This document shows, one piece after another, positions 1 to 64,000 of a DNA stretch of 64,000 bases (the stretch's first letter is position 1; every line of letters begins with the position of its first letter). Position numbers and translations under genes: made by a program. The notes under the pieces are model-generated. The model searched no databases. It was not told where the DNA came from and saw only the letters and a program-made list of their open reading frames with translations. The DNA is from Phalacrocorax aristotelis. Lineage: Eukaryota; Chordata; Aves; Suliformes; Phalacrocoracidae. The DNA lies in assembly GCF_949628215.1 (NCBI RefSeq), contig NC_134281.1, forward strand, positions 44,784,512 through 44,848,511, written 5' to 3'.

Positions 1-579
1 CCTCAGGTTTTACCTGTAGGGGGGAATAGGTGGGGGGGGGCACTGCTGGGGTGGAAGAGGTACAGTAAGATGAGACAGAAGCTGTTCGCATCAGTTTGAG
101 TATCTGGTTGTGCTTTCAAACTGCCATTGAAACAAAGCATTTAAATGAGCAATTGCCTTATGCATGCAGACTGGACTTCATAATCTGTATTCTGTCACCT
201 ATTGTAGCCTGCTTGGTGTTTATTAATCTCTACAGGGTCTTTTAAACAAATATATTGGTCAGGGGGAGAGATTTCCAGGTTTCCATTATTAATAAAGCTG
301 CAGTATGAGAATAAGCTAAAAGCATCAACTAGCATGTTCACACTGTTCCTTGTATGTTTTGTATGTCACCCCTAACTAAAAGCTGACTTCAAGAATTGAT
401 TGTTAAAAGGGGAATAATAGGGTAATGTAAAAATTCAAATGTTGTCTCAGACAATAAAGTAACTGGGATTTCTGTGGGCAGGCTGGCAACTGGGTTAGCT
501 GCTTCAGTGAAGAGCTCTCTTAAATTACTTGCAACACAGAGGGGAGAAAGAGACCTTTGTGTTTCTGCTTAATTCTCAG
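1..579 (+). other. 3' part of a USP24 intron
   Basis: This stretch lies upstream of the first recognisable exon, whose acceptor is the CAG at 577-579. It is AT-rich, and I see no further exon, repeat or RNA gene in it. The gene clearly continues to the left of the window because the first exon starts in phase 0 in the middle of the protein. Confidence 0.7.
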
Positions 580-3500
580 GAGAAATCCCTCCCTGGAGTA
601 GTCATGGCTCTCGTGTGTAATGTGTTTGATATGCTTTACCAGCTTGCCAATCTAGAGGAGCCAAGGTAAGCAAACTAAATGATTATTGGATATTGAAGAA
701 ATGCTCACACTGCAAACTTTGAATAGCTATGTATTTCACAGCGTGTAGGCATCCACCAGGCCACAGTGTGGCTGAACCCTATTTTGCACAAGTAATTTCT
801 GATAACTTTTCAGGATAACACTGCGAGTGAGGAAGCTTCTGCTCTTGATTCCCACTGACCCAGCTATTCAGGAGGCTCTTGATCAGCTTGATTCCCTGGG
901 AAGGAAGGTATGGATTAAGCAGTAACTGATCTTGGTGATATTAACAAAAAGGATTTTACTACCAAGTTTCTTAAATTCCCTGTCAGATTATAATCTGTGA
1001 AGGGTTTGCAACTCTACTGCAAGTTAATGCTCATGTTAAGTATTATTGACTTATTTCCAAGCAGCTGGAGGTGAGAGGGTTATTACGGGGATTACAGGAA
1101 ATGTATTGCGAATTACAAAAAAAATGCGGTAGTCTCAAAATATTTCTTCTGTTGCTTAATTCTCCTAGAAAACACTGCTATCAGAAACAAGTTCTCAGTC
1201 TTCAAAATCACCGTCCTTGTCTTCAAAACACCAACATCAGCCCAGTGCTAGTTCAATACTAGAAAGTCTTTTCCGATCTTTTGCTCCAGGCATGTCCACC
1301 TTTAGAGTGCTCTACAATTTAGAGGTAAGAAAACAAATTTACTTCTTTTTACTTGTGTTTTTGAGCACTAAGGTTTAAGGAGTTCTAAGTTTCTTGGGCA
1401 GGAGTCCACTATGACAGGATAATTATGCAATATGGAAATGTCATGTCATAGTCTGCTTTTATGTATGTGATAACTTCTACACAGAATGAAAGGGGTAAAA
1501 AGTTCCCCTTTAGAGACTACACTATGAAGCCAGTCCCTTCGTTTTGTGATTTGCAAGGTGGAAGGAGTATTCGTAACTAAGTGGAGGGGAACAAAGAAAC
1601 ATCAAAGTTCTTACTGTTTAGGTGAAATTCCTGCTTGAATCTCCAGAAAATCTGAGTGTGTGATTTTTAGCATATATATTGGGGAGGGGGGAGGAATTTG
1701 CTCTCTTAAAAATTAATGGGAGTTGTTGTTTTGTTTGGTTTTGCTTGATTCAATTCAAAAGAAAAACAACGCTAACTCCCTCCTGTATAAGTCTATCATG
1801 TTTTGTATGTAGAGGCTAAGGAGGAAAATTTCTGAGAAGCATTCAACCATGAAGAATTTTCATTATCCAAGTGTGCAGAGCATTTACACAGAAGCTTCTG
1901 GTCTGTTTTAGCAGTGCATGTAAAGAGGGTGGAATACATACAATTTTTTTAGCCCCAGGTGTTCTCCTGAGTAAGTGCTTTAGCCAAAAAGCTGGATTGG
2001 ACCCTGTAAAAAGGTTCTTCCCAAGTGTTCAGTGGATGGATTTTAAAGAGCATGAGAAAGATCAGCTGGTGTACTTGTTAGAACGCTGTAATCTGCATAC
2101 TGTGGGAGGCTGGACAGTTTCTAGTTCTACTCACAGGTCCCACTGTTTATAAGGACTGACTAGAAATACAGTTTGAACAACTTCAAGTTGGAGGAGCAGT
2201 TGCCAGCACCTTCAGAAACAGTGGACAAAGTTATTCTCTTTCATTCCTAGCGTGTGCCAAGATTACTGTAGGAATTTTCGTGTAGTTGCTTTTCTTTGGG
2301 CTTCTGCAGTCTAATGTTAACTTTTTGTCTTCCTACACTGTCATCACACTGCAGTCTTGGGATTCCCCCCTTTTCTGTACAGCTGGAATGAAAGATTTTT
2401 GATGATGTCTTTGAAGTATGTTAACAAGTTCTACAACTGAAAGCAAATAGTTTAGCATATCACAGCAAGGATATCTTGTTGAACTGGCAGGTTATATTAC
2501 AGTATGACGAGACAGTTATCTGATGCTTCTGTGCCAGAGGAAATAATAAAAACAAGTAATAAATTGCTTGCTTTTCTGGCAAGGGATGAGAGGTGGTAAA
2601 TTGGATTAGATGTGTAGATCATATGAGTGGACTTGTTCCTCAAGTCCAGTCAAGCCAACTGGAAGATGATTTCTGTCAGAAGAATGATGTGCTTTTTTTA
2701 ATCCCTCAACTGGTGATCTGTTGAAAATACGAGAACTAGTCTGAACTGCTTTCTGAAAAAATGTGCACAGAAAATTTGCAAAGAATGTGAAAGAGATGAA
2801 AATTAAATGTTGCAGATGTTCAGGGTTATATCATGCAGTGTTGTGATAAGATTTCATGCTTGGAACTCTAAACCATTCTTCTGACCTGTGAACCTGGAAA
2901 GATGCATTTTGTTTTCCCACATGCAGCACTGATGGTTGTACATGCCAAAGAGACTTTTCAAGAAAGTAAATAACTTTTGGGGGTTTTCTGGGGTTTTGGG
3001 AGGGGCTGGGGTTTCTTTGTTTGGGTGGTGTTTTGGGGTTTTTTGTTATGTAAAATTAAGTGAAATTGATTATAAATGTACATGAAATCTGACCCACAGA
3101 GACCAGAGACTTCCTTATAGCTGTGTTTCTGAGTGTAATTGCATTCTGTGAAATTTAGTGATGACTGAAAACAGGAGGGATGATACAGTGCAGAATTACC
3201 TGGACCATCTTTAAAAAAAAAACAAACCAGTAATAGGGATATAGTTATGTTTCAGAAGGCATGAATCAATAAGTAAGCCATCTGTAGGGTGTTGTACGGG
3301 ATACTGTGAACTGCAAGTCTAGAAAGGAGGAGGATTTGGGCTCTTAAGGAGCACCAACTGAGCCTGAAGACATTTCATGTGCTTTATCCTTTTCCCTAAC
3401 AAGTAAATTGCAATGAGAAAAACATGCCCTTTGATACAGAATAAATATCTGAAATAGCCATAGTTGTCCTGAATATTTTTAATGTGATTTCTCTTTACTG

Positions 3501-6500
3501 ACTCAAGCTTTGGATAAGTGTAAATTGCTTAATTTGTAGTGGATTTTTTTCTGTTATACTTTTAACCTTCAGCAGATAAAGAATAATATGGGCGAGGGGT
3601 GGGGTGCGTATGCATGCTTATTTTCATTTATTTTAGGTACTGAGCTCCAAGCTGATGCCAACTGCAGATGATGAAATGGCAAGAAATTGTGCCAAGTCTT
3701 TCTGTGAAAACTTCCTCAGAGCAGGAGGTTTGAGGTTAGATTTCAAAATCTTGACTCAACTTATAACACTTCATTTAGTTAGCAGTTCTGCATGGTTTCT
3801 GATTTCCACAGTGTAGCACACTAGTACACCTGTCAGCTTATTTTTCAGAAAAGATCCACCCAGATCTGTTTTTTCATCATCTAGTGTCTGAAAAGCTACT
3901 GTAGCCACCATAGTTATGTAACAGAGTACTTGTTAAACCCCAAAATAACGTTAGGCACAGATAAGCTTGTGAAGTGTAGCTTTTACTATAAGGTAGTTGA
4001 TACCTGGATAGTTAGCAGGTAAGTGTTTCAGTTCAAATTTGCAAGTGTGTACATTAAACTGTCCTGCATAGATACCAGCGGACACATTAAGCAGTCAAAG
4101 CATAGACTGTGCAGTGGGAACAAAATTAAATTCTCTAGTCTCCAAAACTCAGACCCTTCAGATGAGAGTTGAGGCACAGTGTGAGTGGTTTGGAAGCCCT
4201 GGCAATACTGCTTGTGCTTGTATCAGATTTATCAAGTATATGTTGCTCTCAGCAATTCTGTCCACGCTCCCCCACCCCATAGATCCCGAAGCATTTTCCA
4301 GCAGGAAGAGAAAGCTTCCATCTGTTGATGTTGGAAGGGAAATGGGGATGTTAGTCTCCAAAGATTCCAGTTTGGTGGTTTGAACTGGCATTCAGCTGAC
4401 TGAATAGGAGGAGGGAAGGATAGAGATAAATTAATTGTAGCTCTTTCCTAATGTAAAACATTTTCAAATGGAGTCTGTCTTATTGATTTGTTTTTAAGTT
4501 TGGTGGTGAATGTGATGCAGAGAGATTCCATCCCATCAGAAGTAGACTATGAAACAAGACAGGGAGTCTATTCCATCTGCCTGCAACTTGCAAGGTATGT
4601 AATTGCCTTTCATTAGAGGAAGTGCTGCTTTCTTGCCTCCTGGAGCGCACCTTGTAACGTTTAAGACTAATTGGTACTTCGAGTTCTGTTTCATTCACTT
4701 GCTCTGAACATTCAAAAATAAGCCTGACGTTTTTCCTCTGTGAATGTAGGTTCTTGCTTGTTGGCCAGACAATGCCTACCTTACTGGATGAGGATTTCAT
4801 TAAAGATGGGGTAGAAACATTGTCCTCACGCCCTTTCCGTAATGTCAGCCGACAAGCAAGTAGGCAGATGTCCATTTGTGGAACACCTGAGAAGTCATCC
4901 TACCGACAGCTCTCTGTGTCTGATAGATCTTCCATTAGGGTAGAAGAAATCATACCAGCAGCAAGAGTTGCCATACAAGTAAGGAAGTGTTTGATTTATG
5001 GTGATGTAGCAGTGTTCTCTCCAGCTGTATAACTCATCATGTTTTTTATACAGGTTCTTGCCCAGACTCCATTTTAAAAGCCTCTGAAAATCCTGACCAT
5101 CAGTTTCTCTTCCTGATCTTGATATGAATTTTAACACAATTTCAGAATTTATTTTGTCAATACAAAGGGAAGCAGTACCCCAAAAGTGCTCACCGGAAAG
5201 AGATCTACACAGAAATCTCACCTGTGACTTACTTTCAGTCACACTTAACTCAAGATCTTGTTCTTGTTAATTTTCTGTGAATATAGTCCATGTTTCTTTA
5301 AATTAGAAATTTTGGGCAAGTTTTTTGTTTCAGATAGCTCATTAAAAATTAAATTTGGTTGGTAGTTCCCTGGGAAAAAGGGAAACTTTTCAATACTTCA
5401 AGAAAATGCTGGTTTCCCCTTTATAGGTATGTCAGTGTAATTAATCTGAGACTGGCTATTTACTAAAACAGTCTAATCTGATAAGAACTCAACCCATTTG
5501 AAAGTTGAGTCCAGCTGAAAGAAACTTTGTAGCTAATGTAAGAAGTGTGGCTATGTTAGGTTCTTGGGCAGTGCTTCCCAAATGGATGGATATGACTTGA
5601 AATCAGCATGTCTACCTCCAGATAGGTGAAAAGGGTATCTATCCTAGTGGAGAATTTAAAAACAAGGTACTTCCTATTAAGGGAGCAATACTAATCTCTT
5701 CTTAGGAACAAAAAGGCTCTTGTATCCTTGAGCCTGCTTAGAGAAGAGAGAGGAAAACAAATCCAAATATCGATTTGACATGATCCAGAAGATACATTCC
5801 TCTTATCCCTGTGATTAACAAAGGCTGTTGAATATCACAGAAGTAACTGCTGTTTCTTGTTCCTTCAGACTATGGAGGTGAATGATTTCACTTCCACAGT
5901 GGCTTGTTTCATGCGACTCTCTTGGGCTGCTGCTGCGGGACGACTGGACCTCGTGGGAAGTAGTCAGCCAATAAAAGAGAGCAACACTTTATTTCCTGCT
6001 GGGATTCGAAACAGACTTAGCAGCTCCGGTAGGTTAACTGTGTCTCTAAACCAATCTAAAGAAAGTGTTTGGTTTATTCTTAATCGAACATTTTTCGAAG
6101 CTTGAAGCTGAATTGATTGGAGTTGGACTCGATGATCCTCTTTGGTTCCTTCCACCTCAGGAATATGATTGAATTACACAAATGTGAGCAAAATGCTGTA
6201 CTTTCATGTGGCATTTGGAGAAGATTTTAAATTGTAGAGAGCTGAGCAAAAGCTCAAAACATCTGAAATATGTAATGGCTTACAGAACTTTTTCATTTCT
6301 CAATGCAGGAAGTAATTGTAGTTCAGGAAGCGAAGGAGAGCCAACTGCACTGCATGCTGGTATCTGTGTGAGACAGCAGTCCGTATCCACCAAAGATGCT
6401 CTGATTGCTGGAGAAGCCTTGTCCCTCTTAGTAACCTGCCTTCAGCTACGCAGTCAGCAACTAGGTATGAAATAGAATTGGATTACTCACTATCTAGAAT

Positions 6501-9500
6501 ATAAGTAAGGTGGGGGAAGGCTTTTGGAGGCAGGCAACTGCAAAAAATAATGAGAAACTTCTAGCTTTGTAAGCTGAGACAGCTCAAGTTAAAAACATAA
6601 AATTTCATTAAAAATTACAGGGGGTTTTATCCAGGACTAAAGAACAGGTGGCATGAAAGACAGCATGTAGTGCTGTGCCTTTGTGAAATGTTTTGGAAAA
6701 GCTGACTTACTGCCAGTATATAAATATTTGCACTGGCTTTGAAGTATGTAATTCCGTAAGTGCTGCTGTTTGCATAGCTGGTGTTTAGTACTTGAACCTT
6801 TGTGTACAGGAAGCGTAAACATTGGTGGTGGTGGAAGGCGAAGGAAAATGGTGCTCTAATGTGGTGCCAGTCTCTGAGGGAAGGAGATGGGGAAATATGC
6901 AAATAGCCATTACTGCTTTTCAGTGTTGATGGGGGGATTTCCTCTAGATCCTGTGGTATTTTAATGCAAGACTGTAACTGAATTATTTAAAGTTTTAAAA
7001 TTTTATTATTTTAAGAAAAGATAGTCCGATCCTTTTCTATTCTAGGGTCTTTTTACAATTTGCCATGTGTTGCTGATTTCATCATTGACATACTGCTTGG
7101 ATCACCAAGTGCTGAGGTGAGGATCCTTCTCTGAAAACTTCTTAAATGTTCTACTTCTTAAATGTGTACACTTTGATCATTTAATATGGTCTGAAGGTGA
7201 AATTGTTCATTACAAATATTCCCACAGTTTTTTGTATTTGAATTAACAACCTTTGTATAATTGTTAGTAATTCCAGTATCTAGTGATGTGTTGATAGAAA
7301 ATGCTGAAGTATTACATTCTTTAGGCTTGTTGAATCTGTGAGGCACACAGGACTCTGCTGTGGCTAGTCTAAAGAAAATACTCTCGTTTTGGTGAGACAA
7401 ATTCTGTAGAACTAGTAATTTAGGGCAAGTTCCAAGTAACTTCCACCTCAAAAGATTTGGGTAAGTTTTAATGGACTCGTCTGAACTATTGAAAAATTTT
7501 TACAAATGTCAGAACCCTCCTAAAATTCATTCTCCCTGCTTTAAGATTATTCTGGATATTCTAAGATCTAGAGATTTTCAAGTCACGCTTACTTCATTTC
7601 GTTGCATCTAATATATTTTGCATGAAGTCATTGCATCTTCTCCCCCTTATCTGAATCTATAATCTGTGTTTAATAAAGCATCAGAGCTTTTAGCTCAGGG
7701 ATGAGAGTGGATTGCTAAATCCCTATAGATAGAGAAACTCTGGCTGGTGGGTGCAGGGATCATAGTCTGGTTTACACCAGCTTTTCAATGTCTGTTCTTC
7801 CTGTTAAATGTCTAACAAAACAGAATTGTATTTCTTACAACCTTTAAGCTTAAGCTGCAAGTGTTTGACGATGACACTGTTTCAGATTCGTCGTGTTGCC
7901 TGTGACCAGTTGTACACCCTTAGTCAGACAGACACATCAGCTCACCCAGACGTACAAAAGCCAAACCAGTTTCTCCTGAGTGTTGTTCTTGGTGCCCAGC
8001 TGCCTCTTTGGTCACCAACCAGCATCATGAGAGGAATCAACCAGAGGTGAGTCAGATGCATGTTTATTGAGGAAGCGGATCACATTTTTAAATAACTAGT
8101 GCTGTGGAAGCTCTGAGGTGCAAGGGATTAGGACTTTGCAAGTCTGTCAAAAATAGACATCCCTGTCAGACCCCAGATAGTTTTGGAAGTATGTAAATTG
8201 AAGGGAAATCAAGCTGAATTCTCAAGGTACAACTCATCCTCTGCAAACTCTCACAGTTCATCTTATTTGACTTCCCATTCAGGAGGTGGTAACTGCTAAA
8301 TAGGCTTGCTTTTTCTAGAATGTATTCATGGCAGTCAGAACCTGACTGGAATCCTGCATGAGGAACAGAGGTGATGGGATCTGTGACAGTAACATTGAAT
8401 TTATTTGATAGTATTGCACAGATCTAGATAAGAAACCAATCCTAAAGGCTCCAGCTTTTTCAGTGATGTCCAGACCCGTGATCTGATCTGATTTCTTGTT
8501 GCTTATGTTACCCACTACACCATTAAAGACAGTAGGTTTCACTCCTATTAACTTGTCTCTTACTGGCAAAAGGTTTCTGAATCTAGCAGTAATTTTAAAC
8601 AGGAATTTCTAGAGGAATCTGAATAGAGGAGTAACTGAGAAGTTAAACTATGTTGTTTTATTGTCATCTGATAATTAAAATTGTTACGAGGTGAAGGAAG
8701 AAAGCAGGATTAAATGTTGTTCATAACATTCAGAAGTAGCTGTTGAGAAGAAATTTGTTTTAAAGCTGCAGCGTGTGCATGCAGAAGCGTACCTAGATGG
8801 CTATGCTATTTTGGATTATATGGACAGAGCACACAAGCCTTAAAGGCAACTGCTTAGAAAAAAGTTTCTGATTTTAAAATAAACTTTCTTTCTGTTTGTA
8901 CCTCTTCCAGACTTTTGTCCCAGTGCACAGAATATTTTGACCTGAGGTGTCAGTTATTGGATGACCTCACATGTAAGTATGTGCAGGCACACATGTCATT
9001 CTGACTGTACCTTCCAAGCATGTCCTACTTCTGCAGACGAGATGTAGAATTGCCTTCATGGAGTGGTTACTACACCATAAACTCTATGTGACCTGTCAGC
9101 GTGCTGGCTGTCTTGTGTTAATGCTGGCATGGACTGTTTTTGGCATTCAGTAACAGCAAAGCAGCTCATTCCTTTTGGAAAGTGAAATGGGTTACTCTGT
9201 ATACTTTGTACACATTGTGAGGGGAAACTAGACAATTACCAAACTGTTTGAAATTCTTGGTATTTATATTCTATGTTTATAGAGCTGTTAATTTTTCTGG
9301 GTTTTCTTTTTCTCTTGCAGCATCAGAAATGGAACAGCTAAAGATAAGCCCAGCTGCCATGTTAGAAGATGAGATCACCTGGCTAGACAATTTTGAACCC
9401 AACCGCACAGCTGAGTGTGAGACCAGTGAAGCTGATAACATCCTGTTAGCAGGACACTTGAGGCTCATCAAGACTCTCCTTTCACTTTGCGGAGCAGAGA

Positions 9501-11390
9501 AGGAAATGGTTGGTAAGTATTATTCCTTTTTACTCTAAAGCGACTAGACTAGTGTGAATTTTGCATGGCACTAACAGATTACTTGATCCATAGACAGTAC
9601 GTGTGAAGACATTATAATACATGAGTAGAAGTGATGCAGAGCTATAAGAAGCCATTTTGGCAGTACCTTTGACATTTAATAAAATATTTAGATATGGTTT
9701 TTGTTGAAATGGTGCTATTAGTGATTTTGCTGTTACAGAACACCTTTTGACATTTGCAGTGATAATGTAAGTATTTAACAGTAGATGTGGATTACTGTGT
9801 TCCAGGTTCATCTTTGATAAAGCCATTGCTGGACGATTTCCTCTTCCGAGCATCCAGGATTATTCTGAATAGCCATTCTCCAGCAGGCACTGCTGCAATC
9901 AGTCAGCAAGACTTTCATCCAAAGTAAAAATGGAATTTTTTTGTTTATGCTGGTATTTGTCCTAGATCTCTTGAATGCAAATGTCACACTGGGGCTACAG
10001 ATAGTAGCATTTAATATCAATGTTGGAGCGTTCTCCAGTTCTTTACATTTCCTACATAAGTGTCCAAATAGCATTTTTGTAAGTTTTTGTGTGACCCAAA
10101 GTCTTTTGCTTGTCTGTACTTCTGAAGTCTGTGCTTTGTTTGTTAGATCAATGATGAACTGCAAGCACAACTGAGTGCTGATTTTATGAGTCCAAAGAGT
10201 ACTCCTTTAGCTCATCATTGCTTGGGAAGTTGCCTAAATTGGAGCATGAGCAGGAAATTAACTTTGCAGCCCCCTTGTAAATTACAAACTTTAAAGTTCT
10301 GCTGTTTTCTTCTTCCCTTCAAAAGAACTGTGTTTTATAAAAAGCTAATGCAGAGTAAGTCTCCTTGCACCTGAGAGCTGATAATAGGCCAGAATATGTC
10401 AAATGGGCAAAAAAGAATAGGCTTTTTCTTTCCTGTCACACCTGTCTGCTGTTACTGCCATACAATATCTGAAGGGGTTAGCTTGTGGAGTTTTGTGCTG
10501 CTGCAGCTGGATTGCTTACCATTACACTGACTAGTTGGTGTTAGAGTTAGATCGGGCATATCCACACTGCCTTTCCCCAAGCCTTAAAGGAGGTTCCAGT
10601 GGAGCATTTAGCAACCCCTGAAAAAAATGGGACTTGCTACACCTTAGTGTTTTGCTCCAGCATTGCTCCATTGCAGTGTTTGCTTAAGGTAAATAAAGCC
10701 TTTTCTTTGGCCTTTAGAAGAAAGGGCTAGTGTGTTTGATGGTACACTGAAAAGAGCTAAGTGGAAGTGTTTTGTAGTGGTCTAGCGCAGCTGAGGTCTA
10801 AGGTCATATCTTGTAGCAAGTTAGTTATCTGGTCTAGCTCTTTCAAGGCTTCTCTCCCTGTAAATAAGTCATTATGTCTCCATCAGGGTTACAGTGATAG
10901 AGAGTATCTGTCTCTTTGTCCTCAGATATACAACCAATTCTGTGCCGCCTTCCTAGGGCACCTACTTTTCCTTGCTACTGAATGTTAAAAATGAGTGTCT
11001 CCATATCACGCAGGGAGGCTTATTTGAAGGAGTGTTCTTGGTGCTGCTCTTCTGATTTGATTCTTCCCCATTTCCCTTCCCCAAGAAAGAAAAAACAGCA
11101 CTCTGCAGTCTCTCAGAAGTGTTTTATTGTTTTAAGTGTTTCTTTTGAACATTAATTGTCACTTGTTCCGAGTAATATGGCCTTCTGGAATTAGAAATAA
11201 TTGAGTAATCTATAAAATAGATCTCAAATGTGGTTTTCTTTTTAGGTGCAGTACAGCAGATAGCCGATTAGCTGCTTATGAAGTGTTAGTAATGCTGGCT
11301 GATAGCTCACCTTCCAATCTCCAGCTTATTACAAAAGAGCTGCTTTCTATGCATCACCAGTGTGACCCTGCACTTACCAAGGAGTTTGAT
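580..11390 (+). CDS. USP24: USP24 exons before the catalytic domain (608 residues)
   Basis: Fourteen exons encode an alpha-helical scaffold that precedes the protease domain, reading from [20 protein letters not shown] near its start to [17 protein letters not shown] at its end. A Ser/Lys-rich, probably disordered linker ([17 protein letters not shown]) lies in exon 1169-1324. A second Ser-rich stretch ([15 protein letters not shown]) spans the 6028/6309 junction. No catalytic motif is present. Similarity to human USP24 is judged from remembered sequence, not from an alignment run. The long helical repeats are probably a substrate or partner platform, as in the related USP9X and USP34; that is inference. 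Confidence 0.9.
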
Positions 11391-14300
11391 GTAAGCAAGA
11401 AGCCTTTTTCGATTTGTATTAGCATGGTTGGGAGTACTGTGTATGATGTATGTAACTGCTCCATTCATGAGATTTCCCTGGGCTTTAATTTAAAATTACA
11501 AAAAGCAAATAAGAATAAATGCTGACCCATTTGATCATCTTCAGAAGCAAATACTCCAGTGAGTCCTTTGCCAGTTACTCTGTGGATAAGAAAGAAGTAT
11601 TTCCTAAATATCACCAATTTTATTTACTTACATTTTAGGCCATTTTTTTAAAGCAGTTTTGTACAAAGCATTAAAAAGCTAAATGGCAAATGCAGCATTC
11701 TTGCAATCTTTCAGAATTTATATTCCTGGTTTTCAATTAAATTGCTCTTAACAGTTCATATGAAGGTGATTATAAAAGCTATTGTATGTTGCTGGAGTCT
11801 CATGCTTTTTATAATTGACTGGGACAAAAAATGTGTTTGTCATTCTAGTATCTTCCACCAGTGGATAGTCGCTCCATTTCAGGATTTGTGGGACTGAAGA
11901 ATGGTGGTGCTACTTGTTACATGAATGCTGTCTTCCAGCAGCTATATATGCAGCCTGGCCTCCCAGAGGTAATTGGTTCTACATGCAGTAAAGTCCTCTT
12001 TCTGGAATTACTGTAACCTGAACTGCAAGTTCATCTTAGCACCATTTGTAAATGAATTATTTTAAAAAAAAATAAACAAAACTGTGTATGTACTCATGTG
12101 TGCATAAATGTATACACACAGTAAATATATAAATTATAAGTTGTTATGCTGTGTGACATGACAACTTACAGTAATAGTTTTGCCAAGAACCAATTTAATA
12201 AGGTTATTTGTTTCCTTCCAGGCCTTGCTTTCCATTGATGATGATACAGACAATCCAGATGACAATGTGTTCTATCAAGTTCAATCTCTTTTTGGTCATT
12301 TGATGGAAAGCAAGCTACAATATTACGTACCTGAGAACTTTTGGAAGGTATTACATCTTTCGGTTTAGCATATATGCTTTCCTACTTAACAAGTACTCAT
12401 TTATTCAGCCTTTTGTCATTGCAGAATTTCTAGAGTTAAAGTGAGTTCTACTTCAAAAAGTCAAAACATATAAAAATAACAATTTTCTTTTTAAAAAAAT
12501 CACTTTATTGATATGTATATGGTACAATCACCCTTTTATGTATATTTATACTATATCTAGATTTTCAAGATGTGGAATAAGGAACTTTATGTTAGAGAGC
12601 AACAGGATGCTTATGAGTTCTTCACCAGTCTTATAGATCAAATGGATGAGTACCTCAAGGTAAAAACCTCAAGGTTTTCTTCTAGTGTTTATATGCATCT
12701 CCTTGGTACCTTTTCTCTTTTTCTCCTTTGCTCTTTAGAAAAAAAGGTAGAGAGCCATTCAGTTTATTTTATAATCTACATAGTATTCAGAAGTTTAAAA
12801 TTCCTATTGCTTTCTCAGTCTTTCACTCTGCAATATATCCAACTGACGTCTAACTTTACATCTCCAACAGAAAATAGGAAGAGACCAAATTTTTAAGAAT
12901 ACTTTTCAAGGAATCTTCTCTGATCAGAAGATCTGCAAGGACTGTCCTCACAGGTAATGTTAAAATTAGTGCATTAGTTAGTTATGTGGTCCCATAACTA
13001 TTAAAATATGTAGGTCAAAACAGCACAAGAAGGTAGGCACGTATGCCTTTGTGAGCATCACAGTTGCTGATAGCTATGGGGCAAATGCAGTGTTCTTTCC
13101 TAAGCGTATGTCTTGTTAGCGCCAGTTGGATAGGTTCTACTCTGTCAATGCCTTGACCATTTTTCTTCTTGAATTTAGGTATGAGCGTGAGGAAGCCTTC
13201 ATGGCTCTCAACCTAGGTGTGACTTCGTGTCAAAGTCTGGAAATATCATTGGATCAGTTTGTTAGAGGAGAAGTTCTAGAAGGAAGCAATGCATACTACT
13301 GTGAAAAGTGCAAAGAAAAGGTATTGATTCTGAATGTATGTGAAAGCAGATTTAGCCATAACTTGGTGTTTTCTTAAGCATTACATGGTCATAGATGCCA
13401 TGCTTAGATACTGCTTATTCGTTCTACATTGAAGATGTAATCAAAAGGTTAAATCCATAAATCCATGCAGATGGCATTCTTCATTCACAGTAATTCACAC
13501 TGTAGATCGAACATTTAGAGGGATGGCAGGATGGTAGAAATGTTCTGTAACATACCAGCCCACTGCACAAACTCTGTATTAGCTGCAATAGTAATTTTTA
13601 TGTATAGTCATCCTATGGTCATCCTCCCTCCCGTGGCTGTACTGCATATCAGTTCAAGATGGCTGGAATTAGACATCTGTAGAATACTACTATGGAATTT
13701 TTGAGGTATACAGGTAGAGGTGATATTATCTTTTCTTTTTAAGAGAACTACAGTGAAGCGCACCTGCATTAAGGTCTTACCTAGCCTGTTGGTGATTCAC
13801 CTGATGAGATTTGGCTTTGACTGGGAGAGCGGGCGTTCTATTAAATATGATGAACAAATAAGGGTAAGAAAACTTTCTGTATGGCGCTCCCTCCTCACCC
13901 CTCTCCTCGTGGAGTGGAATCTCACTCTTCCTATTCATTCTGCGATTCTGGTCTGATTCTTCCTTCTTTCTTCCACATTTTGATACTGGGATTTTAAGTA
14001 CATGGTACAGTTACATCATGGTCATGCTACAGAAAATAAGGAAAGCTCTAAGGAAAAATACTTATCTGCAACATTCTTGGGGTCCTTTCAGAAAGCAAGA
14101 AGAAAAACCTCTGTAAAGACATTTTGTTTAACTTCTGTATCATAAGAATAAAAAGTTGAAGTACCATGTTTTCCTCTGGTGTTCCCAGTGTGGGAAGTAT
14201 TAATATGATTCTCATAAAATTACAGTACGCGGGTATGCAACATAATCTCTCAGTTAATCTGAAATATCTCTTCAAACAGTTTCCCTGGATGCTGAACATG

Positions 14301-17300
14301 GAACCTTACACTGTGGCAGGGATGGCTCGCCAGGACTCGTCCTCAGAAGCCGGGGACAATGGTAGAAATGCAGATCAAGGAGGCGGAGGCTCCCCAAGGA
14401 AGAAAGTTGCTCCTACAGAAAACTACGAGCTTGTTGGTGTGATTGTTCACAGTGGCCAGGCACATGCAGGGCACTACTACTCCTTTATAAAGGACAGGAG
14501 GTAATGGCCAAGAAGATTTGCGGGGGGGGGGGGGGGGTGGGTGAGAGCAGTCTAAACACTACTTGTTTTGGGAAGTTATAGTGAGCTATTCAGAGCACTG
14601 TTGGAAGCACCCTTCCCTTTCTTAACACCCAACATTGTGTGTTAAGACAATAACTTGAGAAACCATTGTTATAAAAGCCTCAGGAATTCTTACGTACCTT
14701 GTACTGCAGTTTGAGGCTTCCTATGGCATTAAGTTGCAGGTGATGTGCTGCTTGTATTTTTAATCAAGCTTGTTTTTTTAAGTTAAATTTTGACATTGAT
14801 TGAACTAAGCTTTCCATTTACTGTCAAACACAATTTCAGGGTTGGCATTTCTAGGGTATTCAGGGTGGTTTGGTTTTTTACTAGGCAATCAAGTAACTTT
14901 GTTTCTGTTGTGTTTCTGTTCTGTTTTGATCACAGGGGATGTGGAAAAGGAAAGTGGTATAAATTTAATGACACTGTTGTCGAAGAATTTGATTTAACTG
15001 ATGAAACCTTGGAATATGAATGTTTTGGTGGAGAGTATAGACCTAAAGTCTATGATCAATGTAAGCAGAAGTACAGATTGGTTTACAGTAGCTTTATATT
15101 TCATACTGGTTCTCAGTAGAGGTAGAGCTCAGTTCATCGTATCTACTTTGAGTATCTTAGTCTAATAATCCTTCCAAAGCATTTTTTTCCTGAAGTTTTC
15201 TGTTTACTGAAGGGCATAACCACTTGTACTGAATATTAATTGAACCATACGCACTGTTGTTCAGTGCTTTACAGACTTAGTTGCAGAGGAGATTCAAAAG
15301 TAAAATGGCACCTTGTTAAAATAGTTTAAAAAAAAACCTCCACAAAACAGGCCTTGTTTTAGGCTAGTGAAAATGATTGTGCATAGAACATGGTGTGGCA
15401 TCATAGTTAAACTTTTCAATGCTTTAAGAATTAATTCCAAATGCATTTCCACCAATATTTACCTGTTTCATAATTCTGATAATTATCTTTTTAGAATACA
15501 GATGCTTTTTGCAAAAATGTTTTAGGATTCAGGTTTTCATTATTTGCTACTATAGACTGATGTTTTAATCAGACAAATAATTTTATACTGTCACAATGTA
15601 TATTAGTTGCACACCCAGTTTCACTTTCCTGTAGGAAAGGAATTAAAAAGGTACTAAACCTTCAAAGGCCTTCATCGAATGCCTTTTCTCCCATCAGCTA
15701 ACCCTTACCCTGACGTGCGTCGACGCTACTGGAATGCCTATATGCTGTTTTACCAGAGAGTGTCTGATCAGAACTCTCCGGTCTTACCAAAGAAAAGTCG
15801 AGTGAGTGTTGTGCGTCAAGAAGCTGAAGACCTCTCATTGTAAGTTCTCTTGTGTCTGTAAAGATTTCTCTTATGTTGATATCTAGATCCTATCTCCAGA
15901 ACTAAGAAATTAATAATTCATGGTCAACAAAGGGTTATACTGCCCCTTCTGATGTTTTGGTTTGCCTTTTAAGCTGCTTAATCAGTAGTCTTTTATTGCT
16001 TTTGTATTCCCTCCTTCATACTGCTGTCACTATTGGAGTAAGAAGTTCAAGCTGACTGACAGCCTTAAGTATTTAGGCTGTCATTTAAATTTGCCTTAAA
16101 ATAGTGGTACAGCCAGTATAATCTTAAACTTCAATGGTAGATTTGTCATAGGATTTCATTATTCACCTTGAGCTTGTATATATTTCAGATCTGCTCCATC
16201 TTCACCAGAAATTTCACCCCAGTCATCACCTCGACCCCACAGACCCAACAGTGACCGCCTCTCCATCTTGACTAAGCTGGTTCGAAAAGGAGAAAAAAAG
16301 GGACTTTTTGTAGAGAAAATGCCTGTGCGGATATATCAGGTAGAGCACTCCAAAAGTGGCAGCTAAATCCTACTTATAGGAAATTTAAGCACATAGTAAG
16401 AGGAACACAGTAACTTCGAAGGTGGACTTGACCTAATTCCGTTCTTGAAAGCAAAGCTATTTGGATTCTGACATGAAGTTATTAACAAGCTGCTTATTGG
16501 TACATAGTTGTAAGTTTTGCTGTCCCTTCTCAAAAAATTGACCCATCATTCTTTGCTTTGAAGAAACTGCAGGCAAGTTAGTCAAATATGAGATAATGGC
16601 AGCAGTCAACATGCAAGCAGGGAAAGATGAGAGCAGAGAAGATGCTTCATTTGAAGTACTCTTGAGGAAGAATGGAGAAGGCAAATTACAGTCATCCTGT
16701 AGTTCTTGAGTTCACAAGAATGTAAAAAGGGGAGAGGAGAAACCAAAACCAGCTTCAATTCTGTTTGTGTCTGCTAGCTAATGTAATACTGAATATGTTC
16801 TCAAACAGGAAAACAAGGATGTTGAAGGCAACTTTGCAAGTCAGGGTTGAAAATGGCAGAGCAGTGAGAGGATGGTGGAACCTGGATATCGGTTAGCTAT
16901 TGTAAGAGGAAGGTGTCAGTTTGCAGGCCTGCAGCTCTCGTCCATGCAGGAGAGGATACAATCTTGCATATATTTGGGCTTTTGAACACACACCATCCTG
17001 CTGATTGCACATGCACAAGAGAGCCTACGTCACACACACAGTATAAACTGTGCAGGCTATGTATGGCCTTCCACATGGGCTGTATCAGGGCATTAAGAGT
17101 CATTTTTAGGCATTCCTGTATTTGGGTTTGTATTATTGGCTCAGATTTATTAAGAGTCTTTCAGCAAAATCTCATTTAAAAAAAGAGAGGCTTGGCATTT
17201 AAGTATGTTATTGTGGCTACAGCTTGTAATTATACCATGGCTCCTCACTCTGTACTTGTAGATTTGCTAAGCAATACTTTCAGGTTTGAAAGGTGTTCTC

Positions 17301-20300
17301 TTGGCTTTTTTATTTAAAGCAAGCAAAAAAATAGAACTCATCAGCAATGTCTTCCTTTTTCTTTTCCCTTAATGGCCAAATGATTAAGTCCCTTATCTGT
17401 TGTCTTTGTGTTCTGTAATATCCTTGGAAGAAAATCCCTGGTTTTATACAAATCTTCTAAGTCTCCTATATGTATTTTCCCCTCCACTTAATTAGTGATT
17501 CAGAGTGTGAACAGAATAGGTCTGCAACTGGTTTTTAAACACCACACATATTTACAGAAAAGATGCAATTTTAGATAAATGTATTTTGACAACATTTTAA
17601 ATTGTTTGCCACCTTTTACTTTTACAGATGGTAAGAGATGAAAACTTGAAATTTATGAAGAACAGAGATGTATACAGTAGTGACTACTTCAGTTTTGTTC
17701 TGTCACTAGCTTCACTGAATGCTGTAAGTACCTAGGTGTTAATCTTAGAGTGTTTGGAATAATTTGGGTAGAAAAAACCACAGAAGCTATTTGGGTTGCA
17801 ACCAGGAAAACTGGAAGAGAAGGGTTGACCTGATCTTCCTTTTCCAGCTGAGCAATTCATTGTCTCCAATAACTTATCACACTGCTATCCTCTGTCTCAA
17901 AGCTGACTCCAGCCTTCTGCTCTAGTAGTGGGAGAAACATCACTGTGTTGTAGTAAAATTTATGAAATAACACACAGCATTTTAATGATGCAAATTGAGC
18001 TGTAGAGGGACAGAAATTCCTCTGTATATGGAAGATCAAAAAGTTGGTGTTAAGTCATCTTGAAGTTGATAGACTTTCATTGGAAATACAGTTTACTAAT
18101 TAACTTTTTCTAAACGGAGTAATAAGCAAACCAATATTTATTAAGTTTATTGAATTCACAGATCTAGTGGGCCTTACAGCAAGTTTGTTCCTGTTTTAGC
18201 ATATTTATTAACTAGCATAGTCAGTACTGGAGACTGTTCTTGGCATGGAAAAATGCTTTGGTCTGTTTCTTCCAAATGAAGTTAACTACTTGAATAGAAC
18301 ACCTTCACGTGTTTGAGACAACATGTGTGCTGCAGACATGCCTCTGCTCTGGAGTAAATTTGACTTTTCTTTCAGACTAAGGTAAAGCATCCTTATTATC
18401 CATGCATGGCAAAGGTGAGCTTACAGCTGGCAGTCCAGTTCCTCTTCCAAACCTATCTCCGAACCAAGAAGAAACTCAGGTAAGGCCTTGTTCTGAGTTC
18501 TGTAACAACATATTATGAGGCTTTTGTGCTTGTCAGACCTACAGCACCTTGAATTAAATACTGCAGGTAGCATAGACATTCACAGGAGTAGAAATACGTT
18601 TCTGCTTTGCGTTGGAATCCCATTGCAAAGAAATCTGAGAGAGGAAAGAGGGTCATGTATAACCGGACAGTTTGCTGTCCATTATTTCGGTGTCAGTGGA
18701 TTGGGCACAGAGAGGCTTTAATGGGTTTAAAGACAGTAGGTTGTTCCAAAATACTTCTCTAAGCGTTTTTGTCTTAAGCTACCTAACATATTTTCAGTTA
18801 AAGTCAAAATTCTTTTTATTTGGCAAACAAGAAACATGGCTTAGGTGTTGGAGGTGTTTTTTTCCTCTTTCATTATTGACAGTTGTCCCTGTTTTGTTAA
18901 AGGGCTGATACAGAAGAATGGATTGCCACCATAGATGCACTGCTCTCCAAAAGCATTGATGCTTGTCAGTGGTTAGTTGAATATTTCGTCGGGCCAGAGG
19001 GCCGGGAGCTTGTAAAGTAAGTAGTGGTAATTCTGTTTTAGGTGGTTTGTGTTTCATGTATGGATAAAGCTTCCTAATAATATAATCTGGCCTATACTGA
19101 TGTATTTCCAAAGAGTTGACTGCACATTTGTTAAACAGTCACCCTAGATAACCGCTTAGGTTTTTATTTCTAGTATTTTCTCTCATTGTGCAACTTTGCA
19201 GCATATGTGGAGGAGGATGGAGGTGTTTAATTCAGTGGAGTGCCTTGGAATATGTTTAAGTTTATGTCTAGTCACTCCAGCAAGTGGTGGGAAAAAGTGT
19301 TTGGGGTAAGGTAAGTTAAATACTTACCTGACAAAGATCACAGATAAACTGGAAAGGATTTTTCTTGCCAAGCTCAAGATCAGCTAGTAGGTGTTTTGAA
19401 AAAACCTAAGACAAATTCTTGGAGAACTGACATGCTTAAAGAGGTGTGTCAACACAAAAAAATTTATCTTGGAAGTCGCGTTGAAAGATGGGATCCTACA
19501 ATAGCTTTTAGTTTTACCTTTTTTGTTACTTGAATGAATAAATAAGAAGTAATATTATAGGCCTTACCAGTGACAAGCAGGAGCACAGGAAAATAAATTA
19601 AAGCTTATCCACAAAAGTACAATACAAGAAGTGTCTGGGCTGTTCTTTTTAAAATTATAAACACCACACTTAATCATCGTAACTGTGTGTACACGTTGAT
19701 TCCAGTTCTCTTTGCAGCTTCGCCTTTTATCTTCCAGGACTTTCCTCCTGGAATGCAGTGTAAGAGACGTGCGAGTTGCTGTAGCCACTATTCTTGAAAA
19801 AACCCTCGACAGTGCCTTGCTTTATCAGGAGAAGGTTAGTGTCACCTCATCACCGATGATGCTGTTGCTTGTTTCTACCTAATGGCTCTTGCTGTGTTGC
19901 AGACAATGCTGTGTGATTTGTAAATGACAAGGCAAAAGGCTCTTGTCTTGATCGTGCTTATAGCTCTTCATTTCTTGAATAGGTTAATGCTTGTCTGTTC
20001 CTACCATAGGAGGCAATATGCCACTGTAATTCTCAGAATTCAAGTTCAAAGTAATACTTTGAATTTATGCCTGATTTCAGCTTGTCTTATAAGCTGGTAT
20101 CACATTCTTTTAATAGTTTGGAAACACTTTTTTTAGGACTCCAGAAATCAGCTTAATTTTTAACCGATTCTCCTTCCTCACTCAGTCAGAAGCCTATAGC
20201 AGTAGTAACTGAGTTACCTTGTTCCAGAGAGACACCATAATTATGGTTATCGTTCAAAGGTTTCATTTTCTATTAGAAAATCTTGACAAGTAAGTTTGGA

Positions 20301-23300
20301 AAGTGCAGCTTTGTTATGTTTTGCTGGTCTTAACACTCTGGGAAAACCCAGCAGGAAATTTGTGGAAAGTTCATTTGTAGAGTGTTTGAGATTTACCTGT
20401 TTCTCTTGGGATACTTGAACCAAGTTATTTGTGTTAAGAGAACTCAGAAGTGTTATCTGAGTTCTGACATCCTCCTATAAGTTGTCAGTGGGGGCTTAGA
20501 CACTTTTAAATGTCCAAGTCTTGTTTAGTCTGAAATATTTTTTTAAATCAAATTTCAGTGTTTGATGTGATAGGATGTTTCTTCTATTCAGTTTCTGGGA
20601 TCTGTCCTTTTTCATCCAGTGTCGTGGATGGAAGGCATTACTGTTGTACAGGCCCTGTTAAGAAAGTTATCATATTTAGATCTTCAAGGAAAGATCACTA
20701 TGAGGTCCTACAAGCTGAATACGTTAGGGGGATGAACGTTCACAATACAGTTTGATAGTTCTTTGATTACTTCCTCTGGGCTGTTAGCTGCTATCTGTTA
20801 ACTGAGATGTAGTAAATTATATACCAGTGTGTATACCTTTAGTGTGCTTTGATGCCAGCTAAACGGTAGCATCACTTTTTGCGTAGTTGAGTGTGATAAT
20901 ACACTAACATGAGACCCTGAGTGACAGTTTACTTCTAATCTGGTTTGGTTTGCATTAGTGTAACAACTGGAATGTTTGAACATTAGTTCACTCTGAGGAA
21001 TACTTTGAATTGCTTTAAAAATACTGCAAACTTATGTAACTGCTGAGTTCCACTTCTTTGAGCAAGTTACCTACATGCCAATGTTTTCATTATTTTCCTG
21101 TTTAATGTGTGCAGCATTCATTCAGAAGAGTTGAAAAATGGGAAGGCTGCAATCCTGTGTTAACTGTTCATATTCAGCACAGCAAGCGTATCTGACCACA
21201 CATATGATTTTGTTAACCATACCTTAACTCTGATATGTGAAACACTTTTGTTTTTTAAGCAGTAGACAACTCTTTAAATTCAAATTAATAATGTCTTCAC
21301 AGTTAAAAAGCCTACACCAATTATTGGAGGTGCTACTTGCGCTACTGGATAAAGATGTACCTGAAAACTGTAAAAACTGTGCGCAGTACTTTTTGCTATT
21401 CAATAACTTTGTACAGAAGGTAAGAAACCATTACTTTTTTTAATGCTAGTTTAGTTTTAGAGGACAATAGTAAAGCTGCTAGTCATCCATATTCATAGAA
21501 GGTTTAAGCAGCACAGTGAAACTCTTCCAGAACTTTTATTAGGGTATTCCTTTTTAATTTTTTTGAAAAGTAAATGGCTTTGAACACTGGGTTAGGATAA
21601 AATCACACAGAAATATACAGCAAAGTACAGAAATTGAAGATGCCATTTCCAGAGTCTAAATTTTGGGTTTCAATTTTGGGAGGTGGTTCTTGGCTGTTCT
21701 TAACGAAAAGAAAAAATTAAAAAAAAACACTCACCAGCATTCAGGATTTTTGTCCTATAGGAAGCAGAATAACTGACTGGCCTGTACCCAGTATGGTTTC
21801 TCTCTGTTCCCCTATTCTTTTTTTTTTTTTTCTTAATATGACACTTGCCTTTGCTTATGCTGATTCTGGTCTGATTTATGTAATGTGCTTTATATAATGA
21901 GACCACTTTTTAGAAGTGCACCTTCTTGATATCTCTGACTTTCTTTTAGAGTAGAAAATGCAGTGTTCAGCCTATGCATTTTACTTTTGTTCCCTAGAGC
22001 ATTAACTATTTACTGGCACAGTAATTTAACTCTTCGTTGTCTAAACAGCAGGGTATAAGGGCTAGCAGTCTTCTTCTCAGACACTCTGCTTTGAGGCACA
22101 TGATCAACTTCCTCCTTGGCCCCAGCCGGCAAAGTAATCAGGTAAAGCTTACATAGTTCGTGTTTTTGTGAATAGTTTGTCCATCCCCATGTTTTTATGA
22201 TGCTTAAATTATGTATAAATACTTTTCATGTGGTAGGATTGACTAATCCTTGGATTATTCTGTAAACTTCATGCAAGTCTTAGTCTACCTATGTGTAGTT
22301 AACGTGGAAATAGCTGTTTTGGCAGAAGTGTGTGTCATGGTTTTGGTAATAACATTTTCACCAACTTCAAAGTATTAGAACATGGTGGTGGACTGTTAAG
22401 GATATAGCTTTGTTTTCACTTAGCAGAAGTTGACTAAATCAACTAATCAAGTTAATTAAACCTCTCCTTTGGCTCAAGCAGAATCGCAGGTGGAGTTCAG
22501 CACAAGCACGTGAGTTTGGATATCTTCACAATACTGTAGCACTACTTGTTTTGCACTCTGACGTCTCTTCACAAAGAAATATTGGTAAGAATTGATTTTT
22601 TGCCTTTTTGGTGACTTTGCATTTCAGTTACTGTGAGTAACTTAATGAGGAAAAATACAATCACTTGGAATTTAAGGCAGTAATGCTGAGCATATGTTTG
22701 CTTTTTATTTTGCTGTAAACATACTGAGAGTCTGTGGCAAACAGATAGTATTACATGCACGCAGGGCAGCATGGGGAATCTTGATACTGACATTATTGTG
22801 CCTTCCCACCTCCCCCATATGCCTTAAAGGTCTTTCCTCAAGCGCATGAATCAAACTGTGTCATTAATGTCTGGGACAGACTCACGGCCTAACAGGCTGT
22901 ATTTTGCTTAAATTTGTTATGCCTTTTCCTAATCTGAAGGGATGTATTTAGGCTGAGCTACTGAATAACAAGCAATGAAATACTTTCCTAGATATTTCCT
23001 ACAAGAGAGAGAAATATCCAAATAAAGATGATAAAAAAAGAATAAGCTGAGATCTTCATTTTCCTGAAGGGATAAACTTAAAGTTGTCTTTTTAAACTAA
23101 TAACTTGACTTCTGTCTAGGGTTGAAAGTTTCTGGAGTTGGAGGCTGTCAAAAATGACAAAGTAAAAGGAGGATGAAAAACATTCTGAATATGATGAGTA
23201 TGCAACAGTGGTTGGAAGTGAAAGTAAAGCTTAAAGTATTGATAGTAAATATTGATATTTTGCTTTGGCCTTCTTGCAGTTCACTTGCCTATGTTGTCAC

Positions 23301-26300
23301 TAAAGTAAATGACACTTTTTAGCGTGCAAGGGGTTGTTACTTGGAGTGGTGCCATGCGATCTATAAGCTAGTTGAGACAAATGTCATTAGAGATTACATG
23401 GTGCCAAATGAGCAGCAGTGTCTTCAAGGTTGTTAGAACAATCTAATTTATTAGTGGATTGTTTTTGTATTTGCTATTATAGCTCCTGGTCTCTTTAAGC
23501 AGCGTCCACCTCTAAGCATCACCACTTCAGGTCCGCTTTTAACGCTCCATGAAGAAGTGGAAGCCTTGTTATTCCTGTCTGAGGGAAAACCTTACTTAAT
23601 GGAGGTATCTGTTCTAACTTCTGCCCTGCTTGAACCTAAAAGCTGATCTGATGTTAGTTCTTTGAAATATCCTTGCATGAAAAACACTGAATATTGAAAG
23701 GCAGACAGCTGGAGAGCATGTGGTTATTATTTTGAGCCTAAAAAAGAAGGCACCTTTGGTTTCTTCTTGACACCTTCTTATTTTCCAGTATATCTCTAAA
23801 ATTAGGGGTCTGATTAGAGAGTTTACGAAGTTAGCAAAGACAGCTGAACATGTTTGGCAAATGTCTATGCAGTCAGTTACCGTATGTCAGCTGGAGCTGC
23901 TAGTTTGATTTGCTCTGACATAATGGATCATGCTTGACCAGACTCTTGGCGGTGGGCAGCAGGAGCTGAATGCTGTGCTATGAGGACAGGGGTTTAACTC
24001 ACTGGTCCACCCAGGTGCTGGGAGAAAAAAAACTGTATCCTTCCTGGAAAAGACTAAAATTCTGTTACAAACTTGATCCATCTCTTTAGAAATAATCGTA
24101 TGGCTGTGTCTGAAACTGTGTACCTTTGCATTAGGTGATGTACGCATTACGAGAGCTAACGGGATCTCTGTCGGTTCTCATCGAGATGGTGGTCTACTGC
24201 TGCTTTTGTAATGAGCACTTTTCCTTTACTGTGCTACACTTCATCAAGGTATGGAGATAATCGAGACAAGTTTTTTGCATAAGTGTTTCTTCTAGGCTTT
24301 GGTCATACTGTGTCTTGTAAGTTATAACGGCACTGGGATCTGCAGACAATCAGTACAGTTTGTTGGATTGAGGGGGGCTGGGTTTGGGGCGTTTTTATAA
24401 GCTTTTACTGTTTTAAAACAACCAATTTTCAAGAATCTGTAAAGCTGTCTTGTAATTCTTTGCATCATCAACATATATTATTATCTAAGTAACTTTATAT
24501 TTCTTGAATGCAGACTCAGCTGGAAACTGCTCCACCTCATGAACTGAAAAACATATTCCATTTGCTCCATGAGATACTGGTAGGTGAAGGGTACAGGATA
24601 GATTTTTGTATCAATGCATAATGAAAAAAATCAGGACTGCATTGGTAATTTCAACATTCATGTATCTTTTAGTCCTTCAGTTGGAGTTTTTATTTCTTGT
24701 TCAATTGCTGCCTTGATAATTCAGTGATATATGAAACTTCAAGTCTTACTTGTTTTTCATGTTGAGGTAGTTAAAACCATTTTGTAGAATAGATACTGGT
24801 ATCACACACAACTTACTACTGTTCATCTTTTTCTTTTCTAACAGGTTGTTGAAGACCCATTACAAGTAGAGCGCATCAAATTTGCCTTTGAAACTGAAAA
24901 TGGACTAATAGGCAAGTAAGCCAGTGGGCAAACGCTCCTGTCTCCTACTGACCCTTATGCTGATGATGGTTCATATCACCTAGTTTCTAATCCCTCTAAA
25001 CTGTTTTACTTCTCAGGGAAAACAACTCAACACTATTTGATTTAGCCAACACCACCCCACAAAACAATCTAAGAAAACCCAAAATAAGCATTAGAATGTT
25101 ATAGTAACAGCAAACTGGAAAGGAATTTAACTGGGAAAAATTATTTATCTCCAACAGCGGTCAGTGAACCCAGAGAAGACTGGTAATTACTTAAAAAGTG
25201 ACACTGAGGAACCTTAACGAAGAGGATGGCAAGAGAGATAACTTTTTGAAATAAGCAGATCAGGGTGTATATATAACGCAGGGGAAGAACAAAAAAGTAC
25301 CTTGGATTAACATTTGAAGGCTCTACAAGAGGGATCTGGACAGGCTGGTTCAATGGGCTGAGGCCAATTCTGAGAGTCCTGTGCTTGGCTCGCAGCAACC
25401 CCATGCAACACTACAGGCTTGGGGAAGAGTGACTGGAAAGCTGCCTGGAGGAGGAGGTCCTGGGGGTGTGTGTCAACAGCTGTCTGAATACGAGCCAGCA
25501 GTGTGCCCAGGTGGCCAAGGAGGCCAACAGCGTCCTGGCTTGTATCAGGAATAGTGTGGCCAGCAGGAGCAGGGCAGTGATGGTGCCCCTGTACTCGGCA
25601 CTGGTGAGGCCGCACCTTGAATATTGTGTTCAGTTTTGGGCCCCTCACTACAAGAAAGACACTGACCTGCTGGAGCGTGTCCAGAGAAGGGCAACAAAGC
25701 TTGTGAAGGGTCTTAGGAGGAGAGGTTGAGGGAACTGGGGTTGTTTAGCCTGAAGAAAAGGAGGCTGAGGGGGAGACCTTATCACTCTTTACAACTACCT
25801 GAAAGGAGGTTGTAGCAAGGTGAGTGTTGGTGTCTTCTCCCAAGTAACAAGCGATAGGACAAGACGAAATGGCCTGAAATTGTGACAGGAGAAGTTTACA
25901 CAGAAAAATTTCTTCACTGAAAGGGTTGTCAAGCATTGGAACAGGCTGCCCAGGGAAGTGGTTGAGACACCATCCCTGGAGATATTTAAAAGACATGTAG
26001 ATGTGGTGCTTAGGGACATGGTTTAGTGGTGGGCTTGGCAGTGCCAGGTTAACAGTTGGACTTGATGATCTTAAAGGTCTTTTCTAACCTAAATGATTCT
26101 GTGATTCTATAACATGAGTAGCTCTATGAATCCTGAGCCTTAAAAATTACTTTTTATCTCCTACATATCTCAAGAAATTGCCAATCTTTTTGTTTTGTCA
26201 GCATCTTAATTACCATGAAAAGAAACTGGCTCAGCATGGAAGGATGCTAATGCTACTAACTGCAGGATAGCCTCATAATCTGACGGGTGGCTCCCATTTG

Positions 26301-29300
26301 TTGCTGCTCATACAAAGTGTTGTGTCTCCATTTGATACAGAAGCTTTCCTGAAGTGAAGTTACTAAAGCATTCAAAAGCAATGGAAGAGTCCCAGAAGTG
26401 ATGAGAGCTTATTTCACATGAATCAGGAGAAGTGGCTTTGTGTGTAAGAGAAATGTGGGGTAGCCACATGGTGCTCAGAGCCCCCCTGATGAGTTAGTGC
26501 AGCTTGAGCATCTCTTTCATGGCTGTTTGGATGAGGAGCTGCTTCAGATTGTGGCTTTCACCTTAAGTTATTTTGGATTCTGTTTTAGTGAGGAGGAATA
26601 TTTAGCTTTGTTCTTTATCTCTCTCTTCAGCAGTCTTCTGTTTTAGTAGTTTCCATGTATGACTAATAGAAGAGAAGATAAGATGCAGCAGTGTAAGAGA
26701 ATAGCTAAGTGGTTATTTTATTTCTGGGTAAATTGGTCCCACTTGGACCAATTCTATTCTGTAACTTTGGCAATACATGACCTTTTTTTTCCTCTACAGA
26801 GGAGAGATGCCATTATTCAATTGGATTTTCATGTTGAAGGCTTTTGGGGTTATGTTGTATATTTTACAAGAACTGCTGTGGGTTTTGGGGTAAAAGTTGT
26901 ATGTAGTTTTACCTTGGAGTTTCCTTGCAACAGCACTGAACAGCATCCAGTCTCGCTGCGCATGGACTGTGACCTATCAGTCACATTGGCTAGTTTTACT
27001 CCAAGAAAGGAAATCAGCAAAAAACAGTTTTCTCTGGTCCTTAATAGGGTGTTTGTGCATAATCTTCAGTACACCAGTGCTGTGATTTTAATCATCCTGC
27101 TGTGCTTTTATGGTAGAAAAACTGGCAATTTGCAGTTCCCTAGCAATTGTTTGCCTGCTTTAGGTGTTTCACTGCAATGGTCTTTGCTGATTCCTATGGA
27201 CAGAACAACTTCTGAGTAACAAATCTGATTGTGGCAGCTCCATGGAAATCTTTGTGCTTCTCCTCAGTGCAAAAATTTTCTTAAGACGTGGGAATTCACG
27301 GTATAGAAAACTTCCTTGTAGGAATGGCCTGGGGTTTTGCCCAAGTCTCCCATAGAAGAGATTTGTGGCTGTTGAATTTTGCTATGCTCTTTTTTTTTCT
27401 GAGAAGAAGCTTTAAACATTCTTCTAGCTTTGCAAGTTTTGATCTAGGTGGAAGCTGGTGATCTGGCCCATTTATGGGGTTTTCAAACATTTTTTTTCCT
27501 TCAAAGAGATGTAACCATAGCGATTATCAAACATAGACTGGATTATATGGGAAGAATAACTGCATTAGGAGAGGACTGTTTAAAATTCAGGTACCACATT
27601 TGAAAGAATTACTGCATTTTCACTTTGATCTATTTTTAATCCAATAGAGTTGTGGAAATACTCAAAACTGGCAGCAAAACAGTAGTGTGTTTAACACAAA
27701 TACTCATGCTAACATCTGTAGAAATAACTTCCGCCACCTAAGTTAAAATTTTAGCTTCATCTTTGTTACATTTGCAGACTGGCTGGTACACAGAAATCTG
27801 AATTGTGGTTTTTAATCCCTGTGTTTCTCCCACAGCCTTGATGCACCACAGCAACCATGTGGACAGCAGCCGTTGTTACCAGTGTGTCAAGTTCCTTGTT
27901 ACTTTGGCTCAGAAGTAAGTAATATGGGTTTCAGAATTTAACCTCATCCCTACCTGAGGCCCCTCTGTGGCTGTTAAGGCTGCCGCTCTTCCTACGTTTC
28001 ATCAGCTTTATCTTTCGTGACTGTGATATAAATGGTGCTCAAAGGTCTTGATAGTACATGTGTCAGTATGAAGCAAAATATTTATTGATTAGTACCTGAG
28101 ACGAATTTCTCATATAACAGCTGATAACTCCTGTCTATAAAGGCAAAGGTGAGCTATGTTCTGTAGAGCAGGAGCCTATGATTAAGGCCAAGATAAACAT
28201 AGGAAGCTGCCCCAGATTTCTGAAATATTATGATTCCTAAATTCTTTGTTTGGAACTTGGCAGGTGTCCCAAGAAAGCATAGCTCTGAAATACATGAACC
28301 TGCATAGTAAACTACTTCGTGTAGACTTTACTAGGCATTGTTGTTCTTGGTAATTCAGTTAATAACAGGACTATACAGTTTAGATCAGAGTTTGCAATGA
28401 TAGCAGTGCAAAAAAAGAGAAGTCTTTGGATTTATTTTTTTAAGTTTGCCAGAATGCCTTTTTTGTGACTAATGAATATAATTTCAATTTCCAAGGTGCC
28501 CTACTGCAAAAGATTATTTCAAGGAGAATTCCCACCACTGGAGTTGGGCTGTGCAGTGGCTACAGAAAAAGGTAGTTTGGCTGTAACTTTACAAAAAGAC
28601 TGCCACTTTGTTTACAATGAGGGTTATTAAATCTCTATCCTCTATATGGCTCTTTGAGGTGACTCTTAAGACAAAATACAAGCTGCTTCATTTTTTTTTT
28701 ACAAGGACAGTTTGGATGCAGCTAAATCTGCTGCATTCAAGAACTTCAGTAGGCCCCCACACATTTCAGGTGTAAATGTGGTACAGTGAATAAAACCAAG
28801 TGTGAATGGTCGTAATGATTATCATTCTTTGCCATGTGGGAAGCTTTCAGTGCCACTGTATTCATTAGAGGGTTTCGCTTTTCTAAAAAAGCAGTTTTCC
28901 ATTGCATGCATGTTGATGCAAGGGAATACATAAATGAGTGGATTCTTTACAGAATCGCTGCAGCTTTACACAAAACATAGCTGTTGACAGATACAGCTTT
29001 TTCCTCCCACTCACTTGTTTTTTATTCTTTCCTCTAAACTTAGCATAGGTTGGACAACACATCTTTAGTAAATACCCGACTACACTTTTAGAAACTTAAA
29101 GCTTGGCAGAATTGGCCCAGGCTTTGCCTACGGTCAAGCAGGGCAACGCTTGGTCTCCCAGCACTGCATGTACAACATGATGGTACCCCAGCTCCAGGCT
29201 GCCTTTCTGTCCTGACAGCTGCTGCCAGGAAGATGTCAAATGCATAAACTGGTACTGTACTGAACACTGAAAGCAGAGTTAGTGGGATGCTTGCAGTGCA

Positions 29301-30459
29301 GCTGGCACAACTTGTTGCCACTCTTCTCTTGAAACACAGCAAACTGACAGGTCTGGATGGTCCTGCTGTACCCATTTTTACTTTGTACTGGCCCATATAA
29401 ACCCTGAATCCGCCACTCTTCAGCTGGCATCCAGTAACTTGCACACATGTACAGGTACCAAATAAAAGGAATTGGTTGCTAGTTTTCAGCTCGGGGGCAA
29501 TAGTTTCTCTGACTGTTCTGGCTGCATTAAAAGTGTGTGCTTATCTATGCCCCAGATCTCTAGCTCATTGCCGAAGGATTCAGAAATCTTGTTCCAGACT
29601 TTATTAGTTCAGCTACCCCCACAAGTGGATGAGGCTTTACACGTGTAAAACTCGTACGGCAATTTTATGTCTGTCTTGGATTTTTATGCAGATGTCTGAA
29701 CATTACTGGGCTCCACAGAGTAACGTATCCAATGAAACATCCACTGCAAAAACCTTCCAGCGCACTATTTCAGCACAGGTATGTGTCACAGTCTTGGAGA
29801 CAATGTTAAACTTGTATTATTTCTTTTTTTTTGCTTTTCAGTTAGCGTCTTTGGTTTTGGCAACTTCAGCATATTCCAGTGCGCTTAAGACCATGCTTCC
29901 TTTAGAAGCCCAGACCAGGAGGTTGTTCCTGAAAAAAAAACCTAACTCTTAAATTATATTAGTCAATACCTCACAATTACCTGTGGTGACTCAACTATCT
30001 CACTACAGCAGCTATATTGTCTCAGAATCAACTTCAAAAAAAAAAAAAGAAAAATTGATTATGAGATTAAGGTATCACCAGTGCACCTGACACTCTCTTG
30101 GACTGTTTCCAACTCAGGACACGCTGGCCTATGCCACAGCCTTGCTGAATGAGAAAGATCAGTCTGGAAGCAGTAACGGGTCAGAAAGTAGTCCAGCCAA
30201 CGAGAATGGAGAGAGACATCTGCAGCAGGTAACAACAAAATAAGGGCATGCCTATCTTCTGTTGTGTTGTGCTGTTAGACAGCTTGTTCCTGGGGCTCAG
30301 GTCAGAACCATCACTGAATATAGACACAGTAATTTTTTGCCTTACGAAAATAACGTGCCTTATCTTTCTCTCCCCGTCCGTGTTGTGTATTGAAAGGGCT
30401 CCGAGTCTCCTATGATGATTGGTGAGCCTAAAAGTGACCTCGACGATGTTGACCCATAG
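580..30459 (+). CDS. USP24: Ubiquitin carboxyl-terminal hydrolase 24 (3' part, 40 coding exons)
   Basis: Large cysteine deubiquitinase (peptidase family C19). Forty exons chain without any phase break into 1553 residues plus TAG: 580-665, 814-907, 1169-1324, 3637-3734, 4499-4594, 4750-4978, 5869-6028, 6309-6464, 7046-7116, 7886-8046, 8911-8972, 9321-9512, 9806-9923, 11246-11390, 11849-11968, 12222-12347, 12561-12659, 12871-12953, 13179-13320, 13744-13863, 14280-14500, 14936-15060, 15698-15839, 16189-16339, 17628-17723, 18376-18479, 18903-19016, 19738-19834, 21303-21419, 22049-22141, 22482-22584, 23483-23604, 24135-24248, 24514-24579, 24845-24911, 27836-27914, 28496-28571, 29692-29778, 30118-30228, 30397-30459. 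Human USP24 has 2620 residues, so this is residues 1068-2620; with that offset the catalytic Cys and His fall on human C1698 and H1970. The C-terminus ends SDLDDVDP as in human. All donors are GT except the GC after 24911. The 5' part lies outside the window, so the promoter and N-terminal UBA region are not seen. Confidence 0.97.
2979..3040 (+). repeat. G/T-rich tract with G-quadruplex potential in a USP24 intron
   Basis: Runs of 3-5 G are separated by short T-rich loops (GGGGG, GGGG, GGG, GGGG, GGGG within about 36 bases), followed by more T/G tracts. The G runs are on the sense strand of the gene and so also in the pre-mRNA. This satisfies the usual G3+ with loops of 1-7 pattern. Whether it folds is unknown. 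Confidence 0.55.
6112..6172 (+). mobile_element. CR1 LINE 3' tail fragment
   Basis: The stretch GAGTTGGACTCGATGATCCT followed by TTGGTTCCTTCCACCTCAGG matches the 3' untranslated end of avian CR1 elements. Only about 60 bases remain, in sense orientation to USP24, starting about 85 bases after the donor of exon 5869-6028. It is diverged and lacks a clean octamer tail, so it is an old, heavily truncated copy. Confidence 0.7.
11849..15839 (+). CDS. USP24: USP24 catalytic (USP) domain exons
   Basis: Nine exons carry the ubiquitin protease fold. The Cys box [19 protein letters not shown] is in exon 11849-11968, with the nucleophile codon TGT at 11915-11917. The [13 protein letters not shown] motif is in exon 12561-12659. 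Two CxxC pairs, CKDC (exon 12871-12953) and CEKC (exon 13179-13320), fit the zinc ribbon of the USP fingers. The His box [15 protein letters not shown] is in exon 14280-14500, with the catalytic His codon at 14472-14474. [13 protein letters not shown] follows in exon 14936-15060. A glycine/serine insert ([11 protein letters not shown]) sits just before the His box. All residues needed for activity are present, so this is expected to be an active isopeptidase. Confidence 0.96.
14522..14537 (+). repeat. G16 homopolymer run
   Basis: Sixteen uninterrupted G follow a C at 14521 and precede TGGGTGAGAG. It lies 22 bases downstream of the donor of the exon that carries the catalytic His. An exact counterpart of run and flank occurs at 41415-41430. 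Confidence 0.9.
16189..30459 (+). CDS. USP24: USP24 exons after the catalytic domain
   Basis: Seventeen exons encode the C-terminal part. A Ser/Pro-rich linker ([15 protein letters not shown]) in exon 16189-16339 looks disordered and phosphorylatable. Helical segments follow, including [20 protein letters not shown] in exon 21303-21419 and a Cys-rich hydrophobic segment ([13 protein letters not shown]) in exon 24135-24248. The tail is acidic and ends SDLDDVDP at the TAG 30457-30459. Exon 24845-24911 is followed by a GC donor rather than GT. No further enzymatic motif is seen. Confidence 0.92.
24912..27835 (+). other. USP24: GC-AG intron of USP24
   Basis: Exon 24845-24911 ends CTAATAG and the intron begins GCAAGT, the strong consensus for a GC donor; the acceptor is TTTCTCCCACAG before 27836. 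Using the GC donor keeps phase 1 and gives [14 protein letters not shown], which matches the family. The nearby GT at 24916 would shift the frame and reach a TGA at the beginning of exon 29692-29778. The intron also holds a CR1 element (25310-26110). Confidence 0.88.
25310..26110 (+). mobile_element. CR1 LINE, 5'-truncated, about 800 bases
   Basis: CR1 family non-LTR retrotransposon in sense orientation within a USP24 intron. An 87-codon open stretch at 25466-25729 is the C-terminal end of the CR1 ORF2 reverse transcriptase protein, with the family signature [20 protein letters not shown] and [14 protein letters not shown]. The 3' part carries the familiar AACAGGCTGCCCAGGGAAGT and ends in two ATTCTRTG-like octamers at 26094-26110. 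The 5' end, including the endonuclease and most of the RT, is missing. About 30 bases also seem absent near 25355 relative to the consensus I remember. The 3' type (GACATGGTTTAGTGGTGGGC) is, as far as I recall, common in neoavian genomes rather than chicken. It cannot move by itself. Confidence 0.93.
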
Positions 30460-32860
30460 ACGATACCTATGAACACAAAAACAGACAGCTCAAATATTTA
30501 ATACCTGGTACCCACTGAAACTGGAGTCCCATTGCTTATGTCATTAGAAGAGTCTGGAAGAGAAGTGGCTTTATAGGATCAGAGGCAATGCTGGAGGAGG
30601 TGGTTTCCCTGAAAGCTAAAAGCATTTTTTAGCCATGAAGGCTTCAGATCAACAAACGCTCTAGAAAACTGCATCTTCACCTGCAGTAGCTTATGACAGT
30701 CCAGACACCGAAAACAGTTTGTCAAGAAGATTTTATCAAATACACAAACGCTAGTGGTTGAATTTTTATGTGAACATTAAATGAGTGAATGTAAAACTGT
30801 TGCTTTTCTGTGATGCTGCAAAAAAATTCTTTTGGTTTTTATACAGGAAAAAAAACCAGACTGCCCTTATGTATGGAGGGCAGATTTTTAATCTTTCTGA
30901 TAATATTGAATAGGAATATTCAAATTTCTGTAAAGATGTGTGATGACTTACATTTCATTGTAAAATATTAGTTAAAGAATGGGTTTACATAAGGACTTCT
31001 GTATTTAATATGTCTCCCTGCTAATTTGTAAAGCTCTTTATGAGAAGGGTCAGCAAGATTGCTCTGTAAGGAGAGTGATTCCTTACAGAATGGTTTGGTC
31101 AAGGAGCTCTGGAATGGGTCGTCTTTTCTGGTACCCTTCCAAAAACCACAGACAATTGGGAAGGGCAGTAAAAGAAAAGCTTTGTTCTCTAGGTATGCAA
31201 GTGTTCATTATTAAAGGATGTTGGTGAATTTTTTTTTTTAAAAAGTTAGAGTAGTGTAAAAGGAAAAAAGCACTTTAAGATGGAATTCTTTTGCAGTTTT
31301 ACTCATTAAATTTTTTTAACCTTTGGAGACATATTGAATAAAATGTAGTCTCAATCATGTGATCTGCAATCACTTGCTTATGCTTTGAAATTACTGAGAA
31401 AGTTGGTATTGGTTGTATATGATAATTCCTTGAATGAGTTGGGGACACTGTTGTGCAGATTTTATAGCAATTTTAACACGGGGAAAGAATGATTTGGCTT
31501 TGTTGTATTTTCACTTGACCAGGCAATGTTAAAATATCACCGCTCTTTTGATTTGCTCATAAACAACTGGAAACCAGTTGGGATGACTTGAGCACGGTTT
31601 TGTTTTCCATGTCAAGTGCAGTTCGGTGATTTCTGGCTCTGGATACTAGCTTCTTTTGTGCCAACTAACTCTTCATCTTTTGTACATTTTGTGTTTGTCA
31701 CATTTTCTGCACTGCTTTTTGCCTTTATTTATGGATTCTGCCTTACTTTAAAAAAAAAATTATATAAACAAACATGCACAGAAATGGGGGACACCTTAAG
31801 GAGTGCCTGGGAACCTCCAGAATAGATAAATTTGCCAAGTTAAAGGCACAACCAGCCAAAAAGTGCCTTTTTTTTCTTTTTACATACTGTTGCTGAAACA
31901 AGAAGCAGCAGACAGCTTTTCACTGTTGTGCACTAATATTGAAATTAACCAGTCATTTCACTGTTGGAAGTAAACATCTGATCTGATTTCAGCTGTACAG
32001 CTTTATAACTTATTGCGGGTTAAGAGAGCCGTTGTCATAAATTGCGTGTGCAAAGAAGTAAGGGTGGCATTGTAGTGAATCTCTCACTTTCTTTTCCAAA
32101 CAATGTCTTCATAGACACATGGCAGAGTTAGCATTTTATAAATGTTTCTGATAATGTGCTGGGACATTTTAAATGTGATGTTTTAAATTAATTTTGAATA
32201 AATCATTTCTTATGGATACCCCTTCTTCCTTCCCCCATCCCTAATACTTTGTTAATGGGTCATAAATCATCACAAGAAGTCAGTACGCAGCGGTGATGGT
32301 GATGGAAGAAGCTGGTAATGTTCCTATGGGTTGGCACCACTTGTCACTTCAGGTTCCTGTTATTTCCTATGGAAACAACGTCCTTGATTACCGCAGGCCC
32401 AAAGAAGCACTGATAAGAGAATTGCTTCAGGATGGCTCATCACCACTGTATACTTGAAACCAATACAAACTTTTTCATGGTATTCTGCTCACGCTTGTAC
32501 AAAGTCAGTGGTTATAATTTGCAATAAGATGATACTTCGTCAATTATTTTTGTTTCCAGCTGCTGTCATTTGAACCTGCTGAAGATTATTTTTTGGAAAA
32601 CAGAGTTCAACAAAACTAGTTTTTGTGTAAATTGTGATGCATTTCTATGTTGTAATTTTTACTGCCAATCTTTTTGGATGAAAATGTTTTTATACAGCTT
32701 ACAAAATGTTCGGTGAGGAGAAGCCACAGCCTGCCTGTGAGCATTCGGGGAGATACTGTCTGATTAATACGTAGACATTTGGCACTGGAAAAATAGGCAG
32801 TCTTGATGAACAGTCTTGGGATTCCTGGTCAATGGAATAAAGTTATTCCTTTCACAGAAA
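30460..32860 (+). other. USP24: USP24 3' UTR with three canonical poly(A) signals
   Basis: After the stop codon the sequence turns AT-rich for 2.4 kb with no exon. AATAAA occurs at 31337-31342, 32197-32202 and 32836-32841; ATTAAA variants lie at 30776-30781, 31209-31214 and 31305-31310. The last AATAAA is followed by a T-rich stretch and then a change of composition, so I place the distal end near 32860. The proximal sites would give shorter isoforms. Confidence 0.75.
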
Positions 32861-34689
32861 ACTAGTGTAATCTTTAGACTGCGCATACACCGCTACGCTG
32901 TTGTCTTGTTGATCCTCTTATCTTGAAACTTCTTTGGCCAGTCCTTGTAGCTCTGAGAGGTTACCCTCGTTACTCTGGATGGGAGCCAAAATGGCAAATT
33001 GAAGCAGTTGAATGGCCCTCGGAGCTGCGCTGCTCTGTATCCTTATGCTGTGGCATGTTCTGGTGCACTGTCAGACTTGTCTCTGCAGTTTCTTCTCCTG
33101 ACCATCTTAGCAGAATGATTGACCCTGGCTACACTTGCAGTCATGGATTAGACCAGCTTTTGTGTGTCAGACAGCAAGATTTGCAGGTGATCTGGACTTG
33201 AATTTATATTGCCTTTTCTGTTGGTGCAAGGTGCAGAAAGCTGGATGCGCCACAGCACCACGCTGCTGGTATTCCCCTGCTTTCCTGTCTGCTGCCTTCG
33301 TAAGCAGAACTAGGAGCTACAGCCTGGGCTGCCGTCCCGGCTCTGCATTCCTGACACGGGCCCTTGTCCTCTGTTCTAAGGACAAAGACTTTTGTTTCAA
33401 GCATGATGTGCCCTATGCTCTCCTCTGGCGGTGCCACTCCTGGGAGCAGGGACTGGGTACTGCAAACAACTGTGCTGATGGGACTGTCCGCAGCATACCT
33501 GGGATCAACGCTGCGTTCTCCTGAATGAGAGGATTTCCTGCCTACCCATGTGTGAGATTCTAAGCAAGGAAGGGCTAATCTTCTTTTAACACTCTTTCCT
33601 TCCACCAGGGTCATACATGCTTCAACTAAGCTGCGAAAGCTGTATCTGGCTTACTGTGCATGGAACGTGCTCACGCCTTCTGCTGGGAGCCACTGGGTGA
33701 GCAGGCAACAGGATCTTCCCCTCTTGCAGGGAAGTCAGCAGTGGTGAAATATCTGACCGTGTTTTGAGAGGTGACAGCCTAGCAAGTCAGCTGAAAAATG
33801 ACCAGCTAACATCCCTTTTTCCTTTCCCGTCTCTTTGTGAAAAATTCATATTATAGCTGATAAAACTAAGGGCTGTAATTATATACATGTAGATTAGGCT
33901 CAGGCTTTTACCTTCTTGAAGGTAACAAGTTAGAAATAGTTTAAACCTTTCCAGGCGATGCTCCCTACTGGGTCTCTGTCTTCTCTTGCCAGTTAAAGCT
34001 GGAGTAATGGATCTGTAAGGGGCTTTGTGACAGGGGAAAACACCCAACCCAGATAGCCAAAGTCTGACAGGTTAACTGGTGCTTGTGCTGTCAAGCTTTA
34101 TTTTTTCATCTGTCCTCAGATAACACCACACAAATTATATACTGTAGTACGGGGAGGTTGCTAATCACCCAAAAAAAGTGAGACCCAGCTTTGGTGGCTT
34201 CTGGTACTTCTCAACCTTTCTCTGGTGCTGTGCATCTCTCTTGGAGCATCTACGCTTTATCTTCCTTCTGGGGCTTCAGCGCTTATCAGATAAGCGTATT
34301 GAGCAACACAAACCACAAGGGCACATTCCCCAAAGCTGGATCATTGTTTATTTCCATAACTGGGAGCTCTTTGTTTTAAAAACAAACTTCTGTTCTTGTG
34401 TGTGCATGGGGCAACAGGACTCAGCCCCTGGTCTCCAGGCCAGTCCCAGAGCTCAGGCCAGCTGTGGGCAAGGGGAGGGTGCCCATGCTGTCTGTGCTGA
34501 CCTCTGACGATGCCAGCGGTCATGCAGGGGCCCCTCCTGCTGGAGGCAGGGATCAGAGCCCGAGGTGGTGGCCTGTGCCTTGCTCACAAATGAGGGAGAG
34601 CTTGTTTGGGGGAGCAGCTCCCCCTTCCAGAATGGTTCCATGTGGGGATGTGCATGAAGCCAGATGATAGATCATATCTACTGAGCACT
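32861..34689. other. Intergenic gap between the 3' ends of USP24 and PCSK9
   Basis: About 1.8 kb of mixed composition. I see no exon, recognised repeat or RNA gene. Short ORFs occur on both strands without family resemblance. TTTATT at 34085-34090 and 34347-34352 would read AATAAA on the minus strand, so a longer PCSK9 3' UTR cannot be excluded. Confidence 0.5.
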
Positions 34690-35578
34690 GGTCTATGAAT
34701 TTTATTTGAAAAAGACATTTATAAAATACTTATTTTAAAATTTTCAAATAAATATTTAAGGTACAAATGTAAAAACCAAGGTACTATGAAAGCTTTTTCT
34801 TCTTTTGTATTTTTTAAAAAGGAATTACAGCCATTTCTATGTGTCTTGGGAAGCCCTGAAAGGGAAACTGTTAAAGCAATGCATAACACCAGCAGATCAT
34901 TTCCTTTGACTTAACAATAATAAAAAAAAACACTAACAAAGCACTAGCTGACTCTGTAGCAATGCAGATTAAAATCTAATTAAACAAGCAGACTGTTTAA
35001 ACTAGAACCCTTACACTTGACTAAAAAGAAGTCTCTTAGGTCCACGAATAGGCAATTATAAAACTCTCCGAAAATGGCTAAACTATGATTTTCCAGGTGT
35101 GAAGCAGTATTAGCTGACATCTAATGAGCAACTAACGAGAAAAGAGGGGCACAATCCTCACCACAATTCTTTTTTTTAAAGGTCATGGTTTTGTCATATA
35201 CTGGATGACACCAACGGCCTTGAGATGGCTTTTACAGTCAGGATATTTATAGAAACACCCAGCGTGCGCTGGGGAAAGGATGCCAGGATGACTCCAGTGA
35301 TGGGGCAGGGCTCCAGCTGCGTGGGGGCTGCTTGGAGACCTCTTGCAGAGTCCCCTGGGTCTTGGCCCCACTGTGGCAAGAGGGTGACAAGCTTGCACCC
35401 CACCATCACAGCAGCCCAAGCACGGAGGTCATCTGCAGCCGCCTGTCGGAGCATGCACTGTGCTGGGAGTGGCAGCACAGCCCCAGCAAGGTACGCAGCC
35501 AGCGACATGGTGGTCCAGCAAGGCACCCGTCCCTGCTATGCCAGGCCAGGGCAGCCACATGTCCACCTCAGCCCGTCC
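34690..35578 (-). other. PCSK9: PCSK9 3' UTR
   Basis: Downstream of the PCSK9 stop codon (minus strand) about 360 bases of GC-rich sequence give way to AT-rich sequence, and a canonical AATAAA reads on the minus strand at 34701-34706. Composition becomes GC-rich again just beyond it, which fits a UTR of about 0.9 kb ending near 34690. A plus-strand AATAAA also lies at about 34748-34753. No exon is seen here. Confidence 0.6.
34701..34706 (-). terminator. PCSK9: Candidate PCSK9 polyadenylation signal
   Basis: TTTATT on the plus strand reads AATAAA in the gene direction. It is the canonical signal at the end of the AT-rich stretch that follows the gene. Confidence 0.6.
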
Positions 35579-36903
35579 CTACTGCCGGCTCCGGCAACAA
35601 ATGGCAATGACTGCAGCCGTGCTGCTGCCAGGGACAGTGGCTGCCACACAGGTATCATCCACAGCGTAGGCTCCCATGGTGCCGGGGCTCTGGGAATGGG
35701 CGTTACAGCCTGTCAGCGTCCAGCCGTTGTCACAGGACACCGTCACCTAACAGAGGAGGAGAGGTCATCCTCCACGGTTGAGCAAAGGGGCAGGGGTCTG
35801 CCCATCCCCAATGGTCCCCAGGGCTCAGGGTGATGTGACTGGTGTCACACTGGACCGCTGGACCACAGCTGGGGGTGGGTGTCCCATTACCGGTGGGCAA
35901 CTGGGGACACCAATGAAGGCTGGGGTTGCAGTAGCCGCAATGAGATACCAAAACCAACCCAACGCCCCACCAGGGTGGCAGAGGGACAAGCAGAGGCGAG
36001 GACAACAGCACAGCAGAGGAGCATGCACTGTCCCTACCTTCTCCACAGAGCCCAGGGACGTGTGCTCCTTCACCCGGCACTCGAGGCTGGTGGCAGGGCA
36101 GCACAGGGCATGTGCCATCACCTCCGTCCTGCCGGCGCAGTGGCTGGGCCTGCTCCCCGGCCCCGCAATGGGTCTGCCACCATCACCCAGCGCCATGGCG
36201 GGGGAGTGGAAACTGCACCCTGCCGAGGGGAGACGGGCTGTCTGTGTGGGGCAGCCGCAGCAGCATCCCAGTGCACATGTAAGCACTAAGGGATGTCTCT
36301 GCTGAGCCCTGAGCCTTCCCTGCCTCCATGCATGCAGCATGTTTCCCCCTTCACTGTCAGCTCAGCGCCCACACCCACCCTTTCACCCCCAGGTCCCAGA
36401 GTTTTTCTGGAAGAAACACCCTTGGCCATCAGGGTGTTGGCTCAATGCTCTGTAACCCGCCACGTCAGGCATTACCAGTCAGCACATGGTCCTGCGGGGA
36501 GCAGCCGGCCCCCTCGGCTGATGGGGAGCTGGTGTTGATCCGGCACTCGGCCCTGGGCCACGTGCAGCACCTGGCAATGGCGTAGACGCCCTGGCCTCGG
36601 AAAGCGTTGTGGGCCACGCACTGCTTCTGCCCATCCTTGTCCTGTGGCCGGGGCAGCACGGTGTCACTGGGGGTGCTCAGGGGCCTGGGGACACCCCTCC
36701 AAGGCCAGCGGGCACCCCAGGGGCAGTACTTCTGTCTCCACACATGCTGCTCACCTCCATGTGCTCCCCCAGCCGCCTGCCGCTGTGGGAGAAGCTGGTG
36801 CAGCTGAGCATCTCCTCGGTGCCAGTGCAGCGAGCCACAGCTGTGGCATGCCGGGTGAGCCCTGAGCGTGCTGACCACACCGAGCGGCAGTACAGCTGCT
36901 CAT
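35579..36903 (-). CDS. PCSK9: PCSK9 Cys-rich C-terminal domain (exons 9-12)
   Basis: Three repeated modules are recognisable from [33 protein letters not shown] and [15 protein letters not shown] to [12 protein letters not shown] and [10 protein letters not shown]. Cysteine spacing follows human PCSK9. The human N-glycosylation site (N533 in NCS) is replaced by ECRINTSS, which has an NTS sequon three residues further on. The poly-His/Glu character is weaker than in mammals. The stop is TAG at 35579-35581. Confidence 0.92.
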
Positions 36904-39900
36904 CTGCAACGGAGCAGCTGGCGTCAGCAGTGGGGTGGACACCCACAGCAGCACCCAGAGCCCACGGTACAGACCAGGCTGCCAACAAGGGCTCGCAGGT
37001 CTCCCCCCTACCCTCTGCATGCTCAGCCGCACTCTGGCTCAGCTGCCCCCAGCGCAGCTCGGGGAGGGACATGCCCTGCCGATGCACCATGCTTTCACCG
37101 AGGCCCTTCTTTTCCCGGAAAGGGCAGAGCTCTGCTGGGGACCCAGCAGGCAGCCAAGGTCTTTACCTGTGCCCAGCTGGGTGGGCAGCCCGGCCACACT
37201 GTTGGGTGTCTGGAGCCGCTGGTCCTCGGGGAACCACGCCGTGTCCATGACGTTCTTGGTGGCGAAGTGCAGGAGGCGCTGCCGGAGCTCGGCGAGGCTC
37301 AGCTGGGGCTCGGCGCTGAGCAGCATGGCGGCGATGCCTGACAAGAGCCAGGGGGACCGTGGTGAGAACCAGGGGCCACACAGCTGCCTATGCATGACTC
37401 CATCAAGCAACACAACACCAGAGAGACAGGAGAAGGAATCACTGCAGCCCATTATCTGTATGCATGGGATGCAGGAGCTCTGTGCAGGCTGCAGCACCCA
37501 AACATGCCAAAACTGTGGCACCATGGCATGCAAAAATGTCCCCAGCACAGGCAGCCCTGATGCCCTGTGCCTGCAGGAACTCGTGCCCAGCGCTGGCTCA
37601 GGGCAAGTGGAGAGTCATCCCTGCCCGTCACCCCGGAGCCCATCTAACCTGCCACATGTGCAGCTGCCTGCGATGTCCCGCTTTGCGCTGTGAAGCATGT
37701 GCTGCAGTCGCTGGAGGCGCCGATGATGTCGTCCCCCGGGGCAAACAGGTCCACGCAGCGGCCAAAGTTAGTGCCCAGGGTGCCAATGGAGGCAGGTTGG
37801 TCCTTGCTGTTGGTGGCGCCAACTGTGATGACCTGCCAGGGCAGTGACGGAGGGGGACATAGGTGAAATGGGATGCACAGCCCCAGCCCGCTCAGCCAAC
37901 TTGGCATTGGAGCGGATGAGCTTAGGAAGGTGGCAGCATGTCACTGCACACCCCCACGCTTCAGGGAGTCTCCCCCAGCTCGTACCTCTGGCTCAGATGC
38001 TGGAGAGTACAGGCAGGCATCATCCTTGTAGTTACCAGCAGCCGCGACCATCACCACCCCCATCTGCAGCATCCGCCGACAGCCAGCGTTCAGCACACGG
38101 CTGTAGGCACCAGCGAAGGGCAGCAGCACCACCAGCGGCACATAGGGCTGGGCCTCCAGCGTCGCCTTGATAAACTCCAGGCCTGGGGGGGATGAGACAA
38201 GGGACAGGACACTTTCACAGGATGGGGACAAGGCAGGGGGCTCCATGAGAGAGTGCACTCCTCTCTAGGGCATGGGATGACTCACCAATGAGCGTCCCAC
38301 TGATGGTGCCCTTCCCCTGGCAGTTCAGCACACGGAGGCTGCGGATGTTGGCACCTGTGGCCACGCCAGCATCACGCCCACTCAGCACCCCGGCCATGTG
38401 GGTCCCATGGCTGTCACACTTGCTGGCCTGGCACAGACACCATAGTTTCATGCCCCAGCCTATTGCATCAAAGCAGGTTTGCAACATCACAGCGTCCTCC
38501 CCATCCCACCCCACCCCTTGTGCTTTGCACCAGCTAAATCCCACTGCAGAATAAACCTTCAAAAATATTTGAGGTGGGGGGAAAGTAAAAAAAAAAAAAA
38601 AATCATCCCATGCAGAAGGAGAAAAGCTGGCAGAAAGGATGGGGGATGCAGCCAGCCTTCCCCGGGGCTGTGCTAGCACTGGGCTCCCCTACACATGCAG
38701 CGATGCAAACCACGCAAAGCAATGCTAGCACCCACCGCAGGGTGCAGTCAGCCTTCATGGCCCCAGCTGTGGGGTGGATCTTGATTCCTTCTTGCAACAA
38801 CACCTTGACATGTACCCATGCCCCATCCCCGCCTGCTTTCTCTGGAAAGGAGCTCTCCCCCACTCAGCCACAGCCCCAAATAGACTGTGTTGAGGATCTC
38901 AACATCCCCCAGGACCACAGCTCCTACTACTGCGTGTCCTGCCTGGCATTTTGCCATGAGACGAGTGACTCTCCTGTCCTGGGAAGCCCCACAACCCCAT
39001 TTAGGGTTTGGTGGGTGCAGGGGGATGCTCTTGCCAGGCTGCAGCATGAGCACTGTGGGGCTCACCTGCCTGTGGAAGCGGGTGCCGTCCTCCTCAGGGA
39101 CATTCTCAAAGTCGGTCACAAGCACCCTGCCCTCGATCTCTCGATGGGTGCTCTGCACGCTGGTGTCCAGCAGGTAAATCTCCACCAGGTCACCTTTATC
39201 TACCAGGGACAGAGCCAGGGGAAAATGCACCCACCACCGTGGTCAGCCCAGGCTGCCTGGGATGCTCCCAAAATGCAACTCCAGAACCACAGCACCATGG
39301 GATACCCCCATCCCCTTGAGATCAGGAGAGTGGATGGCATCACTGACCCTTACCCTTCCCCGTGGTCCACCCCCCATGCCCCAGCACTTACTGGGAGGGC
39401 TGTAGGCACCCGAGCCAGGCTGCAGCGGCACGATCCTGCCCAGGTTCCATGGGGTGCTCTGGGCAAAGACATAGGCGTCCTCCTCGACATACTCCACGTG
39501 CGGCAGCTTCAGCGCCTGTGGGGAGAAGGCACAGTGCCTGGCGTGGTGGCAAAGCTCCCGTTCCCCACGAGGCTGGGGCTGCCACACCCCCACCAGTGCG
39601 CGCTCTTGCTGCTGCCCCCGCCACGGCCTTCCGCCCCACATACCGTGTCCAGGACGTCGCTGCTCATCTTCACCAGAAAGGCAGGCAGGAGGTGGAAGAC
39701 GTGCAGCAGCTCAGTCAGATATCCCCGCCGAGCCGCCCGGGCCTGCAGCCGCCGCGCCGTGCCTCGCACCTCAGCCTCACCGCTGCCCGGCTGCAGGACC
39801 ACCACGTAGCGCCCGGGCAGCCGCCACGACGCCTGCGGGGGACGCAGGCGCCAGGCTTGGGTTTGGGGAAACACACACGTGCGTGGCCGCCCCCCACCCC

Positions 39901-40079
39901 CCCACGCTCCTCACCTTGGCGGCGCGATGGAAGGCGGCGGGTCCCGACGGGGCGGCCCCGACGGCGGCCGCCTCCCCCTCCTCGGCCGCCCCCAGGGCCA
40001 GCACCAGCTCCTCCGCCAGCTCCGCCGCCGCCCGCGCCAGCACCAGCGCCAGCACCAGCGCCAGCGCCCGCGGGGCCAT
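35579..40079 (-). CDS. PCSK9: Proprotein convertase subtilisin/kexin type 9, complete, 12 exons
   Basis: Secreted proteinase-K-like subtilase that binds the LDL receptor EGF-A repeat and directs the receptor to lysosomes. Exons, in gene order: 39915-40079, 39644-39832, 39392-39515, 39066-39199, 38286-38427, 37986-38182, 37649-37832, 37167-37337, 36755-36903, 36476-36641, 36038-36219, 35579-35746. All phases agree and the product is 656 residues (human 692). Order of parts: signal peptide, I9 prodomain, autocleavage site VFAQ/STPW (residue 137/138), catalytic domain with D171 (39165-39167), H211 (38407-38409), oxyanion N302 and S371 (37671-37673), then a Cys-rich C-terminal domain of three modules ending CCRSRQ. 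These residues are offset by exactly 15 from human D186, H226, N317 and S386. The furin site RFHRQ and D359 (human D374) are kept. The N-terminal region is shorter and much less acidic than human. The gene appears intact. Confidence 0.97.
37649..39515 (-). CDS. PCSK9: PCSK9 end of prodomain and catalytic domain (exons 3-7)
   Basis: These five exons carry autoprocessing and receptor binding. Residues that contact LDLR EGF-A in human PCSK9 and are kept here are S153, P155, R194, D238, T377, C378 and F379 (here S138, P140, R179, D223, T362, C363, F364). I154 is Thr, V380 is Thr and S381 is Ala. The sequence SDCSTCF around human D374 is identical. The oxyanion Asn sits in [18 protein letters not shown] infer a working, self-cleaving protein that should still bind an LDL receptor. 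Confidence 0.93.
38587..38602 (+). repeat. A16 run in PCSK9 intron 4
   Basis: Sixteen A on the plus strand, a T16 run in the gene direction, lie about 160 bases upstream of the exon 5 acceptor. It has no sign of an attached retroposon. Confidence 0.85.
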
Positions 40080-40271
40080 GCCGGCCCGGGCCCCGACGGG
40101 GAGCGCGGAGGTGCTCGGAGCCGCCGAGCCCCTCAGCACGGCGCAGCCCGGACGGCGGAGCCGCTGCGCGCCCGCCGACAAGCCCGAGCGCACCCGCGGA
40201 GCCGAGGAGCCGGAGCGCACCCGCGCAGGAGCCCGAGCGCACCCGCGGCTGCGGCTCTGCCCGGCGCGGCG

Positions 40272-40279
40272 GGGCGGGG
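40272..40279. promoter_or_regulatory. PCSK9: GC box beside the PCSK9 SRE
   Basis: GGGCGGGG directly abuts the SRE. SREBP-driven promoters typically need an adjacent Sp1 site, and this arrangement fits that. Confidence 0.65.
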
Positions 40280-40289
40280 ATCACGCCAC
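40280..40289 (-). promoter_or_regulatory. PCSK9: Sterol regulatory element of PCSK9
   Basis: Plus strand ATCACGCCAC, read GTGGCGTGAT in the gene direction, is as far as I recall identical to the human PCSK9 SRE. It sits 200 bases upstream of the start codon. SREBP-2 binding here would couple PCSK9 transcription to low cell sterol. Confidence 0.85.
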
Positions 40290-40320
40290 CGCCGCCGGCC
40301 CCATCGGCCCACCCGGGCGG

Positions 40321-40333
40321 GTTAACCATTAAC
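40321..40333 (-). promoter_or_regulatory. PCSK9: HNF1-like site upstream of the PCSK9 SRE
   Basis: Plus strand GTTAACCATTAAC, or GTTAATGGTTAAC in the gene direction, is one mismatch from the HNF1 palindrome GTTAATNATTAAC. It lies 31 bases upstream of the SRE, against about 28 in human, and in the same order. HNF1-alpha drives liver PCSK9 expression in mammals. Confidence 0.82.
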
Positions 40334-40867
40334 GGGGCCGCAGGCGGGAAGGGGCGCCGGTGGGGCGCGGGGCGGTGGGGCGGCAGCCGCGGGGGGAAGC
40401 GGCGCGCCGTGGGGGCGCGGGGAGGGGAGGGGAGCGGGCAGCGCTGCCCCCGCCAGCCGCTGCTCACCAGCGAGCTGCAAATTCCCCCAAGAGTCCCCGT
40501 GCATCTCCGGGAGCTCCGGCAAGCAAAACGCAGGCGCTCAAGGACTGTTCTCAGAAAGGGCTGAAAGCTTTTATGTGCCTCTTACTGGCTTACTTCAGAG
40601 ATAAATTTCCATGAAAGCCTCTAATCCTGTTTAGGCATTTTTTTACAGACTCGTCACACATCGCAAATGTTATTTCTCTGGGATACGGCTGGTGCTTTCC
40701 CGTGGCTCTCGCCGCTGCCTCCCACCGCTCCCCTCCCGCAGCGCCGGGCTCCCACGCTGCCCTGCCATTCCCGGTGACCTTCGGCCACCCCCTTCCCTGC
40801 TCCCTGCGTTTGAGGGAAATAGGGATTTCTTTTTACCGGCGGTTTACAAGGTCCCCCGCGTTTATAA

Positions 40868-40965
40868 GTTTTATATGGATGTATACGTTTTATAATGATG
40901 CGTATGGTTTATATGGATATATATGGTTTACATGGATGTGTATGGTTTATATGGGCATATATACG
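40868..40965 (+). repeat. Tandem repeat, five copies of a 19-20 base unit
   Basis: Units begin at 40868, 40887, 40907, 40926 and 40945 and follow the pattern GTTTATATGGATGTGTATG with a few changes each. The tract is AT-rich inside a GC-rich neighbourhood, about 0.8 kb upstream of the PCSK9 start codon. Confidence 0.88.
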
Positions 40966-41953
40966 TTATTTTTAAAAAGACCTCGAGCGGGTGTTTGCAC
41001 CCTGGTTTGGGTAACTGGAGGGGACGCTGAACCCCTCTTGCTACCCGCTCTCTGCAACAACGAGCTGGCATCGCCAGGGTCCGGTGTCCAGCAGGCTCCT
41101 CACAGGGACAAGTTTCACTCCTGATTTTCAGCTCAGCTTAACCAGGCGGCTCTGAGTCCTCCTGCAGCAACAGGAAGCATCAGCTTCGGGACACCATCAG
41201 GGCAGCGGAGCACCGGGGAACCCCGTTTCGAGGACAGCCTCCCTCTCCCCGCAGTCGCTCGCTTCCTTTTCGCATAAGGGGCAAGTTGTGTCCGAGGGAG
41301 CCTATGGAGACAGCCCAAAGGGGAGGGGGGCGTCAAGGCACCCCCAGCCCCACAGGCACCCCCACGTGCTGAGCAGCACGGGGAGGTCTTGGCACGAATA
41401 CCTGACGTCTGTACGGGGGGGGGGGGGGGGTGGGTGAGAGGCGCCCAGCCCTGGAGCTCTTTGGAAGCAGTGGATATCTGCAGAAAGGTTGTGTTTTAAT
41501 GAAAAAATATTCAGAAATAGCCAGAAACTTGAACCCTGTAGAGAAGAGATCCGTTTCCCATCCTGGCACACAGGGGAGCTTCTAGCAGCAATTCCTCCCG
41601 CTGCTGAGAGCAGCAGTGCTCTCCAGCTGTGTCTGTGTGAAGGGCGGGGGGAGGGGGGGCGGTCCGGTTTGGGGGGAAAGAAGGAGAAAGCAGAAAAGGC
41701 AGCAGAGAAGACCCCAACGAGGGGGAAAGGGCACCTAAATCCCCTGCTGCCCTCCAGCCTCGGGGGAGCCGCGGAGCTCTGGGGCAGCGCTGACAGAGAT
41801 GCTGGACCGGGGGCCACCCCCGCATCCCACTGTGGCTGCAGCAGAGGCAGGCCTCGGGGCAAAAGGAAAAAAGGCGCTTTCACCCCAGATTCCTCGGGCA
41901 GGTCAGGGCTACTTGATTATCTAGAAGCCACAGGGGCTCATAAACATCGCTGT
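40966..41953. other. Gap between the PCSK9 upstream region and the tRNA gene
   Basis: Mostly GC-rich sequence with purine-rich and G-rich tracts (for example near 41645-41690) and the G16 run at 41415-41430. ORFs are open on both strands only because of GC content. I see no gene. Confidence 0.5.
41415..41430 (+). repeat. G16 homopolymer run with flank shared with 14522-14537
   Basis: C, then sixteen G, then TGGGTGAGAG: 27 bases identical to the run at 14521-14547. The sequences outside that block are unrelated. Confidence 0.9.
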
Positions 41954-42024
41954 TGCACCAGCCGGGAATCGAACCCGGGTCGCAAGAATGGGAATCTTGC
42001 ATGATACCACTACACCACTGGTGC
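41954..42024 (-). tRNA. tRNA-Gly, anticodon CCC
   Basis: Seventy-one nucleotides fold as a full cloverleaf on the minus strand. The acceptor stem GCACCAG pairs with CTGGTGC, the discriminator is A, the D-arm begins TGGTGTAGTGG (A box), the anticodon stem CAAGA/TCTTG holds the loop TTCCCAT with anticodon CCC (plus-strand GGG at 41990-41992), and the B box is GGTTCGATTCC. There is no intron. It reads GGG codons. It closely matches vertebrate tRNA-Gly-CCC as I remember it, and all stems are intact, so it should be functional. The first minus-strand T run of four or more is TTTTTT at 41867-41872, about 80 bases downstream, so the usual immediate Pol III terminator is missing. Confidence 0.96.
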
Positions 42025-44217
42025 GCTGGGGCAGCCCCGCCCCGCGCGGCGCCAAGGCCGGCTGCGACCCTGCTCCTGCCCGCGGCGCAGCTTCCCGCGG
42101 CGGGAGCGGGGCGTGGGAGCCCTGCAGGCGCGGGGTTCCTGCGGGTGGGGGGAGACGCGCGGGGTGTGGGGGGAGCGGCGGGGCGCTGCGCCCCCCGAGA
42201 GCCGAGCGGGCAGCCGGGGCCTTGGGCTTCGCCGAGCTCTTAATTTCATGCAGGAATGTCCCAGTTCTCACAATGGTTAACCTCAGCCAGCGTGGGGGAG
42301 CTGAGCCCTTTGGCGGCGGCAGCCTCTGTGCCCGGGGTCCTCCGACCTGTGGGCACGGCAAGGATGCTTCCCTGAGGGATGCGGGGACCCGAACCCAGCT
42401 GCACAAAGGGTTCCTGGGTGGGGGGAGAGGCCCTGTTCCCGTGGCAGCCCTCTCCTCTGCCCCTGCCCAAGGAGAATGCTTTTGAAAATTTTCTTTTGCC
42501 AAAAGTGGTAGTGAGTCCCAGGACATCAGATGGGCAAAAACTTTTGGGTCTCTATAAGACCCCTACAGTCAATATGAGTCAGCAACACAGAGCCACATCC
42601 TACCCCAGGCACTCTCTGGAACCCAGCGAGATGTGGCCCCATCCGACTGGTGTCCTCGTGGCCACCACATTCCTCCCCGCTGGGAAGGACGGGCAGGAGT
42701 CGAGTAAGTGTAAACAGTTGGGTAATGCTTCCTCTTGGACAGCTACTCGCAATCCTGCTGGCAATATTTAGCAAACACAGTGTCTTTGTTCCCCACCCTC
42801 CTGACAGCACAGTTGGCCGTAAATACCCTGAGCGCGCGGGGTGCTGCCTGCCCTTTTCCCCTTGCTGCTGCGGTGACGCAAAGGTGAACAAGGGGTGCAG
42901 TAACACCAGGAAGGGTGTCAGAGGGGGATGAAGCCCCCACGTAGAGCCATTTCTTGCACCACCCAGGATTGTACCAGCAAAGCATCCACTGGGTTGGCAG
43001 AGGAGCATGGGGAGCATCGTTTCCAGGGCTCCCACGCTTCCTCCCCCTCAGGTGTCAGAGGACAGCTTTCCCCCTGCTTTTGGGCTTGTCAACCTACATA
43101 AATTTGCTGAAGAGCTGCTCTGCCAGCAGATGGGTGCTCTCAAGCCTCCTGGGGCCACGCCAGACGTCCAGCCCAGCTTTCCCAAAACAGGGCGAGGGAC
43201 TCTCAGCATCCCCATACTGTTGGATCTGCTGATGCTTTGATTCAAACCCATCTGCCCCAGGGAGGCTCAGCCACACAGATCCCTGTGGCTCCGAGCAGTC
43301 GAAGGACAGGCAGAGGTCGCAGCTTCCACCAGCACTGCCATTTCTGCGTGTTGCAAACAGGCTGCGGAAAGCCACTGCATTACTCCTGTCGTAGTGACAA
43401 ACCAGGCTTAGCTCCATCGTCATCACCTGAAACAAATGCTTATTATTCAGAGGAAGTTTGGGGACAGTGGGAAAGCCACTTGCAAAGCCACTTGCAGCAC
43501 TGTGGCTGTTGACACCAACCCAGCAGGTAGAGAAAATGTTGCCCAAGGCCACTGCCTCAAGCGGCCCTCGGGAAGCCACAGCCATCACTGGGGTTTCGGC
43601 TCAGCCAAGTCTTCCTTTTCCTGCCCTCGCCAGTGCAGGAAGCTGGTCCTCATGCAGGAGATGGGGGCCAGCATGGTCTATCCCCGCTATCACCCCTCTC
43701 CCAACCTGGAGGCATGAAGGCTGCCTGCTGCCAGAGTCTCGGGATCTAAATTTAATTCCAGGGTGGCTTTGATAAGTGGGAAAAAGGCTTTGAGGACATC
43801 TCTGCCTTGCAAAGCCTACGTGGGGTGAATACATCTTCACCTACCTAAATGCTGATCCTATTTCTAGCAGCAAAGCTAAGATTTTCCCTTCCTAAGGACA
43901 TTATTTAGCCCAGATCCTGCCCGGCCCAGCATTCCCGCTTATCTGTGCCCACCCAAAGGGCTCTGGTGAGGGGGGGCTTACTGCTGGCTGTCCCCTCTGC
44001 TGCAGAAATTTGGGGGTCAGGAGATGGTGATGCTCCTCTCGGGTTTTGTGGTATGCCAGCCTCCCATGCAGCTGGGTGGGCGCAAGGGGCGTACTATGGC
44101 ATGGGGGATGGGTAGGAGCTTGGGGGGGGGCAGCCCCAGCCCCTCTCTTCCAGGCTGCAATGTCTGCATCCCCTCCATGAGATGGATCCATGCCAAGTGG
44201 TGATTCTCTCTGGCAAA
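42025..44217. other. Gap between the tRNA gene and the BSND stop codon
   Basis: GC-rich next to the tRNA gene, more balanced after 42.5 kb. The right part should include the BSND 3' UTR (minus strand), for which ATTAAA at 43751-43756 is a possible but weak signal. An AP-1/MAF-like TGAGTCAGCA occurs at 42575-42584. I see no other gene or known repeat. Confidence 0.45.
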
Positions 44218-47200
44218 TCAGCTTTCAGGCTCAAAAAGGCAGTCACTATCATCGAGCAGAGCATCCGGCCCCTCTTGAAGCCCATAATAGAGGTCATCCT
44301 CCTCCCCGGTGCCTTTGTTGGGGGAACCGGGGTTCTGTCCCGCTGCCGGAGAGCTGGTCGGGGTGCAGCTGGAGCAGGTGGCAGGTGGCAGGGGGGGTCG
44401 GCCCCATGGCATGGGGCTGCTGGGCACAGAGCCCTCCAGCGACGGCGTGTCCATGTCCTCCAGGAGGGATGCCAGTGGCGCGTCCCCTGGGGATGGCTGG
44501 GAGGGGCTGCAGGAACAGAGAGGGCCAAGGGGCAGTGGGCAGGGCTGGGGTTACACTAAACACAGCTGGGCTGGAGCTGGCATTTCCTCTGGAGCTGGTG
44601 GCTCAGCCACCCAGCTCCAGCATTGCTCAGCCAGCATCCCAGCATCACCAGTCCCCTTGCTGGGTGGCTGGGGCACCCCGGGAGGCCCCTGTCTCAGCCA
44701 CTGGTGCCTGCCTTTGTGGGCACAACCCACCCACCAGGTTCCCTCTCCTGCCCGTGGGACAAAGTAGCGGCTGCCCTCGCACGCTGTGCCCGCACCCCAG
44801 GGAGAAAGCAGAGTGCTGTGTGTAGCTGTATTTTGGCGGCGGGGGGGGGTGGCTGGGTCCTACACCCCAAGGCGATCTCCATTGCCTGCAAAGCACCTTT
44901 GGGTTCTCTTGGACCAATGCATGAGCATTATACGTGGCATCTGGTTTGAGGGACACTTACTGAGAGTCTGATTTCTATCAAACTCTGGAAAGGAACTTGG
45001 AATTTATTCCAGTGAGGGACATTGTTCATATTTATAAAATGAAATAAAAGCAAAATGCAAATCACAACCAAAGGCAATCCAGATTTCCTCCTGATTTCAC
45101 CCTGGTAAACAATTTGGTACTGAGAGATCCCGTGGGCTGAGAAACTGTCTGGGCTGCAGCAGGGCTGGGGGGGTCTGCTGGTTGGTGCTCTGTGAGCAGC
45201 AGAGGCAGCTCTGCCTCCGCTCCCTCACCTCATGCTGGGAGTCTGACCCCTGCCCTGGTTTCACCCCACATCCCACCGGTGCCACCCCCAAACCCCACAG
45301 GCCTCACGTACCAGCCACCTGCTGCCATTTCCAATGGAGGCGCTGGCTCTCGGGGGGCGTCGCCAGCACCCCCCAGCTCCCAGTGGACCTCTGCTTTCGC
45401 CTGCACAGCTGGCTGGGAACAGCTGCGGGGTCTGGGCTGGGCCATGGGTGGGAGCGGGGCCGAGCCCACTGCCTGCTTCTGGATCTGCTCGTAGGATGGC
45501 AGGCTTTTCTCGTAGGTGCTGGTGGCCTCTTTTTTGGGGCAGGGTACAATCAAGCTGCAGGCAAAGGAGGAACAGGGTGCTGAGCAGTACCTAAACCCCT
45601 GCAGAGCCAGGAGGTGCTCAGGGACATGCACACAGGACTGCATCAGGTGCTTTAGAGGCCACTGAGGCTACACCACTGCCTATGCCAGCAATGGAGCCAG
45701 CGGGTCCTTGCAGGAGGATGTCCGTAGGGATGCACCTGGATTCTTTGCACCCTCCGGCATTGCTCTAGCTCTGGCTCTGGGGGCTCAGTCAGCTCTTGCC
45801 TCCCCCATCTCGGACCCTGCTTGTCATTTTTTGCTGCAATAGGTGTAGTTGTCCCCAGTGCCAGTGTGCTCAGAAACTGCCCTTGTCCCCAGGGGCATGC
45901 AGATAACTGTGTGTACAGATGAAAACTCCCGCCAAAAGGAAAATGGCCACTGGGGCCGGGCGCTGGGACCTACCGGCTGTCCCTCTCGGGCAGCATGATC
46001 GGTTTGTGGTTCAGGAACCGCTCAGCCTCGACGTCCACGGGGACAAACGTTACCTGGGGCGAAAAGAAACGCAGAGCCTGGGTGGCCGCACTGGGTATCG
46101 TAGGGACCCTCGGCCCTTGCTAGTGGTAAAAAGTGCAGGGTGCCCCTTCATCTGGATCTTTGGTTATTTCTCAGCACATTTGGATGTCTTGCTTAGAAAT
46201 TGGTTTTTTTGGGGGGAAATCAATAAGGAATTGAATAAGCCAGTGCTGCCTCACCCTCAGCTCCTTGACTCAGGTTCATGTTTGTCCCTGAGCCCAGGGT
46301 GGGTCCCAGGGCCCTCGGGAGAGGTCAGTGACCAGGGACAACACCGAGGGTGCCCTGTCCTTGAGCCCCGAGCACAGTGACAAAGCCACATCTCCCTCCT
46401 CACCAGGGCTGAGCTTGCCTTTAAGGGGAGCTGGGGTCAGCTTCACCCTAGTCCCAGGGGACTCGGCCAGTCCCAGGGGTCCCAGCTGATCCCCGGTCCT
46501 GGGGTCCCATGCACCACCCCACATTTTGGTGTGCAGCCAAGCTGTTGATGGACCATTCTGCAGCGCTGAGGCCAGCCTCACAGCTGCTGTCTCCTTGGAA
46601 AAAAGCCTCTTCTGCCAGCTCTGTTTCCCAGGGCAGGGACGCGTGGCTGCCCTGCTGTGCCGGCAGTGCCCTCTGCCAAGGAGACCAGTAGGTGAGTGCT
46701 GTGCTCGGGGGCAGCCAGGCACCTCCAGACCTCCAGAGTCATGACAGCCCCTTCTTCTGAAGTCTTGGGAGCCTGCTGAGCTTCTGGTCCCCACAGGTGC
46801 AAGGAAGGGGCTGGTTTGGGGGGGATTTGCATGGGAGAGATGAACACAAGCTGATTTCCTAGGGCTTATTCCCCGCTGCTTGCTTGGCAAAGCCCCAGGG
46901 TCGGGGAGGTGCAGGGGCAGAGGGTGCAAAGGAGCAGGGCCACATCCTGCAAGCACTAGCAGGGAGCTGGAGCAGGGCAAGAGACCCCAGATCAACACTT
47001 CCCCCTCCAGATTGCCCCAGCAGCTTTCCCCTGGGACCTGCTGCTACCCCACCCTATGGATGAGGAAACTGAGGCACAGCCCAAGGCTACACGTCTGCAG
47101 TAGCAAAGTGGGACAAGGAGCTGAAGCCACCCAAACCCATCTGAGCCCTCAAGCCCCCCGAGGCGTGCAGCGGCAGGATGGACCGTACCTTCGGGTAGCA

Positions 47201-47365
47201 CTGGCACATGCTCCAGGTGATGCCCACAGCTACAAGCAGGACACCCAGGGTGCAGAACGTGATGTAGATCTGGGGCTTTTCCACGCTCATGATGAACATT
47301 CCCGTCATCACCAGGAAGAAGCCCAGCATGATGAACCCATAGCGAAAGGTCTTCTCCTCGGCCAT
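44218..47365 (-). CDS. BSND: Barttin, ClC-K chloride channel beta subunit, complete, 4 exons
   Basis: Two-helix membrane protein needed for trafficking and gating of ClC-Ka/Kb channels in kidney tubule and inner ear. Exons in gene order: 47189-47365, 45974-46053, 45312-45554, 44218-44506; phases 0, 2, 2 agree and give 262 residues (human 320). I chose ATG 47363-47365 ([11 protein letters not shown]), which gives a 59-residue first exon exactly as in human; an in-frame GTG two codons upstream is not needed. Helices are roughly residues 9-27 and 33-53. R8 and G10, sites of Bartter mutations in human, are kept, as are the palmitoylated Cys pair in MCQCYPK. The C-terminus is acidic and ends [10 protein letters not shown]...LFEPES like human. 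The middle of exon 3 is Pro-rich and poorly conserved, which explains the shorter length. Confidence 0.95.
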
Positions 47366-48699
47366 GGCCACTGGGTGGGAGAGGCAGGGGAGGAGAGATG
47401 CCGGTAAGTCCGTTTACCTGGGGCTGCTGCCCACTGAGCACACCTCCGGGGTAAAGCAAGGAGTGGTTTCTTTCTCTGGAGGCTGCCAGGGGCTGAGGAT
47501 CAGCTGCACGTTGAGCCTGGTCCTGCCCAGGGCTGAGCCAGCCAGTTTTTAATGGGTTTGTAATGAATGCAAACACTGACCCGCTGTTCACACTCCAGTG
47601 AAGCTGCCCGGCCTGTGTCCGGGTAACCTTCCCTGCAGGCACACGCAGCTGGACCCCACTCCTGGGGAAGGGGGTGGGGAGGGGCATGGCAGCAGAGACA
47701 GGGACCCTGAGAGTGGCTGGTCCCAACAGGACCTTCCCAGCCCTGGGGGCTGGAGCTGACTTGGCCATAAATCAGAGCTGGTAAAGCCCCAAAATAAGGG
47801 GGATGCCAGGTTGCAGCATGCTTTCAAGGGCTGAGGGACTGCAGCAGGGGAGGAGGGAGTGCTCCTGGCTCTTTTTGGAGACGAGTGGGTTGGGAATAGC
47901 CCCCACCTGGCAATGGCTGGGGGCTGGAGAACCATTAGTGGGGCTGCCTCAGTGGGAGCTAAAGCCACATAAGGATGAAGCAGGGTCTGTCCTCCCAGGG
48001 GAGTGAGGACATAGTGACCGTGTGCCCTGTGTTTGCTTGAGATGGAGCAGGGGTGTTAAAAGGTGTCCCCTTCACACCACACATCTGAAAGCCAGACAGT
48101 AGTAGTAGCTTTAATTAGCCTTCATTTCGTCCCCTTGCTTGCCCCCCTATGTGGGAAAGCATGTACCTGGCTTAAGAAAAAATAAGTAATATGTTATATT
48201 TGGCTGTGGCTCCACAGCCACTCTGCAGCCCTGCAGGTCCGCAGGGGACCCAGGGCAACCCATTATTTCAGTAGGATGGAGTAACTGGCAGCAGCCCCTG
48301 ATGAATTTGCCATTTTCTCTGGGCAAGGCTGCAATGGTGGGCATGGTGGGCAGGGAGGGGGGGATGAGCCACTCAGAGTGTCTTTTTATAGGATACTGCC
48401 TGAAATGCCAAGTGCACTTGGATGCCCTGAACACACACACGAGCCACTGAACATCTCTAAACCAAATCAAGTGAGGCATGGGAGTCAGTATGCAGGGAAA
48501 GCAAGGTGAAAGGGATGGAGATATGTCTGGAAGGGGCATTGAAAAGGCAGCAGAGCGAACGGGTCAGCACGGAGCTGTTTTTTCTCCAGCTGGATTCCTT
48601 GTTCTTTGCTGCAGTTTTTGTTATACAGCTCTTACTTCAAGTGGGCAGCCCTGGCCTGATATGAGCTTCCCAGGGTTGGTCAGAGAAGGGAATGCAAAA
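47366..48699. other. BSND upstream region
   Basis: Between the BSND start codon and the TMEM61 poly(A) region. It must hold the BSND promoter and 5' UTR, but I see no clear TATA box or CpG island. A pyrimidine tract ending CCCAG directly before the ATG (about 47368-47390) resembles a splice acceptor, so a non-coding 5' exon is possible. Confidence 0.45.
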
Positions 48700-48719
48700 C
48701 ATCTGCAACAAGCAGTGGT

Positions 48720-48725
48720 TTTATT
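48720..48725 (-). terminator. TMEM61: TMEM61 polyadenylation signal
   Basis: TTTATT on the plus strand reads AATAAA in the gene direction, 233 bases after the TMEM61 stop, and is followed downstream by GT-rich sequence (TGTTTTGCATT). It gives a short 3' UTR of about 250 bases ending near 48700. Confidence 0.75.
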
Positions 48726-48957
48726 AAAAATATGAAGGCTTTCAAACATGCCAGTTACCCCTTCCGCTCTGAACATATTGCTCACTGGACCCACAATCCC
48801 GACAGCCCTGGACTGATCGTTTGGAAAGCCAGACAGACCCCACCGCCTTTCCTGTCTTTGCCCACCCTCCTCTCACCCCGGCAATGGAAGGGGCTCAGTT
48901 TAAAGCCAAGGGACTGGGCAGCCACCCGCAGAGTCCCAGCTCCCCGCTGCTGCCCGC

Positions 48958-51896
48958 TCAGATGCCCCGGATGCTGATGTTTTCATAGCTGGGGGGAGGC
49001 GTTGCCTGCAGCTCCCCGAGGCGCTGGGTCTCCAGCCAGGATGGGCTGGGGCGGAACAAGGCGCTGTCGGAGGAGCTGCGCCGGCGGCCACCCTGCCAGC
49101 TGTCATCCTCCTCCAGGTAGCGGTACAGGGGTGGTGTGAGCTCCTCCTTCCTCCTCGGAGGCTGGACATAGGCTGGAGCGCTATGGGCAGGTCTGCAGGT
49201 CAGAGCTTCTTCATAGGTGGGGATGGCGCTGGCATCCCAGGTGCTGTGAGAGAAGAAGAAGAAACCCAGCAGCACACCCTGTCAACCAGAGCATCCCAGC
49301 ACCCATCAACTGGAGCATCCCAGTGCCCTATCAATCCCATCAGCTGGAGCATCCCTGAGCATGATAGACATGTGTGTGCTCGGGAAAGCACATGAGCAGG
49401 TTCTGCATGCCCAGAGTCAAGGGAAGACCATGTCAGCTGCTTCCCAGCACCAGGAGGGTGGGGAACCACACAGAAGGAAGGGCATGATCCATCAGACCTT
49501 GCAGCAAGGCAACGTTGCCCAGTTCCCACTGAGTTTATTAACCCCTCACCCAAGAAGAGGAACGCAGCCTGGCAGGGCAGCTTCAAAGAGCTGCCACGTC
49601 TGGCATTAAGAGCTACAACTGTACGTGTGGCTGACCACGAAGCAGCAGAGGTGCTGGCTCTCAAGACATCTGCTCCCCCCATTCTGCACCACACTGCTTC
49701 CCACGGGCAGGAGTGCATCCTCATCACCTGCCTAACCCCAAAGTCACCCCATGAAGCACAAAGGCTGCCAGCAGCTGAGTGAGCAGTTTGGCACAAGCAG
49801 CCAGGCGAGAGCCAGGTGTCCTGGTTCAATGTGGTTGCACCCCACCCTTGTGCCTGCCAGAGCTCTCCATGCACCAGCCAAGCCTGGTGCCACTTCCAGC
49901 AGCGCTTCACTGAGCAAATGCAGCTTGTGTACAGGGAAATCCTCCACCCAATCTTTGCCCTGCGCACAGCCCCACACGCCACCCTACAAAATGGCGCAGC
50001 CCCGAAGATGGGGAAGCTTTGAAATCGACAACCATCCACTTGCTTTTGCAGATGAAAACCCAGCAAGTCATGCCTGGGGAGGCCACAGGCATTGGAGGGG
50101 CACAGCTGGTCTGAAGGGAAAGCTGCCTTGCTCTGCAGGTATGCCTCTATCCCAAATTCAGCAACCGCTTGTCCCAGACCTACTGTCCTGGGCATCCGCA
50201 GCTGTGCCTTTTGCCAAACAGCCTCATCTTGCAAAGGGATGCTGCCTTGGAAATGCAGAGAGGGCGGTTTCTCCCAGCACAGGATGTCATGCCGCCAACC
50301 CTCTGCGGAGCAGCGTTTTCTGCTTTGGAGGGCTTTGCTGTGCGAATGCCAGCACAGCTGGGGCTGCAGGAGCTGCTGCTGCACGAGCAATGGTGGGGTA
50401 ATGCCTTCCCATCCAGCACAGGAGCTGGGAGCTCCAAGAAGGGGACATTCCCCATGGGGGACACAGCAAAGCCCTCTGTGGGAAGAGGAAGCTCCCCCCA
50501 GACTGCCCAGACCAGTTTACAATCTCACCCCCAAATATTCAGATGGGCACCAAAACCCCCAGAGAACCAGGAACGTGCCTCTCACCCCGACTGAATTTTT
50601 ATGGTTTAATATTCTTAAGAGTTTCTTTTAGCTGCTTTTCCCCAGAGCCTGATCTATGCCGAAGCCAGGATCTTTGCTGTGACCCCATAAAACAGCATTG
50701 GGAAGGGCTGGCTGGCGCGGTTTCCACAGTGGTCTCTGGAAAAAACCCCTTTTGATCATAAAACTTTTAAATCAAGAAGTGGGAATAAATCTCAGACTCA
50801 CACAGGAAGAGTCTGGTGACCTGACAAGCAGCAGTGGTGTTTGGGGGGGGGTGAGGGGTCTTTCCCAAAATGGGCTTCGTAGTGTAAGAGAACAACCCCC
50901 CTTTGCAAAGAAGGGGTATTGTAAAGGGACCCTCCACCTGCACTCCCATCTGAATGTCAACCCAAGGATTATCATCTTCCTACTTTTTTTCTTTTAACTC
51001 CCTTTTAACATAGATTTTGTTTCCATTAAAGATGGCACCAACCCCATCACCAACCCCATCATCCTCACAGAGCACTGCAGACCTGTGGCACCGGGGAAGG
51101 TTTCTACAGCTGGAGGTCCGGATGTTCCCCCCACCCCCAGATTCAGGCTCTCTGCCAGAAAACCAATGCGGACTTCTGCTCGGTGGCTCTGCTAAGGAGA
51201 TGTGTGCCTTGGCCAGTGATGGCCCTGCAGGGCAAGGAGAGCCATCTGCGGCTCAGCTGGCTGCAGGAGCAGCCAGCGTGGGCACAGAGAGTCCCTGCAG
51301 GGAGGGGAGGGTGTGGGGGCTCAGGCGAGGGTTGACACTAATGAGCAAGAGCTGCTGCTCAGGGAGCAGGAGGAGAGCACAGAACAGGGGATGAGCAGTG
51401 GCCGACAGCACAGCAGCTTTACTGCTCATCTGAGCTCGCCTGTGAGCAAGCCTAAGAGCAGGTTTAGGTACATGGGCATACCAGGACAGTCAAACCCACC
51501 CTTGACTTCTTCCCACCCAAGCACCGCGCGGGGACATGGCACCCACCTGCAGTTCCACTTCTCCAGAGGCTCCGCAGTGAAGTACTGCAGGTCCCTGGGG
51601 AAATGGTACTGGTAGCGGCGGGAGACCACCCTGGCGTTGGCTTTCACAGACCAGAGGAGCCCGAAGAGGAGGAGGATGCCACCAATGCCGCAGCAGAAGA
51701 AGCTGACGGAGCGGAGCAGGGCGCTGGAGGATGAGCTGGGAACCGCCTCAGCTTCCTGGGGAGGCAGGAGGCGAGCCCCGCTGCTGGCCGGGGCGCCCAC
51801 CTCCCCGTCGCTCCACCAGGCAAAGCACAGCGTTCCCGTCACCAGCAGCACGGCACCGGTGATGGTCATGCCATAGCGGAAAGAGGCAGCTGCCAT
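48958..51896 (-). CDS. TMEM61: Transmembrane protein 61, two coding exons
   Basis: Function unknown. Coding exons 51547-51896 and 48958-49243 join in phase 2 to give 211 residues (human 210). Helix 1 is about residues 8-28 (YGMTITGAVLLVTGTLCFAW), then an extracellular or lumenal Pro/Ser loop, then helix 2 about residues 64-84 (VSFFCCGIGGILLLFGLLWS). The tail has IPTYEEAL, TPPLYRYLEEDD, a basic-Ser patch (GGRRRSSSDSALF) and PPPSYENISI near the end. PPLY and PPSY fit PPxY ligands of NEDD4-type WW domains. The ATG 51894-51896 starts MAAASFRYGM; human has a slightly longer N-terminus. The 5' UTR continues to an acceptor (TCTTGTCTTGCAG) before 51957, so at least one non-coding exon lies further upstream. 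Same orientation as BSND and PCSK9. Confidence 0.94.
49283..49365 (+). repeat. Short degenerate tandem repeat in the TMEM61 intron
   Basis: Three copies of a unit like CAACTGGAGCATCCCAG, starting at 49283, 49307 and 49341, with period 24-34. It lies just upstream (gene direction) of the acceptor of the last TMEM61 exon. Confidence 0.65.
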
Positions 51897-51957
51897 CCTT
51901 CAGAAGGAAGTTTTAGGAGGGGAGAAGAGCAAGGCAGGGCATGAAAGAGCCCACGTC
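51547..51957 (-). other. TMEM61: TMEM61 exon with 5' UTR and first coding part
   Basis: The acceptor is a long pyrimidine tract ending TTGCAG just before 51957. Sixty-one bases of 5' UTR precede the ATG. The donor after 51547 is GTGGGT. Confidence 0.8.
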
Positions 51958-54900
51958 CTGCAAGACAAGAAAGGGACTGGGTTTGAGAGGGACAGGGTCA
52001 CAGAAGAAGGCATACCAGAGGAGAAAACTACTGAGCTAGGACTTCTCTGGGGGCTGCACACTCTTCAGCTACTTACTATTGACCATCAGAAGGGTCATTT
52101 CCACCATTTCAGATGGGAAGCCATTGTGCAAAGTCAGCTGCCAGTTTGGACCCAAAAATGTCCCAACAGCCTCATAACAACATCCTCATTTTCAAGAAAT
52201 GACCCAGTATCCCATGGAGGCAGGATGGAAACCCCAGACAGGGGGGCTACGGGGGTGGCTCTGGGACTTGCATAGCTCTTGTCTTTGGGTTTTATTCCAG
52301 ACTTCCTCCCAAGCTTGGAAGAACACCAGCTGGGTTTCTGATCAAAGCAAGGTTTATGGAAGAGGTTAGGGAGAGGGACATTAAGATGTCATTGTTTCCA
52401 AATTATCAGTGCACATGTTTTCTGCTCTGAAATTGGACGTAAATCAGCCCTGCAGTGACAGTAGGTGTTTGGCAGCACTGCTCAAAAGCCCACAGCCCAG
52501 GGGATTCGGGGCTGCACTGTCTCTTGCTTTCTCAGGAAAAAGGGCCAAGTACCATCTCTGAAAGTCACAAAGATGCTGTTTCAGGGAAAACTTACCCCTC
52601 AGATGCTGGCAACCCAGGGTACCTCATCTAGGGATGGCTTCCAAGACACCAAGTGAGCAGGGACCCTAAAGAGCTCTCCCGTGACTGACTGAGCCCAAAA
52701 TAACTACACTCCCCACCATGACCAAGCTTGGAGCAAGGATGAAAGTGGGAATCACTCTGTATCTCTGTTAAAAGTCAGGAATGGGCTGGACACCAGCTAA
52801 ACCCTCAGAGAGGGTATGGCCTACTGCTGAAGTAGGTATTTCTGCTATGCTGGCCGAGGGGTTGAGGCAACAGACCACAGAGATCTATGAGGCTTTTGCT
52901 GACCCAGCTATGATGTCCCATTTCGAGACACTCCAGAAGCACAGAGGGTCTTTGGTTTATTTTGAAGGTGGGGTAAATACCCTGACCCTGGAAGAGTCTG
53001 CTCAATCTTCATCCAAACGAGCTTTTGCACATCAGATCTTGCTCCCCTGGGTCAGCTCCAGCACATAACTTCTCAGCTCCCCAACACAACTGATCCCACA
53101 GGTATTATCACCACCTTCACCATCTCTATTAGGGTGGTTTGGGGTTGGAACCCACATGTTCCAGCTCGGTGGCACTTCTCAGCTCAGTGTCACATGCTGA
53201 GAGCAACCATCTTTCCCCAGCACAGGAAAATTTGGGGAGGAAGAGCTGGTTTCTGATCTCTGGTGCTCTCACTCCCCCTTGCTTTCTCCAGCAAACAAGC
53301 AGCATCTGCTCTCTGGGCTTGGGGATCCCCAGCCCCCAACTAACCAAACAGCACCAGCAACGGGGGAGGCAGAGAGGTCCCACCACACCCCCTCTGGCCT
53401 TGCTCACTACCCAGCAAAAAGTTACAGGTTCATCTCCCACTTTTTGATGGACAAAAAGCTTTGGACCACATGGGAATTAAGCACTAGCACCCCTTAGAGA
53501 TTCAGTTTTGGGTGACTCCTCTGTGAGGGCTTCTTGTGGTGGCAGTGCCAGCTGAGAGCCTGTACACTGGGGGCTGTCCAGGACAGAGATGGGGTTCAAG
53601 CACAGAGATGGATGGAGAGCTGGGTGACCCACACTCAGCCTCCACCTCTGCCTTCATCATTCCCCCTGTATGTCAGTAAAATGGAGATAATCTGGTGGTT
53701 TTGGACTCCATTCCTCCAGGACGGGCTCTCTTCCTACAACAGGAACTCAAATTGTAGCCTAAGATCTGGAAGGGCCAAGCCAGAGCTAAGGAGGGAGCAG
53801 AAGTCCAGCACAGACTCAGTGTGATCAAGGGCAGGTGGAATTACGTTATCTCAAGCCATTATTTATCAGATGGGCCCACTAAATGGAAAGCCAAATTACT
53901 TCATAATGAAAGAAACACCATCTGATCTAATCTATGTTTAATGAAATCTGATGAGAAGTGGGATTTAAGAAACCTGCAGGAAGGCTGCAGGACTGGGAGC
54001 CCTGACAACATGCTCCAGCTCTTGCCCCATGGTCACGAACCCAAATCGCGGCCTGGGCTGGCCAGTGGTCCCCACCAGCAGCCTCAGTCACCTGCTGGGA
54101 AGGAGGTGGTGTTTCTGGGCTGAGAGGAGGCAAAGCTTCCCCCCATAACAAGGGGACGTGTTTAGATGCTCCCCCCTGAATGGCAGGGGCTGAGCTGAGC
54201 TGAGATGGAGAAGGGACTCTCAGAGACTGGTTAGAGACACTATTAGATGCTATTAGGGATCAGCATCCTCCAGCTCACCACCAAACACAAGCAGGACACA
54301 GCAGACAAGCTGGGCTCATGCTGCCTTGCAGCAGCAGATGCTCAGGAAAGCGCGAGGACCCTACTGACCCATGAATCCAGCTCCTTTTGAGACCATCACA
54401 TTTTCCTGGAAAATTTCCAGCCAATATTATTTGGGAAAAAAACCCCAAAACAAACCCACAACCCAAAAACCTTACAGCAAAACTTTTGATCCAACTGCAT
54501 GGAAATTACAGGTTGCTCCGCACTGAAAGCCTGGACTGAAACAGCACCAAGAGTTGAAATGTTCAGCTCCAGGAGTCAGCAATCCTCATTTTGGGGTCAG
54601 CCTGGTGAGGTCTGGGAGATGGTGCAATTCCCCTGCCCGGGGAACAGGGAATTTTGCAGCTCCCGGTGCTGCACACATCTGGGAGCACTGGCAGTGAGGG
54701 GGAGGCAGACATGGAGGGAAGGCGGGGAGCCTCTGGGAGGTGATGGATTGACAGCTCGAGAGAATAAACTCTTCTCTCCTGACAAAACCGGCACAGTGCG
54801 GGGAGCAACGCTAAAATCTTCTCCAGCCTACCCGGCACGTGCTCCCACAGCACGTGTGTGTGGGCAGCTCCTCTGTGCTGGATGACATTGCCATCACACC

Positions 54901-55770
54901 GTCCCCTTGCCAAAGCCCATCTTGGGCTGGCACAGCTCTCCTCAGCCTCTTTAGAAGACCCACAATATTTTTCTCAGCACACCAACTGCTGGAAGAAGAG
55001 ACCAAAGGAGCAGGGGTGGGAAGGAAGATGTGATGCTGGGGGAGAACCTGAGTCCCCGCTCCCTGAGCCTGATCCCAGCTCCGCTCCCAAGGCACTCAGC
55101 ATCCTGCACATCAGATCTCCTGCTGAGCGTTTCCAGCACAGGCTTCTGCAGAGGGGCTGCCCCTCCAAAGATGGCAATTGCCAGATCCAAAACATCCACG
55201 TCTACCCACTGAGCCACCCTGACATTTTGTTCTGCCCCATCTCCTCCTTTGACCCTGCTCTTAAATAGTCTTTCCAGGGAAAGACAGTTGCATGTTGCAT
55301 GGCCAAACAGATACCAATCGTAATAGTTTACATAGTTCCAGTAAGATGCTGAGAATAGCATCCCCCATATAAAGTTATGCAGATGGTGATTCAGCGGGTC
55401 TACTAAGCATTACTCAGAAAAAGTCTTTTCCAGCGACATGCAAAACGAAGAGTTTTGAATCTCTCCCACCGCCATCAAGCAGAAATCCACCTCCACACCC
55501 TGTCCCTCCATGGCACTTCCAGCCTCTCCTTCCACACCACGTGGGCTGGAGACCTTTAACCACATGCAGATGTGCCACGGGGAACGCCGGGAGAGACAAG
55601 CCGAAGTGCGAGCGTGTCGTTAGCGAGGTTCCTTCCTGCCTTCATCTGAATTTGCAATCATTAGGAGTAGTGTTATTAGTATTATTAGTATTATTAGATA
55701 TGGGTTTAGTACCCATCCAAACCATATAAATAATGAAGCTTTTGAAAGAGCATCCGAGAAGCTCCGGCGA
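51958..55770. other. Probable first intron of TMEM61
   Basis: No coding exon is recognisable on either strand. An AT-rich patch at about 53835-53965 stands out from the GC-rich surroundings and contains several TTATC and CAGATG-type motifs. A short microsatellite lies at 55672-55700. Otherwise I see nothing. Confidence 0.5.
55672..55700 (+). repeat. (TATTATTAG)n microsatellite
   Basis: Three imperfect copies of TATTATTAG directly left of the CpG island. Confidence 0.8.
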
Positions 55771-56600
55771 TGTCAGCCTCCCGACGGCAGGTTCAGACGG
55801 AGGGGAGCCCGCACGGAGCGAAGCACATGCAGCCCCTCAGCCCCCGCGCCCCCAGCAGGGCCGGCCGCCGCCTCGCCGCCCCGACATCGGCGATGCCTGA
55901 ACCCGACGTCCCCTCTAAGGAGGCGGCTGCCAGCCGGCAGCACCCCCGGGGACCCGTCGCCGCTGCGGCCGGTGCCCCCCCCGCCTCTCCCCTCTGGCAA
56001 AGCGACGAGCCGGGGCGGGTGTGTGTGTGTGGGGGGGTGTCCATGTCCCCTGCGCCCCCCGCCCCGGGCCGCCGCCGTACTCACCCGCCGCCGCCAGCCC
56101 CGCTCCGGCCGAGCGGCGGCTCCCCCGGAGCCCGGCCCGCGGGGCGGGCGGGGCGGTGGCCGGGCGGGGCCGGGGGCGGGGCGGGGCGGGGCGGGGGGCG
56201 CCCGGCGGGCCCCTCCGAGCCCCTCGGGGGCGCGGCTCGGGTCGCTCCTCGGAGCGCGGCTCCGGGCCCCTCGGGGGGGCGGCCCCGGGCCGTCCCGCCC
56301 CGCCCCGTCGCTCCCGTGTGCCCCGGCCCACAGCCCCGGTCCGGGGCGGGGGGGAGGGAGAGGCAAAAAGAAAAAGGCGCAGGGCCTGCGGGGCTGTACT
56401 CTGCTTGTTAAGGAGGCGGCTTGCTGGGGGTAATGTCATGGTAGCGAGTGCTGGGGCGGGACGGTCGGTAAGGCTGGAAGTGCCCCGGTGTGTTGGCTCG
56501 AGCGGCGGTGGCTCTGCCCGCGCTCCTCAGGGGCGGGTGGCGCAGAGCCCGTCGCCCCCGGGGCGCAGGGGGCCGGGGAACAGGCGTGTCAGGGACCTGG
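55770..56600. promoter_or_regulatory. CpG island, probable TMEM61 promoter
   Basis: About 0.8 kb of very GC- and CpG-rich DNA. It includes a run of GC boxes at about 56150-56200 (GGGGCGGGG repeated, also a strong G-quadruplex pattern) and near-duplicated CGGGCCCCTCGG-type blocks at 56210-56280. Read on the minus strand, GGCGG/GTGAGTACGG at 56077-56089 is a textbook splice donor. I see no credible coding exon. It could also drive a transcript toward the right. Confidence 0.75.
56085..56300 (-). other. TMEM61: Predicted non-coding first exon of TMEM61
   Basis: The exon end at 56085 is set by the donor GTGAGTACGG on the minus strand; its partner would be the acceptor before 51957, giving a 4.1 kb intron. 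The 5' limit is a guess inside the CpG island. This is inference from splice signals and position only. Confidence 0.45.
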
Positions 56601-56629
56601 AGAGAGCTTCGGGCCGCGGAGCCCGTGAG

Positions 56630-56762
56630 AGGTGTCCTGTGGGCATCACTGCCCTGTGACGGGGACACCTCCACCCTGTGGGCACTGCTGCCCCATGGGT
56701 GGGACACCAGTACCCTGCGGATGGGGCAGCACTGTCCTATGGGTGGGACACCCACGCTGTAG
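56630..56762 (+). repeat. Degenerate minisatellite
   Basis: About three copies of a 40-45 base unit built from CCATGGGTGGGACACC and ACCCTGTGGGCACTGCTG variants, with spacing that drifts. Confidence 0.65.
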
Positions 56763-59700
56763 CACGGGGGGATCTTTGCCACAAGCTTGCTTTGTGACCA
56801 CTTCAGTTCTCCTCACCTCTGTCAAATGCCCGTATTGCCCCTTTTTCCCTGTTCCAGCTGGATGATTTTGCCCTGCAGCACCCACAAGGATACCTGGGTG
56901 TTAAAGAAGCTGAGGGTGCTCTGATCTGAGGTTCAGGATGGTCCGTATGGCCAGCACCTGTATTCACACACATTCCCTCATCACACAGGTGGAGGTAGAT
57001 TTTATTAACAGCCGTCATGCTGCTCTGTGCTATTGCTGTGCACTCTCACAGATCCATTGCCTTGCTCTTGAGCTACAGCTGAGCATCACTGGCAGACAAA
57101 GCCATTTCTGTGGATGCACTGGCGCTGTAGCTGAACCCTGGGCTGCTGTTCCTGTGCTGCTTGCAGCTCCTCACCTTGCTGGTTCAAAAAACAGCTCAGG
57201 GTTTATCTGCACAGACTGCAGGGACTGATGCAAAGCCCCATCATGTAATTCGTATCTGCTTCATGTATGCTTGGTAGCCACCCAGCCTAGCTGAAAATGT
57301 GTGGGTGTGCAACCCCTTTTACCTGCAGACACTGAGGAGTTTTATAAATGGTAAACTGAGGTACAAGAAGGGCTGGTTCACACAGGGCTGGCCCTGTAGC
57401 AGGCTGGGTCTCCATCGCAGAGGAGCATGGGGCAGGGTCCCTGCAGCCAGCACCCCAGTATGGCCTCACCCCCCAGGATGGGATGCAGCAAGGTCCTTGA
57501 GCGCCAGGGTGCAAATCCCCAACAACAGATCCCACACCTCCTCCAACCACTGTAGTCATCGCTCCTTGGCAGGACAGAGTTTGGCCCCAGGGATCCCAGG
57601 AGTGAACATCTGGATTCCTCTGTCGCAGATATGCCAGTGCTGAGCACTCATATTACCATCCATGAGTGATGCAGGCACTGTGAATCACCAGTCCCTATTA
57701 AAGAACAATGAGACATCTTCTGCTCATTACCTGCTCAGATATTATATTTAACAGAAATTTGATTGCCAAATGGCTTCTGAAGCCCTTCAAGGTGGCATTT
57801 GCACACAGCTCTGTGTGCTCCTCCTAGCACCGGGCTGCAGGGGGCTCGGTGGCTCAGTGCCAACGCATTGCTCTGGCCCTTTGGACGTCCAGCCCCATAA
57901 TCAGCTGGGATCTTCTGTCTTCCCCAGAGAGCTAGCCTACAGGCAGCCACAAACCCACGACAAACATTTTGCAACAGGGCAGAAGCTGTAAGTGCTGAGT
58001 GTGTCCATCACAGAAGAGTGCCAGCATCTCTGTCTGCTTAGAAGCACAGTGGCCAAACTTCATTTTTGCTTCCCAAGAACTTTCCTGCTGGTGGACAAGG
58101 TGCTGCAACACAGCACGGGGCACAGGCAAAGGGCTTCTCCAGAATAAAGACAGAATATCTGTGCTAAATATGTAAAACATCCCATGCACAGTGAAGCCAC
58201 ATTGGATAAAACAAGAAGATATAAAAGACAGTTACAGCCCCTGCAAGAACAGGAACAAAGGAGGAACGGAGAAAGAGAGATTGTTCCTGTAATTGCCTCC
58301 CCCAGGTAAGGATGCTGTGCCTGATCAATGCTGCTGGCACAGAAAAGTGCTGCTTTTTGATTCACTGTTCGCCATGTTTTGCTGCTGCAGCACATCCCAT
58401 GTAAAATGGTGTACTTCATTGTATAATCAGGTTAAATAAGTTAGCTTTTCCAAGGCATCTGTGTGTGTGTGTTTGTGTGTGCACATGCATGCACTTTCTA
58501 CCACATCATGACAAGGTGGTTGATACCAGAGCACCAAGTCACAAGTGAATTTGGGTGTACCAGGGCACCCTGCCCAGAGAAGAGGAGCTCATGCTCCCTG
58601 CCAGGGCCCTCTTATCTGCAACAGGAGGGTCAACACCCTGGGCCATGTTGCAGGTCTCCATCACTGATTTGGCACCTGGGCCACACTCCCCACACCCAGC
58701 TGCCCCCAGCAAGCACCGCTCAGCAGGGTGCTGCCACCCATGACAAAGCTACTAAAGAGCCCCGGACACGGACCTAGGAGACACATTTCCGTAGGCACCC
58801 ATGTTGTCTAGATCCACAGAGAAGCCATTCCCAAGGGGCTGGCCCACCTCATGTTTCCCCTTAGCACAGGCCACCAGGCACAGGAGAGGTGGGTGCAGCC
58901 TGCCAAGCTGATAAGGGGCTATGGCACACAGCCGTAAGGATGTGCAGATGGGAAGGAGTTCCTGCACCTGGCACACATAAAGCAAGGAAGAAACCTCCTG
59001 CTGTTTATCTTTGCCTTAATTTGCATCTTCTTAAAATGCCTAACTAGTTGCATTAGTTGATATACTGGCTCAGGCGCTCCTACCGAATGCAGTAAGTAAA
59101 TCTAGGCATTGAAAATATTTGTCCTATATCTTCAAATGACGCAGTGTTCACCAGTGCCCTTAAGCTTATTTGGGGATGAACTTGCAGCTGGCCATAGATG
59201 TCTCTTTGGTGGTTCTGTATATGGGCAGCTGGAGGGTTTGGGACTACTCATTCTTGCTCTCCAGCAGGAAAAGTCTAGCATTTGGATGTGAAAGGTGATC
59301 ATCCCCATGACCACAAAGTGGTGTTTCTTTGCTTTGGCCAGGTTCACCAAGAAGTACTCTTTCTGTGGACAGCTATGTTTTTGCCCCAAGACTTTATTGA
59401 CTCCAGAAGCCCATTTTGTACGGAATATACCTTATTATTCAGTGCCAATGTCTTTTACTGGATTTGAATTATAACAGAAAAGCAAGAGGTGTATAAACTA
59501 CATTAGGCCTGATCACTTTATATCAGTTTCTGAAGTGGTTTCTGCACTAGCTATATCCATCATCTAGCAAGCCGCTGGACCCAAAACCTCTGAGTGTTTT
59601 AAAGCTTAAATGTGTGCTAACCTGACCGTAATGGTGTCCTAACCAGCAGTTTGTAAAGCTGCACCACGCTGAGGAACATGGCTGTGCTGGAAAGTCCTGG

Positions 59701-62700
59701 AAAGGGAGAAGTACTGATACCCTCATCCACAAAGAGCTTTACGGATGAGAAATGATCTCAAATACCTTCTGCTCTTCACTCAGGACTTGTGTTAGTACAG
59801 GAGCACAAGGCTGACGTGCCACCTCCCATTGAGGCTGTTGTGTAGATAAATGGGCATGATAAAGCTGTGAGTTTCCTGCAAGGGAAATTTCTCCGTTGCA
59901 AATGGGGACAGTAAGAGCTTCCTAGGAGCTTTCCACCAAAATCTGCAAAGGGTTTGAAACTCGCCTAAAAAGAGGTGGAGGAGGAAAGAGTTAAATCCCG
60001 ATGCCTCTGCTCAATCTTTAGTCAGGCAACGCTTTTTGTGAGCTCCTGGAGATTTTTATCTTAGGAAGGCCCCATGTGCTCTGCACTTTTCAGGTCTGAG
60101 CTTCTCTTCTGGGGAAGAGGGGCAACCACTGTGCTAACGCCCGCATAACTCACTGCCCGGCGCATTTTACACCTTGCCTCTCTGCTAGAGCACGAGCTGC
60201 CATTTGGTTCGCAGTGATGAAACATCAATCTTCAGCCTTTAGGCTCCTCAGTCCAGCTTGATGCTGGCTGTGAGTGCAGCCGTCACACCTGAGCAGAGGG
60301 AGCTGTCGAAGATCTGCACTGCCTGCTGAAACACAGCAGCCGTTAGCTTTACTGCACACATTGAATATCTGAGGCTGGAGCTCCTGTGCATCCTTCTTTC
60401 CAAATCCTGATGGTCAAAAAAGTAGCAAGCACTTATAATCAAAGACAAAACTGGCTAAATTTGCTCTCCAGGTAACTTGGCATTACACACAGGATGAACT
60501 CCAGCTACCCTGACATCCCCGAGACCCTGTGCAGTCTTCATGTCTCCACTGCACTCAGCTATTGCAGTGGTCTCCAGGGAGTAAGTGTATGGGCTTTTTT
60601 TCTTTCTTTTTTTTCCCAGCACAGAAATGCAAAAGATAAGCTTAAAATCAGTATTAATTATGATTTTTAGAAAAAGGATAGAGCAGACATCTCTCTCCTC
60701 TTGTTGCCACCATGTGCGGAGCCACAAGAAAGCCCTCGGTGTTCAACACACACTCATCCCAGATGCTCCACAGCTGGTTTCCTTTCCCAGTGCCCCCTGC
60801 ATTAGCTCACCACCTGACCTGGCACTGGGCTGCCCACAAGCACTTGCTTACACCCGTGCACTGTGCTGGGAAGTTGCTGAGGGATATTACACTGCCAGCA
60901 AACCCTGAAAATCTTCTGTTGCAGGAGTGACAGCCTGAGGAGATACGCAAGGTACGGCTGAAAGGAGAGGGAGCACTTTTTATTAGTCTAAGGGATATAT
61001 AGCTGGGAAAAAAACAAACAGGCTTTCAGGCACAAAAGCCCGTCTGCAGGTCAGAGTATTTTGGGGCAACACCTGGTGTCTGAGGGTAATAGGTGGTGAG
61101 GCACATGGGAAAGGGGCTGTGTTTCTTACACCAGCTTAGGAGGTAGGTGTTGTTTGGTTTGCTTCTCTTTTCTTCACACCACGTGGTCTTGTTTCAAACG
61201 GCAAATGTCACTCTCCCCCTTCCAGTGGCAGTGATGTTGCTCTGGCTGTATTTCTGTGCCCAAAAGCTTGTCTGCTTTCTTCAAAGCTTGTCTGCAATGT
61301 CATCTGTTGACCTAGTAAAAGCTGTTGTTTCTGCCTGCACACCTTGCCTTGCTTTTAACCTGGAATTTTTACATCTTCTTACCTGAGTTCCTAGGTAACT
61401 GGAGACAATTTCAAAGTCCTGCAAAAATGACAGGAGATGAGTTTGTGAAATAAAGGGCTGCAACTTTTAATGGCATTAAAAGTTTCAAAGCCAGGCTGAC
61501 TGTGGATATCAACACACATCTCCAGTAAAGCCAAAGGCAGTGCCGCGGCTCCCTCAGTGGTGCATTTGGCTCGCACGCTGGTTAGTTCTGTAGTTTAAGG
61601 CCCCAAGCCTAGCATGTTGTCCTGATGTACTCCTGAAAGAAACAGCAGTAGTGGAAGGTTTCTGCTATGGAAGTGTAGGAGCGGGTTGCTCCCATCTCTT
61701 CCCTCGACGTGTCAGAGAAAAACAGACCCTATACTGGCCTGGGAGAGAGAGAAGAGCATGAAGGTGAGTAACAGATGTTTATAAAGATGCATGTGAAGTA
61801 ACAGACAGAAGGCATTGCCTAAATTACTTACCTTCAGACTGAAAAAAAGGTATCTATCTCCCATACCCAGACAACTCACCATCAGCATCTCGGCCTGTGG
61901 CAGGACCTCAGAGAAAGCACCCATAAGAAGTAGCACCCCTGAGACAGAGACCTGCCATCCCTGATGGAGAACATAGGCTTCCCTGCTTGACCTCCCTGTG
62001 AAGTCTTCCGGGATCCAGAGAGTTAATCTTTCTCCCAAAAACGTATCAGGTCCTTTCTTTACATAGGAGCTAGTCAGGCCACTCATCTTATTTGAGAGTG
62101 TAGTTTCACTTCCCCAGAGGTGTAAATACTCCTGTGCCAGAAAACTGTCAACTCTTGTTGGTGGGTGACTCCTTGCCTCAGAGAGGGATGAAACTCTCCT
62201 CCCTTCGTGATTCACTGTGCCACTTCTAGCAGGAGGGGGAGCTCATCTGGGCCCTAAAATCTGCATCAGGCTGGATGTGAACGGACACCTCCATGTAATA
62301 GAGGATCAGAGCTTATTACAGGCTCTTGGCTGATACTGAAGATAATGGTAATTAACCACTCTGAGATGACAAGGGTTTATTGCTGGCTGATCTCCCCATG
62401 CTTTTCTTAAGCATTTTGTAAAAAAAAAAGGGCTTCATTGAGGATGGAGGGGGCAGAAGGAGACAGAAAGCAGTTGTGTGAGTCTCCAGCTCAGCACACA
62501 AGGCTTGAGAAGTGTGCCTAGGTTTTAACGTGAGCTGGAGACAGGATCTGTGCATTTACCCATTCTCAGCTCTATTTTGGGAGTCACAAGGTTTCTGTGT
62601 GTGGGTATAGAAAGGGCACTGCTCCCCATCAGCACAGTTTTGCAGCCATCACACTTCTGTGCTTGCTAGAGGTATGAAAAAATTGGTTTTTGATTGTGTC

Positions 62701-64000
62701 AGGAGGTACTGAAATTGCTGTCTCGTTTTACTAGGTATTTCTATAATCAAGTCTGCCAAACAGAATTTTACAGGACTCTTGTATTAAAGGAGACTGAGCA
62801 ATCACACCCTCGTCACCTTCCTATGCAGACACCTTTGCCGATCACTTATTTGCAGGGGTGAGAACCAATCTATTTATCCAGTCCTCAGCCTGAAATCATT
62901 CTGTAGCTCCATGAGATGATCTACACACAGGAGCGCATCTTGTCACTCTTAGTAGAAAGGGGCAGTAACCTCTTCTCAAAGCCTCCAGCTTCCATACACG
63001 TAGAAGTCAATTCCCAACGTGGATTGCCACCAAGGCACTTCTGCCATCAAAAGGAGGTGAGCAACTCGGAGGGAAGCAAAATGGCTTAACAGAGATCAGC
63101 AATCAGCTTTTGACCTGATTTTATACTGAGTTTTCTAGTGAAAAAGGGGCATTTGTAGTCTATCAGCATAGCAGCGAACCATATTAAATACGCCTCCATT
63201 TATCTTCAATAAGACTAATACAGTTCCTTATTATTGGAACAATGGTATATTTTTGTCACACCTAATTATAAACTTATCTGGCTGCGATGGCTTCACTAAT
63301 GAAAAGGATATGCTAGGTAACTATAGTAGCTATACAGCTCTTATATAACCAACATTTTAAACTGGTTTTTTTCAGCCGTTCTCTTCCTTTTTTGCTTTGC
63401 TTACAGCTTTTCTGTTTTACTGTGGCATAGGTAAGTAAAGCCAAAGGGCTAGCTCCTACAGTTACACTGATGTTTTTGGAGCATGGCCTGGAGTTTTATC
63501 AGTTTACATCATCTGGGAGTGGGCCCATGAAATTTTTAAAATGTTGAAATAAATGAAAGCAGACAGGTGACAGAGTGACAGCCCTAGACGGAGAGAATGG
63601 CAACGGCCAAGGCAGCGAAAGTCTTAGCTTTATTTGGAGGAAAAGGGCCTGCAAGTACATCTGGTACTGGGAGGCTAAACACACGTGCAGACTGCTGGGA
63701 GCTGAAAATGGGAGAAAAATGTGGCCTGTACAGAAAAATAACTTCCAGTGTTTTCCTCCGGTGACACTGGCAAGTGCACACTATCACGTTAGCCTCAAAT
63801 GCTTTTTGCGTGTTCCCACAGCATTTGCCACTCCTGGCAAGAGGAGGCCAGAGGCAAGTGATGGGAGAAGGTAGCCTAGAGACGTTCATCACCAGCTGTG
63901 GTTCACAACTGCCTTCACGACAAAGTTCACCCTGGGCATCTTGGAGGCCACTGGCACACGTGTCCCTTATATGGAGATACACATACATATATCGTGAGTC
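56763..64000. other. Gene-poor right flank
   Basis: I read this on both strands and found no exon, RNA gene or recognised mobile element. ORFs up to 167 codons (61712-62215, minus) have no family resemblance. A TG-rich microsatellite lies at 58460-58482. An AT-rich patch at 63180-63340 contrasts with its surroundings. In human the next gene would be DHCR24, and its first-exon protein ([20 protein letters not shown]) is not encoded here. Confidence 0.55.
58460..58482 (+). repeat. (TG)n microsatellite
   Basis: TG repeats with one TTT interruption, followed by GCACATGCATGCA. Confidence 0.85.

Follow-up and report, generated by a model that had tools for sequence, protein, structure and literature searches.

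Barttin, the protein encoded by BSND, is the helper (beta-subunit) of the ClC-K chloride channels of the kidney and inner ear, and is needed both for hearing and for salt handling by the kidney. In the window analysed here, a 64,000-nucleotide stretch of the genome of the cormorant Phalacrocorax aristotelis, BSND lies beside TMEM61, and the locus raises the question of whether these neighbours share an ancestor. The original prediction proposed that they are tandem paralogues retaining an ancient intron, and that this origin might be undescribed. The accessible parts of the open-licence literature accord with the latter suggestion: they name TMEM61 and BSND as genes of one locus, and no account of kinship between the two was found there, nor was any relative of barttin found to be proposed in the open-licence literature searched. 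One comparative study detected one barttin protein per species across all the vertebrates that it covered (PMC5041087). The reading favoured here, with moderate confidence, is that a two-helix gene duplicated in early vertebrates gave rise to both TMEM61 and BSND, with a putative accessory-subunit mechanism for TMEM61.

The DNA confirms that the genes are adjacent and in tandem on the same (minus) strand, with TMEM61 (51896-48958) followed downstream by BSND (47365-44218). All four introns, three in BSND and one in TMEM61, have GT-AG boundaries, and the models comprise the following features.

51547..51896, minus strand: TMEM61 coding exon 1, encoding residues 1-116 plus two bases of codon 117 (splice model)
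49244..51546, minus strand: TMEM61 phase-2 intron, GT-AG, 35 residues after W82 (splice model)
48958..49243, minus strand: TMEM61 coding exon 2, with IPTYEEA, PPLY and PPPSYE motifs and the stop (splice model)
47189..47365, minus strand: BSND coding exon 1, residues 1-59, with FRYG helix 1 and then helix 2
46054..47188, minus strand: BSND intron 1, phase 0 after K59, without a counterpart in TMEM61 (splice model)
45974..46053, minus strand: BSND coding exon 2, encoding residues 60-85 plus two bases of codon 86
45555..45973, minus strand: BSND intron 2, phase 2 (R86), the counterpart of the TMEM61 intron (splice model)
45312..45554, minus strand: BSND coding exon 3, with the LPSYEQI motif (splice model)
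44507..45311, minus strand: BSND intron 3, phase 2 (C167) (splice model)
44218..44506, minus strand: BSND coding exon 4, with the acidic tail, EEDDLYYGL...FEPES and the stop

The whole TMEM61 protein matches Pfam PF15105 (E 5.8e-48, 163.6 bits against a cut-off of 30.1) and the whole BSND protein PF15462 (E 5.5e-22), and the corresponding entries from Phalacrocorax carbo differ at one of 211 residues in TMEM61 (P0001) and four of 262 in BSND (P0121). With 262 residues in BSND and 211 in TMEM61 in the splice models, the predicted likeness in length holds only roughly. The predicted motifs are present: coding exon 1 of TMEM61 encodes the FRYG helix 1, a loop, and helix 2 with GLLWS at its end; FRYG is likewise present in BSND, where the second hydrophobic stretch ends in GITWS; and the sequences beyond the phase-2 intron include LPSYEQI in BSND and IPTYEEA in TMEM61. 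Both split codons are in phase 2, and the distance from tryptophan to intron is 35 residues in each cormorant gene, from W51 to R86 in BSND and from W82 to S117 in TMEM61, exactly as had been claimed. The count of a single extra BSND intron was incorrect, as there are two further ones, in phase 0 after K59 and in phase 2 within C167, and neither of these, introns 1 and 3, has a match in TMEM61.

Downstream of BSND, an exon of subtilase type (38215-38688, minus strand) falls just below the PF00082 cut-off (E 1.5e-4, 21.7 against 21.8 bits), and by our reading belongs to PCSK9, in agreement with the human gene order. One report places TMEM61, BSND, PCSK9 and USP24 on that side of DHCR24 in humans (PMC9139953), and hence TMEM61 and BSND were adjacent before birds and mammals diverged. 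Between BSND and the PCSK9-type exon, both Rfam (64.8 bits) and ARAGORN identify a tRNA-Gly gene (anticodon CCC; window positions 41954-42024, minus strand). Upstream of TMEM61, at around 55.7-56.6 kb of the window, both strands carry long GC-rich reading frames that overlap and resemble, by eye, a CpG-island promoter.

Profile similarity between barttin and TMEM61

The barttin profile is narrow, because the matches listed were mainly from birds: the first search supplied the best 120 of 401 matches, all avian, and the second 120 of 185, mostly birds with a few crocodilians and turtles, and no mammals or fish among those listed. The resulting set contained birds and reptiles only, plus one human sequence, and had an effective number near 2. 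A motif filter, requiring the FR and PxYE patterns of TMEM61 rows, removed 40 of 120 TMEM61 and six of 152 barttin rows, and since the filter itself demands these motifs, they are not countable on the filtered TMEM61 set. After three further barttin models had been discarded for faulty tails, and near-identical rows thinned, 62 TMEM61 and 132 barttin rows were left; the human-added comparison used 143 unthinned barttin rows and the human sequence, and counts of the FRYG arginine and of GxxWS start from all 120 TMEM61 and 152 barttin rows.

The arginine is close to invariant, occurring in all 116 TMEM61 rows in which the segment was located (it was not located in four of the 120), and of the 152 barttin rows 151 have it; we take the TMEM61 residue to correspond to barttin R8, a Bartter IV site. 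The glycine matching barttin G10 is replaced by cysteine in 12 and alanine in one of the 116 TMEM61 rows, and G10, itself a disease site, by alanine in 11 of 152 barttin rows. A fixed pattern detected LPSYE in 131 of the 152 barttin rows, from birds and reptiles, where human barttin presumably has LPDFS. One or two copies of (L/P)PxY were found in the tails of all 68 near-full-length TMEM61 sequences, a count biased by their coming from the filtered set, for which PxYE was demanded.

Comparison of the 132-row barttin and 62-row TMEM61 profiles with hhalign gave Prob 45-47, E 2e-4 and a score of 34.9, with columns 6-52 placed on 5-83, such that the alignment spanned the longer TMEM61 loop and both hydrophobic stretches were in register. 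With the N-terminal parts only, Prob was 56 and the aligned stretch was a different one (38-109 on 69-129), running from helix 2 to the end of the PxYE motif. Adding human barttin to the 143 rows gave Prob 66, and using it as the reference Prob 77 (E 2e-5), while smaller alignments of 22 and 33 rows gave Prob 12 (E 2.4e-3) in an unchanged register. Across 100 half-samples without the human sequence the median Prob was 40 (5-95% range 13-79), with the arginines paired in 96, the tryptophans in 69, and both in 65.

Such a match might arise were these unrelated two-helix proteins of similar composition, each with a common PxYE/PPxY tail motif, that became neighbours by chance and have a coincident intron, which we consider unlikely. 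Control comparisons mostly fell below the observed score. Reversed profiles reached 23.6 and 24.6, compared with 34.9, and shuffling columns within helices and loops yielded a score of at least 34.64 in none of one 300 and one of another, although that one, at 36.7, exceeded the observed value; in the version with the human sequence as reference, none of 400 shuffles reached 42.1, the maximum being 34.2. None of the 316 hairpins of Escherichia coli K-12 scored above 20.5 on the barttin profile or above 23.6 on that of TMEM61, and all were exceeded by 61 of 62 single TMEM61 sequences with the former and 11 of 14 barttins with the latter (14 of 144 having been run singly), bearing in mind that orthologues are not independent and that bacterial hairpins differ in composition from those of vertebrates. 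The human hairpins CD9, CD81, claudin-1, PMP22 and TMEM174 scored only 12.7-18.7 with the two profiles; in that comparison, shuffles of single sequences went no higher than 31.2.

The family-level searches speak for unrelated proteins. HMMER cross-scores established no significant link, the best being 11.7 bits (E 1.9) and 12.7 bits (E 0.78) at a database size of 177,635 sequences, with medians of 5.8 and 4.3 bits and best decoys of 7.8 and 8.1; at E up to 1, Pfam Barttin matched none of 33 TMEM61 sequences, and Pfam TMEM61 none of 22 barttins. The Pfam Barttin match starts at residue 27 or 28 in every barttin whose matched stretch was shown, and hence this model is silent on helix 1. PF15462 thereby omits helix 1 together with the R8 and G10 disease sites, and may hide relatives that share this helix. 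A sequence search of solved structures returned no relative of barttin or TMEM61, with one chance match for BSND (E 0.16) and none for TMEM61. AlphaFold places helices at residues 2-29 and 57-94 of TMEM61, and 3-27 and 31-55 of BSND, in low-confidence models (mean pLDDT 48.5 and 54.0), and a helical hairpin matches too many folds to count as evidence of kinship. A further point for unrelated proteins is TMEM174, which matches neither profile and yet, we assume, also combines two helices with a PPYEE tail.

The profile similarity expected by the original prediction was therefore present in register, and beyond the reversed, shuffled and real-hairpin controls, but it was weak, sensitive to alignment size, and not significant at the scale of a database. 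It is suggestive rather than proof, and makes a common origin of TMEM61 and BSND plausible but not proven.

Intron phase and spacing across species

The conservation of the intron in other species was assessed from protein models that run into introns, and from isoforms. Two alligator barttin isoforms (P0264 and P0270) differ at one place, just before the PxYE region, where one has cysteine and the other WYVCKS, five residues more. The swap reflects alternative splicing. Assuming canonical splice sites, the protein sequences are compatible only with a phase-2 junction at C90, which lies 39 residues beyond W51. In a flycatcher barttin model (P0271) the departure from the normal sequence comes at position 86, the same place as the cormorant boundary.

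The TMEM61 boundary could be followed more widely and is well conserved: of the 40 listed rows that did not belong to the full-length set, 29 diverge, judged by eye, from the spliced sequence at the split codon. These comprise 19 birds, one crocodilian-like entry, three turtles, four squamate-like entries and two marsupials; roughly half of the birds, and all of the crocodilian-like and squamate-like entries, were assigned via their nearest named relative. They either continue into the intron or have a different exon there, with arginine replacing serine, as expected from AG|G instead of AG|C. A script recovered 24 of the 29, every one 35 residues after the tryptophan; by eye, the distance was 35 in one marsupial and 33 in the four squamate-like entries. 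Many database models of TMEM61 (P0053, P0058, P0060-P0063, P0066, P0074, P0088, P0096 and others) end in false tails because an odd exon or the phase-2 intron has been kept in them, and such tails are helpful for locating exon boundaries and harmful for annotation.

Hence the notion of an ancient shared intron held in part. Its phase and neighbourhood are kept, whereas the exact distance of 35 residues in both genes is confined to part of the tree, and was not retained as evidence, given the departures in alligator barttin (39) and squamate-like TMEM61 (33). This inconstant spacing is a point for separate origins, as is the absence of LPSYE from human barttin. By simple arithmetic, the chance of an exact match in spacing to one of three barttin introns is about 0.5%, and that of the same phase within four codons about 4%, which lends mild support to common origin.

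TMEM51, TMEM252 and TMEM139 as candidate relatives

The kinship of TMEM61 may extend beyond its neighbour. Pfam TMEM51 (PF15345) matched 21 of 33 TMEM61s at E up to 1 (best 1e-6), with cormorant TMEM61 at 14.1 bits, and three of seven TMEM61s scanned singly passed its curated cut-off of 25.5 bits (25.9, 29.1 and 26.4); these three (P0035, P0082 and P0091, from a turtle, a caecilian and a coelacanth) were chosen as being already labelled TMEM51 in the database, alone among the 120 rows listed. TMEM51, TMEM252 and TMEM139 were each compared as a single human sequence. Thus represented, TMEM51 matched Pfam TMEM61 at 1e-3, slightly behind its match to RCR, an unrelated-looking family (5.4e-4), and hhalign aligned it with TMEM61 across the two helices and PSYEE at Prob 87, a level attained by none of 60 shuffles. 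Unlike TMEM61 and barttin, this human protein has neither FRYG nor WS, and its gene is presumably not adjacent to BSND. On these comparisons TMEM51 appears to be the clearest relative of TMEM61, being better supported than barttin, and hence the prediction of a BSND-TMEM61 pair was too narrow.

The barttin profile aligned with TMEM252 (PF15664) over both helices through GIFWS, scoring 35.0 for the whole protein and 29.7 for the N-terminal part, and TMEM252 also has PAYEES in its tail. None of 60 shuffles of TMEM252 itself scored as high as 29.7, which lies above 61 of the 62 single TMEM61 sequences on the N-terminal barttin profile, but shuffles of another sequence reached 31.2, so the score is within the range of shuffled sequences. 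Barttin therefore seems to match TMEM252 about as well as it does TMEM61, while its scores with TMEM51 (14.4) and TMEM139 (13.9) were at the level of noise. TMEM139 scored 29.3 and 35.8 with TMEM61 (Prob 39-61), resembling it in helix 2 and in VPVYEEA (compare IPTYEEA), with helix 1 unaligned. At E up to 10, Pfam gave human TMEM139 a single match, to TMEM51, and a weak one (E 0.042). Human TMEM174 was rejected as a relative, its scores being at noise level with both profiles. According to one study, TMEM139 binds E-cadherin and protects it from lysosomal degradation (PMC12841848).

Taken together, BSND and TMEM61 may not form a closed pair, and their link could instead be a single edge within a wider and looser family, with the edges involving barttin the weakest. 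One account of this pattern, which we consider unlikely, is that both genes belong to a broad, loose family of proteins with two helices and a PxYE tail without being duplicates of one another, TMEM61 grouping with TMEM51 and BSND with TMEM252, and their adjacency having some other history. The TMEM61-TMEM51 matches in both directions fit this account, as do the three TMEM61s above the TMEM51 cut-off and the difference between barttin's scores with TMEM252 and TMEM51. However, a tandem duplication preceding genome duplication, with TMEM51 as the genome-duplication copy of TMEM61, predicts the same pattern, and hence descent of TMEM61 and BSND from one gene is left standing; moreover, this grouping depends on single sequences, on a TMEM51 that matched RCR slightly better than TMEM61, and on a TMEM252 score that shuffles surpassed.

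Under descent of TMEM61 and BSND from one gene, TMEM51, and perhaps TMEM252 and TMEM139, would come from the same ancestral stock. We take human TMEM252 to lie near PGM5 and FOXD4 genes at 9q21, and BSND-TMEM61 at 1p32, the chromosome arm that also carries PGM1 and FOXD3, positions that would fit an origin by genome duplication. A bolder version would unite BSND, TMEM61, TMEM51, TMEM252 and perhaps TMEM139 in a single family of vertebrate accessory subunits, each with two helices and a PxYE tail, generated by early tandem and genome duplications, with TMEM61 as a second channel or transporter helper in the FOXI1-type ionocytes that use barttin. This version is tentative and less likely than not, all the more so because barttin is at noise with TMEM51 and TMEM139, and shuffles reach the TMEM252 score. 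No report linking barttin with TMEM51, TMEM252, TMEM61 or TMEM139 was found in the open-licence literature. Were this family real, several uncharacterised TMEM genes would share one hypothesis, and barttin would be no orphan.

Possible function of TMEM61 and comparison with barttin

The segment that the two proteins have in common coincides with the part of barttin that matters. In one study, truncation after residue 72 left ClC-K/barttin function almost unaffected (PMC4188032); R8L, G10S and G47R are pathogenic, R8L abolishing ClC-K transport without preventing membrane insertion (PMC6206076). With R8L and G10S pathogenic and the truncation nearly harmless, the shared part is the working part. 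The same source also describes altered processing of ClC-5 by barttin (PMC6206076).

TMEM61 is, by analogy, probably a two-helix accessory subunit of some channel or transporter. Both ends of the protein would be cytoplasmic, the hairpin would pack on the membrane part of the partner, and TMEM61 would aid that partner's exit from the ER and its gating, as barttin does for ClC-K. As (L/P)PxY motifs bind WW domains, those in the TMEM61 tail could recruit WW-domain ubiquitin ligases or sorting adaptors, and thereby set the amount at the surface. ClC-K itself seems a less likely partner, since it already has barttin as its helper and since TMEM61 is without the MCQCYPK segment, the two cysteines of which we take to be palmitoylated in barttin.

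A likely setting would be the FOXI1-type ionocyte, which also uses barttin/ClC-K. In published work, TMEM61 is upregulated with FOXI1 and ASCL3 in the ionocytes of thymic tumours (PMC11558144), beyond which no report of TMEM61 in ionocytes was found in the open-licence literature; it is downregulated in clear-cell kidney tumours (PMC5015219); airway ionocytes require basolateral barttin/ClC-K for chloride absorption (PMC10575720, which makes no mention of TMEM61); and the chicken inner ear expresses both barttin and CLC-K (PMC5041087). If TMEM61 is a paralogue of barttin, it gains its first testable role, and the two would offer a natural comparison of the hairpin residues that bind a partner with those that confer specificity for ClC-K.

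Set against barttin as the known system, TMEM61 has a loop some 32 residues longer and one coding intron rather than three, and is without a Pfam Barttin match or a known ClC partner. MCQCYPK is absent after helix 2 of cormorant TMEM61, which has WSVKANA in its place, and neither this protein nor the TMEM61 alignment A2 has the DLYYG...FEP C-terminal end. What the two have in common is a pair of N-terminal helices, predicted with low confidence, the first opened by FRxG and the second closed by G-x2-WS, a phase-2 intron ahead of a motif of PxYE type, and their position as neighbouring genes.
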